DNA of 64,000 nt from Bacteroidia bacterium. GTDB taxonomy: Bacteria; Bacteroidota; Bacteroidia; SpSt-205. Numbering within the stretch: the first letter of the stretch is position 1; every line of letters begins with the position of its first letter. The translations under genes and the position numbers were made by a program. The notes below the pieces were generated by a model that was not told the origin of the DNA, did no database searches, and saw nothing but the letters and a program-made list of their open reading frames with translations. The stretch covers positions 156,446-220,445 of the forward strand of contig JAOAHZ010000006.1 of assembly GCA_026414975.1 (NCBI GenBank). The letters run 5' to 3'. This document shows positions 1-64,000 of the stretch, one piece after another.

Positions 1-122
1 CTACGGGACCTACATGCTCTCCGCCGCCTTTTGATTCGGCGGTATGGGATTCCTCCCGAAGCTATACGAATAACTTTGCGCCCTGTGCCGCCTGACCTCC
101 CTCCAAAATCTTTGCGCCTCAA

Positions 123-1136
123 ATGCTGCGCTTGCTGAGTCTCTTTTCTCTCCCTCTTTTTGCCCAGGCCCTCTGTGGTTTCTCCCATGAGCTGGGCTAT
201 GTCGTATGGGGGATTTATCATCCTTTAGAGCGAGGCCGAGGAGAAGCATTGGCTCACAGCATTGCGCAGGCTTTGTTATCGGATTCGGTTCTCCGAGAGA
301 TAATCTACATCCATAGTGTGCGGTATGAGATGTACCGTATGGGGCCCTGGTTTCTCATACAGGGTACAGCTACGCCGGAGGGGCTTTATGCCTTCCTTAT
401 GGCGCTTCGGACAGCCTTAGACCGGTTTCCTCAGCGGCTTCAAAGCGGTGTCTCTCCTTCTGGGTTTCATAGTAGTGGGTATAGCTATTTTCGGCTTGTC
501 TATGAAGATACAGCGAGAACGGAATTTACCCCGCTAACGGTCAGCCGGGCGTTTTATGAATACTGGCGAGAGGGGCGCCTTCGGATATTTTTGCGGGGAA
601 GGCTATCTGCACCGCTCTTGCGAGCGGCGCGCTCGATCGTTGAAGGTGAAGCCATGCCTTTCACTTATGTCCCTCCTGAGCTACCCCCTCCTTCCTATCA
701 GCCCCCTCGACAGGGAGCAGCGGTCGTATATGTACGGTGGAGCCTCAGTCAATTGCCTAATCTGGCGACCTGGATTGCCCTTTGGTCGCACAGCCAAGCC
801 CTCACACGATTTTTGTGTGAGGAGCGTCAACTTACTTGCAGGGTTGTATGGGTGCCCCTTCCTATAGGGTTAGAGGGCTGGATAGAAACGACTTTGCCTG
901 CAGCGACCGAGCAAGCGGTACGGGACTTTCTTGCTCGCCCGTATATACCACCCCGTCACAGTCCGGTAGCTTTTTTCAGTTGGAGTTACGAACCCGAGCA
1001 TCTATTCCTCAGCAGTTGGTGGGCATGCATCTGGGGTCTACCCTCTCTACCTAAAGACATACCCGCTCTCTCTCAACGAGAGCTCCGAAAAGCCGCTCGG
1101 TATTGGACGACTATAGCTTTTGCCGTGAGGGGATAA
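123..1136 (+). CDS. hypothetical secreted protein (N-terminal signal-peptide-like segment)
   Basis: 337-aa ORF, hydrophobic N-terminus MLRLLSLFSLPLFAQA; no family recognised. Confidence 0.6.
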   Translation: MLRLLSLFSLPLFAQALCGFSHELGYVVWGIYHPLERGRGEALAHSIAQALLSDSVLREIIYIHSVRYEMYRMGPWFLIQGTATPEGLYAFLMALRTALDRFPQRLQSGVSPSGFHSSGYSYFRLVYEDTARTEFTPLTVSRAFYEYWREGRLRIFLRGRLSAPLLRAARSIVEGEAMPFTYVPPELPPPSYQPPRQGAAVVYVRWSLSQLPNLATWIALWSHSQALTRFLCEERQLTCRVVWVPLPIGLEGWIETTLPAATEQAVRDFLARPYIPPRHSPVAFFSWSYEPEHLFLSSWWACIWGLPSLPKDIPALSQRELRKAARYWTTIAFAVRG

Positions 1137-1163
1137 AGCGGGTTTTTTATTTACCTTCGTATC

Positions 1164-2219
1164 GTGCATGCTCTCATTGCCTATCCAGAGAAGGTCCAGC
1201 GTCATTTACTTCACACTCTACTTTCTTACACGGATTTGGCTAAGCGTCTCACAGGATTAGAAAACGCTGAGCCTGTGATAGATAAAGACCCTTTTGGTGG
1301 TCTTTTCGCTTTTTCCTACACAACGCTAAACGATAAGATGGTCTATATCTACTTTAGAGCCAGCACTTTTGGAAGCCCTAAGACGGAGTATGAACAAATA
1401 CGTGAGCAGGCCTCTTTCATGCATCGTCATCCCGATGCTTATTATTTCGCTCTGATTTTGAGGGAGGCTTGGTTTGAGTGGCCTGAGGGTTATGTGGAGC
1501 GGCGCTTAGGCCTTCCCCTTCGACGACTGGGGTATGAGACTCTTGTCCCGGCTTTGGAAGGGCTCCGACTCACTCAGCTGCCCGATTCTATCCGTTCCGA
1601 GATTCAAGCCTATCAACGCCATCTCCAGAAAGAATACGAAGGTATCCTTCACCCGGTTCGCCTTCCTGAGCTACGTCTGCGGCAGTATGCGGTTTTATGG
1701 CACATTCGCCGAGCTTTCATGAGTCGCTGGGCTTCCTCCGAGAATGCTTTGATAGAGTGGGACATTCGGACGCAGCCTCACGTGCATTCGTCTCACTTAG
1801 ACCAGGTTTTTCTTCGTCAGTATCCTCCTCATCGGTTGCATATGGAGAGTTATGAACTGAGTTTATTTTGGGAGCTTGAGAGAGAAGGGTTGTTTTTGCG
1901 AGTAGGGCTGCCGCCTATGCGAGAGAAAATCGCTCGGGCTGTTCATCATCACCTTCGTAAGCAAGCCCAGCTTTGTGCGGCGGAATACTTCGCTCTTGGA
2001 CGTACGCGAGGGACTCTCAAAGGCATAGATACCTATCACGCCCGAGAAGTGAATCTCCTTCGCATAGAGGTGCCTGAGCTGCAGCAGCTTATAGAGATGC
2101 GTGAGGCTGAGACCTTCCATGTCCTCTCAGACGAGGTGGCTGAAGACCTCGCTGTGGCTGTTGGTCTTTTACCTGAGATCAGCAAACGAGTCGGTGGCGT
2201 ATCTGTCTCTATCCGCTGA
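1164..2219 (+). CDS. hypothetical protein
   Basis: 351-aa ORF with GTG start 4 nt after TACCTTCG (1152-1159); no family recognised. Confidence 0.65.
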   Translation: MHALIAYPEKVQRHLLHTLLSYTDLAKRLTGLENAEPVIDKDPFGGLFAFSYTTLNDKMVYIYFRASTFGSPKTEYEQIREQASFMHRHPDAYYFALILREAWFEWPEGYVERRLGLPLRRLGYETLVPALEGLRLTQLPDSIRSEIQAYQRHLQKEYEGILHPVRLPELRLRQYAVLWHIRRAFMSRWASSENALIEWDIRTQPHVHSSHLDQVFLRQYPPHRLHMESYELSLFWELEREGLFLRVGLPPMREKIARAVHHHLRKQAQLCAAEYFALGRTRGTLKGIDTYHAREVNLLRIEVPELQQLIEMREAETFHVLSDEVAEDLAVAVGLLPEISKRVGGVSVSIR

Positions 2220-2221
2220 GC

Positions 2222-2794
2222 ATGCAACAAAGAAAGCGGATCCTGCGAGCGGCTTCGCTGCTATTTGCTCAGCGGGGCTATGAACGGGTCTCGCTGCGTC
2301 AGATCGCCGCAGCTGTGGGACTTACCCCACCAACGCTCTATCACTACTTTCCCACAAAAGAGACTCTTTTAGAGACCTTGGCTTATCAAATCGCTGAACA
2401 GTTTGAAAAAGCCACGGAAGGTATCGCCGAATCGGACTGGACCGTTCCTTACAAAATAGAGCGATTCTGCGAAGCTCACCTTATGACCCTCCTCCAAGCT
2501 CCCGAACAGGCAGCCATTTTTCTCCGAGAAGCTCCTCAGTTTCTATCAGAACCTCAGCGCAGCGCTTTCATTGATCGGCAGAGGCAATACGAAGCCCGAT
2601 TTGAACGCATTCTGCGTGAGGGACTTGAAGCTCGTCTCTTTCGAGATATAGAACCTCGCTTTATGACGGTTTCTCTATTAGCCGCTCTGAATGCTACGGC
2701 GACATGGTATCAGATAGGAGGCCCGCTTTCCCCGCAAGAGATTGCTCGATCCTTAGCCGACATCTTCCTGCGCGGCTTGATCCGTAACTGGTGA
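2222..2794 (+). CDS. TetR/AcrR family transcriptional regulator
   Basis: N-terminal HTH RILRAASLLFAQRGYERVSLRQIAAAVGLTPPTLYHYFPTKETLL. Confidence 0.9.
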   Translation: MQQRKRILRAASLLFAQRGYERVSLRQIAAAVGLTPPTLYHYFPTKETLLETLAYQIAEQFEKATEGIAESDWTVPYKIERFCEAHLMTLLQAPEQAAIFLREAPQFLSEPQRSAFIDRQRQYEARFERILREGLEARLFRDIEPRFMTVSLLAALNATATWYQIGGPLSPQEIARSLADIFLRGLIRNW

Positions 2795-4024
2795 AACCCA
2801 GCCTTCCTCTTTGAGGTGCTGCCATACTATCTCAGGGGTGTTGGGTTTGTGTTGGATATATTTATCTACCTTTTCGGCGATGATTTGAAGGCGTCGTCGG
2901 TCTTTGATTAGGCTTTTTATGGCATTGGAGAAGCTAACGGGATACCGACAGCTTTCTGCAACTCTAAGAGCAATGAGCTCATGGGCTTCTGAGAAGTATT
3001 CATAGTTTGGTCCAAAGAATACAGGTTTCTTGTAGATGATTGCTTCTAAGATGTTATGGATGCCCTTGCCAAACCCCCCACCCACCCATACGGCGTGCGC
3101 ATAGAAATACACATAAGCTAAGAGCCCTGTGGTGTCCAGTATGAGGGTGTCTTTATTGCCGTTCCATTCTGGGTGGGAGTACTGTGCGCAGCGTACAGGC
3201 CATATTCTATGGATGAGTTCTACCTGCTTAGGGGACACGTCATGAGGGACGAGTATCCAGTGGACACTATAACCACGAAGTTGTTCATACGCTTGAGCTA
3301 AAAATCGGACATCGTCTTCCCAAACGCTACCAGCGACGATACAAAAGTGGCCGTTTATCCACTCGTAGAGGCCGGATATGGGTAGCCAGTTCTCCGCAAG
3401 CTGACGGACTCGGACTAGCCGACTGTCCCCTGCCACCGTAACCTTAGAAAATCCCACTTGCCGCAGTCGTTGGGCATCTTTCTCAGTTTGAACGAATATC
3501 CATTTCAAGTAAGGGAAGAACCGAATTTTCCACCACCATCGCAGGCCTTTGACTGGCTCTACGTGAGCTGACAAGAGATAAGAGGGACACTTTGCAGCGT
3601 GTAGTTCATGGAGGAGGTTGGGCCATAAGTCATACTTGACGAAAAAAACCGCTGCAGGTTGGAGGGTTTTGACCCATTTGCGTACGACCCAGGGCAAATC
3701 AATCGGAGCCGGACCGACCCAGTCTCCTATTGGATAACTCTGCTGGTAGCGCTGCCACCCCGATGAGGAGAAGAAGGAAATCACTACATAGGGACGATAG
3801 GGAAGTCGCTGAATGATATATTCTAAAACGGGGCGTCCTTGCTCAAACTCCCCTACAGAGGCACAGTGCATCCAAAGAACAGGGCGTTCTTTAGGGGGGA
3901 GGGGTGGGGCTACTTTTCGGGCTCGCCACCAGCGCCGTATTTTTTCATTTCTCAGAGCCAAGATAGGGATTACGAGTAGGCCCAGCATCCACAGCGCCGT
4001 GTAAATAGGCCGCCAGAAGCTCAT
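2753..4024 (-). CDS. waaA: 3-deoxy-D-manno-octulosonic acid transferase
   Basis: KDO transferase motifs: WMHCASVGEFEQGRPVLEYI, FVKYDLWPNLL, GGGFGKGIHNILEA; GT-B architecture. Confidence 0.88.
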   Translation of the reverse strand: MSFWRPIYTALWMLGLLVIPILALRNEKIRRWWRARKVAPPLPPKERPVLWMHCASVGEFEQGRPVLEYIIQRLPYRPYVVISFFSSSGWQRYQQSYPIGDWVGPAPIDLPWVVRKWVKTLQPAAVFFVKYDLWPNLLHELHAAKCPSYLLSAHVEPVKGLRWWWKIRFFPYLKWIFVQTEKDAQRLRQVGFSKVTVAGDSRLVRVRQLAENWLPISGLYEWINGHFCIVAGSVWEDDVRFLAQAYEQLRGYSVHWILVPHDVSPKQVELIHRIWPVRCAQYSHPEWNGNKDTLILDTTGLLAYVYFYAHAVWVGGGFGKGIHNILEAIIYKKPVFFGPNYEYFSEAHELIALRVAESCRYPVSFSNAIKSLIKDRRRLQIIAEKVDKYIQHKPNTPEIVWQHLKEEGWVSPVTDQAAQEDVG

Positions 4025-4773
4025 TCGGCCGGAGCTTTTTCATAAAGAGGAAGGCTCCAGCCTACTCGGACCCCCCCCCAAAAGTCTCGCCGACGGGCTC
4101 TGTCGCGCATTCCTCGGTCGTATAGATAACCTCGCAGGCTCCGTGTGAAGTACTGCCCGGCCTCTATGCCGAGCAGAAAGTTGATAAGGCCGTTATTACT
4201 GAAGAAACGATAGCCGAAGCTTTGAGTCAATCCCCATCCGCCCGTTAAGCGATCTAATCCCTTGAGATATTCACCTTCCAAAAGGGGTAGCCGTTCGCTA
4301 CGAGCCTTGTCTATTAGGATTCGATGGGATAGGTACCCTACACCTATCTCTATATAGGGACCACAGTTGGGGTTTTGTTTGGGCAAGCGCCAAGCCGAGA
4401 GGATATAACCTACGCGGATACTGGCTGTCCAACCCCGCTGGCGCAAAGCAGGCGTGAAAATTTTTCCGTTTTCATCTATGAAAGCCATGAGACCCACCCG
4501 CTGAAAGCTGGACAGATAAAGCCCTTCTAAAAAGGCGGGTTCTACGATTTTATCTCCGATGAGTCCAGCTCCTTGTAAAGCGAAATAGGCCCCCCTTCGC
4601 AGCTTGTAAGCTATTTCTCCACCCACAGCGCTACTATACCCGAAGCGGCGAGCTAAGTCCATTTGAGGGAATAAGCCCTGATAGGTCACCGAAGGCCAAA
4701 AAAAGTGTATGGCTGAGTCACGAATGCTTTGCTGAGCCCAGGTGAGAGTCATGCATAGTCCCAGCCAGCGCAT
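4021..4773 (-). CDS. hypothetical protein, probably exported
   Basis: 250-aa ORF overlapping the waaA start (ATGA-type coupling). Confidence 0.6.
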   Translation of the reverse strand: MRWLGLCMTLTWAQQSIRDSAIHFFWPSVTYQGLFPQMDLARRFGYSSAVGGEIAYKLRRGAYFALQGAGLIGDKIVEPAFLEGLYLSSFQRVGLMAFIDENGKIFTPALRQRGWTASIRVGYILSAWRLPKQNPNCGPYIEIGVGYLSHRILIDKARSERLPLLEGEYLKGLDRLTGGWGLTQSFGYRFFSNNGLINFLLGIEAGQYFTRSLRGYLYDRGMRDRARRRDFWGGVRVGWSLPLYEKAPAE

Positions 4774-4782
4774 TTAATCCTC

Positions 4783-4801
4783 TACCTTTGCCACAAAGGT
4801 A
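4783..4801. promoter_or_regulatory. overlapping divergent -7 boxes TACCTTTG-CCA-CAAAGGTA
   Basis: perfect inverted pair of TAnnTTTG motifs between two divergent genes. Confidence 0.7.
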
Positions 4802-4807
4802 ATAGGT

Positions 4808-6178
4808 ATGCGCATCGCCGTTATCGGAGTCGGTTATGTCGGGCTCGTAACAGCCGCCGGCCTTGCTGAAACAGGAAACACCGTGATAGGTTATGACATA
4901 GACCCGACTAAAATAGAAAAGCTTCAGAGAGGCGAATCTCCTATTTATGAACCCGGGCTAGATCACCTCTTAGCCCGCAATCTAAAAGAAGGGCGCTTGA
5001 GTTTTACTGGAGTCTTGGAGGAAGCTATCTTGCCCGCTGAGCTTATTTTCTTAGCCCTGCCTACGCCCCCTATGACAGGAGGAGAGGCTGATCTCTCTTT
5101 TATTTTTTCAGCTGCTGATTCTATCGTGCGCGTTTTATCTAAGGCCTATCTCAATGGCATTTCGGATTCTAAGATAGTTATCACGAAAAGCACAGTTCCA
5201 GTAGGTACGGCGCGGCGATTGCAGCACTTTTTTGCTGAGCGCCTTCCTCATCGCATGCGGGTCGCTTCTAATCCCGAGTTTTTACGCGAAGGCTACGCCG
5301 TAGAGGACTTTCTCAAACCGGACCGCGTCGTTATCGGTTCTCCTGACCCTGAAGTCGGGGAAAAGCTATACCAACTATACCTCCCCTATACTCGTCAAGG
5401 AAACCCCATTTATATTATGGACTGGGAGAGCGCTGAACTGACTAAGTATGCAGCGAATGCCTTTTTAGCGATGCGTATCAGTTTCATGAATGAATTGGCT
5501 CGGTTATGTGAACGGGTCGGGGCTGACATAGACAAAGTGAGATTAGGCATGGGAGCAGATAGCCGAATAGGACGAAGGTACCTGTATGCTGGAATCGGCT
5601 ACGGTGGGTCATGCTTTCCTAAGGATACCCATGCGCTTGCAGCTACCGCTCGTCAGCATGGGCTTAGCCTTCACTTAGTGGAAGCCACGATCGAGGTTAA
5701 TGTGCATCAGCGGAAACTTTTTTGGGAGAAGGTGCGGGACTACTACCATGGGCAGCTTCAAGGGCGCACCTTCGCTGTATGGGGTGTGGCTTTTAAGCCT
5801 GATACCGACGATATCCGAGAAGCGCCAGCGATAGATGTCATTCGGTGGTTACTGGAAGCAGGGGCAAAGGTCAGAGCGTTTGACCCCGTAGCGCTTCCTT
5901 CTCTACGGCGAGACTATCCGGACTGGCCTATCTATTACGCCCACAATCCCTACGATGCCGCTGAGGGGGCTGACGGGATTTTAGTCATCACCGAATGGGC
6001 TGAGTTTCGTCAGCCCGACTGGTCTCTGCTTAGGCAGAAACTGAGCAGACCCGCTATCATAGATGGGCGAAACCTCTACAATCCCGCTCAGCTCTACGCC
6101 TTGGGCATAGATTACATTTCTATTGGACGCCCATCGGTATATGGCTACTCCGAGAAGGTGGAGTCGAAGCAGAAGTAA
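4808..6178 (+). CDS. ugd: UDP-glucose 6-dehydrogenase
   Basis: MRIAVIGVGYVGLVTAAGLAETGNTVIGYDID; GYGGSCFPKDTHAL catalytic Cys motif. Confidence 0.93.
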   Translation: MRIAVIGVGYVGLVTAAGLAETGNTVIGYDIDPTKIEKLQRGESPIYEPGLDHLLARNLKEGRLSFTGVLEEAILPAELIFLALPTPPMTGGEADLSFIFSAADSIVRVLSKAYLNGISDSKIVITKSTVPVGTARRLQHFFAERLPHRMRVASNPEFLREGYAVEDFLKPDRVVIGSPDPEVGEKLYQLYLPYTRQGNPIYIMDWESAELTKYAANAFLAMRISFMNELARLCERVGADIDKVRLGMGADSRIGRRYLYAGIGYGGSCFPKDTHALAATARQHGLSLHLVEATIEVNVHQRKLFWEKVRDYYHGQLQGRTFAVWGVAFKPDTDDIREAPAIDVIRWLLEAGAKVRAFDPVALPSLRRDYPDWPIYYAHNPYDAAEGADGILVITEWAEFRQPDWSLLRQKLSRPAIIDGRNLYNPAQLYALGIDYISIGRPSVYGYSEKVESKQK

Positions 6179-6254
6179 GGTAGAAGGAGCAGGCTCTTCC
6201 TGTCTTTGTTCTGAGCTCACCTCCAATCAGCATGCCAGCTGAGTCTTGCATGAC

Positions 6255-7565
6255 TCACCTCTCCTCCTCTCGCCAGATTTGGGCTCCTAAAAGTCGTAGC
6301 CGCTCGTCTAATCGTTCGTAGCCTCGCTCAATTTGTTCAGCCTGTTCTATGTAGCTACGTCCTTCTGCCGAGAGAGCCGCTATCAGCAGGGCCATGCCCG
6401 CCCGAATATCCGGACTACTCATTCGTATACCGCGCAGAGGCGCTCGCCGTCCTAATCCTATTACTAAGGCCCGATGTGGATCGCATAACACAACTTGAGC
6501 TCCCATCTCTATCAGCCTATCCACAAAGAAGAGACGACTCTCAAACATTTTCTGGTGTATCAAGACAGTTCCTGACGCTTGAGTAGCCACGACGAGTAAG
6601 ACGCTAAGCATGTCCGGAGGGGTTCCAGGCCATGTATGATCGGAGATAGTCAGAATGTCCCCTTCTATCGTCTGTGGCTCGTAAATGGCTGGCGGATGGA
6701 TACTTAGCGTATCCCCCTCCAAAGTAGTAGGAATTCCGAGGCGACGCAGGGGGCGTATAACAGGCTCTAAATGTTCTGAGGGTACATGGGCAACCCGTAT
6801 AGGGCTTTGGGTCATTGCCGCTAAGGCCGCAATGCTACCAATCTCTATGATATCGGGCAAAAGGGTATGTTGAGCTCCGTTTAGCTTAGGCTGCCCGACG
6901 ATGCGAAGGCGGTTCGTGCCTAAACCCTCTATAGAAGCCCCCATTCTTTGGAGTAGGCCACCCAACTGCTGAATGTAAGGTTCGCAGGCAGCGTGGTAAA
7001 GCGTCGTCTCGCCATCGGCAAGCGCCGATGCCATAAGTAAGTTAGCTGTGCCCGTTACAGAGGCCTCTTCTAAGAGAATAAAGGTGCCTCGCAAGCGTCG
7101 AGAAGCGACAAGGTGATATACTTCTTGATGGGAGTCATAGGAGAGAGTCGCTCCAAGGGAGGTAAATCCCAAGAGATGCGTATCAATGCGCCGTCGTCCG
7201 ATTTTGTCCCCGCCGGGGCGGGGAAAGTAAGCCTCTCCACATCGGCTCAAGAGCGGTCCTATCAAGAGCACCGACCCGCGAATCTTCCGAAATAAAGAGC
7301 GTCCTTCTGCCGTCAAAAGCACCTGAGGCTGGATATGCTCAGCTTGGATGCGAACTCGGTGGGGTGAAAGCCGTTCCACTCGTGCGCCTAGCAGTTCTAT
7401 AAGGTCTAACTGTCGCTGAACATCTAAGATATCGGGTAGATTCTCGATCTCCACCGGTTCAGAGGTGAGAAGAGCGGCAGCAAGAACTTGGAGGGCCTCG
7501 TTCTTAGCTCCTTGAGGAGAATAGGTGCCTGCAAGCCGGGCTCCCCCCTCTATGATAAACTTCAT
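6255..7565 (-). CDS. murA: UDP-N-acetylglucosamine 1-carboxyvinyltransferase
   Basis: GGARLAGTYSPQGAKNEALQVLAAALLT; PGGDKIGRRRIDTH active loop. Confidence 0.93.
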   Translation of the reverse strand: MKFIIEGGARLAGTYSPQGAKNEALQVLAAALLTSEPVEIENLPDILDVQRQLDLIELLGARVERLSPHRVRIQAEHIQPQVLLTAEGRSLFRKIRGSVLLIGPLLSRCGEAYFPRPGGDKIGRRRIDTHLLGFTSLGATLSYDSHQEVYHLVASRRLRGTFILLEEASVTGTANLLMASALADGETTLYHAACEPYIQQLGGLLQRMGASIEGLGTNRLRIVGQPKLNGAQHTLLPDIIEIGSIAALAAMTQSPIRVAHVPSEHLEPVIRPLRRLGIPTTLEGDTLSIHPPAIYEPQTIEGDILTISDHTWPGTPPDMLSVLLVVATQASGTVLIHQKMFESRLFFVDRLIEMGAQVVLCDPHRALVIGLGRRAPLRGIRMSSPDIRAGMALLIAALSAEGRSYIEQAEQIERGYERLDERLRLLGAQIWREEER

Positions 7566-8170
7566 TTTCTACGACGGAAAGGCTTGAAGCCTCGTTTGTG
7601 GGGACGTTCGGAGGGTTCTGAGACTGGATTATCCCCCAAGCCTTGAGGGGATAAATGCAGCTTGCCTTCAGCTAAGTAAGACAAGTTATGAATAAGGGTC
7701 GCTTCCTCTACGGGTAGTCCTTGATGACGCATCTGCTGATATAGGTGCCTCAGGAGTCGCCCTCCTAAAGCTCTTTGCTCGGCTTCAGATAGCTCACTCA
7801 ATGCTTCGCTCCATCGCCTTGCGAGGATGCCATACTGGCGGAAGGGCGTGCGTTCTTGGGGATAAGCCAGCCCAGGGGGAGGCGGCGGTTGGAGAGGAGA
7901 GGGTTCTTCCCAAGGGAAATACACCCTAAGCCCCTCAGGTAAGAGAGAGAAGAATCGGTCTTTACGCAGGCGTACCTCTTCCTCAGTCAGACGCTCACCC
8001 CCTTCCACTTGAAGGAACCACCGAAACGCGAATCGGAGGAAGGCAGACCGTAAGGACTCAGGTATATCGGTCTCGGCGCTTTCTAAAAATGCCTGAAGCC
8101 ATGTGCCTACTTCTGTCTTAGGGCGAGTCGGTGGAATACGCAGCTTAGGTGAGGACTCGGAGTTTTGCAT
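7562..8170 (-). CDS. DUF4290-type protein
   Basis: 202-aa ORF directly upstream of murA, as is typical of DUF4290 in Bacteroidota. Confidence 0.65.
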   Translation of the reverse strand: MQNSESSPKLRIPPTRPKTEVGTWLQAFLESAETDIPESLRSAFLRFAFRWFLQVEGGERLTEEEVRLRKDRFFSLLPEGLRVYFPWEEPSPLQPPPPPGLAYPQERTPFRQYGILARRWSEALSELSEAEQRALGGRLLRHLYQQMRHQGLPVEEATLIHNLSYLAEGKLHLSPQGLGDNPVSEPSERPHKRGFKPFRRRK

Positions 8171-10304
8171 ACCGCAGGTCTAATTTCTTTTTGCCATAGG
8201 TATCAAAAATCACCTCCACGACGCCCACCGCTCCATTGTCTTCTCGGCTGATGACCTCCCCAAAGCCGAAATGTGTATGCTGAACGCGCCGGCCAGGTAA
8301 GATTTCTGAGGGAGATGAGGCTTCCTCAGGTGAAAAGGCTAAAATTTTAGGGGGAGGTTTCATAGAAGGATGGGAATGCCCTATAAGAGCAGGACGCAGC
8401 TTTGCCTCTTTATGCGAAGGTTGAATCTCTTCTAAGAACCGGCTGGGTATGGCTGGGCGACGGTCGCCATATCGGGTGTCAAACTGAGGTTGAAGGATAT
8501 AGAGATGACGCGCTGCACGCGTGAGCGCCACGTAAAATATGCGTCGTTCCTCTTCCAAGGCTTCCTCGCCTTCTTCATGGGCGTACGAATGGGGAAAGAG
8601 CCCTTCAATCACGCCTACCAAGAAAACCGTATGGAACTCTAATCCTTTGACGCCGTGGACAGTAGAGAGCCACACGGCATTAGGAGGGCCCTCCTTAGGA
8701 TCGTCGGTGGCTGAGGACAGGGCCACTCGCTCTAAGAAATCCTTTAGCGTAGCTCCCTCCCCAACCTGTAAGATGAAGTCCTGAGCAGCAGCGACTAAGG
8801 CTTGGAGGTTTTCTTGGCGTTCCCGAGCGTGGTCATCTCCTTCATAGTACTGCCATAGTCCGCTTTCCTCTAAGGCAGCTTCCACCTGCTCAACTAAGGG
8901 CAGGTTTAGGAGCCTCTGCCGAAATCGCAGCATGCGTGTATAAAAGCTCTCTAAAGCACGCTTCGTAGCGCCTTTGACCTCCTCTATAGCGGTGGGGATA
9001 ACTTGCCAAATAGAGGTACGATGACTTTCGGCCAGAGCGGTCAGCTTTTCTAAGGTAGTGTCGCCGATGCCAGACCCCCCTACAGCAAACACGCGTCGCA
9101 GGGCCTGTTCGTCGTCGGGATTCAAGAGAAAGCGAAGGAAAGCTAAAAAGTGCTTCACCTCTTCTCGCTGATAGAAAGAGACGGTTCCTATCAGGCGATA
9201 GGGGATACGGGCAGCTCGCAGAGCTTCCTCAAAGGCCCGCGAGTAGGCATTAGTACGATAAAGAATGGCAAAGTCCCAATAGTGAAGGTGATAGCGAGCC
9301 AGCTCTTCCCGTATTTTATTCGTTACAAATAGCGCTTCTTCGTGAGCGTTTAGGCAACCCGTATGGATGACAGGCTCAGGTCCTGGAAGGTTTTTCGTAA
9401 AGAGCTCTTTTTGATACACTTCTCGGCTATGACGCAGGAGGGCATTAGCGAGGGTAAGGATTTGGGGTGTTGAGCGGTAATTCTGCTCTAAGCGTATGAT
9501 GGTAACAGGGGCGAAATCCTGTTCTAAGTAGCGGAAGTTTCGGACATCGGCGCCTCGGAAGCGGTAGATGCTTTGAGCATCATCCCCCACGGCAAATATG
9601 TTACGATGTTTCTCAGCTAAGCGGCGCAAGATTCGGTACTGGAGGGGGTTGGTGTCTTGATACTCATCGACAAGAATGTGTTGGATGCTTGTCTGATACC
9701 GCTCTAAGACGGCTGGTTCTCGCTGAAAGAGCCGTTCTGTCTCAAGGAGTAAGTCATCAAAATCCAAGGCTTGAGCTAATCGGAGGCGGCTCTCATACTT
9801 CTCATAGACCTGAAGAGCTATACGCTCAGTGTGAGACTGGGGATGGACTTGCCGCCAAGACAACCCTTCGTTTTTCCAGCGGCTAATGATACTGCGGATG
9901 GTGGGAGCGACTTTAGCGTCATGTCCCATCTCTCGGAGAATGTCCCGAATAACCGCCCGGCTATCTTCCTCGTCGTATATCGTAAAGTCTCCACTTACAG
10001 GGAAACCTGTGAGTTCCCGACGCAGCCACCGAGCAAATGTGCTATGGAAGGTTCCCAAACGCACTCCTAAGGCGCTTGTACCGATGAGGGCCTCCACTCG
10101 CTGACGCATAGTGTCGGCGGCCTTATTTGTAAAGGTGAGGGCTAATATTTGGGTAGGGGGAATGCCTTGAGTGAGAAGGTAGGCTACGCGATAAGTGAGT
10201 ACTCGGGTTTTTCCGCTGCCCGCTCCGGCTAAAACAATCACGGGCCCGTGGGGATGAGATACCGCTTTCCACTGCTGGGCATCCAAATCCCGTTGCCAGT
10301 TCAT
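8145..10304 (-). CDS. UvrD/PcrA-type superfamily 1 DNA helicase
   Basis: Walker A GAGSGKTRVLTYR, VDEYQDTNPLQYRIL, GDDAQSIYRFRGADVRN, VHGVKGLEF. Confidence 0.95.
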   Translation of the reverse strand: MNWQRDLDAQQWKAVSHPHGPVIVLAGAGSGKTRVLTYRVAYLLTQGIPPTQILALTFTNKAADTMRQRVEALIGTSALGVRLGTFHSTFARWLRRELTGFPVSGDFTIYDEEDSRAVIRDILREMGHDAKVAPTIRSIISRWKNEGLSWRQVHPQSHTERIALQVYEKYESRLRLAQALDFDDLLLETERLFQREPAVLERYQTSIQHILVDEYQDTNPLQYRILRRLAEKHRNIFAVGDDAQSIYRFRGADVRNFRYLEQDFAPVTIIRLEQNYRSTPQILTLANALLRHSREVYQKELFTKNLPGPEPVIHTGCLNAHEEALFVTNKIREELARYHLHYWDFAILYRTNAYSRAFEEALRAARIPYRLIGTVSFYQREEVKHFLAFLRFLLNPDDEQALRRVFAVGGSGIGDTTLEKLTALAESHRTSIWQVIPTAIEEVKGATKRALESFYTRMLRFRQRLLNLPLVEQVEAALEESGLWQYYEGDDHARERQENLQALVAAAQDFILQVGEGATLKDFLERVALSSATDDPKEGPPNAVWLSTVHGVKGLEFHTVFLVGVIEGLFPHSYAHEEGEEALEEERRIFYVALTRAARHLYILQPQFDTRYGDRRPAIPSRFLEEIQPSHKEAKLRPALIGHSHPSMKPPPKILAFSPEEASSPSEILPGRRVQHTHFGFGEVISREDNGAVGVVEVIFDTYGKKKLDLRYAKLRVLT

Positions 10305-11965
10305 TCCGTCTTGAGAACTAAAGCTTTGTAGCGCTCTTTATCAATGTTGCCTGTGCGCTCCAGTTCTTCAGCGGCGGGTATGAGCCGCAGGGCGCGCTTG
10401 AGCTGAATATCGCGCTCCATTTCTATGCGGCTTCGGGCCTCCTCTCCAAATGTCAGTTTGCCTACGGAAAGGCGCAGAAACCACTCTGCATCGCGGCGTA
10501 CCGTATCGGAGGTATAGGAGCAGGTGAGCTTGCGTTCTTGGGCTTTATCCTCAAATAGTTTCCAGAGCTCAGCGTCTACCTTGAATCGTTGGGCGAAGTC
10601 TTCGGCAGAGGTGTATTTGGTTTTGAGTTCAGGGTGCTTCTGGACATACGCTTGAGCAGCAAGGAAATATACATTGCGATTTTGTGCAGCGACAGCACAG
10701 GGGGCAGGACGCCGGCTCGTGTCTATAGGGAAAAATATGTCTGGAATGATACCACCAGCTCCATAGACAATACGCCCTGAGGCTGTGCGGTACTGGAGGG
10801 ATTCGGGGATGCTGATTTTTTGCTCATCTATAAATTCCCCCCGTTTAGCCCGCTCCTCCAGCTCTTTTTCGTAGGCTTCGGCGGACATATTTTCAAAAGG
10901 CTTCTGAATGCAGCGTCCACTGGGTGTGAAGTACCGTGAGAAAGTGATGCGCACCGCCGAGCTGTCAGGAAGGTAGCGCTGGGTTTGGACGACCCCTTTT
11001 CCAAACGATCGTTGTCCTACCACCAGGCCTCGGTCCCAATCTTGTACAGCACCAGCTATTATCTCGCTGGCGGAGGCGCTCCCTGGACTTATCATGACAA
11101 TCAAAGGTCCCTTCTCGTAGGTACCGTAGTAGCTTGTGGCGATGTAGCTGGTATTGCTCTCTGGGACACGCCCCTGCGTATAAACCACCTTTTTGCCTTC
11201 CGAAAGAAACTCGTCAGCAATCCGTTGCGCCATATGAAGGTAACCCCCGGGATTATCCCGAAGGTCTAAAATGATCCCTTTCACGCCGCTTTGCTTGAGC
11301 GAGCGGAGAGCCTGACGCAGCTCATCATGACTCGTCTCCGAGAACCGCCTCAACTGAATGTATCCTACATCCCCAACCTTTCCAGCAAAGGAGATAGCGT
11401 GCATGGGAATCCGATCCCGCACAATCTCAAACTCTAAAGGTTCGGCTTCACCGGGGCGTAAAATCTTTACCCGAACTTTTGTACCCTTCTTGCCGCGCAA
11501 CAGGCGCATGACATCTAAGGTGGTGATACCCTTTCCAGCGACGACTCGACCGTCCACCTCCACGATACGATCTCCGGATTGGATGCCCAAGAGATCACTG
11601 GGGCCTCCGCGTATCGGAGCTACCACCAGTATCGTGTCATCCACGATCTGAAACTCCACGCCAATCCCCTCAAAGCCCCCAGACATTTGCGCTTCCTCTT
11701 GCTGCTGTATTTCTTTCGGAATGTAGAAGGAATGGGGGTCTAACTTAGCAAAAAAGCCGTCTATCGCCTTGCGTACTAGCTCCTCCTGAGTGACGGGACG
11801 GTAATAGTACTTCTCCACCAGTTCTATGATGAGCTGAAGTTTGCGTATATCATCTCCAGTTTCCTGTTGAGGCTCGCCGTCCCGCCAGCGGAAGCCTACC
11901 AAAAAAAAGAAGAGCCCTGCGGATAGAGCCAAGCCCGTCCACCCTAACCATCGCAGCTTCTGCAT
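10301..11965 (-). CDS. S41 family C-terminal processing peptidase (PDZ domain)
   Basis: PDZ segment GIGVEFQIVDDTILV..., GSASASEIIAGAVQD catalytic Ser region, FGKGVVQT; TAGTTTTG 4 nt before ATG. Confidence 0.92.
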   Translation of the reverse strand: MQKLRWLGWTGLALSAGLFFFLVGFRWRDGEPQQETGDDIRKLQLIIELVEKYYYRPVTQEELVRKAIDGFFAKLDPHSFYIPKEIQQQEEAQMSGGFEGIGVEFQIVDDTILVVAPIRGGPSDLLGIQSGDRIVEVDGRVVAGKGITTLDVMRLLRGKKGTKVRVKILRPGEAEPLEFEIVRDRIPMHAISFAGKVGDVGYIQLRRFSETSHDELRQALRSLKQSGVKGIILDLRDNPGGYLHMAQRIADEFLSEGKKVVYTQGRVPESNTSYIATSYYGTYEKGPLIVMISPGSASASEIIAGAVQDWDRGLVVGQRSFGKGVVQTQRYLPDSSAVRITFSRYFTPSGRCIQKPFENMSAEAYEKELEERAKRGEFIDEQKISIPESLQYRTASGRIVYGAGGIIPDIFFPIDTSRRPAPCAVAAQNRNVYFLAAQAYVQKHPELKTKYTSAEDFAQRFKVDAELWKLFEDKAQERKLTCSYTSDTVRRDAEWFLRLSVGKLTFGEEARSRIEMERDIQLKRALRLIPAAEELERTGNIDKERYKALVLKTE

Positions 11966-11974
11966 ATTACAAAA

Positions 11975-12337
11975 CTAACGCTTTTTGAGGACTTTTTGTG
12001 TCTGCTCGCCGTAGGCGACTCGGTTTGTTCCCCACCATACCTCATACGAGCAATGCACGGTATTGCCCCGAACCCAGAGGAGGGTTGCAATAATATCTAC
12101 CTCGCTGCCTACAGGTACAGTTCCTACGTGATGAACTGAAAGGTAAGTGCCAATACCCTCTTCGTCGGGTTCCTTCATCTCTAAAACGAAAAGCCGGCAC
12201 GCCCATTCAGCATCTTGGGCTAAGGCAAAAGTAGAATAATAGGGATGGACTGTTTCGCCGTGGAATTGGGCGATTTTATCATCGGTTACCTGAGTGCGAT
12301 AGCGTCTTTGTTCGCCAGGCGAAAAGGGGATGCGCAT
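11975..12337 (-). CDS. thioesterase-like (hotdog fold) protein
   Basis: 120 aa; VHPYYSTFALAQDAEWACR...GIGTYLSVHHVGTVPVGSEVDIIATL resembles FlK/acyl-CoA thioesterase-like proteins. Confidence 0.6.
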   Translation of the reverse strand: MRIPFSPGEQRRYRTQVTDDKIAQFHGETVHPYYSTFALAQDAEWACRLFVLEMKEPDEEGIGTYLSVHHVGTVPVGSEVDIIATLLWVRGNTVHCSYEVWWGTNRVAYGEQTQKVLKKR

Positions 12338-12633
12338 TATAGCACTCGGCTAATCGCCAGAGCTACCGACATGCTGCCTTCTATCTTAATTTTGCCAAAC
12401 ATGAAAGCTGTAGCTGCACTGCTGCGTCCCGAGATGATATCATCAAATGTTTCACTGCTTACCCGAACGGTACAGTCAGCAGGCTTGTCGTCATAAGAAA
12501 TGACGGCGGGCTGCTGCGTCGCATCTACATAAACAATCTTATCTCCATCTACCACAAACTTCACGGTAGCGTTGAGGTCTGAGGCGCGGGCGATTCGCTC
12601 ACTTATCGCTTGATGCACTTGCTCTAAGGTCAT
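12337..12633 (-). CDS. SCP2 sterol-binding domain protein
   Basis: ATVKFVVDGDKIVYVDATQQPAVISYDDKPADCTVRVSSETFDDIISGRSSAATAFMFGKIKIEGSMSVALAIS; start moved to the ATG 4 nt after TACCTTTG. Confidence 0.85.
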   Translation of the reverse strand: MTLEQVHQAISERIARASDLNATVKFVVDGDKIVYVDATQQPAVISYDDKPADCTVRVSSETFDDIISGRSSAATAFMFGKIKIEGSMSVALAISRVL

Positions 12634-12669
12634 GCCCCAAAGGTAAGGAGATTCGGCTACCTTTGAAGG

Positions 12670-13152
12670 ATGGAACTGCGGGAGGCTCACCTGCCCGGGG
12701 TAGGACGCAAATATACGCTCACCCTCAAGCAGGGGGGAAAGATCGTTCTCATCCTACACAATACAGGGCAGCGCGAACTTTTCTGGATAGAGCCCAAAGA
12801 AGATGACCCAACTTTATGCATTAAGCTCACCGAAGAAGAAGCCCGAGAGATGGCTTTTATTTTGGGGGGCGTACGCTATCAGCCTCTTCCTGCCGATAAA
12901 GTCAACTTTCTCCTTCAGGAAGTCCTCATGGAGTGGCTTCCCGTAGAGCCGGGCTGTGCGATGGCGGGACGCACTTTGGCTGAGTTAGAGCTGCGTCGTC
13001 GTACGGGCGTCTCTATCATCGCCATCCTGCGACAAGGCCGAACTATACCCAGCCCTGACCCATACAACGAACGAATCATAGCCGGAGACACCCTGGTAGC
13101 TGTAGGGACCCGTAGCCAGATAGAGCAAGTTCTACCCTTATGTAAAAAGTAG
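12670..13152 (+). CDS. TrkA-C domain regulatory subunit of a cation:proton antiporter (KhtT-like)
   Basis: GRTLAELELRRRTGVSIIAILRQGRTIPSPDPYNERIIAGDTLVAVGTRSQIEQV; directly upstream of the antiporter. Confidence 0.85.
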   Translation: MELREAHLPGVGRKYTLTLKQGGKIVLILHNTGQRELFWIEPKEDDPTLCIKLTEEEAREMAFILGGVRYQPLPADKVNFLLQEVLMEWLPVEPGCAMAGRTLAELELRRRTGVSIIAILRQGRTIPSPDPYNERIIAGDTLVAVGTRSQIEQVLPLCKK

Positions 13153-14328
13153 ATGGAAACGATACCTATCCACGAGCTGGGCGCGATTGGACTGCTTTTC
13201 ATTGTATTCTTTTGGCTGGCTTGGGGTCTGCAGCGATGGAAGGTTCCTGCGCTCTTAGGCTTTATGCTTGCTGGCTTTCTAATGCAGAGCTATACGCCTC
13301 GACTCATAGAGCCGGCTCTACCCCTTATTGGCGAGGTAGCTGTGTGGCTTCTCTTTTTTTTCGTGGGGTTAGAGTATTCACCTGAGCATTTAGCGCGCCT
13401 GAGCCGGAATATCGCTCGGCCAGGCCTGATAGACTTTGGGGTCAGCTTTGGTGTCGTTACGGCTATAGCGCTTTTTTTCTCCCCTCCTATTGAGGCGCTT
13501 CTATTGGGCAGTGCGCTGTATCCAAGCAGCACGGTGGTAGTGGCCCGGCTTCTTTTGGATTATGGCCGACTGGCCAGCCCTGAAGCGGAGCTGCTTCTGG
13601 GGCTCTTGATATTTGAGGACCTGGTCGGGGTGGCTCTATTAGGCTTTCTCACCCCTCTGACCCAAGGTAACGACCTGAGCCTCCTGCTCTTAGTTCAAAT
13701 CTTGGGGGCTCTGGCAGGGGTAATAGGGACTTTTTGGTTTTTGTATCGGTGGCTTCTGCCTTGGCTTTGGCCTCGACTTCCCGCCTTAGGGGATGAGCCT
13801 CTGAGTGTATTCCTCATGCTTGGACTGACCTTAGCAGTAGGAGCGGGCGGGCATGAACTGGGATTGTCTGGGGCCCTGACCACCTTTCTCTTGGGGGTGC
13901 TCCTACCAGAAGGTAGCGCCCTTTACCACGCTGCAGAAAAATCGCTCGCCCCGCTTCGTGAACTCAGCGTGGGACTATTCTTTTTCGCCCTCTGCTATTT
14001 TGTAGAAGTTAAGAGTCTGCCTTTGGCTGGAGGAGTAGGATGGCTCCTTTTAGCCTTGGGTCTCAAAGGCGCCTCTACCTTCTGGGCGGCCCGCTTATGG
14101 GGCCTCCAGCCGAAGACCGCCCTTCGCGCTGCTCTTAGCTTTCTCCCCAAGGGAGAATTTTCTCTGCTATTTGGTAAGCTCATGACTTACTGGAACTCTC
14201 TGGTCGTCCTGCTCGTCTTAGGTACTTCGATCTTAGGCACTTTAGCTTTTGCGACCTCAGAACGCATCGTCGGATTTTTCTTCCCGAGACGCCCCTTCAA
14301 ACAGGCTAGGGTCTTTCAGTCCCCTTAG
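13153..14328 (+). CDS. CPA2-type cation:proton antiporter membrane subunit
   Basis: polytopic; LLFFFVGLEYSPEHLARLSRN, SSTVVVARLLLDYGRLASPEAELLLGLLIFEDL. Confidence 0.88.
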   Translation: METIPIHELGAIGLLFIVFFWLAWGLQRWKVPALLGFMLAGFLMQSYTPRLIEPALPLIGEVAVWLLFFFVGLEYSPEHLARLSRNIARPGLIDFGVSFGVVTAIALFFSPPIEALLLGSALYPSSTVVVARLLLDYGRLASPEAELLLGLLIFEDLVGVALLGFLTPLTQGNDLSLLLLVQILGALAGVIGTFWFLYRWLLPWLWPRLPALGDEPLSVFLMLGLTLAVGAGGHELGLSGALTTFLLGVLLPEGSALYHAAEKSLAPLRELSVGLFFFALCYFVEVKSLPLAGGVGWLLLALGLKGASTFWAARLWGLQPKTALRAALSFLPKGEFSLLFGKLMTYWNSLVVLLVLGTSILGTLAFATSERIVGFFFPRRPFKQARVFQSP

Positions 14329-14405
14329 AAACTCCCCGGATCTTTGGGAAGGATGGTCAAACATAGGAAAGGGTGCTGAAACCAATGAGTCTTCTTTCGG
14401 TTGAG

Positions 14406-15608
14406 CTATGAGTCGGGTGAGCCTTTGCTGTGGGTGTTTCCTCTCATTTGGTATGCATACCAGCCGGCTATGACGCCTGCTGTACCTCCCGCTGCCCCTA
14501 GTCCAGCCAAGTAAATCCATAAGTTGCTCCCTGCGGTGCTATATAGTAATACAGCCACCCCGAGCGCCCCCAGATATGCCCCACTGAAATAGGCAATATA
14601 GCCTTTGGATGAAAGGATATTGGGAAGGGCTAAGGCCTCGGTGCTCCACAGGTATCCATTCAGTATGGCCACCCAATAGTAAGGACGCGCAGCTAAGTAT
14701 GCTCGCCCTGGAAAGGTCTCCCAAAACATCCCTGCTGCAGCTAATAGAAGGGCCCCCGATAAGCCCAAGCCATGAAGGAGCGGCCATAGACTCCGATAGA
14801 TTTGCCAAGGGGAGGCCCTGCGCTGCGTCCAAATAGGATAGAAATACAGGATGATTTGAGCGAGTACGCTACGCAAGCTAAGGGGAAGGAGAGTAGCCCA
14901 GCGCCAGTGAGCAATAAGTATTTCTGAGCCCCCTCTCCAGCCTAAAAACCACACGGGTAAAACAAACACGCCTTCCATAGCTACATTGCCCCAAAGGGCT
15001 ATCCAGCCGAATCGTCCAAAACCAGGGAAGGCCTTAGAGGGAGCTTGCCAAGCGCGCCAGAGAAGCCCCCCAACAGGAGCAATCCCCCACAAAGGTTGAA
15101 GGGCCCGCGATAGAGCTGCGCCTCTAAGTCCGTACAATCCACCTAAAGTTCCCGTCAGAAGTAACCCCAATAAACTACTGGAGAGCTGCCAAAGGAGGAT
15201 CGTCTTGTCGTCTAAGCGTCCTCGCAAGTGAGATCGGATTGTTTCTCCTATCAAGGTGGCACCTAAGGCAGGAAGGTAGGCCCATGTTACCCATCGGACT
15301 TCCTCGGGTACGGTCCAGCCCAGAGAGAAAAGAACGATTAGCCCCCCTCCCATCCAGGGGAGGAGCTTCTGAATGGCTCGGCGCAGAACGGAGTGAGCTT
15401 GGTGGGGGTGAAGGGCACTATATCGCAGCGTAGCAGCGGGGATGCCCCCATGAGTGAAGCTAAGAACGCCTACATAAAAAGAGGTAGCCCAACTCCATCG
15501 CCCAAAGTCTTCTACGGATAGTAAGGCGGTCAAGAGAAAGGTCTCAGCGAAAGGATAGATGCGCTGGAGTAGATTGCCAGAGAGGTAAAAGAAGGCCTGA
15601 AGCCGCAC
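14406..15608 (-). CDS. polysaccharide/oligosaccharide flippase-like membrane protein
   Basis: about 12 hydrophobic segments; LLQRIYPFAETFLLTALLSVEDFGRWSWATSF N-terminus typical of the MATE/Wzx superfamily. Confidence 0.75.
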   Translation of the reverse strand: MRLQAFFYLSGNLLQRIYPFAETFLLTALLSVEDFGRWSWATSFYVGVLSFTHGGIPAATLRYSALHPHQAHSVLRRAIQKLLPWMGGGLIVLFSLGWTVPEEVRWVTWAYLPALGATLIGETIRSHLRGRLDDKTILLWQLSSSLLGLLLTGTLGGLYGLRGAALSRALQPLWGIAPVGGLLWRAWQAPSKAFPGFGRFGWIALWGNVAMEGVFVLPVWFLGWRGGSEILIAHWRWATLLPLSLRSVLAQIILYFYPIWTQRRASPWQIYRSLWPLLHGLGLSGALLLAAAGMFWETFPGRAYLAARPYYWVAILNGYLWSTEALALPNILSSKGYIAYFSGAYLGALGVAVLLYSTAGSNLWIYLAGLGAAGGTAGVIAGWYAYQMRGNTHSKGSPDS

Positions 15609-15639
15609 CCCTCAAAGGTCGCGTAAATACCTTTGTAGA

Positions 15640-16491
15640 GTGGAGTATCTGATTATATCGCCGAGGTGGCGCAGCTATCAGCTTATTGACTTTGGGGAAG
15701 GGTGGCGATGGGAGCGCTGGGGGGAAATTAGTGTAGCCCGCCCCGATGGATGGGCCGTAGGTCGCCCCCAACAGAGGCGGGAGTCATGGAAGGTCCAGCA
15801 TGTCTATCATCCCCTGACGCCTTATCAGGGACGATGGGAGCCCTCCTTGCCAGAGAAGTGGATCCTCCCCTATCATGGGGAAGGATGGTACATGGAGCTA
15901 TGGTGCCGAAGTGGTAAGTTCAAGCATCTGGGTCTTTTCCCAGAGCAGGCCGCTCATTGGGAATGGCTTTACAACTGGCTTCATCAACGACCGGGGTCGC
16001 GCCTACTCAATCTTTTTGCGTACACGGGTGGAGCTTCTATTGCTGCTGCCCAAGCGGGTGCCTTCGTCACTCACGTAGATGCCAGTCGGAGCGCCATCAC
16101 CTGGGCAGCTGAAAATGCGGCCTTGAATAAGCTGTCTAACATTCGTTGGCTCCTTGAGGATGCGCGTAAGGTCGTTCAACGCGCTCAGCGGCGAGGAGAG
16201 AAGTATGAGGCTATTCTCTTGGACCCACCCGCATATGGCATCGGAACTGGCGGAAAACGCTGGGAACTTCAGCGCGACCTTATACCACTTTTGGAAGGAG
16301 TTCTGTCGCTCCTTCCGGAAGAAAGCGGCCTTTTTCTCCTCAACCTCTATCGAGGTGATTTTTCGCCTTACACCCTCCTAAGGACCCTCAGAGAGATACG
16401 GCCTCTGCCCTTAGAAGTAGGCGAGCTCACGCTCAAAACCTCTACAGGAAGACGGTTGAGTACAGGTATATTCCTACGGGCTGCATGGTAA
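15640..16491 (+). CDS. class I SAM-dependent methyltransferase (RlmI-like)
   Basis: GSRLLNLFAYTGGASIAAAQAGAFVTHVDAS, ILLDPPAYG. Confidence 0.85.
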   Translation: MEYLIISPRWRSYQLIDFGEGWRWERWGEISVARPDGWAVGRPQQRRESWKVQHVYHPLTPYQGRWEPSLPEKWILPYHGEGWYMELWCRSGKFKHLGLFPEQAAHWEWLYNWLHQRPGSRLLNLFAYTGGASIAAAQAGAFVTHVDASRSAITWAAENAALNKLSNIRWLLEDARKVVQRAQRRGEKYEAILLDPPAYGIGTGGKRWELQRDLIPLLEGVLSLLPEESGLFLLNLYRGDFSPYTLLRTLREIRPLPLEVGELTLKTSTGRRLSTGIFLRAAW

Positions 16492-16524
16492 ATCCCCCCC
16501 TCACCCCTGCAGGCTACCCTTACT

Positions 16525-17790
16525 TTATGAACTTGACAGCCCGAAAAGCCCTGGAAAGATCACCAGTAATCCCAGAGTTAGTATCAGCCCGATAAGGAAG
16601 GGGAAGCTCGCCTTCACCACTGCGCTCATATTCCTTTGAAAGTAGCCCATCGCTACGAATAGATTAAGGCCTACTGGCGGTGTGAGATAGCCCACCTCTA
16701 ACGCCAATATAAACACTACCCCCAAGAGAATAGGCGATACATCTAATCCCTGAGAAGCAGGAAGAAAGGCCGGAGCAAATATCAAGATGGCAGACAATAC
16801 ATCCATCACCATGCCAGCTATAAGTAGGACACCTACCACAGTCAGAATAAAGGTAGTAGGGCTCAGCTGGAGTTTTTCCACGAACTCTATTACGCTAAAG
16901 GGAAGCTCTGCTAATAGGAGAAAGTAGCTCAAAAGAGCCGCCATGAGGACAATAGCCAGGATGCTGCCTAAAGCGGTAGTAGCCTCAGCCAAAGTGTCCT
17001 TTAGACTCGCCCAACGAAGGGAGCGATAGCCCATTCCCTCTAATAGGAACAGGTAAAGGACTGCCACCCCGGCTGCCTCGGTGATATTGTACAGGCCAGC
17101 GTATATGCCTCCCAACACGACTACAGGAAGTCCCAGAGCTGGCGTGGCTATGAGCGTTCGCCTAAGGGCTTCACGAAGAGAAAAGGACTGGCGAGGTAGG
17201 CGATGCCAGGCGCCCAGCAGTATTGCAATCAGTATGAGAATGCCCCCCGCCCATAGACCCGGTATGACGCTCGCTAAGAATAACTTCTCTATGTCGGTCC
17301 GTGTCACGATACCATAGACAATCATAGGTATGCTTGGCGGGATCAGAATACCGAGCGAGCCGCCTACCGTTACACTTCCGAGAGCTAAACTATCGGGGTA
17401 GCCAGCTCGTTTCATGGCGGGATAGAGAAAGCTTCCAATGGCTACCATGGTTACCGGCGAGGAGCCAGAAATAGCCCCAAATATCATGCAGGACAGAACG
17501 GTGGCCACGGCAAGTCCTCCTGGCAACCATCCTAACCAGCTTTGGGCTACCTCTACGAGCTGTTGAGCTGTCCGTCCCTTTGCTACGAGAGCCCCCGCTA
17601 AGATGTACAGCGGTATGGACAAAAGAGCCGGCTTAGCTAAGGTCTCCAAGACATATTTGAGCAAAGCCTCGGGGGGGAGCTCCTCGTAAGCTGAAAAAAG
17701 CCCAAAGCTGATCCCTCCCAAAAGCACAAACAAAGGCACGCCTAAAAGAATCAAGATAAGGATTAGCCCCGCTATGATTCCCGCTTTCAT
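16525..17790 (-). CDS. dctM: TRAP transporter large permease (DctM)
   Basis: GSLGILIPPSIPMIVYGIVTRTDIEKLFLASVIPG; LTPPVGLNLFVA. Confidence 0.93.
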   Translation of the reverse strand: MKAGIIAGLILILILLGVPLFVLLGGISFGLFSAYEELPPEALLKYVLETLAKPALLSIPLYILAGALVAKGRTAQQLVEVAQSWLGWLPGGLAVATVLSCMIFGAISGSSPVTMVAIGSFLYPAMKRAGYPDSLALGSVTVGGSLGILIPPSIPMIVYGIVTRTDIEKLFLASVIPGLWAGGILILIAILLGAWHRLPRQSFSLREALRRTLIATPALGLPVVVLGGIYAGLYNITEAAGVAVLYLFLLEGMGYRSLRWASLKDTLAEATTALGSILAIVLMAALLSYFLLLAELPFSVIEFVEKLQLSPTTFILTVVGVLLIAGMVMDVLSAILIFAPAFLPASQGLDVSPILLGVVFILALEVGYLTPPVGLNLFVAMGYFQRNMSAVVKASFPFLIGLILTLGLLVIFPGLFGLSSS

Positions 17791-18320
17791 ACGAGAGATT
17801 TGCGCTGAAAAGCCTCAGGGGCGAGCCGACCTCGCGCCACTTCTATCCAGAAATAGGTGCCTATTAGATAGCGTAGGGCTGATAAGGCCGCTGCTATCAC
17901 AAAGACCCCATACACCGTCCATAAGGGTACATTGAGCACGATGTCTTTCTCTTGATGGTCGTATAAGAATCGCACGAAGCGATAGGCAGCCCAAGCGAGG
18001 TAGGTCAGAAAGCCGGCGCTCACCAGAGACCCCCCAGCTGAAAGTATGGCTTGCCAGAAGGGCTGAAGCCAGTGCTTCACCACACCGACTGTAATGTGTT
18101 CGTAGTAGCCACTTGCCATTTGGATGCCCCAAAAGCTGAGCACGACAAATAGGTATGTAGCCAATCGGTCTGTTCCATAGAAAGGTTCTTTAAGTACATA
18201 GCGGGAAATAACTCCAGCTAAGACGACCCCGCTGATGCTGAGCATGAGAATGGACGCAATGAGCTTCTCACCTGCGTAAAGCTTGGCTTGCAGGCGCTGG
18301 TACCAACTGAATAAAGACAT
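17787..18320 (-). CDS. dctQ: TRAP transporter small permease (DctQ)
   Basis: four-TM protein overlapping dctM by 4 nt; GVISRYVLKEPFYGTDRLATYLFVVLSFWG. Confidence 0.88.
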   Translation of the reverse strand: MSLFSWYQRLQAKLYAGEKLIASILMLSISGVVLAGVISRYVLKEPFYGTDRLATYLFVVLSFWGIQMASGYYEHITVGVVKHWLQPFWQAILSAGGSLVSAGFLTYLAWAAYRFVRFLYDHQEKDIVLNVPLWTVYGVFVIAAALSALRYLIGTYFWIEVARGRLAPEAFQRKSLV

Positions 18321-18323
18321 GAT

Positions 18324-19349
18324 TCACTTGGCTATGGACTGCGTCTTACTACGGTACTCGCTGATTTTAGCTCGGACTTGGGCAAGGAGGGCTTTCCCCT
18401 CAGCTCCTAAATGCCCTTCTAAGCGGGCTGAAGCGGCTTGTATAGCCTTTCGAAATGCTTCGCGCTGCTGAGGCGATAGCCGGTAGAACCGCACATTTCC
18501 CTCTTTTTCTGCGCTGTTTAGGATAGACTGTTCCTCATCGCGCACCAGCTTGCGTCCTTTGGCTTGCAGTTGAGTTCGTTCTTTCTCCACTAATAAGGCT
18601 CGCTGTATGTCAGGGGGCAGCTTGTCAAAGGCCTTTTTAGAGATGACTAATGCTCCGGGCTGGTACACGTGGCGACTGAGGGTGAAGTGCTTAATCTGGC
18701 CGATCCAGCCCGTAGATACGGCGAAAACAATCGTCTGGTCAAAGCCTTCTACCATACGATTCTTGAGGGCCATGAGAGCGTCGGTGGCAGCAAGCGGTAC
18801 AGGAGTGGCGCCTAAGGCTTTATACATCTCTATGTAAAGAGGGGTCTCCTGAGCTCGCATTTTTAGGCCTTTTAGGTCAGCGGGAGTAAGGATGGGTTTG
18901 GTGGCACATCCAAAGTGTCGCCATCCATTGACCCCCCAGAAGACTAAGACAATATCTTTCTCTAAGAGACGGCGCTTGAACTCCTCAAATAAAGCATCCA
19001 TTACATAATCCACCTCCTCGTCGCTCTCAAATAGAAAGGGCATTTCTAATACCAAGAGTTCGGGCATGGATAGCCCCTCCGCCATGGCTCCTATGGAGAA
19101 CATCCCCACTTCCTGAATGCCCATGCGTACATTCCTAACCATTTCTACCTCACCTCCTACCTGTCCGCTTAGGAACTTTCGGAAGGAGACTTTGCCTGGT
19201 CCTATCGAGCGTTCGACAGCCTTGATGTACTCATTCAGCGCCTCTTCCCAAGGACTGTCGTAGGGAACCATGGAGACTACGCGCAATCGCACCTGCCCCC
19301 ATAGGAGGGCTATTACCCCAAACCAGAGCCAGCTCTTCATATGGCTCAC
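18324..19349 (-). CDS. dctP: TRAP transporter substrate-binding protein (DctP)
   Basis: WRHFGCATKPILTPADLKGLKMRAQETPLYIEMYKALGATPVPLAATDALMALKNRMVEGFDQ. Confidence 0.93.
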   Translation of the reverse strand: MSHMKSWLWFGVIALLWGQVRLRVVSMVPYDSPWEEALNEYIKAVERSIGPGKVSFRKFLSGQVGGEVEMVRNVRMGIQEVGMFSIGAMAEGLSMPELLVLEMPFLFESDEEVDYVMDALFEEFKRRLLEKDIVLVFWGVNGWRHFGCATKPILTPADLKGLKMRAQETPLYIEMYKALGATPVPLAATDALMALKNRMVEGFDQTIVFAVSTGWIGQIKHFTLSRHVYQPGALVISKKAFDKLPPDIQRALLVEKERTQLQAKGRKLVRDEEQSILNSAEKEGNVRFYRLSPQQREAFRKAIQAASARLEGHLGAEGKALLAQVRAKISEYRSKTQSIAK

Positions 19350-20131
19350 TCGGCTTCAAAGAGTTCGGCTTCCTCTCCAAGGAGGGTACGAGCTTTCCGC
19401 TGAGCCAAACGATTCTCTGGCGCATAGTCGGGGTCATCGCCAGGTTGAGCTTGTATCACTTCTTGGAGGAGTTTCCTGAAAAGTTCCTTGTTTCTGACTT
19501 TCGGGTGGGCTGCGTAGGCTTCTGCATATAAGACCTTCGTCTCTAAGTAGTAAGGTGCGGTAGCGAGGCACTTTTCAAACATCTCGCGCGACTTATTTAC
19601 ATCTTGGTCACCCGTGATAGCAGGCACCAAAGCATAATACCCGCCAAAGAACCGATAACCGCCTCCATGAAAGTAAGTCGGGTCTAACTCCATGATTCGG
19701 TCCCAGTAGAGCCGTATGGTAGAACGAGCTTGAACTTTTTGGCGAAAGGGGGCATGCTTGCCCCAGCGAGCAATACTCGCTGCACCCCAGTACAAAAGTG
19801 GCATGTGGTCTTTCTGAGCTTTTTTGACCAGCTCTTCATCTTTTACAGAGGGAGACAGCCCGAGCTGATGAGCTAACTCATTGCGGCAGAGCTTATAGGC
19901 CTTGTCGTATAGCTCTAATCGAAGGGGCTTTTCATTTGTTTGCTCGCCCAGAAGGTAGTACAACCGAGCCAACTGAACAACCTGCTGGGGCTGGTGCGGG
20001 TTTTGAGCCAAGCTGCTTTCTAAGAGGCGAATAGCTGCTTGCGCCTTTTCAGGGTTATCTCTTTCAGCCCATAATGCCTGAAGGTCTGATTGAGCCCAAA
20101 CCAGGGCTGCACTAAGGAGGATATACCGCAT
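19346..20131 (-). CDS. TatT-type TRAP accessory component
   Basis: first gene of the TRAP operon; signal peptide plus TPR-like helices; AAPFR...YFHGGGYRFFGGYYALVPA...DVNKSREMFEKCLATAPYYLETKVLYAEAYA. Confidence 0.8.
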   Translation of the reverse strand: MRYILLSAALVWAQSDLQALWAERDNPEKAQAAIRLLESSLAQNPHQPQQVVQLARLYYLLGEQTNEKPLRLELYDKAYKLCRNELAHQLGLSPSVKDEELVKKAQKDHMPLLYWGAASIARWGKHAPFRQKVQARSTIRLYWDRIMELDPTYFHGGGYRFFGGYYALVPAITGDQDVNKSREMFEKCLATAPYYLETKVLYAEAYAAHPKVRNKELFRKLLQEVIQAQPGDDPDYAPENRLAQRKARTLLGEEAELFEAE

Positions 20132-20266
20132 GCGGCAATACTACGAAAAACCATTCATTTGTTTAGGAGGCTTGATAAACTGAGGCTACATGACTCTGAC
20201 CTCAGCTTGGTTGGGAGGGGTAGCTTACTGACTGCCCTACATAGAATAGGTTAGCCGTGAGTATAG

Positions 20267-22174
20267 CTACTTTGTCTCGGATGAACTCACGCGAAGTTTC
20301 TCTAAGGCGCCGTAGCCATAAGGACGCGCCCCGAGAATAGACTCTATCTCCTCTTGGTAGAGCACTTCTTTATCTAAAAGGCGCTCTGCCAGCGCACGCA
20401 GACGGTCGTAGTGTTCTTGAAGGACCAAACGAGCTCTATCGTATGCCTGCTGAATGAGTCGTTGTACTTCGGTATCTATGCGTCGGGCGGTCTCCTCGGA
20501 ATAGGGGCGCTGCCAAAAGGTCTCTTCGGTCGGGCGAAAAGACAAATGTCCCAGCTCCGACATTCCATATTGGGTTACCATCGCATAAGCTAACTGAGTG
20601 ACGCGTTCCAAATCGTTTTGAGCTCCCGTTGAGACCTGACCGAAATTCAGCTCTTCGGAGGCTCGCCCCGCCAACATCATCGCCATCATGTCCATAAGCT
20701 GAGTTTGGGTATAGAGATACTGCTCTTTGGGTAAATACTGGGCATAGCCCAGAGCTGCATACCCACGCGGGATAATAGAGACTTTGAGAAGGGGGTCTGC
20801 GTGCTCTAAAAACCATCCTGCCACGGCATGACCAGCTTCGTGATAGGCTACAACGCGTTTTTCTTCAGGCGAGATTACTTTGCTTCGCCGTTCTAAGCCT
20901 CCAATCACCTTATCAATCGCTTCTTGGAAGTCCTCCATAGTGATAGCCGAGCGATCGCGCCGAGCTGCAATAAGAGCGGCTTCATTGCATACATTCGCTA
21001 TATCGGCTCCTACAAATCCCGGGGTTTGCAGAGCTAACTTGTGTATATCCACATCGGGCGCCAAAATAAGATGGCGAATATGCACCCGGAAAATAGCTTC
21101 CCTTTCCTTGATGTCTGGACGGTCTATGTATATCACTCGGTCAAATCGGCCCGGACGAAGGAGAGCCGAGTCTAAAATATCAGGGCGGTTTGTAGCAGCC
21201 ATCACGATGATTCCTGTATCGGTATTGAAGCCGTCCATTTCTACCAAGAGCTGATTGAGAGTGTTTTCCCGCTCATCGTTGGAGATGGGCACATTGAGTC
21301 GGCTTCGGCTGCGGCCTACCGCATCTATCTCGTCTATGAAGATGATGCAGGGGGCTTTTTCTTTAGCTTGGCGAAACAGGTCTCGCACTCGTGCTGCTCC
21401 CACCCCTACAAACATCTCCACGAAGTCTGATCCGCTGATGCTGAAGAAGGGCACCCCGGCTTCGCCGGCTACCGCCTTAGCTAAGAGCGTTTTACCCGTT
21501 CCTGGCGGACCTACAAGCAAGACGCCCTTAGGTATTTTCCCTCCTAAGCGAGTGTATTTCTGAGGATTTTTGAGAAACTCTACGACTTCTTGTACTTCTT
21601 GTTTAGCTTCTTCCAATCCCGCCACATCATTGAAAGTGATGGAGACCCGATTCTCAGCATCAAATACCGAGGCTCGGCTGCGTCCGATGGAGAATAGATT
21701 CGCTGGGCCTGCCGATCCACCTCGGGAGGACATTCGCCCAATGAGAAAGACCCACACAGCGATGATGAGCACAATAGGCAATACATACTGCAGCAGAATT
21801 CCCAAGTAGTCGGTACGCTCTACTACATCGTAAGGTATATGCCGCTGTTGAAGGTATTCTTCTAACTTTTCTACAGAAACTACGCGAAAACTAAATGGAA
21901 GCCATCCCCAGAAGCCTTTTCGCATTCGCTCCTGAATATCCTGAAGCTCCATGGCTTGGGGCGTCAAGTAAATTTCGGCTTCACCCCGATTAGCGATGAG
22001 GACGACTTTTCGGATGAGTCGCCGCTCTACCCACTGTTGAAAATCTAAATAAGTGATGGGAACGGAGTTTTGCCGCTCTGGCATAAACACGAAAGAAGCA
22101 AGGAGCAGCCCGAACAAGAGTAGATAGAGCCAGTACAGATTGAAGCCCGGCTGGCGAGAAGCGCGTGTGCTCAT
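20267..22174 (-). CDS. ftsH: ATP-dependent zinc metalloprotease FtsH
   Basis: AAA Walker [29 protein letters not shown] zinc motif; start set at MSTRAS because the longer ORF overlaps surE. Confidence 0.96.
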
Positions 22175-22239
22175 AGGTTCAGAGGCAAACAAAAATACGG
22201 AAACCCTCGTAGGTAAAGCTCTTTTCGTTATTTTGGGGC

Positions 22240-22995
22240 GTGCGCATTCTAGTGTGCAATGATGATGGGATAGCAGCGCGAGGGCTGCGAGCGTTGGTAG
22301 AGGTAGCTCAAGAGTTCGGGGAAGTATCGGTAGTAGCACCTGATCGCCCTCAGAGTGGAATGGGCCATGCCATAAGCATCGGTGTGCCTCTCAGACTGTA
22401 TCCCTCTTCTATTTTTGGTGCTGATGTGCCAGCGTGGGCTTGTAGTGGTACGCCGGCTGATTGCGTCAAGCTCGCCACAGGCGTACTCAAGATTCGGCCC
22501 GACCTCCTTTTGTCAGGCATCAATCACGGAGCCAACTTCTCCATCAGTGTCTTTTACTCGGGTACTCTTTCAGCGGCCATAGAAGGGGCATTTGAAGGGA
22601 TTCCCTCTATCGGTTTTTCCCTGTTAGACTATAGCATGGAAGCGGACTTTGGGGCTGCTCAAGCGATAGTGCGTGAGGTGATTTTATTGTATTTAGCGGA
22701 CCCCTTTCCGTCTGATGTGCCGCTGAATGTGAATATTCCTAACCTCCCCCTCTCAGAAATAAAAGGGCTTCGTCTCACTCGGCAAGCTCGGGGTCGCTTC
22801 GTAGAGCAGTTTGAACAGCGGATAGACCCCTATGGACAGTCCTATTATTGGATGGTCGGACGGTTTGAAAGCCAAGACCCTGACTCCGACACCGACCTTT
22901 GGGCCTTAGAAAGGGGATATGTTTCCATTTGTCCCCTTCTGACCGACCTAACGAACCATCCTTACCTTCATCACTGGAAGGTGATTCACCGCTAA
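22240..22995 (+). CDS. surE: 5'/3'-nucleotidase SurE
   Basis: MRILVCNDDGIAARGLRAL; SGINHGANFSISVFYSGTLSAAIEGAFEGIPSIGFS. Confidence 0.95.
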   Translation: MRILVCNDDGIAARGLRALVEVAQEFGEVSVVAPDRPQSGMGHAISIGVPLRLYPSSIFGADVPAWACSGTPADCVKLATGVLKIRPDLLLSGINHGANFSISVFYSGTLSAAIEGAFEGIPSIGFSLLDYSMEADFGAAQAIVREVILLYLADPFPSDVPLNVNIPNLPLSEIKGLRLTRQARGRFVEQFEQRIDPYGQSYYWMVGRFESQDPDSDTDLWALERGYVSICPLLTDLTNHPYLHHWKVIHR

Positions 22996-22998
22996 GCT

Positions 22999-23961
22999 AT
23001 GGGACTTTGGGAGTGGCTGCGTGGAAAGAAAGCTGAGGCCCCTCCTTCCATTTCCATAGATAGGGGGCTTCAAAAGTCGCGTCAGGGCTTTTGGGGGCGG
23101 ATTCGGGCTTTCTTTTCAGGGCGTCGTGGGTTAGATGAGGCAAGCCGTGAAGAGTTAGAGGCGCTTCTTTTATCAGCCGATGTGGGACCGGAAGCCACCG
23201 AAAAGATTCTTCTTGAGCTAGAAAAATCTCTAAAAGCATATCCCCTTTGCGACGAAGAGACCTTGTTAGATCGTTTGTCTCGTATCCTTGTACCGCTTTT
23301 ATGCCGGAACTTTACCCCACCTGAGGGTCACCCATATGTTATCCTTCTCGTTGGTGTAAATGGGGTAGGCAAGACAACGACTTTAGCTCGCTTAGCTTAC
23401 AGGCTGAAAGGAGAAGGGAAGAAAGTTCTGATAGGAGCCGCTGACACTTTTCGAGCGGCAGCAGTAGAGCAACTCAGGATTTGGAGCGAAAAACTGGGGA
23501 TACCCCTCGTGGAGAAAGGAATGGGGGCTGATCCGGGGGCTGTCGCGTATGAGAGTGTCCAGAAAGCTATTAAGGAAGGCTACGATACCGTGCTCATAGA
23601 CACTGCAGGTCGCCTCCATACTCGCACACCGCTTATGCAGGAGCTGGGCAAGGTGTACCGGGTCATCGGAAAAGCTCTCTCAGGCGCTCCGCATGAAGTT
23701 CTCTTAGTTGTAGATGCGACCACGGGGCAAAATGCTCTCCGGCAAGCTGAGGCTTTCATGCAGGCTACCCACTGTACAGGTTTAGTCTTAACGAAGTTGG
23801 ACGGCACGGCGAAGGGGGGTATCGCTTTTGCCCTCGTGGAAAAAACAGGTCTGCCTATCCGCTTCATCGGCGTTGGTGAGCAAGCCGAAGACCTTATTCC
23901 ATTCTCTGCCGAGGACTTCGTTCACGCTTTACTACGGGAAGACTCTCTGACTACGCCTTAG
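22999..23961 (+). CDS. ftsY: signal recognition particle receptor FtsY
   Basis: GVNGVGKTTTLARLAYRLKGEGKKVLIGAADTFRAAAVEQL, DTAGRLHT, TKLDGTAKGG. Confidence 0.96.
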   Translation: MGLWEWLRGKKAEAPPSISIDRGLQKSRQGFWGRIRAFFSGRRGLDEASREELEALLLSADVGPEATEKILLELEKSLKAYPLCDEETLLDRLSRILVPLLCRNFTPPEGHPYVILLVGVNGVGKTTTLARLAYRLKGEGKKVLIGAADTFRAAAVEQLRIWSEKLGIPLVEKGMGADPGAVAYESVQKAIKEGYDTVLIDTAGRLHTRTPLMQELGKVYRVIGKALSGAPHEVLLVVDATTGQNALRQAEAFMQATHCTGLVLTKLDGTAKGGIAFALVEKTGLPIRFIGVGEQAEDLIPFSAEDFVHALLREDSLTTP

Positions 23962-23990
23962 AAGAGGGTTTTATTTCCTAAATTCGCCTT

Positions 23991-24662
23991 ATGAGAGCGG
24001 CTTGGCTCTTGGCGGGTCTTGCGTGGGTTGGGGGATGCAGACGGGAAATACCTCGCCCTACCTATGAGAATGGACTTGCGCTTTTCCCCATAGAGACCGG
24101 ACGAGAATGGATCTATGAAGTGCGGGAGACGACTTACACCACTATTGGAGCTGAGCCCCAGTCATACTTTCTGCGAATGCGGATAGATACGCCAGTCCGA
24201 GATGCCTATGGGCGCTGGAGTTACTATGTGATTTGGGATACGACTTCTACTCTCGATCGTTCATGGGGCTTTTTTCGGGTAGGACTCGCTTATCGGGATT
24301 CCTCTCAAGCAGAAATCTGGGAGGACAATCGGCGTCTGCTTGTACTACGGTTTCCTCTTTCCCGATTTGTCCGCTGGAATCGGTATGAATACATAGATCA
24401 TCCGCCCGAGACTTGCCGGTATGGGTCTGTTGATACGACTTATCTTCTGATTGGGCGGCCTTTCCCACGCAGCGCTATAGTTCTGCGACGCCTGGATACT
24501 CTCGGTACCCTAAGGCGAGCTTTATTCTATGAAGTCTTCACTCGGGATATAGGGCTTGTACATCGCTATGAACGGCTTGATGTGTATGACCTTCGTCCGA
24601 ACGGCTCATTCGTGCGCAGCACTGACAGTTATCATCGGGAGCTTCGGCTGGTGCAGCCTTAG
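23991..24662 (+). CDS. hypothetical lipoprotein
   Basis: lipobox MRAAWLLAGLAWVGGC. Confidence 0.7.
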   Translation: MRAAWLLAGLAWVGGCRREIPRPTYENGLALFPIETGREWIYEVRETTYTTIGAEPQSYFLRMRIDTPVRDAYGRWSYYVIWDTTSTLDRSWGFFRVGLAYRDSSQAEIWEDNRRLLVLRFPLSRFVRWNRYEYIDHPPETCRYGSVDTTYLLIGRPFPRSAIVLRRLDTLGTLRRALFYEVFTRDIGLVHRYERLDVYDLRPNGSFVRSTDSYHRELRLVQP

Positions 24663-25146
24663 AGGTCAAGATACCGTAGGGTTATACTTTTCGGCTCGGG
24701 GTTTTCAGTTTGATCCTTATTACCGAATGGCTATCCTCTCTTCCGACCAAGAGGTCATTACAGGAAAAGCGGCTTTCCTTCTATCCCTAATAGACTCCTT
24801 AGCTGAAAGGGTCTCGGATTCTACTTACCTCATCCTAAATCTTCACCGTCATCCAACGCTCGCTGGGTACATAGAGAACCCAGAACGCTTACCCCCACAC
24901 TGGGCTGGCCTATTTTATGTAGAGCGCATGGATCTGCAAGCTAAGCCCCATACCGTTGTGTTTGCCCGTAGCAATCGCCTTTATACAGAGCGATCTTACA
25001 CCCTTTCGTATCAAATAGAAGGCATTTTTTTCTCTAAGGGGCAAGCCTTGCCTTTCCGAGAGAAGGGAGAAATGGTAGAGTTGGAGTGGCGGTCTCATCT
25101 ACTCCATGTCCTTAGGCAGCAAGTCCAGAGCTTTCTCACAAGATAG
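24586..25146 (+). CDS. hypothetical secreted protein
   Basis: signal-peptide-like MTFVRTAHSCAALTVIIGSFGWCSLRGQ; overlaps the upstream gene by 77 nt in another frame. Confidence 0.55.
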   Translation: MTFVRTAHSCAALTVIIGSFGWCSLRGQDTVGLYFSARGFQFDPYYRMAILSSDQEVITGKAAFLLSLIDSLAERVSDSTYLILNLHRHPTLAGYIENPERLPPHWAGLFYVERMDLQAKPHTVVFARSNRLYTERSYTLSYQIEGIFFSKGQALPFREKGEMVELEWRSHLLHVLRQQVQSFLTR

Positions 25147-25309
25147 AGTAAGCGGTCTAATAGCGCTCCACATAGACGGTTGTTAGAAGGGTACTCGGCC
25201 CTTCTTCATGCTTCAGGATCTGAGATGCACTGACTCTGGGCTGAAATGCAAAAAACTTGGCCTATAAGTATCAGAACTAATGTTCAAAGTCCCGTATTTC
25301 GTTTTAGGT

Positions 25310-26974
25310 ATGAGGTTTGCCTACTTAACCTTATCGGTACTTTGGCTTGCGCCTTATCTATTACAAGCCCAGTGCGACTCTTTACGTATGGCTCACGCCG
25401 GGCGGTGGTACAGAAACGGAGATACCCTACGCATACAAGGTGGGTTTCTTACCGCTTACCCCCGTGTAGCCAGCTCGGGTTACTCTGGTACCTACACTTG
25501 GTACTGGGACCTGTTTCGTTCTAACAGTGCTGGGCAGCTTCTCTATCATGCCAGTGGGAGTCTATCTGGGGCTTCCCCTACGCTAAATGTGCAGCTGGAT
25601 TATGCTCATCATCCTACCTACTATCACCTTAATCTGATAGTGGGTTATTACGCTCCAGGCGGGACGAATGCGTGTACAGATTCTGCTTCCATCGTTATTT
25701 ACGGTGATACATTCCCGCCCAGCCCCTGGGCTCAATTTTGCCGAGATAGCATTCTACTCCAGATAGGAGGTAGACAAGTGCAGCCTCGCAGGAGTATTTC
25801 CCTTCCGCTGGGAGCCTATCCGTTTTCTTTGAGTGTGACAGGAGACTTCAGAGGATGGTGGCTAACTGGCCCGAGTCCAGCTCAACATAGGCATGATTGG
25901 AGAAATTATCCAGCCGGCACCATTTTGGATACGGTCTACCTGACCTCACCTGGCAGACATTATCTGCGAATACACTTCTACAATGGTATCTGCTGGGATA
26001 CTATACCGTATATCATAGATGCTTACATTGACTCTCCTTTTCAAAACTGCCTTGATAGTACGATGCAGCCTTGCCTACCCCTTCTCATTATCAATAATGC
26101 TTCTTATCTACCGAATTCAAGCCAACCGATTCGGCTAGCGAATGGCACTTACACCTTTCACCTGGCTCCTGCATCTCCGATTCCAAGCACTTATTATCCG
26201 AACTATATATACGACTGGCGAATATGCGGGGCCAATTTACCCAGTGGCTGCTTAGTCGGACAGGGCAGTTCTATCACTTTACCCATTATATCCGCTTCCT
26301 ACATCTTGGAGGTTTACGCTAGGGTGAATTGGCTTTGTGGAGTTACGCAATTTTGCGCTGATACTTTCACCTTCGTATTCACGGGCGGAGGTTTGCCGAA
26401 TGATAGCGTTATTGTGTATTACCCGGGGGATACTACCGTCTACACCCCTGGCGATACTATATCCCTTCCTCTGGACACGGTCTGCTTGCATGCGGGGGTT
26501 TATACACCCTATCCAGACAGTGTTTACTGGTGGAACTGGACGCTCTACGGTCTGAATGGCTCTGCAGTAGATAGCGGTATAACTTCCACGAGTTGTGTGT
26601 TCTCTACCCAGCCGGGCGTTTATACCCTTATTTACGGTTTGACTCCACCTCCTACAAATAGGGTAACTCAGAATCGTCAATATGCTTTCTACATTCATTT
26701 TGGCGCCAGAAGCGCCGTCTTGCCTAAGAAGGATATGGAGGGCAGCACGCCTATTCTATATCCTAACCCTGTCTCTGGCTTAGCTTGGCTATCGCTGTCA
26801 ACAGAGGGTCCTTACGAGGTAGCTATTCTGGACTATACAGGTCGCGAAATAGAGCGCTTTGTCCTGCGAGGCAAAGGCCCGCATGAGCTCCCTCTATTCC
26901 TTCAAGCTGGCTTCTACTTGATGCGTGTCACTGGCAGTGGTACCTCTCATATCATTCGCTTCATAGTGGAGTAA
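25310..26974 (+). CDS. large secreted protein with T9SS type A C-terminal sorting domain
   Basis: C-terminus LYPNPVSGLAWLSLSTEGPYEVAILDYTGREIERFVLRGKGPHELPLFLQAGFYLMRVTGSGTSHIIRFIVE. Confidence 0.88.
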   Translation: MRFAYLTLSVLWLAPYLLQAQCDSLRMAHAGRWYRNGDTLRIQGGFLTAYPRVASSGYSGTYTWYWDLFRSNSAGQLLYHASGSLSGASPTLNVQLDYAHHPTYYHLNLIVGYYAPGGTNACTDSASIVIYGDTFPPSPWAQFCRDSILLQIGGRQVQPRRSISLPLGAYPFSLSVTGDFRGWWLTGPSPAQHRHDWRNYPAGTILDTVYLTSPGRHYLRIHFYNGICWDTIPYIIDAYIDSPFQNCLDSTMQPCLPLLIINNASYLPNSSQPIRLANGTYTFHLAPASPIPSTYYPNYIYDWRICGANLPSGCLVGQGSSITLPIISASYILEVYARVNWLCGVTQFCADTFTFVFTGGGLPNDSVIVYYPGDTTVYTPGDTISLPLDTVCLHAGVYTPYPDSVYWWNWTLYGLNGSAVDSGITSTSCVFSTQPGVYTLIYGLTPPPTNRVTQNRQYAFYIHFGARSAVLPKKDMEGSTPILYPNPVSGLAWLSLSTEGPYEVAILDYTGREIERFVLRGKGPHELPLFLQAGFYLMRVTGSGTSHIIRFIVE

Positions 26975-27024
26975 AAGAAGAGGTTCTCCTCTGCCTGCTG
27001 AGGAAAGGTCTCGACAGGTGGGAG

Positions 27025-27061
27025 GGGGGGGCGGCAGCGCCGCAGGCGCTGCCGCCCCCCC
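27025..27061. repeat. perfect 17-bp inverted repeat with a 3-nt loop (GCA)
   Basis: ggggggcggcagcgcc-gca-ggcgctgccgcccccc core, between convergent genes. Confidence 0.9.
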
Positions 27062-27106
27062 TAACCTTTTAGCTCAAACTACATAAAGGCTGCTTCAAGG
27101 CTCTAA

Positions 27107-28042
27107 CTACCCTATTTGAGAATCAAGAAGATCAGGCGAAGAGAAATAGCGCAAAGCCTCCGCCACATCCTCATGAATCTGCTGCAAAAGGGCATATGAA
27201 GAATCAAACTCCTTATGAGGTCTGATAAACTGTATAATCCCAACCGCTAAGTCAACGCCATAAAGGCTTTCATCCTGTTTCTCTCCTAAGAGGTGGATTT
27301 CTAAATCACCCACTGGAGGTAGGTAGATCAGGCTGGGCAGTCCCTTAGTTATAGGCAGGGAAACGGCTGGTGCGATCTGAGTCCATCCTATGTAAATACC
27401 TGGGGGCAACCGAATCTTCTCAGCTGGATAAGGAATATTCGCTGTAGGCACCCCTAATCGGCGCGCTTCTTGACGCCCTGCCCTAACCGTGCCCCGAATG
27501 GAGAAAGGATACCCCAAGAGTATCTTAGCTGCCTGAACTGCGCCTTCAGCTAAAAGGCGTCGCACTCGTGAGCTACTTACAGGGGCCCCTTCCCATTCCA
27601 GAGCTTGAACCTCCTTCACCATAAAGCCTTTTTCTCGGAGGAGCGTAGGGCCGCCTTCCCTATTGTAACCGAAACGGTGATCGTACCCCAGAACCACCCC
27701 CTGAGGGTCTGACACGGCTTTTATCCATTCGGTGATAAAGGCCTCGGCAGAAAGACGAGATAAAGCCGTGGTAAAAGGGATTAATCGTACTACGGTAGTA
27801 CCCCCATTCTGCAGGAGGGCGAAGCGTTCCTCTATAGTTGTGAGCATAGGGACATTCTCCCCGCGGAGGACTGTGCGGGGATGAGGATGAAACAACCAAA
27901 CTTCTGTAAAGGTGTTCAGTTGAGCCGCCCACTCGGCGCATATGTTCAAAAGTAGCTGATGACCTTTATGTACGCCGTCAAACACTCCCATGGTCAGAAT
28001 GCCCCCTCGGGGACTGGCGGTTTTACCGGGGTAAACATCCAT
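27107..28042 (-). CDS. ribF: bifunctional riboflavin kinase/FAD synthetase
   Basis: TMGVFDGVHKGHQLLL, VLGYDHRFGYNREGG, SSSRVRRLLAEGAVQAAKILLGYPFSIRGTV; exact start uncertain (ORF opens at 28099). Confidence 0.9.
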   Translation of the reverse strand: MDVYPGKTASPRGGILTMGVFDGVHKGHQLLLNICAEWAAQLNTFTEVWLFHPHPRTVLRGENVPMLTTIEERFALLQNGGTTVVRLIPFTTALSRLSAEAFITEWIKAVSDPQGVVLGYDHRFGYNREGGPTLLREKGFMVKEVQALEWEGAPVSSSRVRRLLAEGAVQAAKILLGYPFSIRGTVRAGRQEARRLGVPTANIPYPAEKIRLPPGIYIGWTQIAPAVSLPITKGLPSLIYLPPVGDLEIHLLGEKQDESLYGVDLAVGIIQFIRPHKEFDSSYALLQQIHEDVAEALRYFSSPDLLDSQIG

Positions 28043-28667
28043 CTGGCTGTAAAGCTTGATAAACCGTATAGGGGCCGATGCGGGTACGGCGCAGAGCACC
28101 TAAATACCCCCCCCAACCCGTGGCTTCACCTATATCTCGGGCTAAGCTACGGATATAGACGCCTTTTCCACAGTGAATCCGAAGGAGCCAGCGATAGGGG
28201 GGGTTATAGGCTACCTCTTCCATAGAATAAATGCTCACGAGACGAGGAGGAAGGGAAACTGCTTTTCCACGGCGGGCCAAAGCGTAGGCCCGCTTTCCGC
28301 GAACTTTCAAGGCTGAGAAAGCTGGAGGGCGCTGCTGTATATCTCCTACGAATCGAACAAGGAGAGCTTTGCGTTCATCTTCGGAGAGAATGGCTGGCTC
28401 AGCAACGCGCTCAGGCATAAACTCCGCGTCGTCTGATGGGCTTCGCCAACCTAAAACTACTAAGGCATAGTATTCCTTTGGGAGGCCTTGAAAAGAGGCG
28501 ATCTCTCGGGTAGCTTTATCCACAGCCACTAAGACCAGTCCTGTAGCTAAGGGGTCTAAAGTCCCAGCATGGCCAGCCTTTTGAAAGCCAAAGTACTCTT
28601 TCACCCAAGAGACCACCTTAAAAGAACTCCATCCATAAGGCTTATCTACGAGGATAATCCCCTCCAT
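28023..28667 (-). CDS. truB: tRNA pseudouridine(55) synthase TruB
   Basis: GIILVDKPYGWSSFKVVSWVK, KAGHAGTLDPLATGLVLV. Confidence 0.95.
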   Translation of the reverse strand: MEGIILVDKPYGWSSFKVVSWVKEYFGFQKAGHAGTLDPLATGLVLVAVDKATREIASFQGLPKEYYALVVLGWRSPSDDAEFMPERVAEPAILSEDERKALLVRFVGDIQQRPPAFSALKVRGKRAYALARRGKAVSLPPRLVSIYSMEEVAYNPPYRWLLRIHCGKGVYIRSLARDIGEATGWGGYLGALRRTRIGPYTVYQALQPDGCLPR

Positions 28668-29410
28668 AGGAGCACCACACTACCCAGTATGATCCTATAT
28701 ACCCCAAAGGGTAGAAGGCCATAGCGTTGCCAAGAAGTGATTAGAAAGCGCATAGCGAGAAATGCTACGATAAACGCCACGACGATGCCCATTATCAGCA
28801 CGGGTGCATTTTCTGAACTAAAAGCTACGGGACTTTTCAGGAGCTTGTAAGCGGATGCCGCTCCAAGTGTCGGCACAGCTAATAGAAAGGAAAACTCGGC
28901 TGCGTCCTCTTTTTTCAAACCCATCCAACGCGCCCCAAAGAGCGCTGCTGCAGCCCGAGACACCCCAGGTAAAAGACTCAAGGCTTGTACCAGGCCTATA
29001 ATCATAGCCCGCCAAAGCGAAATAGACTCTATGCCACCCTGAGACCCTCTAAACCAACGATCCATTCTCATTAGAACGACCCCCCCTGCAATCAGGTTTA
29101 TGGCTACAATAAGCGGAGAAGTTAGTAGTCCCTCTAACCACTCCTTAGCCCAGAATCCAATCATAGCTGTTGGGAGGAAAGCTACCGCGATAGGCAAATA
29201 CAAGCGGGGATTCCAAAGGCGCCTATAGCTGTGGGCTAAGACAGCCAGGATAGCCCCTCCTTGTATGATGATCTCGTAATCTTGGGTGAAGGTCTCCTCA
29301 GCTCGTCCTAACCAGATACTTATCAAGATCATATGCCCTGTGGAAGATACAGGCAGAAACTCCGTGATGCCCTCAACCAGTGCAAGGAGTAGGGCCTCCC
29401 ACCAGCTCAT
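28646..29410 (-). CDS. uppP: undecaprenyl-diphosphatase
   Basis: ALVEGITEFLPVSSTGHMILI, LPGVSRAAAALFGARWMGL. Confidence 0.95.
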   Translation of the reverse strand: MSWWEALLLALVEGITEFLPVSSTGHMILISIWLGRAEETFTQDYEIIIQGGAILAVLAHSYRRLWNPRLYLPIAVAFLPTAMIGFWAKEWLEGLLTSPLIVAINLIAGGVVLMRMDRWFRGSQGGIESISLWRAMIIGLVQALSLLPGVSRAAAALFGARWMGLKKEDAAEFSFLLAVPTLGAASAYKLLKSPVAFSSENAPVLIMGIVVAFIVAFLAMRFLITSWQRYGLLPFGVYRIILGSVVLLWRGLSS

Positions 29411-29411
29411 C

Positions 29412-29672
29412 TCAGTTTTTCAAGATAGCATAAATAAGTGTAAGAAAGCCGCTCAAAATAAACCATGGTGCGATGTACAGAGAAAAAGAGAATTCCTTGC
29501 TATCCACGAATTCACTCGGTATGAGAAGTCCGACATATCCAACCACGAGTAAGACGATCCCCACAATAAGCCATGTGTAATTGGCTCGTGAGAAAGGCAT
29601 GGAGCCCGTTTTATTCGTCGAGTCTTCGATAGATTTGGGAGGGACTTTGGTGAGTTTTTTTTCTGCGCTCAT
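29412..29672 (-). CDS. DUF3098-type membrane protein
   Basis: 86 aa, two TM segments, located between ftsX and uppP as in other Bacteroidota. Confidence 0.75.
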   Translation of the reverse strand: MSAEKKLTKVPPKSIEDSTNKTGSMPFSRANYTWLIVGIVLLVVGYVGLLIPSEFVDSKEFSFSLYIAPWFILSGFLTLIYAILKN

Positions 29673-30520
29673 ATGAGTTTTTCTAAGGTTTGATTGAGGA
29701 AGCGATTCAGTGCAAGGCGACTGGCTAAATAGCCCATGAGGGTGCCAAAGGCTGCAAGTCCAGCGTAGAGCCCCATGAGTCGCCAGTCTGTAAGCAAGAA
29801 GCTGATTGAGAGTAGAAGGCGATCCACTAAGAGTAAACCTGCATGGAGAACGAGAATAGCTAAGATTGAACCGATAAAACCCTGGAAAAGCCCTACAAGA
29901 AGAAAAGGGCGCTCAATAAACTGGCGTGTAGCACCAACCAGCTCCATGGTTCGGATTTCTAATCGTCGGCTGAATATAGCTAACCTTACCGTGTTGAAGA
30001 TGAGCAAAAATGCTATAATCACCATCAATCCTCCGACGAAAAGTCCTACCCAGCGAAAAGTATTAGCTCGCTTTTCTAATACTTCTAATAAACGGCGTGG
30101 GTAGTCAATCTCTTTGACCTCGTCCCATTCTAATACTCGCTGAGAAAATACTAAAATACTGTCCGACGAAACGAGCTCTCCATGAAAGAGTACCTTGAAA
30201 GTAGGGGGGAAAGGATTAAAACCCTCCATGGCCCGAACAAACTCTTCGCCGGCTATCTGCTGAAAGTTTTCCATAGCTGACTCCGGCGACACGTACTGAG
30301 CTTCCCGTACTAAGCGTTGGGTTTGCAGCCACCTAAGTATTTCGTTTATGCGTTCGTTGGGAACGAGTCCGTAGAGGTGAATGCGGTATTCTAAGCCACC
30401 CCGAGCCTGCTCTAATACAAGCTGTCCCGCCAATAAAAACAGTCCATAAAGCCCTAACACGAATAAAGACAGGGTGAGACTAAAGAGGGAGTGGGTTAGC
30501 GGCAAGTGCGCCCCCTTCAC
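29669..30520 (-). CDS. ftsX: cell division permease FtsX
   Basis: FtsX-type topology; LVREAQYVSPESAMENFQQIAGEEF; LEIRTMELVGATRQFIERPFLLVGLFQGFIGS; start reassigned to GTG 4 nt after TACTTTTG. Confidence 0.88.
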   Translation of the reverse strand: MKGAHLPLTHSLFSLTLSLFVLGLYGLFLLAGQLVLEQARGGLEYRIHLYGLVPNERINEILRWLQTQRLVREAQYVSPESAMENFQQIAGEEFVRAMEGFNPFPPTFKVLFHGELVSSDSILVFSQRVLEWDEVKEIDYPRRLLEVLEKRANTFRWVGLFVGGLMVIIAFLLIFNTVRLAIFSRRLEIRTMELVGATRQFIERPFLLVGLFQGFIGSILAILVLHAGLLLVDRLLLSISFLLTDWRLMGLYAGLAAFGTLMGYLASRLALNRFLNQTLEKLI

Positions 30521-30559
30521 CCCACAAAAGTACATCCAAAAACCTATACCTTTGTTTTG

Positions 30560-31018
30560 ATGAGCCGGTCTGAAATTGTCCTCCTTAGGGATCCGTCTGA
30601 GAGCCCTCTTATCTTAGAGGATGCGCGCTCTATTCTTTCGCAGATGGGTATTGTGTACAGAGAGGAAGTTTTACCTGGGCTCCCTAGCTTGTCAGGGCTG
30701 CGTTCCCTTATGGAAAGTATTGGCCAAAGTGTATGCGTTTTAGCCTTGGGGCGTGGGGCATATATACTTCCGATTGTTGCTGCTTCGCTTGTTCCTCAAC
30801 AGCCTCTCATTGTAATGCCTTGCCCTTCTGAGCAGGCTTCCATGTCCTATTTAGACACAATCTTTGAGACGGTTCGGGGATATCCTGTGGCTTTTACTCG
30901 TCCGCATGATGCCCAAACTGCTGTACTCTTAGGTGTCCACTTCTTGGTTAGCCGTCATCCCAGCTACGCTGATATTTTGAATGCTTTTATACAAAAGCGG
31001 CATCTACAGCCCAGTTAA
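30560..31018 (+). CDS. divergent PurE-like (AIR carboxylase fold) protein
   Basis: alignable with PurE along its length: MSRSEIVLLRDPSESPLILEDARSILSQMGIVYREEVLPG...LALGRGAYILPIVAASLVPQQPLIVMPCPSEQASMSYLDTIFETVRGYPVAF, but signature residues are changed. Confidence 0.6.
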   Translation: MSRSEIVLLRDPSESPLILEDARSILSQMGIVYREEVLPGLPSLSGLRSLMESIGQSVCVLALGRGAYILPIVAASLVPQQPLIVMPCPSEQASMSYLDTIFETVRGYPVAFTRPHDAQTAVLLGVHFLVSRHPSYADILNAFIQKRHLQPS

Positions 31019-31149
31019 GGTTGTCTCCGTCTAAGGTTGTATTGCGACATGGGTAGATTCATAAGTTTATCGGCCTGGTTTTATCTCTTTTTCGGTGGGG
31101 TAAATCCTAATCCATCGGTTGCGCTGTAGGGTAGTTTAGCTGAGGGCTC

Positions 31150-31350
31150 CCTGGGTACGGCCTTAAAGCATGAGTGCCACCTGAATCTGTGCCTCAGCGA
31201 AACTTAAGATGTGGGGCTCAACGAAATACTTTCATTTCTCCACTTCTTGGTATCTACGGGTTTGGGGGAGTGTCGTAGGGTACACGGACAACTGTCCCAG
31301 TATCGCTGGAGATTTTCTATTTCTACCTCTCTGAAAACTTTTGATGGCTT
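31150..31350 (-). pseudogene. decayed N-terminal fragment of a class I SAM-dependent methyltransferase
   Basis: minus strand reads EIENLQRYWDSCPCTLRHSPKPVDTKK then, after a frameshift, VEK*KYFVEPHILSFAE; resembles the family N-terminus YWDSRPCNIRHSPKPVGTKEYFDEVEARKYFVEPHIP. Confidence 0.65.
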
Positions 31351-31449
31351 CATAAGCAGATATAGCGTTATGCCTAAGGGCATTGGGCTATGTGGCACGA
31401 AGTTAGACTTCATTTAGAGCGTTTTGTTGGGCACCTTCAGATAGATAAG

Positions 31450-32715
31450 CTAATCCATAAGGGATGGTTCGGGGTAGTCAGGAGCTCGGTGGGGCTGAGG
31501 TTCCTTTGGCACATAAGCCCATTCATAGAGTTGTCCAAAAGTGCGTATTGCCGCTTCTTGCAAGCGGGCAGGCGTGATTGCTTTAATTGCATCTTTCCAT
31601 TCGGACTCTTCTATGAGGCGTCCTACGTCAAGTAAGCTACGACTGTAAGCCTGAATACGATAGGTGGAACTTTCCCATAAGAGCGTTTGTTTGCCAAGGA
31701 AACTTCGGGATAGCTCGGAGAGTTGCCGAGATGAGAGGGGCTTATCCATCAAGCGGTTCAGTTCTGCTTGGATGAGAAGACGGGCGCGCCTAAAGGCTTC
31801 GGGCATAAGTCCAGTGTAGATACCCCAAATCGCCTTTTCGGGGTAGCTATGGTAGAAGGAGTAAACCGAATAAGTCCAACCATGTTTTTCTCTCAAGATT
31901 AGGCTGAGACGGCTGCTCATGCCCCCTGCTAATCGGTGTAAAAGAAGCTGTACGGGTATGCTTTCCTCCCATTCATATATGGTTGGGGCTATACCTCCTA
32001 TAATGAGGTGGACCTGTTGAGTGTGGCGAGCAGCATGTCGAATAAGAGGAGGTGCTACCTTTTCACTCGTGGTCGGCGGCGGGATAGATTGATCCGATAT
32101 CGATATGGAGCTCCAGCCGCTTCGTGTGAGAGACCGAAGTATATCCCGCTCTGAAAGAGGGCCTGTAAGGAGAAGCACGAAGGGCGAAGTTTGAAGCCTA
32201 TCTCTGTAAAATAGGCGCAAGTCCTCTGGCGTAATAGAGCGCACCGATGTTTTGTACCCTATAATCGGATGGCGCAAGCCTCCCTCGGTGAAAATCTGCT
32301 CCTCAAAATGGTCTAATAAAGCCTCTTCGGGAATGTCTTCGTACATAGCCAGCTCCTCTAAGATGACCTCACGCTCTTTTTCTACCTCAGAGTCAGGAAA
32401 AGTCGCTCTGAAGGCGAGTTCATACAGAATAAGGAGGGCGGTTCCTATCTCGGTGGGGGCAGTTCGCACTTCTAAGCCTATTTTGTCTTTGGTAGTAAAG
32501 GCGTTGAGTTCGCCGCCGACGCTTTCTATTAGGCGAAAAATAGCTCGGCCTGTGCGTCGCTCAGTACCCTTGAAGAGGCTGTGTTCTAAGAAGTGCAGTA
32601 GACCTTCTTTAGTGGGTGGGTCGTGCCGGCTACCCACGTTCCACATACACAAGGCGTAAATGCTAGAGGCATAAGGGCGTCTCCAGTACCAGACGTAGGG
32701 TGCTATCGGGTGCAC
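31450..32715 (-). CDS. M16 family zinc metallopeptidase
   Basis: inverted zinc motif HFLEH in TKEGLLHFLEHSLFKGTERR; start reassigned to GTG (MHPIAPYVWYW) just downstream of TACTTTTG. Confidence 0.9.
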   Translation of the reverse strand: MHPIAPYVWYWRRPYASSIYALCMWNVGSRHDPPTKEGLLHFLEHSLFKGTERRTGRAIFRLIESVGGELNAFTTKDKIGLEVRTAPTEIGTALLILYELAFRATFPDSEVEKEREVILEELAMYEDIPEEALLDHFEEQIFTEGGLRHPIIGYKTSVRSITPEDLRLFYRDRLQTSPFVLLLTGPLSERDILRSLTRSGWSSISISDQSIPPPTTSEKVAPPLIRHAARHTQQVHLIIGGIAPTIYEWEESIPVQLLLHRLAGGMSSRLSLILREKHGWTYSVYSFYHSYPEKAIWGIYTGLMPEAFRRARLLIQAELNRLMDKPLSSRQLSELSRSFLGKQTLLWESSTYRIQAYSRSLLDVGRLIEESEWKDAIKAITPARLQEAAIRTFGQLYEWAYVPKEPQPHRAPDYPEPSLMD

Positions 32716-32749
32716 GAAGAGCAAAAGTAGGGGGTTGGGGCTTGAGAGG

Positions 32750-32784
32750 GGGGGGCGCCAGCGCCTTCGGCGCTGGCGCCCCCC
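32750..32784. repeat. perfect 16-bp inverted repeat with a 3-nt loop (TTC)
   Basis: ggggggcgccagcgcc-ttc-ggcgctggcgcccccc in a divergent intergenic region. Confidence 0.9.
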
Positions 32785-32944
32785 TTGCCTCCCTACAAGT
32801 AATACATTCCGTGCCATCCAGGCATCTCATGGTCACTCAGCTCACCCTTCGCTTTTTTCCTTAAGGCTCTTTTTCCCTCTTCAAATCCCTACATGACTTT
32901 CCAGCTTCGGCTCAGGAGTCTAAGGCTTGATCCATCTTTGTATT

Positions 32945-33832
32945 GTGAGGCTGCAGGATAGAGTTCTCTACGCCCTAATGGACAGAATCTTCACGGGCTT
33001 TGGTCGGCTTGCATGGTGGAGGTTGGATATCATTTCGGGCGTCACCTATCGGTTGCTGTATTATGTATGGGGGTATCGGCGAGAGCTGGTGCGTCAGCAT
33101 CTGAGGCAGGCTTTTCCTGATAAGCCTGAGCCCCATCTCACTCAGATAGAGAAAGATTTCTATCAGCTTTTTGCTGATTGGATGATGGAGGTTTGTTTTA
33201 TGAAGGCGAGGGATTGGGAGGCCGTACGAGAGCGATTTGAGATCAAAAACCTGAACCTCTTTCATGAAGCTCACCAAAGGGGCCAGTCGGTCATAGTTGC
33301 TATGGGGCATCAGTTCAACTGGGAATGGGGAGGTTGGGTTGTTCGGAAGGATACTAGGGCCCCTATTCTATGTGTATATCTGCCGTTGGGGGCAAAAGCG
33401 GCCGATAGATTGTTTTTGGAGCTAAGGGGGCGTTATGGCAGTGAGATGCTGCCTTTAGGTAAAATGGGAGCCCGTTTGGCTCGTATGCGGAGCCAAACCC
33501 ACACTCTCATCTTGATGGCTGACCAAAGTCCGAGTGACCTGCGGCGAGCTTATTGGGCTCCTTTTCTCCATCGCTCTACGGCCTGGCATGGAGGATTAGA
33601 GCGCAGCGCCAAACTTTTGGGCTATCGCGTTCTTTTTGTGGAAATTGTACCCGTGGGGAGGCACAGATACGAAGCCTATCCCCATCTATTGACGGATGAT
33701 CCGCATAGCCTACCTGATGGTAAGCTCACCGAGCTCTATGCCCAAGCCTTGGAGTGTAGCATTCGCCGCCATCCCCATAACTGGCTTTGGACTCACAACC
33801 GATGGAAACATAGCCCGCCTCCTATTGTGTAG
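32945..33832 (+). CDS. lipid A biosynthesis-type lysophospholipid acyltransferase (LpxL/HtrB-like)
   Basis: SVIVAMGHQFNWEWGG (H-x4-E/D-like), LMADQSPSDLRRAYWAPFLHRSTAWHGG. Confidence 0.87.
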   Translation: MRLQDRVLYALMDRIFTGFGRLAWWRLDIISGVTYRLLYYVWGYRRELVRQHLRQAFPDKPEPHLTQIEKDFYQLFADWMMEVCFMKARDWEAVRERFEIKNLNLFHEAHQRGQSVIVAMGHQFNWEWGGWVVRKDTRAPILCVYLPLGAKAADRLFLELRGRYGSEMLPLGKMGARLARMRSQTHTLILMADQSPSDLRRAYWAPFLHRSTAWHGGLERSAKLLGYRVLFVEIVPVGRHRYEAYPHLLTDDPHSLPDGKLTELYAQALECSIRRHPHNWLWTHNRWKHSPPPIV

Positions 33833-33842
33833 TTTTGTAGGG

Positions 33843-34370
33843 ATGAATGCCTATGCGTTCACGGCTGAGGAACGAGCCCGGATAGAAGCTATCTGCCAGA
33901 AATATCCTACTCGTCAGAGTGCAGTGATGCCCACCTTATGGATAGCTCAGGAAAAGTTTGGGGAGCTATCTCCGCCGGTTATTCGGCTCGTGGCAGAGAC
34001 TTTAGGCCTCCCCTCTGCTCATGTGGAGGGAGTGGCCACCTTTTATACGATGTACCTCACGCAGCGGAAGGGCAAATGGCTATTAGAGCTATGTACCTGT
34101 TTCACCTGTGGGGAATGCGGAGGTCGTGAGTTATGGGACTACATTCAGACGACTCTCCAGCTAAACGATGAAGGGGTTACGCCCGATGGGCTCTTTTGGT
34201 TTCGGGAAGCTGAGTGTCTCGGAGCCTGTGATACAGCGCCCGTTTTACAAATAGAAGGGCGTCGGATGGTTTTTTCTGTAAATCCCGAGAAGTTAGAGAA
34301 AGTCTTGGAGCAGCTCCGACGAGGAGAGCTACCCGCTTTTGAGTCAGTATTCATTCGCAACCCCGAATGA
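33843..34370 (+). CDS. nuoE: NADH-quinone oxidoreductase subunit E (NuoE-like 2Fe-2S protein)
   Basis: thioredoxin-like 2Fe-2S domain; HVEGVATFYTMYLTQRKGKWLLELCTCFTCGECGGRELWDYI ... EAECLGACDTAPVLQIEGR. Confidence 0.88.
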   Translation: MNAYAFTAEERARIEAICQKYPTRQSAVMPTLWIAQEKFGELSPPVIRLVAETLGLPSAHVEGVATFYTMYLTQRKGKWLLELCTCFTCGECGGRELWDYIQTTLQLNDEGVTPDGLFWFREAECLGACDTAPVLQIEGRRMVFSVNPEKLEKVLEQLRRGELPAFESVFIRNPE

Positions 34371-35464
34371 AGAAAGCATATCTCATTCTGGCCGACGGCT
34401 GGCAAGCTGAAGGTGTTAGCGTAGGGGCAGATGCGGTGGTTTTCGGAGAAATAGTGTTTCACACAGCCCTTACAGGTTACCCTGAAATACTAACAGACCC
34501 CTCTTACTGGGGGCAGATTTTAGTGATGACCCTGCCTCACATAGGGAATTATGGCACGGCTGCCGAGGAATGGCAACATGACAAGCCAACTATACGCGGT
34601 CTGGTTGTGCGGCACATGAGCGGTTTTTTCAGCCGTTCAGGGCGAGCGTTGGGACTACCAGAATATTTGCGCATGCATGGCATTCCGGCAATTGCAGAGA
34701 TAGATACACGCGCTTTAGTTCGGCATGTGCGGGAGAAAGGCGCCCAGAATGCCCTTCTTACTACCGAGCCGCCCACGCCAACCCTTTTAGAGCAGCTCAG
34801 AGCTTTTCCTTCTATGAGTGGAGCGGAATTAGCCTCCCAGGTTACAACCTCAAAAATGTACTATGTGGGCGATCTTGACCAACCGCGCATAGCCCTGTTG
34901 GATTTTGGAGTCAAAAAAGCTATTATAGACCAGCTGGTTCAGCGTGGATTATGTGTGGGGGTTTTCCCCGCTCACACCACCTTTGAATCAATGCGTGATT
35001 TTGAACCCGTGGGTTTTCTTCTTTCCAATGGCCCTGGAGACCCTGCTGCTATGGATTATGCCATTAGAACAGCCCGAGACATTGTTGAGTCAGGGCTTCC
35101 GACTTTGGGCATCTGCTTAGGACACCAGCTCCTGAGTTTAGCGCTGGGTATCCCCACTTATAAGCTCTTGTACGGGCACCGAGGTAGCAATCATCCTGTA
35201 AAGGACCTTCGTACAGGAAAGCTGTTCATAACCTCTCAAAATCACGGTTTCGCCATAGATATGCAGGCTATATTGCAGCGTTCTGATATTCGCCTCACCC
35301 ATATCAATCTCAACGACCATACCGTAGAAGGCTTTGCCCATGCTGAACTTCCTATTCAGGGCGTTCAATATCATCCAGAGGCATCCCCCGGTCCTCATGA
35401 TAGCCATGAGATATTTGATGAATTTATTCGGCAGATAAAGGCGCGCACAGCTGCACCTGTTTGA
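34367..35464 (+). CDS. carA: carbamoyl-phosphate synthase small subunit
   Basis: GICLGHQLLSLALG, GVQYHPEASPGPHD glutamine amidotransferase motifs. Confidence 0.95.
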   Translation: MKKAYLILADGWQAEGVSVGADAVVFGEIVFHTALTGYPEILTDPSYWGQILVMTLPHIGNYGTAAEEWQHDKPTIRGLVVRHMSGFFSRSGRALGLPEYLRMHGIPAIAEIDTRALVRHVREKGAQNALLTTEPPTPTLLEQLRAFPSMSGAELASQVTTSKMYYVGDLDQPRIALLDFGVKKAIIDQLVQRGLCVGVFPAHTTFESMRDFEPVGFLLSNGPGDPAAMDYAIRTARDIVESGLPTLGICLGHQLLSLALGIPTYKLLYGHRGSNHPVKDLRTGKLFITSQNHGFAIDMQAILQRSDIRLTHINLNDHTVEGFAHAELPIQGVQYHPEASPGPHDSHEIFDEFIRQIKARTAAPV

Positions 35465-35710
35465 TAACTGCTCTAAAGTTGAATGTAAATACAGGCTCTA
35501 AGCGGTTAGAGCATAAATGGGCTTAAGGTACTCATTTTCTGTTCCTGTTCGGACCTCATAAAGGTTTGCGCCGTGGATTGACATGCTTTCTAGGGTAGCC
35601 TGAGGACGAGACAGGGTTGGCCGCCTGAGCTACTCCAGGGGCTCAAGAAGTCTAATACAACCAGGTATGACATTTCGGCAGCATGGCGCAGGTTTTGTTA
35701 CATTTGCCGT

Positions 35711-36595
35711 ATGACCTGGAACAGCGTCAAGACCTTCCTCCTCTTAGCGAGCCTGACGGTACTTCTCGTATTTATCGGGCACTTAGCGGGTGGTCCCGTA
35801 GGGATGACGATTGCTTTGATTATAGCGGCGATTATGAACTTGGTGGCTTATTTCTTTGGGCACAAGCTTATTCTTTGGCAATATAGGGCGCAGCCGCTTC
35901 CGGAAAGGGAATATAAGTGGCTTTATGACATGACGCGCCGCCTCACTCAGCGAGCGGGCATGCCCATGCCTAAGCTGTACCTTATTCCGGAGCTACAGCC
36001 GAATGCCTTTGCGACAGGTCCTTCCCCTGCACAAGGAATTGTCGCTTTTACAGCCGGGCTTCTTCAGAATATGACTCAAGACGAAATAGAAGGCGTCTTA
36101 GCACACGAGCTGGCTCATATCAAGAATCGTGATATGCTCACTATGACTATTGCTGCCACGGTGGTAGGAGCCATCACTTGGCTTGTAGATATGATGCGCT
36201 GGTCTATCTTTTTCCGAAGCAGCCGCGACCGAGAAGAAGATAATGGCTTGGGGTTAGTTCTGGCTATCGTGATAGGCATAGTAGCAGCACTGGCAGCGAC
36301 CCTGATTCAGCTTGCCATATCCAGAGCACGGGAATATGAAGCTGATCGGACGGCTGCCCTCATGGTTGGACGCCCGGATGGGCTGATTAGTGCTCTCGCT
36401 AAGCTGCAGCAGCTCACGCAAATGGTGCCAATGCAGCATGCCAATACAGCAACAGCGCACTTGTTCATAGCTAATCCCTTTGGCAAAGCAGGGGATATTA
36501 TCGTAAATCTTTTTAGCACGCACCCTCCCATTCCGAAGCGCATAGCCAAGCTTCAAGCCCTCAAGCAGACCATGTCGGCATATCGCTTGGCATAA
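35711..36595 (+). CDS. htpX: HtpX-like M48 membrane metalloprotease
   Basis: GVLAHELAHIKNRDMLTMTIAATVVGAI; EYEADRTAA. Confidence 0.93.
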   Translation: MTWNSVKTFLLLASLTVLLVFIGHLAGGPVGMTIALIIAAIMNLVAYFFGHKLILWQYRAQPLPEREYKWLYDMTRRLTQRAGMPMPKLYLIPELQPNAFATGPSPAQGIVAFTAGLLQNMTQDEIEGVLAHELAHIKNRDMLTMTIAATVVGAITWLVDMMRWSIFFRSSRDREEDNGLGLVLAIVIGIVAALAATLIQLAISRAREYEADRTAALMVGRPDGLISALAKLQQLTQMVPMQHANTATAHLFIANPFGKAGDIIVNLFSTHPPIPKRIAKLQALKQTMSAYRLA

Positions 36596-36687
36596 AAAAA
36601 TGCGGAGAGGCATCGCCCGACTCACTTCCGACCCTTGCTTCCTTTCGGACCTGGGGGGGTTAGGAAGGAGCTCGTCGTGCCTTCCGC
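36594..36687 (-). ncRNA. ffs: signal recognition particle RNA (small type)
   Basis: minus strand gcggaaggc...caggtccgaaaggaagcaagggt...gcctctccgcattttttt: conserved domain IV AGGTCCGAAAGGAAGCA, closing terminal stem, T-tract terminator, TACCTTTG box upstream (36692-36699). Confidence 0.93.
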
Positions 36688-36708
36688 TCTGCAAAGGTAG
36701 CTAAAGTT

Positions 36709-37629
36709 GTGAGTCGTTGGCAGTACCGATTTGTACCGCGGTATTTAGAGTTTCGTCGGCTTCCCCGCTGGCGAAGCTGGGGGTGGATCCGCTTCTTTGC
36801 CTTCTTGATAGGAATGGCCTTAGGAGTGTGGGGGGGGGCTCGTCTCCTCCTCTACTGGTACCCTACACACCGGCTACAGGCTGCCTTGGAAACCTATGAA
36901 ACAGAAGAAAAGCACCTCTTCACCTTGCTCTCGCACCGAGACAGTATAGAGCGACTGAACCGACTGGCGGACTCTCTGGATCGCCATTTATACCATCAAA
37001 TCGTCCCTCCGATTCCCTCCGAAACGCTAATTCCAGGGAAGACCACCTTACCTACCGTATCGGCTGTTCTTTCCGAAGATACTCTGTATAGATATCTCAC
37101 TCGGGTTGAGGAGATGTTGCGTATCCTGACACGAGCCGATGAAGTGCTACAAAACTCAGAACTTCGTTCGTCTCGTTTACCGCGTCGCTTGCCCTGCCAG
37201 TGTCCGGCCATGGGAGCAGGTCCCCGAGAGCTCAACCATCCTTTGACAGGTCGGTCCCAACCTCATAAAGGAGTGGACTTTCTGATAACCAAAGGGAGTT
37301 TGGTTTGGGCGACCGCCGAAGGACTCGTACGTTCTATTGAAGGGTCTCGTAAAGAGGGGGCTGAGGTGTTGATTCAGCACACACCTAACTTGGCTACTCT
37401 TTACTACCCTGTAATACCAGAGGTAGAACCAGGTCAGTGGGTGGCAGCTGGAAGCATCATAGGCAAAGTCGGTCAAGCTTCTGTGGCTCGCATGCCGTTT
37501 CTCCACTACGAAGTGTGGGTAGATGGGCGACCCGCGGATCCTTTTATGTTTCTCTGGGGAGAGCTAGACTTAAGAGAACGACAGCAGCGAAAACAAGCCC
37601 TGCTTCTCCAGACTCATGGGCTCCACTAA
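36709..37629 (+). CDS. M23 family metallopeptidase (LytM domain), membrane anchored
   Basis: NHPLTGRSQPHKGVDFLITKGSLVWATAEGLVRS; LHYEVWVDGRPADPFMFLWGE. Confidence 0.9.
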   Translation: MSRWQYRFVPRYLEFRRLPRWRSWGWIRFFAFLIGMALGVWGGARLLLYWYPTHRLQAALETYETEEKHLFTLLSHRDSIERLNRLADSLDRHLYHQIVPPIPSETLIPGKTTLPTVSAVLSEDTLYRYLTRVEEMLRILTRADEVLQNSELRSSRLPRRLPCQCPAMGAGPRELNHPLTGRSQPHKGVDFLITKGSLVWATAEGLVRSIEGSRKEGAEVLIQHTPNLATLYYPVIPEVEPGQWVAAGSIIGKVGQASVARMPFLHYEVWVDGRPADPFMFLWGELDLRERQQRKQALLLQTHGLH

Positions 37630-37945
37630 GCGATATTACTCCTTGTCCGAAGTGTCGGAGCTTCTACATGTGCCGGAGCATCAGGCTCGCCGATGGGTGC
37701 GGTTGTTTTTGGATCTCCCTCCTTACAAGACCATGCGCATTCCTGCTGAAGCTCTACCTACCCTTCGCCGAGTTCGGGAGGGAGTCATCTTACATCGTCT
37801 GCGAGGAGCAGAACTGCGCTCTTTTGTAGAAGGCAAGGGACCTTCCCTCAAAGCGCCTCTTTATCCGGACTACCCTACTTTGCTGGGAGATATCTTATCA
37901 GACATAGATCGGATTTTGGAAGATTTAGACTCATGGAGTATTTGA
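37616..37945 (+). CDS. MerR family transcriptional regulator
   Basis: RYYSLSEVSELLHVPEHQARRWVRLFLDL helix-turn-helix. Confidence 0.85.
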   Translation: MGSTKRYYSLSEVSELLHVPEHQARRWVRLFLDLPPYKTMRIPAEALPTLRRVREGVILHRLRGAELRSFVEGKGPSLKAPLYPDYPTLLGDILSDIDRILEDLDSWSI

Positions 37946-38890
37946 ACGGCTACTCCCCTGGAGGACATACCTACGTTCTGCAAGCCAGCGTTCTGCATCC
38001 AAAGCTGCCATACAGCCTGAGCCTGCCGCTGTAACCGCTTGCCGATAGACCGGGTCTTGCACATCACCAGCAGCAAAAACCCCTTCTATGTTAGTATGCG
38101 TGCTCTTAGCCCGCGTGATAATATATCCATGGGCGTCCAAATCAATCTGCCCTCGGAAAATATCTGTATTCGGCTGGTGTCCTATGGCCACAAAAAATCC
38201 CCTAACGTGTATATCCCTCTCCTCACCCGTAAGGACATGGCGTACTCTGACGCCTTCCACGCGCTTGTCGCCCAAAATGTCTACAGTTATGGTATGCCAG
38301 TGAATATGAATGTTGGGGGTGCTTTTGACCCGTTCTTGCATAATCTTGGAGGCTCGCATCTGGTCGCGTCGCACCAGAAGATGTACTTCACTACAGAGCT
38401 TAGATAGGTATAACGCTTCTTCACAGGCGGTATCTCCGCCTCCGACTACCGCTACGGGCTGTCCTTTGTAAAAGAAGCCATCGCATACCGCACAAGCGCT
38501 GACGCCTGCCCCATAGAGCCGCTGTTCGGCCTCTAAACCTAACCATTTCGGGCTGGATCCAGTGGCGATGATTACCGCTTCTGCTGTAATCACATCGCCC
38601 CCACTAAGCCAGAGCTGCTTAGGATGGGATCGTAGCTCTACCTTTTCCACTACATCGTATATCATTTGAGCTCCAAATCGCTCGGCCTGCTTACGAAAGT
38701 CTTCCATCATAACCGGTCCCAGCACACCCTCGGGATAACCAGGATAGTTTTCTACTTCACTGGTTTTCGTGAGCTGTCCGCCAATCTCTTGGCCCGCAAT
38801 CACAACCAGATTCATTCCTGCTCGGGCAGCATAAATAGCCGCTGTGTATCCAGCAGGACCCGAGCCGATTATCGCTACATCGTATATCAT
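37931..38890 (-). CDS. trxB: thioredoxin-disulfide reductase
   Basis: AIIGSGPAGYTAAIYAARAGMNLVVIAG; CAVCDGFFYKGQPVAVVGGGDTACEEA; FAAGDVQDPVYRQAVTAAGSGCMAALDAERWL. Confidence 0.96.
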   Translation of the reverse strand: MIYDVAIIGSGPAGYTAAIYAARAGMNLVVIAGQEIGGQLTKTSEVENYPGYPEGVLGPVMMEDFRKQAERFGAQMIYDVVEKVELRSHPKQLWLSGGDVITAEAVIIATGSSPKWLGLEAEQRLYGAGVSACAVCDGFFYKGQPVAVVGGGDTACEEALYLSKLCSEVHLLVRRDQMRASKIMQERVKSTPNIHIHWHTITVDILGDKRVEGVRVRHVLTGEERDIHVRGFFVAIGHQPNTDIFRGQIDLDAHGYIITRAKSTHTNIEGVFAAGDVQDPVYRQAVTAAGSGCMAALDAERWLAERRYVLQGSSRSNTP

Positions 38891-40974
38891 AGCTTCGTAT
38901 GAGGTTGGGAGGCCATGTGTCTTTCAGCGAAGCGTTGTATCCCTTCTCGTAGAAACTGCTCATATTCTTTTACGTCCAGCGTAAAGCCCTTGGGAGGTAG
39001 AAGCGGCTCTAAGCTTGAATCCGTAATCACATAATAAGGTTGAGCTTGGACTTTGTATCGCGACTTTTCTAAATACAGCCATTTATCGCCGAGCGTGCGT
39101 AGCTTGTTGCCTTCTGGGGTTACTATCACGGAGTCTAACGCCGTAGCATCATCTACAAAAAGGGATACTAAGACGAACTCCTGCTGCATGAGCTCCTTAA
39201 TGATAGGAGAAGTCCATACGGTATTCTCTACTTGACGGCAGTTTGTACAGGTATGCCCGGTGAAGTCTATAAGGAGCGGCTTGCCTATTTGAGCAGCGTA
39301 AGCCCGAGCTTCGTCTAAGTCGTAGAATGCGCAAAAGTCGGGTGGGGTATATTTAGCCAGTTTATTGGCGTAACGACGGTTGGGAGGATACGGACAAGCG
39401 TTGGAGGTAGCCGAGATGCCCTTATTGCCTATTAGACGAACGCCCATCTCATCGTGAATAGGCGGCAGCAAACCTGAGAAGAGCTTTAGAGGAGCTCCCC
39501 AAAGGCCTGTAAATAGGTACAAAGCCAGCGCAAAGCAGCTCATGCTAAGAAGCAGTCGCCCCACCCCTATCTCCGAAGGCGCAGCGCCTTTGAGTGGGAC
39601 CTTCCCTAAGAGGTAGAGGGACAGAAAGAGAAGCAGGGTAATCCACAAAACGAGATATATCTCTCTGTCCAAGAGCCCTAAATGCCAGACAAGGTCTGCA
39701 TTACTAAGAAATTTGAGCGCTAAGGCTATCTCTAAGAAGCCGAGGGTTACCTTAAGGGTCTCCATCCATTCTCCGGAGCGGGGGAGTTTCTTGAGAAGTT
39801 GGGGCGTTCCTGCAAGCATGGTGAAAGGCAGAGCGAACGCCAATCCAAATCCCGTCATGCCGATTAAGGGTTCCCAAAAGCGTCCGCCCACCATATCTAT
39901 CATTAGCGTGCCTACCAAAGGACCAGTGCAAGAGAAGCTGACCAGAACCAGCGTAAGCGCCATAAAGAATATGCCGCCTATGCTCCTTGGGCTGGCATAT
40001 TTGCTCGCAGCTGTGCCCCAGCTTGCGGGAAGCGTGATGTCAAAAAGACCTAAAAAAGATAGCCCAAAAGCCAAGAGGATGAAGAAGAAAATGAGATTGA
40101 GCCAGGGATTTGTGGCTAAACTGTAAGCTGCGCTGGCCCCGAAAAGCAGCGTCAAAAAAAGCCCTACTATCCAGAAGATTAGCAAAATCGACAGACCATA
40201 CCACACAGCTAATAAGGGGAATCCCGTTCGTCCCTCGCTGGCTTTAGTAAAGTAGCTCACCGTGAGAGGTATCATCGGAAAGGTACAGGGTGTCAGTACT
40301 GCTGCTATGCCGAAGAGGAAGGCCTTGATAAATACCCACCATAAGGATTCCCGAGGTTTAGGTTGAGTCGAAGGCAGATGGGTGAAAACGGTGGAGTTAG
40401 GGGGTGGGGTAGGGCGAGACTCAGATGCGGATACAGTGTCGGGCAGAACGGTTGGATTAGCTGAGGGTGCAGGGGATTGACGAGGGGTTTGTTGAGCTGG
40501 AGGAACCGTTGAAGCGGATTGGGGGGAGACTGGGAGGGGCTTCACAGGGATCGTGATTTTGAAATCCTTAGTCTCGGTGTAACACTGCTCCTCATCGCAG
40601 TATTGGTAGCGGATGTAGCCCTCTACTTCGGCAGGGGCTCCTTCTACAAGGAAGCGCTGAATAAAGGTCGCTTCCCCCTTGTAGTAATAAACCTTCGTCT
40701 CAAAAATCTCGTCGTATTTCTCTATGAGCGTTCCCCTTTCTATGATACCCCCGATAGGGCGCACGCTGCGTTTCTTCTCTATGACGATTTGGGTAGGAAG
40801 GTTGGCGGGCTTTTCTGTGGCTCGGCTTGAATACAAATGGTAGGGGGGAGGTATCTGAGACCTTAGGACAAGCGCTATCGTATCCCCCACTTTAGCGGGC
40901 GAGGGGCCTTCCGTAGCAATACTCCAAGAAAGCACCACCTGCAGCCAGATTGCCCCCCATCCTATTTCCATCAT
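38887..40974 (-). CDS. dsbD: thiol:disulfide interchange protein DsbD family
   Basis: N-terminal DsbD-alpha-like domain, TM core AAVLTPCTFPMIPLTVSYF, thioredoxin-like DFTGHTCTNCRQVENTVW. Confidence 0.9.
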   Translation of the reverse strand: MMEIGWGAIWLQVVLSWSIATEGPSPAKVGDTIALVLRSQIPPPYHLYSSRATEKPANLPTQIVIEKKRSVRPIGGIIERGTLIEKYDEIFETKVYYYKGEATFIQRFLVEGAPAEVEGYIRYQYCDEEQCYTETKDFKITIPVKPLPVSPQSASTVPPAQQTPRQSPAPSANPTVLPDTVSASESRPTPPPNSTVFTHLPSTQPKPRESLWWVFIKAFLFGIAAVLTPCTFPMIPLTVSYFTKASEGRTGFPLLAVWYGLSILLIFWIVGLFLTLLFGASAAYSLATNPWLNLIFFFILLAFGLSFLGLFDITLPASWGTAASKYASPRSIGGIFFMALTLVLVSFSCTGPLVGTLMIDMVGGRFWEPLIGMTGFGLAFALPFTMLAGTPQLLKKLPRSGEWMETLKVTLGFLEIALALKFLSNADLVWHLGLLDREIYLVLWITLLLFLSLYLLGKVPLKGAAPSEIGVGRLLLSMSCFALALYLFTGLWGAPLKLFSGLLPPIHDEMGVRLIGNKGISATSNACPYPPNRRYANKLAKYTPPDFCAFYDLDEARAYAAQIGKPLLIDFTGHTCTNCRQVENTVWTSPIIKELMQQEFVLVSLFVDDATALDSVIVTPEGNKLRTLGDKWLYLEKSRYKVQAQPYYVITDSSLEPLLPPKGFTLDVKEYEQFLREGIQRFAERHMASQPHTKL

Positions 40975-41133
40975 AACCTCTACAAAGTTACAAAAGCTAA
41001 GGGCTCTATCATTGGCAGCGAGACTTGGTGGAGGGGATGCTCTAAATCTATCCTCTTCAAGGGTAGGCCTCGGTAGCATGAGCTTGCCATTATTTCATAT
41101 CGGTCTAATCCAGAGAAGGGCTAACTTCGGTGT

Positions 41134-42123
41134 ATGTGGGAATGGGTACGGAGCTTGCCTGCTGATCTACAGGCGGGTGTAGAAGCCCCAGCTATAACCT
41201 TAGAAGGGGGGCCTTACACGGCTATAGTTACGATAGGGATGGGAGGTTCAGCTTTCGGAGCAGAAGTGGTGCGCGCATGGAGTCGTCGGCATTTGGCTGT
41301 GCCTTGGGAGATTATTCGGGACTACCGTTTGCCTGCTTGGGTAGGAAAGCATACGCTTGTATTAGCTGCTTCTTATTCGGGTACGACAGAGGAAACCTTA
41401 GAAGGTGTAGAAGAGGCGCTGAGGCGTAATGCACCTGTCGTTGGGTTAGCCAGTGGGGGCATACTACGAGCGTGGGGAGAGAATGGTCGGCTGAAAGGGT
41501 TTATCCCCTTACCTGCAGGTCGCCCACCCCGAGGGGCCGCCCCCCTTTCTATGATGGCTCAGTTTCGCCTTTTAGAAGGCTTAGGGCTCATACCCTCCCT
41601 CTGGCGGGAGGAAATCCGCGCTCTTTTCCCTTTGATTCTCGGACCCGCTCAGCCCGATAATAGCGCTCTCAAAGCTCTTAGCGAGCAGTGGCAGCATCAC
41701 TTGATTGTCATCTATGCCCCATCCGAATATGAATGCATCGCTTTGCGCGCTCGTCAGCAGATTCAAGAAAATGCCAAGCATCTTGCTTGGCATCATGTAG
41801 TACCCGAGATGAACCATAACGAAATCGTCGGCTTGGAGTATCCCGCTCCACTGAGCGATAAAGTCGCTGTATGGCTTTTGGAGGGTAGTCATACTCATCC
41901 TCGCAATCGGCTTCGCATGCGCTTTATGGAAGGTATCCTTCAAGAGCGTGGGCTACCCTATGCTCGGTGGCAAGCCCCCGAATCGCCGTATTTGGCCGAG
42001 CTCTTGTGGCTTTTTTACTCTGTGGATATCTTCTCCGTTTATTTGGCGGAGCAACACGCCGTAGACCCCACCCCTGTTCCTATCATAGACCGACTCAAGG
42101 CTCATCTTGCTGCCCAAGCCTGA
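41134..42123 (+). CDS. bifunctional phosphoglucose/phosphomannose isomerase
   Basis: SIS-domain motifs TIGMGGSAFGAEVVRAW, AASYSGTTEETLEGVEEALRR, PEMNHNEIVGLEYP. Confidence 0.88.
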   Translation: MWEWVRSLPADLQAGVEAPAITLEGGPYTAIVTIGMGGSAFGAEVVRAWSRRHLAVPWEIIRDYRLPAWVGKHTLVLAASYSGTTEETLEGVEEALRRNAPVVGLASGGILRAWGENGRLKGFIPLPAGRPPRGAAPLSMMAQFRLLEGLGLIPSLWREEIRALFPLILGPAQPDNSALKALSEQWQHHLIVIYAPSEYECIALRARQQIQENAKHLAWHHVVPEMNHNEIVGLEYPAPLSDKVAVWLLEGSHTHPRNRLRMRFMEGILQERGLPYARWQAPESPYLAELLWLFYSVDIFSVYLAEQHAVDPTPVPIIDRLKAHLAAQA

Positions 42124-43099
42124 AATCCTATTACGCTGGACCTTAGGGGGGGCCTTTGTCGTCTTGCTTCTCAAGACCCTAGCGTATGCGGTTGGGGGTA
42201 GCGCAGGTTTTTTCTCTGATGCTGGGGAAAGCCTCATAAATGTACTCACCGCTTTACTGGGTCTGTATGGGATACAATGGACCCGGCGCCCTCGCGATAG
42301 AGAACATCCCTACGGACACGGGAAGGGCGATGCTTTAGTCGGTGCTCTCCAAGCAATTATTGTCATGGCAACCGCTGCAGGCTTAGCTTTTACTATTCTC
42401 ACGGGAGGGTACATACCAGCTCAGAGCCACGCTGTCCGTGAAGTTTTCTTTCTACAAGGGGGCGCTATGAGCCTTAACTTAGGGTTAGCCTTCCTTTTGT
42501 GGCGGAACGGTCGCCGGTACAGCTCCACCATTTTACGGGCTGAGAGCCTGCACCTTTTGGGCGATGTGGCGACTTCATTTGTGGTACTGCTGAATTTCTT
42601 AGGGCTTCGATGGGGGCTCCCCGAGATAGTAGATAAGAGCGTAGGGTTAGGCGTGGTTATAATCGTAGGGTATGGGTCTCTGCGTATTTTACGGGAGACG
42701 ACAGCTACGCTCATGGACACTCAGGACCCGCGCCTACTTGAGCGTCTCGCTGCAGCCCTACAAGCTCATCGGAGACCCGAATGGATAGACCTTCATAACG
42801 TTCGGATTCAGCGGTACGGACGCGCTCTGCACGTAGATGGACATGTAACCCTTCCTTGGTATTGGAGCTTGGAAAAAGCTCATGAAGCGATGAAAACTTT
42901 GGAGGAAGTGCTTCGAGGAGAGCTGGATACTGAGGTGGAGTTCTTCTGGCATATGGACCCCTGTGAACCTATTTGCTGTTCATTCTGTGAGATACAGGAT
43001 TGTCCTTATCGTCAAGCGGTGTTTGAGAAACGGCGAACTGTAACCCCTGAAAGTCTATTTGTAAATCAGAAAGGGTGGCAGCCTGACTCAGCGCATTAG
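42107..43099 (+). CDS. cation diffusion facilitator (CDF) transporter with Cys-rich C-terminal tail
   Basis: FFSDAGESLINVLTALLGLYGIQ, REHPYGHGKGDALVGALQAIIV; tail DPCEPICCSFCEIQDCPYRQ. Confidence 0.92.
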   Translation: MLPKPEILLRWTLGGAFVVLLLKTLAYAVGGSAGFFSDAGESLINVLTALLGLYGIQWTRRPRDREHPYGHGKGDALVGALQAIIVMATAAGLAFTILTGGYIPAQSHAVREVFFLQGGAMSLNLGLAFLLWRNGRRYSSTILRAESLHLLGDVATSFVVLLNFLGLRWGLPEIVDKSVGLGVVIIVGYGSLRILRETTATLMDTQDPRLLERLAAALQAHRRPEWIDLHNVRIQRYGRALHVDGHVTLPWYWSLEKAHEAMKTLEEVLRGELDTEVEFFWHMDPCEPICCSFCEIQDCPYRQAVFEKRRTVTPESLFVNQKGWQPDSAH

Positions 43100-43645
43100 C
43101 GTATGGAACCCTACATATCCTAACCCCCCTATTACCCCTAACCCCGCTCCCCTCCCTATTTCTTGGATTGAATGGGCTCCTTCTCTATATCGCAAGTAGG
43201 CTACCGCTCCCATTGCAAGAGCTAAGAGCCCAGCGTATTCAGGGTAGTCCAGTCCGTAGCCCAGGTAAAATCCACATAGCCCCCCCCACCCATACACATG
43301 AAAAGAATACTCTCTCCACCAGTGCAGAACAAAGCCCCAGAAGCTCATCCAAAAAAAGAAGCTGAGCCATAAATACAAGATCGGTTCTGTAACAGCGCTC
43401 CACATCCCCCCAATCGCTATAAGATGCCACAGTAGTAGGAAGCGCCTTCCTGAGCCTAGCAAAACCAGTATATCTCGCTCCTTAGCTTGTACCCACGCAT
43501 ATAGGAGACCAGAGATGCCAACTAAAATGCCAAAGCTAGCAAGCATCCATCCGATTTGCCAGCGACTCCAGTAGACAATCCAGCTTGCCTCTACGATAAC
43601 AGGGTGTGTAACGATGGACAAGAAGCGAGAGAGCTTTCTTACCAT
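43088..43645 (-). CDS. hypothetical integral membrane protein
   Basis: 185 aa, multiple TM segments. Confidence 0.65.
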   Translation of the reverse strand: MVRKLSRFLSIVTHPVIVEASWIVYWSRWQIGWMLASFGILVGISGLLYAWVQAKERDILVLLGSGRRFLLLWHLIAIGGMWSAVTEPILYLWLSFFFWMSFWGFVLHWWREYSFHVYGWGGLCGFYLGYGLDYPEYAGLLALAMGAVAYLRYREGAHSIQEIGRGAGLGVIGGLGYVGFHTLMR

Positions 43646-44196
43646 CGTAGTGCAAGAAGGAAGCCGTTGGGCATAACCTGAGTATATATTGTAAAGCCCT
43701 TCAAATGAGCATCGGCATAAGCCTCACCAATCTGAAGTCCATACCCAACTAAAAACATAAGCAAAAACACATCTCTGTCCTGTCGGTAGCTTTCTCGGAG
43801 AGAGCGTAAGTTTTCTGGACGCAAAGGCGGCAGAGGATTAGCCCCCTGCATAGCTTCCAAATACGCTTGGCGATAGAAGAGGTACTGGCGGTGGTTCTGA
43901 TAAGCTAAGTAGCCCGTGATTCCTAATGCACCCCAAATAATAGGGGCTTTCCAGTAGGAGCGATTGTAAATCTGTCCTGCGCCAGGTAAGATAGCGCTGA
44001 ATAGAGCGGATAGACGAGGCTTAGGAAGCCATAGGGTATCCTTATCAGGAAGGTGATTTCGTTGAGGAAGGCTTTCTCGTGAAATGATCACGGGGGGGAG
44101 GGTCGGATGTTTCTCATAAGAGTTCATGCCGAGGGGGATAAGAAGCGTTCTCATGAGGGTATCGCCTATCCAGAGCCCATGGATGAGCGAGTACAT
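43639..44196 (-). CDS. DUF5683-type protein
   Basis: LSALFSAILPGAGQIYNRSYWKAPIIWGALG motif. Confidence 0.7.
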   Translation of the reverse strand: MYSLIHGLWIGDTLMRTLLIPLGMNSYEKHPTLPPVIISRESLPQRNHLPDKDTLWLPKPRLSALFSAILPGAGQIYNRSYWKAPIIWGALGITGYLAYQNHRQYLFYRQAYLEAMQGANPLPPLRPENLRSLRESYRQDRDVFLLMFLVGYGLQIGEAYADAHLKGFTIYTQVMPNGFLLALRW

Positions 44197-44311
44197 AGGG
44201 CTAAAGTAAAGCACGATAGCTTGCCCATGGGTTAGTCCTTAGGCTTGTAGAAGAAGGCATTCCGTTGAGCCGCAAGCTGCATAAAGGCGAGCTGACTCAT
44301 CTTTGCATGAC

Positions 44312-45412
44312 ATGGCACTTGCCTGTGGTATCGTAGGCTTACCCAATGTAGGAAAATCTACCCTATTCAATGCCCTCTCTGGCACGGCATTGGCTGCCGC
44401 TGCGAACTATCCTTTCTGCACGATTGAACCCAATAAAGCCATTTTGCCCGTTCCCGACCCTCGTTTAGAGGCCTTAGCGCGTTTTTTTCCAACAGCTCAG
44501 GTTACACCCACTACCCTAACTGTCGTAGATATTGCTGGGCTTGTTCGAGGGGCGCATGCGGGTCAGGGCCTTGGCAATCAGTTTTTGTCTCATATCCGTG
44601 AAGTTCAGGCTATTTTACATGTACTGCGCTGCTTTGAGGACCCCCACATTGTCCACGTAGAGGGCAGTACAAATCCCATCCGAGATAAGGAAATCGTGGA
44701 TCTGGAGCTGCAGCTGAAGGATTTAGAGACGCTGAGCCGAGTTATCTCTCGGGTGGAACGCGAAGCTCGCCTTGCCTCTAATAAGGAAGCTCAGAAGCAC
44801 TTGGAGACGCTAAACCGAGCTGAAGCTCACCTTTCAAGGGGTCAGAATCTTCGGACATTAGAGTTATCCTTGGAGGAGCATGCTTATTTGCGCTCATTAG
44901 GCCTGCTGACCTTGAAGCCTGTACTTTATATCGCTAATGTTGATGAAGGCAGCCTTCCCCACGGGAATCAGCATAGCCAAACTGTGGCTGAAATCGCCCG
45001 CCAAGAAGGAGCTTTATGTCTGACCTTGTGTGCTACTTTGGAAGCTCAGCTAGTGACCCTATCGCCTGAGGAACGGAAGGACTTCTTAGGCCTTTATGGA
45101 TTGGAGGCGCCAGCGCTGCCTAAGCTCATACAAGCAGCGTATGCTCTGTTGGGGCTTATCACGTTTTTCACAGCCGGGCCTAAAGAGGTCCGAGCTTGGA
45201 CGGTTCCTAAAGGAACCTCTGCCCCTAAAGCGGCGGGAGAGATTCATTCGGATATGGAGCGAGGGTTTATCCGAGCGGAAGTAATAGCTTGGGAAGATTA
45301 TATCGCCTGTGGCGGCGAAGAAGGCGCCAAGGCCACAGGTAGAATGCGTTTAGAAGGGAAGGAATACCTCATTCAAGATGGAGATGTGGTGTATTTTCGC
45401 TTTGCTGTGTAA
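44312..45412 (+). CDS. ychF: redox-regulated ATPase YchF
   Basis: GIVGLPNVGKSTLFNALSG, FCTIEPN, C-terminal TGS domain; the track TTG start is replaced by the in-frame ATG. Confidence 0.95.
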   Translation: MALACGIVGLPNVGKSTLFNALSGTALAAAANYPFCTIEPNKAILPVPDPRLEALARFFPTAQVTPTTLTVVDIAGLVRGAHAGQGLGNQFLSHIREVQAILHVLRCFEDPHIVHVEGSTNPIRDKEIVDLELQLKDLETLSRVISRVEREARLASNKEAQKHLETLNRAEAHLSRGQNLRTLELSLEEHAYLRSLGLLTLKPVLYIANVDEGSLPHGNQHSQTVAEIARQEGALCLTLCATLEAQLVTLSPEERKDFLGLYGLEAPALPKLIQAAYALLGLITFFTAGPKEVRAWTVPKGTSAPKAAGEIHSDMERGFIRAEVIAWEDYIACGGEEGAKATGRMRLEGKEYLIQDGDVVYFRFAV

Positions 45413-45672
45413 AGCGAGTCTGGGACAGGAAACTTGAGCGGCAGTCTTTAGCTGCGTCAAGTGACTGTAGTTTCCCGCTCTCGGGAGGCAAAGTGAGTTC
45501 TGACAAGTAAGGAAGTTTGAGCTTTGGGATGGACTCCTTACCCCAACACCAGCCTCGCAGCGAATATGAAGCAAAACCAGTGTGTAAGCCCTTTCCGCCC
45601 TACTTTGCTTCCGACCCCTTGCCTCATTGGGCTCCTATGATGTCGTAGAAACAAGCGCCTGAAGCCTCAGAA

Positions 45673-46335
45673 TCAGCTCGCTTGTGAAGCCGAGTTGTCC
45701 GTGAGTCCAACATACAATCCCGCCCCAGCTATCAGCGTGACTGGGGTAGTAATCAAAAGCCCTATCCCGCAGACCAGCCCACCTAAGAAGTTGATAAAGA
45801 GAGCAAGGAGCAGAAATCCTAAGACAGTTCCTCCCTGGTTCAGGGAGAGAGTAAGGGCTTGCTGCAGAGCAGTTATCACACCTAAGTCTTTATCCACAAT
45901 CAAGTAGGGGTAGGCGAAAAATAAAAAGGTCATGGCTACCCCAGCTAACATCCCAAGTCCAAGGCTGAGATATAGGTTGGTTGTCAAGCTATAGAAGCCA
46001 CCTGTATCAAAGGCTCCTATAACCGAAAATCCCGAAAGCACGGTGACGATTAGCAGGGCGGGAAAGGCCACTATAATAGCTCCCGCTGCGACTTTGAGGT
46101 AGGTGAGGAAATCCTTCGGAAAGATTTCCTCAAAGGAGAATCTCTCCACGCTCCGCCATGCTTTTAGCCCATAGCATACAAAGACTGCTTGGATTAGGAG
46201 GTTTGCTAACGACCCAAGGTAAGGGATGAGTGACAGTACAATGCTGATCAGCAAAAGAAGTAAGCCCCAGAGCCAGTGAATCCTAAATCGTTCCCAAGCT
46301 GTCTTGAATAAGTCGGAAATAGATAGGTTTGACAT
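45673..46335 (-). CDS. hypothetical membrane protein
   Basis: 220 aa, about six TM segments; TACCTTTG 4 nt before ATG. Confidence 0.75.
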   Translation of the reverse strand: MSNLSISDLFKTAWERFRIHWLWGLLLLLISIVLSLIPYLGSLANLLIQAVFVCYGLKAWRSVERFSFEEIFPKDFLTYLKVAAGAIIVAFPALLIVTVLSGFSVIGAFDTGGFYSLTTNLYLSLGLGMLAGVAMTFLFFAYPYLIVDKDLGVITALQQALTLSLNQGGTVLGFLLLALFINFLGGLVCGIGLLITTPVTLIAGAGLYVGLTDNSASQAS

Positions 46336-46352
46336 GCCTCAAAGGTACTGAA

Positions 46353-47483
46353 TTACTCATCAAGATGCATCCGAGGTTCGTTGGATAATCTGTGAATTAT
46401 GCTCTCTTTCCAAGAATGAAATGTATCGGATAGGATATGATGACGAATCTGTTCCATGAGCTCCAGAAAAAAGGTCAGATTAGCGGCGGTGGCGATGGTC
46501 TGAGCGAGGGGGTCTTCTATCCGAAAGAGATGGTGAAGGTAGGCTCGGGTGTAGCCCCAAGGGGGCAGAGGCGTAAAGTCGGATTTGTAGCGGGCATTTC
46601 TAATGTGAAGGATGCCGTCCCAGGTATAGAGCCGTCCATGGCGAGCATTTCGAGTCGGAAGGACACAATCCATGAGGTCCATCCCAGCGGCTACAGCCTC
46701 TAAGATATCTAACGGTGTGCCTAATCCCATGACGTAGCGAGGCTTGTCTGGAGGTAGAAGTTTGCCCATTAGGTGCAATATGGGCCGTCTTAGTTCGGCT
46801 GGCTCACCTACAGCTAAGCCCCCTACAGCCCAACCCTCAAAATTCCATTCTCTAAGTGCTTCGTAGCTAAATCGACGCAAATCCACCTCTACCCCACCTT
46901 GGACGATACCAAACTGCATGACGGGGTAGTTATAGGCCGTAGGATTTTCCATGAAGGCACGTCGGGCTCGCCCAGCCCACGTATGCGTCAGCTCCAAGGC
47001 CTCACGCATGATCCTTGCACTGGCTGGATAGGGAGGACATACATCTAAGACCATTTGAATGTCTGAGCCGATGCTGCGCTGAATAGAAACAACGCTTTCT
47101 GGCGTAAGCAAATGAGAGGAACCGTCTATATGAGACTTGAAGATAACACCCTCTATGCCCAGACGCCTATGGCTTGCCAGACTAAACACTTGATAACCTC
47201 CACTATCTGTGAGAATGGGCTTAGTCCAGCCCATAAATCGGTGTAGTCCTCCCGCTGCCTCTAAGACAGAAGTACCTGGTCGTAGATAGAGGTGATAGGT
47301 ATTGGAGAGCAGAATGGAGGCTTTATCTAACAAGTGGCCGGGAAAGGCCCGAAGGCTCCCGTGTGTAGCTACAGGCATAAAGGCGGGGGTTGGTACGCGC
47401 CCATGAGCGGTGTAAAGCCATCCCGCTCTCGCTTCACCTTCTACTTTGACGACGCAGAAGCCAGGGTGTGTATCCAACGCCAA
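46353..47483 (-). CDS. tgt: queuine tRNA-ribosyltransferase
   Basis: TPAFMPVATHGSLRA, LTDSGGYQVFSLA, GLAVGEPAELRRPIL, VMGLGTPLDILEAVAAGMDLMDCVLPTRNARHG. Confidence 0.96.
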   Translation of the reverse strand: MALDTHPGFCVVKVEGEARAGWLYTAHGRVPTPAFMPVATHGSLRAFPGHLLDKASILLSNTYHLYLRPGTSVLEAAGGLHRFMGWTKPILTDSGGYQVFSLASHRRLGIEGVIFKSHIDGSSHLLTPESVVSIQRSIGSDIQMVLDVCPPYPASARIMREALELTHTWAGRARRAFMENPTAYNYPVMQFGIVQGGVEVDLRRFSYEALREWNFEGWAVGGLAVGEPAELRRPILHLMGKLLPPDKPRYVMGLGTPLDILEAVAAGMDLMDCVLPTRNARHGRLYTWDGILHIRNARYKSDFTPLPPWGYTRAYLHHLFRIEDPLAQTIATAANLTFFLELMEQIRHHILSDTFHSWKESIIHRLSNEPRMHLDE

Positions 47484-47887
47484 GTGAGTTTTTTGGCCTC
47501 TGGATGGGCGATCATTTCGCTGAGAGAGGGGAGAATATATAAGTACGGCCCTTGGCGAGGAAAGGTTTGAGGGGGACTCAGGGGCTGACCTGTGAGAGGG
47601 TCATAAACGCCTGTCTTTTTGTCTGGCAAAAGTTGGCCCAAAACCCACAAAACTGGTTCTGCAAACAGAGATAGGTGCTGGGAGGTCAGGACGGTTCGGA
47701 CTACAACAAGCGTTGCCTCTTTCTTCTGAAGCCCGATTGAGGTGACAACCTTTTCCAGAAGCTCTAGGGCTTCGGGAGTAGAATCCTCTTGAGAGAAAAA
47801 CACAGCTATGTGCCCCCGTCCAGCTTGAATAACTCGGAGAGGGGGAGCTATAGGCCACCGATACGGACCGAGGTACAGAGAGCCCAT
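47441..47887 (-). CDS. hypothetical protein
   Basis: 148-aa ORF overlapping both neighbours; same operon as tgt. Confidence 0.55.
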   Translation of the reverse strand: MGSLYLGPYRWPIAPPLRVIQAGRGHIAVFFSQEDSTPEALELLEKVVTSIGLQKKEATLVVVRTVLTSQHLSLFAEPVLWVLGQLLPDKKTGVYDPLTGQPLSPPQTFPRQGPYLYILPSLSEMIAHPEAKKLTWRWIHTLASASSK

Positions 47888-49068
47888 GTATCTAAGGCTT
47901 TCTGAACAATCACTTCAGCTAAGGCGAGAGAAGCGGTCGCTGCTGGCGATGGAGCATTTAGAACATGTAAGCTACGAGCCTGGGTAACGAAATAGAAGTC
48001 ATCCCAGAACTTACCATCTCGGGCAAGGGCCAAAGCACGAATCCCCGATCGCCCGGGTATCAAGTCCTCCTCCTGAAGGGATGGGACTAAGCGCTGCACG
48101 CTTCGCCAAAATAACCGTTTGGAAAAAGCCCTACGATACTCCTCTAATCCCTCCCGCCAGTGCTGGATGAAGAAGCGCCATGTTCCGCTGAAAGTCAAAG
48201 CCTCTAAGGTGTCTCTTAGAGAGAAACCTGTGCGCGTATAGACCTCTCTAGCCCAAGCGAATACGGCATTAGGTCCGGCTTCTACGCTTCCATCCGTCAT
48301 ACGTGTTAGGTGTACCCCTAAGACTGGGTAGGTGGGATGGGGGAGGGGATAGATGAGATGTCGTACTTTCCAGCGGGCCTCAGGGCGCAGTTCGTAGTAA
48401 TCCCCTCGGAAAGGAACAATTCTTAGTGGCGGGCTTAGGCCATCTAATCGGGCTAACCGATCAGCCTGCAGACCCGCACAAGCGATCAGGAACTTCGTTT
48501 CATAGCTCCCTCGAGATGTATGAATAACGTAGCCGCGGGCATGCGATTTGAGAGAGATAACCTCGGCTTCGTATATGACCTCGGCCTCGCTTAGGCTCAA
48601 AAGACGCTGAGTTAGCATACGATAGTCTATGATGCCTGTTACGGGGACATGAATAGCCCCTATACCTCGGGCTTCAGGCTCATAAGCCTGAATCTCTTCG
48701 GGACCGAGCAGGCGGATACCAGGGATACCATTTTGGAGGCCGCGCTCGTAGACCGCTTGGAGCCGAGACTGTTCGGCTGGGCTCGTAGCGAGAATGAGCT
48801 TACCACAGCGCTCGTGCGGAATCTTCTGAGAAGCTGCAAACTCATATAGCTTTTCACGCCCTTGAGCACATAGGCGAGCCTTGAGAGAACCCGGCTTATA
48901 GTAAATCCCTGAGTGAATCACACCAGAGTTGCGTCCGCTCTGGTGGAAAGCTGGAGATTTTTCCTTTTCTAAGACCAATAGACGGGCTTCAGGTCGCACT
49001 TGGCGTAGTCGGTGCGCTACGGCGGCCCCTACCACTCCTGCGCCTATTACAGTTATGTCGTATACCAT
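47848..49068 (-). CDS. lhgO: L-2-hydroxyglutarate oxidase (FAD-dependent)
   Basis: ITVIGAGVVGAAVAHRLRQ, FHQSGRNSGVIHSGIYYKPGSLKA, CGKLILAT. Confidence 0.9.
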   Translation of the reverse strand: MVYDITVIGAGVVGAAVAHRLRQVRPEARLLVLEKEKSPAFHQSGRNSGVIHSGIYYKPGSLKARLCAQGREKLYEFAASQKIPHERCGKLILATSPAEQSRLQAVYERGLQNGIPGIRLLGPEEIQAYEPEARGIGAIHVPVTGIIDYRMLTQRLLSLSEAEVIYEAEVISLKSHARGYVIHTSRGSYETKFLIACAGLQADRLARLDGLSPPLRIVPFRGDYYELRPEARWKVRHLIYPLPHPTYPVLGVHLTRMTDGSVEAGPNAVFAWAREVYTRTGFSLRDTLEALTFSGTWRFFIQHWREGLEEYRRAFSKRLFWRSVQRLVPSLQEEDLIPGRSGIRALALARDGKFWDDFYFVTQARSLHVLNAPSPAATASLALAEVIVQKALDTWALCTSVRIGGL

Positions 49069-49937
49069 CAGTGCGTCCGTGTCATGGTCTCTGGTACGAC
49101 TAAAATAACGTCTGCAAGCCCTTCTCTGGGCGGCTTGTACTGCTGGGGAAGGGGAGCTCGCTGTGTGCTGACATTCACTACGCGTAGATGAGGAGCGTAC
49201 AGTCGCAGATAAGCGGCAATGCCTTCTTTATAGTCGCTATGATAGCTGCCGTTGAGATGGAATAGAAGCTGACCAGGGCGCCAAGCCTGCTGAATGCGAT
49301 AAGCCATGGTCGCATCCTTAAGCATTTGGGCTAAGCGAAAGTTTTCTGGATTCATACCATGTCCCTCTGCCATTTCAGTCATTTTTTGATAAGAAGGGAG
49401 AGAATCTAATCGGGGGAAAGGCCAAGGCGCTATTAAGCGGCGCTTTGATTCATCCCAGCTCTCTATGTCTGCTATCCCTCGGCGAGCTACCTCCCGAGCA
49501 AGCATCCTGGGCGTGTTTGTCGCATAAATAGCCATGCCCTTCTCTTGAGCCAGCTCTACCAAAGGAGCATAATCCGTGGAGAAGTTGGGCCAAAGCCGTA
49601 CTTCTTCTCCAAGTCGGTCCAGGGTTATCTCTCGGCGTAAATACCGATTTAGAGCTTCTTGCTGATCTGTTTCAAACATTTCCATGCCTAAAGCGAGGGG
49701 ACGCTTTGCCTGTAAGTCTTTCACAAGCTCGTATGCAAGCCAGTGAGCTATAGGGTCGTCGTGCAGCTCTCCGAATAGTATTACGTCGGCTTGGGCTAAG
49801 AGGCCTATCGCTTTTTTATACGAGATTCGCTTGCCTTGACCTGAATAAAGGACGTAAGCAGGTTTGTCTTGGGCAAAAGCCAAAGATAGAATGCCGAGTA
49901 ACACAGCCTTTCCGAGGGCTACTTCACCCTTCTGCAT
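49068..49937 (-). CDS. ChaN family (heme-binding/Tiki-like) protein
   Basis: ADVILFGELHDDPIAHWLAYELVKDL, LALGMEMFETDQQEALNRYL. Confidence 0.87.
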   Translation of the reverse strand: MQKGEVALGKAVLLGILSLAFAQDKPAYVLYSGQGKRISYKKAIGLLAQADVILFGELHDDPIAHWLAYELVKDLQAKRPLALGMEMFETDQQEALNRYLRREITLDRLGEEVRLWPNFSTDYAPLVELAQEKGMAIYATNTPRMLAREVARRGIADIESWDESKRRLIAPWPFPRLDSLPSYQKMTEMAEGHGMNPENFRLAQMLKDATMAYRIQQAWRPGQLLFHLNGSYHSDYKEGIAAYLRLYAPHLRVVNVSTQRAPLPQQYKPPREGLADVILVVPETMTRTH

Positions 49938-50112
49938 GGGATAGGGCTACTTCTGGATCGAGCAAGGCTCAAACAAAGGCCTACTGAAATAAGTCTTTAG
50001 GCGAAGCGTATCAGGAGGGAATAGGAGCACTTGAGAGGGGCGATAGCCCTGACTAGGCCATCGCCCCTTTTTATAGCTACCCATCTTTAGGATAGGTCTC
50101 CGAACTTGCTTA

Positions 50113-52050
50113 TTAGTTCGCAAAGCGACCAAAGCGAGGGTGATCGCGCACAACCTTGAAAACAGGGTTGCTTCCCAGTTCTTTGCGGTAGTCAGGGTTT
50201 AGAGCAATGGCTTTCTCCATGGAGGAAGCTGATTTATCGGGGTAGCCTTTATACGCATAGAGTATGGCAAGGTTGTAGTGAGCCTCGGCAAGGTTAGGGT
50301 CTAAGGAGGTGGCTTGGAGAAAGTCAGCTTCTGCTTCTAAGAGGCGTAAGCCTTTCATCAGAGAGACGCCTCGGTTGTTATAGGCGACAGCGAGTCTGCC
50401 GTCTTGGGAGATGACTTTCGTGTTGTCAGCGATAGCGCCTGTGAGCCAGCCTACGTGATCCATGACTATGGCTCTATTGATGTAGAGGGAGCGGTCGTTG
50501 GGTGTGCGAGTGATTAGATCGTTGTAGCGCTCGAGCATCTGCATAGCCTCCTCGCGTGAGAGCTCCTGTATCCCCTGGGTGCGATACGCCAAAGCGGCGA
50601 TGTTGTAGGTGGGATTTCCCTTATCTAAGCTCGCAGCTGCTTCTATATCTCGGACAGCGCTTTTGAGGTCGTTCAGAGCGAAATGATAGGTAGAGCGCAT
50701 GGCCAATAGATTAGCCGTGCGATTTCCTCGGGTATCTATGAGGGTATTGAGAATCCCGAGATTCTGTCGAGCATTTACCCCCGGTCGGAAGCGACTGATA
50801 ATGAAGGTTTTAGTGGCTACATTGTAAAGCTCGGGCGCTAATAAAGGCATAGGCGCTCCGTACCGCTCTACATACATTTTATCGGGTTGGTAAGTGAAAC
50901 TGAAGCTCACTAAGGCATGACGACAGAAAGGCAACACTTTCTCTCGGATTTTAGGCCAGTATTTGAGTTTTCGTAATTCTTTCTCTCGGTCATCTTCGTG
51001 GATAGGCTGGGAGGCTATGCGCAATATCTCCGCTCGCTCCTCGTCGGAAAAGTCAGCGGTTTTGACTAAAATATCAAAGCGTTGCCAGTCTTCGCCTCCC
51101 CCAACGCCTTGTATGGGCAGCTCTCGCCCCATCTTTTTCACGAAATGTTCCTTGAGGTCCTCAGCGACAGCTTCCATTCGCCCTTGGGAGAGGCGCTGAT
51201 TCAGTTCTAGTCGTCCATCAGGGGAAGCGTAGCCCTCTATCTTGATGCTTTGAACCAAATACCCCATCTGCTCGTACTTGGCTACATACTGGAGAATAGC
51301 ATCGGTCAGCTCCTTCTTATTGAACTTAGTAGACATGATTGGAAAGATCAAGTCCAGCGTACCCTCAAACCCCTCATATCGGTATTGCTCATCTCGAATG
51401 GGTAACTCAGGTAGGGCAGCCCTAATGCCGGTCCGAACTTTTGTCCAGGGTTGGGAAGTACAGCAGCTCGGGTCTGCCGGACCAAAGGGCTTATTCCGAG
51501 AGTCGCAATACACTTTCGTGATTTTACCTTTTTCCATCTTCACTACCGAGAAGTACAGGGAAATCTGCTTGCCTTCCAGTCGTTTGCCCCCCAAAGGGAT
51601 TTTATACACGAAGAAGGGCTGGGAGTTCGCTTTGTAGTAGGCTTCGGTAATAATCAGTTCTCCTACCGTGCCTTGAGGGTCTGACTCCATGTTAGCTAAG
51701 TGAGAAGGAGCCTTGTAATCTACTCTTACAATCAAAGCGACATTCTTTTGGAGGTATTTGCCGTATTCCAAATCATTGGCCAAGCGGAAGTATAGCGTGT
51801 CATTAGCCTGGATGAACTGACCCGGCTCTACGAAGGTCGGACTAAACTGAGAGTTGTCGTATTCACTGACAACAAGCGCACTGGGGTCATTATTGGCATC
51901 TAAGGTGGCTTGGACTTCTTTTTTGAAAGTTTGGCAGGTGTTCTTGTAGGTTTTTCCGCCATACTTAGTTTTATTGATGAGGTCTTTTGGGCCGCAGGCT
52001 ACGCTGAGCCATACTATTAAGCTCAGGTAGATGGTTATTTTATCTCTCAT
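50113..52050 (-). CDS. OmpA family / TPR repeat outer-membrane-associated protein
   Basis: VQSIKIEGYASPDGRLELNQRLSQGRMEAV OmpA-like segment; C-terminal TPRs (AYNNRGVSLMKGLRLLEAEADFLQATSLDPNLAEAHYNLAILYA). Confidence 0.82.
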   Translation of the reverse strand: MRDKITIYLSLIVWLSVACGPKDLINKTKYGGKTYKNTCQTFKKEVQATLDANNDPSALVVSEYDNSQFSPTFVEPGQFIQANDTLYFRLANDLEYGKYLQKNVALIVRVDYKAPSHLANMESDPQGTVGELIITEAYYKANSQPFFVYKIPLGGKRLEGKQISLYFSVVKMEKGKITKVYCDSRNKPFGPADPSCCTSQPWTKVRTGIRAALPELPIRDEQYRYEGFEGTLDLIFPIMSTKFNKKELTDAILQYVAKYEQMGYLVQSIKIEGYASPDGRLELNQRLSQGRMEAVAEDLKEHFVKKMGRELPIQGVGGGEDWQRFDILVKTADFSDEERAEILRIASQPIHEDDREKELRKLKYWPKIREKVLPFCRHALVSFSFTYQPDKMYVERYGAPMPLLAPELYNVATKTFIISRFRPGVNARQNLGILNTLIDTRGNRTANLLAMRSTYHFALNDLKSAVRDIEAAASLDKGNPTYNIAALAYRTQGIQELSREEAMQMLERYNDLITRTPNDRSLYINRAIVMDHVGWLTGAIADNTKVISQDGRLAVAYNNRGVSLMKGLRLLEAEADFLQATSLDPNLAEAHYNLAILYAYKGYPDKSASSMEKAIALNPDYRKELGSNPVFKVVRDHPRFGRFAN

Positions 52051-52086
52051 ACGGCTATATTTTCCACAAAGGTAAGGGCTTTGGGT

Positions 52087-53298
52087 TCATAAACGCTCTA
52101 TGACAGTAGCGATGCCCATTCCTCCCCCTACGCATAGGGTAGCCACGCCATAGCGAAGGTTTTGCCGCTCTAACTCATCCAGTAAGATGCCGATAAGCAT
52201 TGCTCCAGTGGCTCCTAAGGGATGTCCCATAGCAATGGCACCTCCATTTACATTCACTTTGTCTAAAGGAATACCCAATTCATCCGCGAAACGCAGCGGA
52301 ACTACAGCAAACGCTTCATTGACTTCGTAGAGGTCTATTTGATCAGGAGAGAGCCCTGCGCGCTGGAGAGCTTTTCGTGTAGCTGGGGCAGGTCCGAGTA
52401 GCATAATCGTGGGTTCCGTACCAGTTACTGCCCAACTTACGATGCGAGCCCGAGGCTTCAAGCCATGATTTATATGCAAAGACTCTGTACCTAACAGAAC
52501 TAAGGCAGCTCCATCTACGATAGCCGAGGAGTTGCCTGCATGATGAACATGGTGAATGGCTTCCAGTTGAGGGTATTTTTGTAAGGCGACTGCGTCAAAT
52601 CCAAACTGCTGGCCTATTTGAGCAAAAGAAGGCTCTAAGGCAGCCAGCTTGTCCAGGCTCGTATCAGGGCGAATGTTCTCATCCCTGTCTAAAATGACTT
52701 CCCCGAGCACATTCCGAACAGGAATGAGACTTCTCTGAAAGTATCCTGCTTGGGTAGCGTGCGCAGCGCGCTGGTGAGAGCGCAACGCAAACTCATCCAA
52801 AGATTTTCGGTCATAGCCGTATAAAGTAGCGATAAGGTCGGCTGATATGCCTTGCGGCACGTAATGGCCAGGGAAAGCCACAGCGGGGTCTGCGTACCAA
52901 GCCCCTCCATCCGAACCCATCGGTACTCGGCTCATGGACTCTACGCCTCCAGCTAAAAAGGCTTCGCCTATTCCAGCTCGGAGGTAAGCGGCTGCTTGAT
53001 TGACTGCTTCAAGTCCCGAAGCACAAAACCGATTTAGAGTTACCCCAGCCACGGTGTCGGGTAGCTCAGCTGCTTGGGCGGCGATCTTAGCGATGTTGGA
53101 GCCTTGTTCGTCAATCTGGGTTACGCATCCTAAGATGAGGTCCTCTATGGCAGAGGGGGGTAAGGTCGGGTGCCGTTTCAGAAGAGCTATAATGAGCTGC
53201 CGAACCAGTTCGACAGGGCGTATGGTATGGAGCTTACCATCCTTTTTGCCGCGTCCCCGGGGGGTTCGTACGGCGTCATAAATGTAAGCTTCAGGCAT
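52087..53298 (-). CDS. acetyl-CoA C-acyltransferase (thiolase)
   Basis: [15 protein letters not shown] catalytic Cys; [27 protein letters not shown]. Confidence 0.94.
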
Positions 53299-54658
53299 AA
53301 TCGCTGCGATGAATGCCGAGTCGTTTCATCCTGCTATGCAGAGCGGTGCGCTGCATGCCTAAGGCTTCGGCTGTACGAGAGACATTGAAGCCATGTTTCC
53401 GCAGATGATGGAGGAGGTATTCACGCTCCATCTGATCCAGGAAGGTCTCTATATTAGGTGTTTCCAAAAAAGCGGGCAGGGAAGAGGATTCAGTCGCTGC
53501 AGAAGAAGGTACGTACCGCTGCACATCGGCTGGCGTAATTACCTTATCGGCAAATATAGCCAACCGTTCTACGGCGTTGCGTAGTTCTCGGACATTGCCT
53601 TGCCACTCGTGGAGCGTAAGCTCTTGGAGGGCAGCTGGCGTAAAAGTTTTGGGGGGCATGTTATATTCAGACACGATCTCTTTGAGAAACGCTTCAGCTA
53701 AAATAGGAATGTCTTCACGCCTCTCCCGTAGAGGCGGCACTTCTATCACAACTACACTGAGGCGGTGGTACAAGTCCTCTCGAAACCGTCCCGCAGCTAT
53801 CTCTTGCTGCAGGTTCTTATTGGTGGCGGCGATGAGGCGAACATTGACGGGTATATCTTTTTCACCGCCTACGCGTCGGAGCTTGCCTTCTTCTATGATT
53901 CGGAGTACTTTAGCTTGGGCGGAAGGGGCCATATCCCCAATCTCGTCCAGAAAGAGGGTCCCACCATGAGCTTCCTCAAATCGTCCGATATGCTGCTTGA
54001 TAGCATGAGTGAAGGCTCCTTTTTCATGTCCGAAGAGCTCACTTTCTATGAGTTCGGGAGGGATGGCGGCACAGTTCATATCCACAAAGGGATTTTTGCT
54101 GCGAGGGCTTTTGAGGTGAATCCAGCGTGCTACCAGCTCTTTTCCGCTGCCGCTGGGACCCGTAATAAGCACCCGCGTATCTAAGGGAGCGATTCGGTCT
54201 ATCATCTCTCGGATTCGCTGAATCGCAGGGGAGATACCCAATAGGTCCCTCACCCGAAACGCTCGCTGAGTGAGGGTCTTATTTTCGGAGACTAGTTTGC
54301 GTTTTTCAGCGGCATTGCGAATGAGAATCTCTAATCGGGGCAGGTCTAAGGGCTTCTCCATGAAGTCAAAGGCCCCCATTTTTGTAGCCGCGACGGCCGT
54401 CTCTATGGTAGCGTGTCCAGAGAGCATGATGAATTCCGTATCAGGTTTGTATTGGCGAGCCCAGCTTAATAGCTCCATGCCGTCTTTGCCCGGCATGCGC
54501 ACGTCACAAAGCACAATATCAAAATCAGACCGCTCTAAGATGCGTTGAGCCTCCAGTCCATCTCGGGCCACTTCCACGACATGGTCATCGTAGGCTAATA
54601 CTTCCGCTAAGCTCGCTCGTATCTCTGGATCATCATCCACGACTAAGAGTCGCGCCAT
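53291..54658 (-). CDS. sigma-54-type response regulator (receiver, AAA+, Fis HTH)
   Basis: receiver domain VDDDPEIRASL...CDVRMPGKDG; GPSGSGKELVARWIH; GAFTHA loop; Fis-type HTH at the C-terminus. Confidence 0.93.
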   Translation of the reverse strand: MARLLVVDDDPEIRASLAEVLAYDDHVVEVARDGLEAQRILERSDFDIVLCDVRMPGKDGMELLSWARQYKPDTEFIMLSGHATIETAVAATKMGAFDFMEKPLDLPRLEILIRNAAEKRKLVSENKTLTQRAFRVRDLLGISPAIQRIREMIDRIAPLDTRVLITGPSGSGKELVARWIHLKSPRSKNPFVDMNCAAIPPELIESELFGHEKGAFTHAIKQHIGRFEEAHGGTLFLDEIGDMAPSAQAKVLRIIEEGKLRRVGGEKDIPVNVRLIAATNKNLQQEIAAGRFREDLYHRLSVVVIEVPPLRERREDIPILAEAFLKEIVSEYNMPPKTFTPAALQELTLHEWQGNVRELRNAVERLAIFADKVITPADVQRYVPSSAATESSSLPAFLETPNIETFLDQMEREYLLHHLRKHGFNVSRTAEALGMQRTALHSRMKRLGIHRSDYA

Positions 54659-55221
54659 CAGACCGTGAGCAGTTCCTGTTCCTTCGCTTCGGCAAGCCTA
54701 TCGATGTGAGCGATGTACTTGTCGGTAAGCTTTTGTAACTCGTCCTGGCCTTTACGGACGGTGTCTTCTGGAGTGCCATTTTTGGTGAGCTTGCGAAGCT
54801 CTTCTAGCGTGTCGCGACGAATATTGCGGATAGCGACTCGTCCATCTTCTGCCAAGTCTTTGACCTGCTTGACAAATCGTTTGCGCTGCTCTTCTGTCAA
54901 GGAGGGGAAGCTGACGCGTACCGCTTTGCCCTCTGTGGCGACAGAGAGGCCCAAGTTAGCTTCAGCTATCGCTTTTTCGATGGGCTTAGCCATGTGAGGC
55001 TCAAAGGGCTGGATGAGGAGCGTACGGCTATCTTGCACGCTGAAAGTCGCTACATGTTTGATGGGGGTGGGCGTGCCGTAGTAGTCTACTCGCAAGTGTT
55101 CTACCAGAGCTGGCGTTGCCTTGCCAGGGCGAATCTTAGCGAAGAGCTCATCGTAGTGGGCGATGGACTTTTTCATGTGCTCCTCAGCCGCTTTGAGGAG
55201 GGATTGAATCTCTGGGGTCAT
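54658..55221 (-). CDS. frr: ribosome recycling factor
   Basis: KIRPGKATPALVEHLRVDYYGTPTPIKHVATFSVQDSRTLLIQPFE. Confidence 0.96.
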   Translation of the reverse strand: MTPEIQSLLKAAEEHMKKSIAHYDELFAKIRPGKATPALVEHLRVDYYGTPTPIKHVATFSVQDSRTLLIQPFEPHMAKPIEKAIAEANLGLSVATEGKAVRVSFPSLTEEQRKRFVKQVKDLAEDGRVAIRNIRRDTLEELRKLTKNGTPEDTVRKGQDELQKLTDKYIAHIDRLAEAKEQELLTV

Positions 55222-55230
55222 GGAGCAAAG

Positions 55231-55884
55231 TTAGCCAAAAGCGGTCTCATATCCAGCTCGGCGAAGGTAGCAGGCCGGACACTCGCCGCATCCATAGCCC
55301 CACGGGTGTCGCTGGCTTCGATCGCCTCGGTAACAGGTATGGGTCTCCTCAGCAATGAACTCCCTATACCCAAGCTGATCCACGTAGCGCCAAATCTGTG
55401 CCTTGTCCATGTAGAGGAAGGGAGCGTAAATCTGAATCGGGCGATCCAAAGCTTCGGATAAAGCTCTTTGCGCTGCTTCTATGAAGGGAGCTCTACAGTC
55501 GGGGTATCCACTATAATCTACCTGACTCACCCCAACGACAAGGGCATTTTCTCCTTTAGGATAACCCCATGCAGCTGCAGCTGTAAGGAAAAAGAGATTT
55601 CGTCCCGGTACGAATGTAGTTGGTGGTCCTTGAGGCGAGACCGATATAGGTACATCTCCTGTGAGAGCTGTCTGCACGGAAAGGTTATCCCACAATAAGC
55701 CTAAGTCTATCACTGTATGAGGCACCTCCAGTAGCTGGGCGATGCGACGAGCGCAACTAAGCTCCACTTCATGACGCTGCCCGTAAGCAAAAGTCAAAGC
55801 ATACCAAGGAGGAGCTAAGTTAGTTTTGGCCCAAAGTAAAGCACTCGTTGAATCCTGCCCTCCACTGAAGAGAATGATCGCCAC
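55231..55884 (-). CDS. queC: 7-cyano-7-deazaguanine synthase
   Basis: ILFSGGQDSTSALLWAK PP-loop; C-terminal zinc Cys cluster CYRGDRSQRHPWGYGCGECPACYLR; start reassigned to GTG 4 nt after TACTTTCG. Confidence 0.94.
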   Translation of the reverse strand: MAIILFSGGQDSTSALLWAKTNLAPPWYALTFAYGQRHEVELSCARRIAQLLEVPHTVIDLGLLWDNLSVQTALTGDVPISVSPQGPPTTFVPGRNLFFLTAAAAWGYPKGENALVVGVSQVDYSGYPDCRAPFIEAAQRALSEALDRPIQIYAPFLYMDKAQIWRYVDQLGYREFIAEETHTCYRGDRSQRHPWGYGCGECPACYLRRAGYETAFG

Positions 55885-55951
55885 AGGACGAAAGTAAAGC
55901 ATCGGGGATTTTGACCCCAGCCGACACTTCTACTTTCCTCATCTTTGAGTC

Positions 55952-56323
55952 ATGCAAATGCTCCTATACGCTCCCTATGGGTATGCCATTCTGTTGATTG
56001 TAGGTGGGTTTGTAGTTGCTCGGAGAAAGGATCATAATGGCTACTTCTGGATGGCCTTGATTCTGGCAGAGTTGTCTCGTTTGGGTCAAATGCTATTCTT
56101 AGTCCAGAACTTCGGGCATCCGATATATGTGTTTCAGTTCCGAGGCCAAAGTATGACTTTGGTCTATACAGGCTTATACTTAGCTGGAGCTGCTTCGCTG
56201 GCAGGTCTCCTGTTAGGCATGATTTTATATGGGCGTCAGAAAAAAGCCTTTCCTGGGCTGTGGTTAGTGGCTATATCTTTACTAGAAACGATGGTAGTAG
56301 CGGCCCTTCGCTTATTTCTATGA
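55952..56323 (+). CDS. hypothetical membrane protein
   Basis: 123 aa, four hydrophobic segments; CATCTTTG 4 nt before ATG. Confidence 0.65.
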   Translation: MQMLLYAPYGYAILLIVGGFVVARRKDHNGYFWMALILAELSRLGQMLFLVQNFGHPIYVFQFRGQSMTLVYTGLYLAGAASLAGLLLGMILYGRQKKAFPGLWLVAISLLETMVVAALRLFL

Positions 56324-56467
56324 GGTGGAATCAACGAGCCAAGCTCTGACTCTCTCGTGTTGGGTCTAACTTGACAAACTAAGCTTTACTCTTTGGAGTG
56401 GTGATGACAAGGCATTTTCTCGGCTTCTGACGTCAAGCATGTCGTCTGGGGTATCTACTTTTGGGCC

Positions 56468-57718
56468 GTGCTACGCTACCCCAGTTTGCCACCGAGTTTT
56501 TTTCAGGCCAATCGTCAGCGCTTAGCGTCTGAGCTGCCTGCTGGGACGGCAGGAATTATCTTCGCTAACGAGCTTCTCCCCGGGGAGGCTGACACGGTGC
56601 TACCCTTTCAGCAAAATAGCAATTACCTCTACCTCACGGGGATTGAAACGCCTGGGGGGCTATTGTGGCTTTATCCAGAGGCGCCCACGGAGGAGGCTCG
56701 AGAAGTCCTGTTCATCCAGCCGCCCTCGCCTGAAAAGAAGCTCTGGGAAGGATGGAGTTATGGTTTAGAGGAAGCGCAGGCTCGCAGTGGAGTGCGCTAT
56801 GTGCGTCCGCTTTCGGAGTGGCCTTCTTTCTGGCGGCGTATGGCGAGTCGTCTCCATTCAGTGGGGCTGGACTTCAATGAGCACGACCGACAGACGCATG
56901 GTTATCTCCCTTCTCCCGCTCATCGTTTTGCCCGCCGATTGCAGCAGGAACTGCCCGGTCATAGCATAGTCCGATTAGCGCCTATCCTGGCTCGGCTACG
57001 CATGGTCAAATCTCCCGAAGAAATCACTCTCTTGCGACAGGCTATCACCCTCACAGCCCAAGCGTATCACTTGATTCTAAACCTCATTCGGGACGGCGTT
57101 ATGGAGTTTGAATTGGAAGCGGAAATCCTTCGCTTCTTCACGCTCCATCGGGCTACTTTAGCTTTCCCTCCTATCATAGGGGGCGGTGAGCGAGCCTGCA
57201 TCCTGCATTATACGCACAATAGCCAGCCCCTTCAGGATGGAACGCTTGTGCTCATAGATATGGGGGCTCGCTTGGGGAGCCACTGTTCAGACCTTACCCG
57301 AACCGTCCCCGTGGGGAGTATAACAGCCTCTACCGAAAAATACCTTCACTGGGTCGCAGACGTGCAGCAATACGCTCAAAAGCAGCTTCGTCCAGGTCTA
57401 TCCATAGAGCTTTGGCATAAACAAGTTACCTCGTACATTCAAGAAGGACTCAAAGCCTTAGGGCTTCTCCCTACGGATGCGCCCCCCGATGCCTACAAAC
57501 GCTACTTTCCTCATGGTATAGGACACTTTCTGGGCATAGATGTGCATGATGTCGGCTCTCGGTATGATCCACTCCCCGTCGGTGCTGTAGTTACCTGCGA
57601 ACCCGGCTTATACATTCCCCACCAAGGTATTGGTATTCGGATTGAAAATGATTTATGGCTCACCCAAAATGGATGCGAGAATCTTAGCGCTGAGCTACCT
57701 GATCTGCTGGGGTTGTAA
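56468..57718 (+). CDS. pepP: Xaa-Pro aminopeptidase (aminopeptidase P)
   Basis: AMP-binding N-domain LPFQQNSNYLYLTGIETPGG; metal ligands LIDMGARLGSHCSDLTRTVPV, HGIGHFLGIDVHD, CEPGLYIP. Confidence 0.93.
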   Translation: MLRYPSLPPSFFQANRQRLASELPAGTAGIIFANELLPGEADTVLPFQQNSNYLYLTGIETPGGLLWLYPEAPTEEAREVLFIQPPSPEKKLWEGWSYGLEEAQARSGVRYVRPLSEWPSFWRRMASRLHSVGLDFNEHDRQTHGYLPSPAHRFARRLQQELPGHSIVRLAPILARLRMVKSPEEITLLRQAITLTAQAYHLILNLIRDGVMEFELEAEILRFFTLHRATLAFPPIIGGGERACILHYTHNSQPLQDGTLVLIDMGARLGSHCSDLTRTVPVGSITASTEKYLHWVADVQQYAQKQLRPGLSIELWHKQVTSYIQEGLKALGLLPTDAPPDAYKRYFPHGIGHFLGIDVHDVGSRYDPLPVGAVVTCEPGLYIPHQGIGIRIENDLWLTQNGCENLSAELPDLLGL

Positions 57719-58121
57719 AAGCGAAAAGCAGCGTGTTCTACGATGGGATTTTCCCCAGCAGCAGTGGATTTATCCCGATACCCTCTGGGGCGAGCTCCCC
57801 ATAACCGAACCCGCTGCATGTCGCACCTTAGAGCTTCAAATACAGTTAGAAGAGCTCTATCCCTGGCGAAACTTGTACCTGCTTGCCTTTTTGGAATCAC
57901 CCGACGGCTTTCGTACGCAGTCTCGCTTGGAACTGGTGTTTTCGGACTCTTTGGGAAGGTGGTATGATTCGGATAGGGCTTTTGAGACCGTCATCGCTCA
58001 GCGACTCTCATTGGGCACCGCCGGAGTCTACCGAATAGGGCTTTTACCCTATATCCGCTCGGATACAGTGGTGGGCATACGCCGAATAGCCCTTCACGCT
58101 TATCCATGCTCTTCTGAATAA
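57669..58121 (+). CDS. GldH-like gliding-motility/T9SS lipoprotein
   Basis: lipoprotein-like N-terminus MDARILALSYLICWGCKSEKQ; YPWRNLYLLAFLESPDGF...LELVFSDSLGRWYDSD...AGVYRIGLLPYIRSDTVVGIRRIALHA resembles GldH. Confidence 0.62.
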   Translation: MDARILALSYLICWGCKSEKQRVLRWDFPQQQWIYPDTLWGELPITEPAACRTLELQIQLEELYPWRNLYLLAFLESPDGFRTQSRLELVFSDSLGRWYDSDRAFETVIAQRLSLGTAGVYRIGLLPYIRSDTVVGIRRIALHAYPCSSE

Positions 58122-58153
58122 CGGATGGCTTGATTTTTGTTTTGAACTATTAT

Positions 58154-58477
58154 ATGCGTGTCTGGATTTTCATGTTTAACTTGGGGCTTGCGTTATGGGC
58201 ACAATCATCGGAGGGGGAGTCTCGGGCCAGCTTGCATTACGACGCCATGCGCCAAGTGCTCATCTTATCGGCCGATGGAGTAGCGCCTAGTGAAAGAGTA
58301 GAGATAGTGGATTTGGTCGGGCGTCGTGTGCGTTCGGTCTTACTTCCAGCTGACTTGACCTCATCAGAGTCATGGTCTATCTCGGTGGCGGACCTTCCAG
58401 AGGGGCTTTATTATGTGCGATGGCTTACAGAGCAAGGGCGGCTGCGAGCGATTCGGCGCCTATCTATCACTCGCTGA
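58154..58477 (+). CDS. minimal secreted protein consisting of signal peptide plus T9SS type A sorting domain
   Basis: MRVWIFMFNLGLALWAQ then ...VLILSADGVAPSERVEIVDLVGRRVRSVLL...DLPEGLYYVRWLTEQGRLRAIRRLSITR. Confidence 0.7.
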   Translation: MRVWIFMFNLGLALWAQSSEGESRASLHYDAMRQVLILSADGVAPSERVEIVDLVGRRVRSVLLPADLTSSESWSISVADLPEGLYYVRWLTEQGRLRAIRRLSITR

Positions 58478-58482
58478 AGGCA

Positions 58483-59673
58483 TCAAACCTCAAATAGCAG
58501 AAATATGTTCAAAGTTACTATGGTTAGGCTGATAAGCCATACCAGTGTATGACCTATACGACCGAAAGAAGCAGCCCTTATACGACTCAGAAAATAAAGC
58601 ATAGGAATCAAAACGAAGGGAAGCTGTAGGGACAAAAATACCTGAGACAAAACGAGCATATCACTAAGGTGTTCTGAGCCCCAAATCAGAAGAGCCAGCA
58701 AGGCTGGTAAAAGGCTAACGCTTCGCAGCAGAAGTCCTCTCCAAAAGGCGGAGAGGCGAGACGGCAGGAGGTACTCTAAAATAAGCTGGCCCGTTAGGGT
58801 GCTGGTGAGGGTAGCGTTATGGCCCGCCAGCAAAAGGGCTACTGCAAAGGCAAGGGCGGCTGCTTTACCTACGCTGGGTTCAAAGAGTCGGTGAGCCTCT
58901 TGTATGCCCCAGCGTGCATCGGGTGTGTGGGTTGCTTTCAAGGCCGCCGCAGTTAGAAGAAGGGCTCCATTGACAAAAAAGGCTATACTTAGGCTCCAAG
59001 CTGTATCTCGGGCGGTGAGACGAGCCTGTTCAGGCAGTGTGCCATAAAATCGCCCCTTTACCCATGCGCTGTGCAGGTAAAGGTTATGGGGCATGATTGT
59101 AGCGCCTATTAGGCCCAGTGCCAAATAAAGAGCTTCTGGGTTTTTCAATACTCTGGCTGATGGGACGAAGCCCCGCATTACCTCACCGAGGGGCGGCTTT
59201 AGAAGAATCAGCTCATAAACGAATATCCCTACGATACCTAAAGTTAGGAGGCCGACGAGACCTTCCAACAGACGAGGGCGCTTAGCGGTCCAGTAGAGGA
59301 CTATGACGGTTTCTATGAGGGCGAAGATGGCCCCTACTTCTAAAGGAAGCCCTACAAGCAGATGTAGAGCCAAAGCAAACCCTAATACCTCAGCCAAATC
59401 TGTCGCCATCACAGCTAAAAGAGCCGTTAGGGCTAAGAATCCCCCTAAGCGACTCCCCATTAGGGTGTACCCTAAACCCACGAGGTCTTGTCCTGAGAAT
59501 AGTCCTAAGCGGGCAGCGGCTACTTGAAGGAGGATGGCGGCGGCGCTAGAGAAAAAAATAACCCATAAAAGAGCGTAGCCAAACCCGCTGCCTGCTTCTA
59601 TGCCTGTGGCCCAGTTACCAGGGTCCATGTAGCCTACTGCCACCAGCACGCCTGGGCCAATCCAGCGTCTCAT
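58483..59673 (-). CDS. mntH: Nramp family divalent metal transporter
   Basis: GYMDPGNWATGIEAGSGFGYALLWV; GATIMPHNLYLHSAWV. Confidence 0.94.
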   Translation of the reverse strand: MRRWIGPGVLVAVGYMDPGNWATGIEAGSGFGYALLWVIFFSSAAAILLQVAAARLGLFSGQDLVGLGYTLMGSRLGGFLALTALLAVMATDLAEVLGFALALHLLVGLPLEVGAIFALIETVIVLYWTAKRPRLLEGLVGLLTLGIVGIFVYELILLKPPLGEVMRGFVPSARVLKNPEALYLALGLIGATIMPHNLYLHSAWVKGRFYGTLPEQARLTARDTAWSLSIAFFVNGALLLTAAALKATHTPDARWGIQEAHRLFEPSVGKAAALAFAVALLLAGHNATLTSTLTGQLILEYLLPSRLSAFWRGLLLRSVSLLPALLALLIWGSEHLSDMLVLSQVFLSLQLPFVLIPMLYFLSRIRAASFGRIGHTLVWLISLTIVTLNIFLLFEV

Positions 59674-59735
59674 GTGGCAAAGTTAGCCTAAAAATCTTTT
59701 GGTCAGTTAAAATGAGTTGAGGGAGCTGGGTTTCT

Positions 59736-59774
59736 TGAGCTGGGGGCGGCGCCGACGGCGCCGCCCCCAGCTCA
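59736..59774. repeat. perfect 18-bp inverted repeat with a 3-nt loop (GAC)
   Basis: tgagctgggggcggcgcc-gac-ggcgccgcccccagctca. Confidence 0.92.
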
Positions 59775-59832
59775 TCTGCCCTTATCAAAGCCCCTCCTCC
59801 GCACGAAGCTCTTGCATATACCCAAAACTTTA

Positions 59833-59840
59833 TACCTTTG
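59833..59840 (+). promoter_or_regulatory. TACCTTTG -7 box for tRNA-Gln (and prs)
   Basis: exact TAnnTTTG match 10 nt upstream of the tRNA 5' end. Confidence 0.7.
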
Positions 59841-59850
59841 TGGCGCTTCT

Positions 59851-59921
59851 TGCCCGGTCGTCTAACGGTAGGACAGCAGATTTTGGGTCTGCGTGTGGGG
59901 GTTCGAATCCTCCCCGGGCAA
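59851..59921 (+). tRNA. tRNA-Gln(TTG)
   Basis: acceptor TGCCCGG/CCGGGCA, anticodon arm GCAGA-TTTTGGG-TCTGC, T-loop TTCGAAT; CCA not encoded. Confidence 0.95.
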
Positions 59922-59925
59922 CAGG

Positions 59926-60864
59926 GTGTCGCCCGATATCCCCATTCGACTCTTCGCCGGATCTGCCTCCCGAGCGTTTGCTGAAAAAGTCGCCGAGCAT
60001 TACGGGCAGCCTTTAGGGCAGCTTACCCTCCATCGGTTCTCCGACGGGGAGATGCAACCTAAATACGAGGAGTCCATACGCGGCGCCCATGTTTGCCTCA
60101 TTCAATCCACCAATGCCCCTGCTGATAATCTCATGGAGCTGCTCTTGCTCATAGATGCCGCTCGACGAGCTTCGGCGGAGACTATTACGGTGGTTATCCC
60201 TTACTTCGGCTATGCTCGGCAAGATCGAAAGGAAGAGGGGCGCGTATCTATCGGAGCAAAGCTTATCGCTAACCTCCTACAGGCTGCTGGAGCCTCTCGT
60301 ATCGTAACTATGGACCTTCATGCAGGACAGATACAAGGCTTTTTTGATATCCCCTTAGACAACTTAGAAGCCTCAGTTGTTCATATACCTTACATTCAAT
60401 CGCTTGGCTTAGAGCCCTTGGTCATAGTTTCGCCAGATGCAGGAGGTACCTCTCGCGCTCGCAAATATGCCCGTCGCCTTCATGCGGAGCTGGCTTTAGT
60501 AGATAAGTATCGCAATCAGCCTAATCAGGTTCATTCTATGCGGCTCATCGGCGAGGTCAGAGGTAAGCACGCTCTAATCGTAGATGATCTCGTAGATACA
60601 GCGGGTACCCTGGTGCGAGCCGCTGAACTTCTGCTTCAAGAAGGAGCTGAATCTATCCGAGCCTGCATCACCCATCCTGTGTTGTCGGGTGAGGCTTATG
60701 ATAGAATCGACCGGTCCTGCCTATCGGAAGTCATCGTAACCGACACCTTGCCTCTGCGGCGAGCTTCGGATAAGATTACGGTCTTGTCCGTAGCTCCTGT
60801 TTTTGCCCAAGCGCTAAAGAATATCCATCACCACGAGTCGGTCAGCGCCCTCTTTTTCTCTTGA
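59926..60864 (+). CDS. prs: ribose-phosphate pyrophosphokinase
   Basis: IRLFAGSASRAFAEKVAEHYGQPLGQLTLHRFSDGEMQPKYEESIRGAHV; VDDLVDTAGTLVRAAELL; GTG start chosen because the ATG of the track ORF lies inside the tRNA. Confidence 0.95.
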   Translation: MSPDIPIRLFAGSASRAFAEKVAEHYGQPLGQLTLHRFSDGEMQPKYEESIRGAHVCLIQSTNAPADNLMELLLLIDAARRASAETITVVIPYFGYARQDRKEEGRVSIGAKLIANLLQAAGASRIVTMDLHAGQIQGFFDIPLDNLEASVVHIPYIQSLGLEPLVIVSPDAGGTSRARKYARRLHAELALVDKYRNQPNQVHSMRLIGEVRGKHALIVDDLVDTAGTLVRAAELLLQEGAESIRACITHPVLSGEAYDRIDRSCLSEVIVTDTLPLRRASDKITVLSVAPVFAQALKNIHHHESVSALFFS

Positions 60865-60877
60865 ATACAGCAAAGTT

Positions 60878-60900
60878 GCTGAGGCAGCTTTAGCCTCAGC
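60878..60900 (+). terminator. possible hairpin terminator downstream of prs
   Basis: gctgaggc-agcttta-gcctcagc perfect 8-bp stem; no strong T-tract. Confidence 0.4.
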
Positions 60901-60998
60901 GGCGCGCCGTTGCAAAAAGGAGCGGGAGCTCTGTCTTTACTGTTAGCCTGAAAATAGGCTATTGTTTTGCATTAGAAAAGGCGTATATTCGCTTTAGT

Positions 60999-62579
60999 AT
61001 GGACAGGAGAATATATACCATAGGCTTGCTCGTAGGGGTATTCTTGCAAGGTCAAGGCGTTGGGATCGGCACAGCCTTACCTGATCCGTCGGCTCGGTTA
61101 CATATCGAGGACAATCAGCGGGGGCTTCTTATTCCTCGTTTAGGGCTTTCAGCTCGGAATGTGGCGGCCCCTGTGGTCAATCCAGCTTTTGGGCTTCTGG
61201 TCTTCAACACGGCTACGGCAGGTGCGGGGTCTAATCGGGTTTGGCCCGGCTTCTACTGGTGGAATGGAAGCGAGTGGGTACGACTGCTCGTCTATCCAAA
61301 TGAAGCCTGGCAGATAGAGGGGAACTTTGGGACGGACCCGTCTATTCACTTTTTGGGCACGATAGACAATCAGCCTTTGCGGATACGGGTGAATAACCAG
61401 CAGACCCTGCAGTTCAATACAAACTTTTCCATCCAGCGGGATGCGGGGGGGAATTCACGAGGCACCGATGCCGTAGATCTCCAAAGAAGACGAAATAGTC
61501 CGACTCAAGTTGCAAGTGGGACAGCAAGTGTAATCTCGGGAGGTGAGAACAACACCGCTAGTGGTCTTTGGAGCGTAGTGGGAGGAGGCTATGGGAACAG
61601 TGCCTCGGGCAATCTCTGTACTATAGCAGGAGGAGGAGGAAATACCGTAAGCGGAGGAGCTTACGGGACCATCGGAGGGGGGCAAGGTAATACCGCTGTA
61701 GGGGGGGCTACGATCGGAGGAGGGACGTTTAACACTGCAAGCGGGGCTCATAGTACTATTGCGGGGGGGAGAGTGAATACAGCCTCCGGTTGGTACAGCT
61801 CGGTGGGCGGTGGAGATGGAAATACCGCCTCAGGACCTAATAGCGTAGCTTGTGGGGGAGCGCTTAACGAAGCATCTGGAGCGTACAGCGTAGTAGTGGG
61901 AGGTTTTGGCAATACATCTAATGCTGACTATGTACTCACATATGGCCAACAGGTGGTCCCATCTACCATTGAAAGCCATCGCGTTTATTTCTTTGGTGAT
62001 GGCTCTATCGCTCCCAGTGGATTACCACGGACATCTGGGTTCATTGTTATCAATCGCTTAGATGGCGACCATCCTATTCATGTCGGCACCGATGGCACGA
62101 ATGGTAATGGCGCTTACCTCTCAGCAGGCGGCACTTGGACAAACGCCTCCTCCCGAGAAAAGAAAGACCGCTACACTCCCCTAAACCCCCAAGAAGTGCT
62201 TCAAGAAATCCGCCAACTCCCCATACAAGGTTGGTACTACAAAGGCACACAAGAGTACCATATAGGACCCTTCGCCGAGGACTTTCATGCCGCTTTCAAC
62301 ACAGGTATCCAAGATATGCCCGAATACGCTAAGACTTCCTTAGCTGCCTCTGATGTCGCAGGTGTAGCCCTAATTGGCATACAGGCTCTGGCTCAAGAAA
62401 ACGCTTCCCTCAGAGAGGAAAATGCTCAGCTCAAAGCCCAGCTTGAGGCCCTCCACAAAGAAGTCGGTGCTCTACGATCACTTGAGGCAGAAAACACAGC
62501 CATGCGTCAAGCCCTGCTCCACCTGGAGAAGCGCTTGCAGGACTTAGAAAAGCAAATCTATCCTGTAAGTTCTCGCTGA
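60999..62579 (+). CDS. trimeric adhesin-like protein: YadA-type head repeats, S74-type C-terminal chaperone domain, coiled coil
   Basis: repeats NTASGxxSxVxGGxxN; NASSREKKDRYTPLNPQEVLQEIRQLPIQGWYYKGTQEYHIGPFAEDFHAAF; terminal heptad coiled coil. Confidence 0.88.
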   Translation: MDRRIYTIGLLVGVFLQGQGVGIGTALPDPSARLHIEDNQRGLLIPRLGLSARNVAAPVVNPAFGLLVFNTATAGAGSNRVWPGFYWWNGSEWVRLLVYPNEAWQIEGNFGTDPSIHFLGTIDNQPLRIRVNNQQTLQFNTNFSIQRDAGGNSRGTDAVDLQRRRNSPTQVASGTASVISGGENNTASGLWSVVGGGYGNSASGNLCTIAGGGGNTVSGGAYGTIGGGQGNTAVGGATIGGGTFNTASGAHSTIAGGRVNTASGWYSSVGGGDGNTASGPNSVACGGALNEASGAYSVVVGGFGNTSNADYVLTYGQQVVPSTIESHRVYFFGDGSIAPSGLPRTSGFIVINRLDGDHPIHVGTDGTNGNGAYLSAGGTWTNASSREKKDRYTPLNPQEVLQEIRQLPIQGWYYKGTQEYHIGPFAEDFHAAFNTGIQDMPEYAKTSLAASDVAGVALIGIQALAQENASLREENAQLKAQLEALHKEVGALRSLEAENTAMRQALLHLEKRLQDLEKQIYPVSSR

Positions 62580-62604
62580 AAACAAACTAAAATCCGGAAT
62601 AGAT

Positions 62605-64000
62605 ATGAAACAGCATGCAGTTTTCCTTGGCTTGCTTGGGTGCGGTTTAGTGTATGGGCAGAGTGTTGGTATTGGTACGGCTTTGCCGGATCCGTCTGCC
62701 CGCTTGCACATTGAGGACAACCAGCGGGGGCTTCTTATTCCTCGTTTAGGGCTTTCAGCTCGGAATGTGGCGGCGCCTGTGGTCAATCCAGCTATTGGGC
62801 TGCTGGTATTCAACACTGCCACAGCAGGCGCAGGAACTAACCGAGTCTGGCCCGGCTTCTACTGGTGGAATGGGAGCGAGTGGGTACGACTGCTCGTCTA
62901 TCCAAATGAAGCCTGGCAGATAGAAGGAAACTTCGGAACAAACCCCGCCATACACTTCCTCGGCACGATAGACAATCAGCCCTTGCGAATACGGGTGAAT
63001 AACCAGCAGACCCTGCAGTTCAATACGAACTTTTCCATCCAGCGAGATGCAGGGGGGAATCCGAGGGGTACTGAAGCGGTTGATTGGCAATACAGCCGTC
63101 CTACACCTGATAGAGTGGCAAGCGGAAATTACAGTGTAGTGGGAGGAGGCTACGGGAATGCTGCCAGTGGTCTTTATTCTACTGTTGCGGGGGGGGAGAA
63201 TAATGTTGCTTCAGGTTTGAATAGCTGTGTTGGGGGTGGTCTATTGAATGCAGCAGCTGGAACGAAGGCTACTATTGCTGGTGGAGAGCAGAATGCCATT
63301 CATTCAACTGCTCAAAGTGGGGTTATTGGCGGAGGCGTTCGCAATGCTATATTGCGTGGGAACTTTAATGCTATCCTTGGGGGGCAGCATAACACTGTGG
63401 AAGGCGATACTTCTGTTATCGGTGCAGGAGTGCGTAACTCCATTCGGCAAAATGTCTTCTCAGCTTTTATTGGTGGGGGCTCTGGAAATGTCATAGAAAG
63501 AACCGCCGGGGGTGGGGGAAGCGTCCAAGGTCCTATCATCGTTGGCGGTATCCGAAATAGGCTCTCATATTATCCCAACTGGGCCTTCATCGGAGGAGGG
63601 ATCGACAACTACGTAGAGACCGAACTGAGTTGGATAGGAGGTGGAGCAGGAAATCGTATTGATATTAGCTCCCCCCGTACATCGGGCCTTAACATCATAG
63701 TGGGCGGCGCACGCAACCTATGCAGAAACTACGAACTTCAATTTGTGGGCGGAGGAGCAGACAATCATAATGAGTCCTGGGGTTCTGTAATAGTTGGAGG
63801 CCAACAAAACAGGATATATACTGCTGATTTTATAAATGTCAACTGGTTCAACTTTATAGGAGGAGGGGCACAAAATGAAATAGAAGAAGGGAGCTTTTCA
63901 GGCATTCTCGGCGGTGGAAATAACAGTATTAGGGATTTTGCATGGACGAGTTTTATTATCGGCGCAGTAGATACGATACGGGGCGGATATGGCTCAGTGG
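62605..64000 (+). CDS. second, paralogous YadA-head-repeat adhesin, truncated by the window end
   Basis: manual translation from ATG 62605 stays open to 64000 (so absent from the ORF track); MKQHAVFLGLLGCGLVYGQSVGIGTALPDPSARLHIEDNQRGLLIPRLGLSARN...; many (V/I)IGGGxxNxI repeats. Confidence 0.88.
   Translation, partial: MKQHAVFLGLLGCGLVYGQSVGIGTALPDPSARLHIEDNQRGLLIPRLGLSARNVAAPVVNPAIGLLVFNTATAGAGTNRVWPGFYWWNGSEWVRLLVYPNEAWQIEGNFGTNPAIHFLGTIDNQPLRIRVNNQQTLQFNTNFSIQRDAGGNPRGTEAVDWQYSRPTPDRVASGNYSVVGGGYGNAASGLYSTVAGGENNVASGLNSCVGGGLLNAAAGTKATIAGGEQNAIHSTAQSGVIGGGVRNAILRGNFNAILGGQHNTVEGDTSVIGAGVRNSIRQNVFSAFIGGGSGNVIERTAGGGGSVQGPIIVGGIRNRLSYYPNWAFIGGGIDNYVETELSWIGGGAGNRIDISSPRTSGLNIIVGGARNLCRNYELQFVGGGADNHNESWGSVIVGGQQNRIYTADFINVNWFNFIGGGAQNEIEEGSFSGILGGGNNSIRDFAWTSFIIGAVDTIRGGYGSV

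Follow-up and report, generated by a model that had tools for sequence, protein, structure and literature searches.

Divergent genes at three sites of the window (the whole 64,000-nucleotide stretch of DNA analysed here) have their start codons so close together that two opposed promoters must share a few tens of base pairs. This layout raises the question of whether the promoters of each pair form a selected switch or act independently in the smallest space that can hold them both. The second answer is very probably correct: the three sites appear to be independent leaderless promoters packed to a geometric floor, with occlusion between them a likely by-product rather than a selected property. 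The genome that carries the window is 2.2 Mb long and 97% complete; records list its relatives as Bacteroidia MAGs (isolates SKYB95, SKYG57, SKYG92 and SKYB87). Transcription start points were predicted from box position throughout.

Box pairs at three divergent sites

Divergent, leaderless-type, back-to-back box pairs had been proposed in the initial annotation for the methyltransferase, SCP2/TrkA-C and ftsX/PurE-like sites. At the level of sequence such pairs were present at all three, and none of the six boxes was more than 1 bp away from the position it gave (Table 1). Five of the six match TAnnTTTG, the −7 element of Bacteroidota, and read TACCTTTG or TACTTTTG; the sixth, GACCTTTG, is one base off and is missed by exact-pattern scans. 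Five boxes end 4 nt before the start codon, and the remaining one ends 5 nt before it. Start codons were separated by 31 bp in the methyltransferase pair, 36 bp in SCP2/TrkA-C and 39 bp in ftsX/PurE-like. A mechanical call had placed the ftsX start at ATG 30535; it was rejected because a GTG or ATG codon at 30520 was kept together with the box in 9/9 genomes compared.

Table 1. Genes and putative −7 boxes at the three back-to-back sites and the face-to-face site.
Feature	Coordinates	Strand	Match or position
250 aa protein	4021..4773	−	no family match; conserved next to the 4808 gene in relatives compared
Face-to-face plus box TACCTTTG	4783..4790	+	17 nt before ATG 4808
Face-to-face minus box TACCTTTG	4794..4801	−	20 nt before ATG 4773
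UDP-glucose/GDP-mannose dehydrogenase family protein	4808..6178	+	PF03721, PF00984, PF03720
SCP2 sterol-transfer-domain protein, 98 aa	12337..12633	−	PF02036
−7 box TACCTTTG of SCP2 gene	12638..12645	−	4 nt before ATG 12633
−7 box TACCTTTG of TrkA-C gene	12658..12665	+	4 nt before ATG 12670
TrkA-C domain protein, 160 aa	12670..13152	+	PF02080
Na/H exchanger-family gene, directly after TrkA-C gene	13153-14328		PF00999
Divergent neighbour, 400 aa	14406..15608	−	first named flippase, unverified
−7 box GACCTTTG of 14406-15608 gene	15613..15620	−	4 nt before GTG 15608
−7 box TACCTTTG of methyltransferase gene	15628..15635	+	4 nt before GTG 15640
SAM-dependent RNA methyltransferase-like protein, 283 aa	15640..16491	+	PF10672
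FtsX-like protein	29669..30520	−	PF02687, PF18075; start at conserved GTG 30520
−7 box TACTTTTG of ftsX	30525..30532	−	4 nt before GTG 30520
−7 box TACCTTTG of PurE-like gene	30547..30554	+	5 nt before ATG 30560
PurE (AIR carboxylase)-like protein, 152 aa	30560..31018	+	match under curated cut-off

By box orientation and gene starts the three pairs fall among back-to-back divergent promoters. Five exact boxes and the genome-wide distance peak described below assign the boxes to the −7 element of Bacteroidota sigma-A. Classical divergent promoters are back-to-back, overlapping or face-to-face; the three pairs belong to the first kind and the boxes at 4783-4801 to the last. Unlike the classical ones, the back-to-back promoters here appear leaderless and stand at the geometric minimum.

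In Flavobacterium johnsoniae, the start point follows the −7 box by 4–5 nt (PMC6847099). At the three sites transcription is therefore predicted to begin on the first base of the start codon or on one adjoining it, and the mRNAs would begin at the start codon and be translated without leaders. Zheng et al. 2011 (PMC3160421) described leaderless genes whose promoter box lies about 10–12 bp before the start codon. The boxes studied here stand at that place, with a sharply defined distance to the start codon, but they are Bacteroidota −7 boxes instead of TANNNT, and divergent packing is added.

Family matches revealed no evident functional link between the partner genes at the three sites, and the 14406-15608 product had no Pfam or NCBIfam match. 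The small TrkA-C protein and the Na/H exchanger-family gene after it (12670-14328) are reminiscent of KhtTU-type K+/H+ antiporters.

The −33 region

Each upstream −33 element was expected from the initial annotation to lie inside the coding sequence of the divergent neighbour. When 220 exact promoters were aligned on the box, the position profile contained no −33 information; apart from the box and the start codon, the informative positions were limited to the base that follows the box and a weak A/T patch 5–7 bp upstream of the box. No TTTG or TTG element about 19 bp upstream of the box emerged when counts near −33 were compared with flanks and shuffles. TTG was present near −33 in 2/37 cases in tight pairs (3.1 in shuffles), 11/79 loose divergent genes (10.1) and 20/104 co-directional genes (15.1 ± 3.5), and just 3/46 paired promoters from orthologues had it in the −33 window. 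Since there is no −33 signal, the sequence gives no ground for the statement that upstream elements have to be located within the neighbouring gene. The polymerase itself would have to cover the neighbour's first codons, and at n = 220 sites a weak or degenerate −33 contact is possible.

The −33 element is also weak in F. johnsoniae, where leaders exceed 10 nt in 87% of transcripts (PMC6847099), so the missing signal does not expel these promoters from the sigma-A family. As in promoters of Bacteroidota sigma-A (sigma-ABfr), a TTTG/TAnnTTTG −7 box precedes the predicted start point by 4–5 nt and has an A/T-rich patch just upstream of it. The differences are the absent −33 signal and a strong TA[C/T]C flavour. 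In F. psychrophilum leaderless mRNAs make up just 5.5% (PMC9723704). The studied members of the phylum are mostly leadered, in contrast to the present genome, in which boxes stand mostly at leaderless distance.

Packing and independence of back-to-back pairs

The pattern TAnnTTTG N2-8 ATG occurred 507 times in the own genome of the window versus 79 times for the reversed control. Gene-level counts were taken from a 0.86 Mb sample of this genome (655 genes) and 0.4 Mb of genome G005 (310 genes), with a simple caller of the codon-usage type; in the refinement of distances, start choice favoured boxes. The box-to-start distance showed a sharp peak at 4 nt in the first sample (44 + 42 genes) and again at 4 nt in the second (20 + 28 genes). 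Five altered control motifs gave no 4-nt peak in the sampled genes.

The genome-wide search for the paired layout suggested by the initial annotation showed it to be widespread. With TAnnTTTG boxes at spacers of 0–30 and the reversed pattern as control, the own genome contained 50 back-to-back pairs versus 0 in the control, and each of ten genus mates contained 33–72 versus 0–4. That a common motif should have met itself by coincidence, as the shortness of TAnnTTTG might suggest, can practically be dismissed: about 7 pairs were expected from uniform box density, and the boxes are conserved across ten species. A chance origin is refuted statistically. Tight packing of divergent leaderless-type promoters is a real, genome-wide habit in this Bacteroidia lineage; in most other families of the class, back-to-back pairs were not clearly above controls. 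Tandem boxes were considered as a special class and rejected, as box density roughly accounts for their number (14 versus 3 in the control, N0-30).

The style recurs in a further lineage, represented by G051, a genome of the same class and another family, with 143 back-to-back pairs versus 23 in the control and 914 leaderless-type boxes versus 351.

Start-to-start distances of two-box divergent pairs were densest at 26–40 bp, and none fell at 0–25 bp. Two abutting leaderless boxes need at least 4+8+8+4 = 24 bp, or 22 bp with a shared TA. A packing floor of about 24–26 bp between starts thus follows from the box length and the 4-nt box-to-start distance. Each pair would consist of two ordinary promoters of the Bacteroidota primary sigma factor, for each of which about 12 bp before the gene would suffice, with no −33 element, so that divergent genes in a compact genome could be packed down to this floor. 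The three sites illustrate the packing limit of divergent genes whose promoters have no −33 element and whose mRNAs are predicted to have no leaders.

Bidirectional promoters of enterobacteria share one near-symmetric −10 element, with start points usually 18 bp apart (PMC10268837). The present pairs resemble them in that opposite start points lie within tens of base pairs and polymerase may bind in either orientation. They differ in having two separate boxes that serve two protein-coding genes, with predicted starts 32–40 bp apart; no shared −10 element was found at the three sites. Only a few cases, CAAAGCTACCTTTG in G007 among them, come close to sharing: there the two boxes have a central TA in common. 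Our literature search found no paper on Bacteroidetes divergent promoters with leaderless genes, or on bidirectional promoters there.

Predicted start points 32–40 bp apart are less than one polymerase footprint from each other and too close for two RNA polymerases, so some steric interference is likely. The interference proposed in the initial annotation is probable to this extent. Its stronger form, in which the pairs are selected either-or switches and occlusion at one promoter regulates the other, is unlikely, although the ftsX and PurE genes remain adjacent in 9 genomes and those of the methyltransferase pair in 10. Divergent pairs that carried two exact boxes were as frequent as expected from independence, with 18 seen versus 18.9 expected in the own genome and 19 versus 16.7 in G005; in neither sample was the presence of the two boxes correlated, which would have pointed to selected pairing. 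The spacing between boxes also argues against a switch. Both boxes were present in 9/9 genomes with both ftsX and PurE genes, window included, at spacers of 14, 13, 14, 46, 14, 31, 27, 6 and 23. The methyltransferase pair had both in 10/10 genomes (one mismatch allowed), at spacers of 7, 7, 8, 8, −2, 3, 51, 40, 7 and 30. Over ranges of 6 to 46 and −2 to 51 the strength of occlusion must vary widely. Moreover, no functional link between the partner genes is evident, and the SCP2/TrkA-C pairing is absent from 7/10 genus mates. The four genomes with that adjacency, window included, all had a spacer of exactly 12, a uniformity that may stem from constraint or just from close kinship. TrkA-C had an exact box beside other neighbours in 6/8 genomes without the SCP2 pairing.

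The inverted symmetry of the pairs, for example CAAAGGTA-N12-TACCTTTG at SCP2/TrkA-C, would also suit an operator for a dimeric regulator in place of two promoters. This reading is very improbable, and for the back-to-back pairs it was rejected on account of the drifting spacers (−2 to 51 among orthologues). Single boxes at 4 nt distance precede many unpaired genes as well, and in orthologous boxes TA and TTTG are invariant while the middle two letters vary. In the nearest relatives the 15613-15620 box reads GACCTTTG or GAACTTTG; the others have TAnnTTTG there.

Boxes that are kept while their mutual geometry drifts fit independent promoters. Two polymerases would not fit together on such a pair, and the result would be weak mutual occlusion rather than a selected switch.

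Face-to-face boxes

At 4783-4801 the window reads TACCTTTG CCA CAAAGGTA between divergent genes that start at 4773 (minus strand) and 4808 (plus strand). In this rarer layout the two boxes point at each other, and the 5′ ends of the two transcripts are predicted to overlap. Orthologues of this locus were collected by protein search, not by pattern search. The face-to-face pair was present in 10/10 relatives with the gene, another genus included, at spacers of 2–3, with one degenerate case (G008).

A pattern search of ten genomes for face-to-face sites, which sees spacers 0–6 only, yielded 55 in all versus 1 in the control, and 43 of the 55 had spacers of 0–3; the two loci found in 10/10 genomes leave little room for bias from this limit. 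Five orthologous gene pairs accounted for 36/55 sites; the genes were named on the basis of their translations and general knowledge. They are recQ/kdsD-like (10/10 genomes, spacer 1–2; L206, L142, L143, L122, L125, L130, L139, L176, L187 and L189), UDP-sugar dehydrogenase/unknown (10/10, spacer 2–3), NuoK-like/ankyrin-repeat protein (8 genomes, spacer always 3), QueA-like/FtsX-type permease (4 genomes, always 6) and recA/FAH-family protein (4 genomes, always 1; L133, L183, L197 and L202). As in promoters, TA and TTTG were invariant and the middle two positions varied in most face-to-face pairs. The recQ/kdsD spacing was not kept in other members of the class, where starts are 73–166 bp apart.

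It is conceivable, though doubtful, that the locus at 4783-4801, together with four or more further loci conserved in the family, forms a class of symmetric either-or promoters with a shared melting region and mutually exclusive initiation. Two −7 boxes mostly 0–3 nt apart would share one melting region, and polymerase bound in one orientation would exclude the other. The complement of each box (CAAAG) would supply the purine start nucleotide of the opposing promoter: with a start 5 nt past the box and spacers of 0–3, +1 is predicted to coincide with a purine in the CAAAG opposite. If so, recQ/kdsD, UDP-sugar dehydrogenase/unknown and the other pairs would be mutually exclusive at each initiation event.

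Steric interference is plausible across both geometries. Selection for coupling is not supported at the three back-to-back sites and is possible at the face-to-face sites. The contrast between fixed face-to-face spacing and drifting back-to-back spacing deserves a test, and the two classes offer a natural set for distinguishing promoter overlap that is tolerated from overlap that is used.

In the recA/FAH pair both ATGs are 8 nt from their own boxes, with 15 bp between starts. The 15 bp intergenic region reads CATACCTTTGNCAAAGGTATG, with one copy TATCTTTG, and each start codon touches the box of the other gene.
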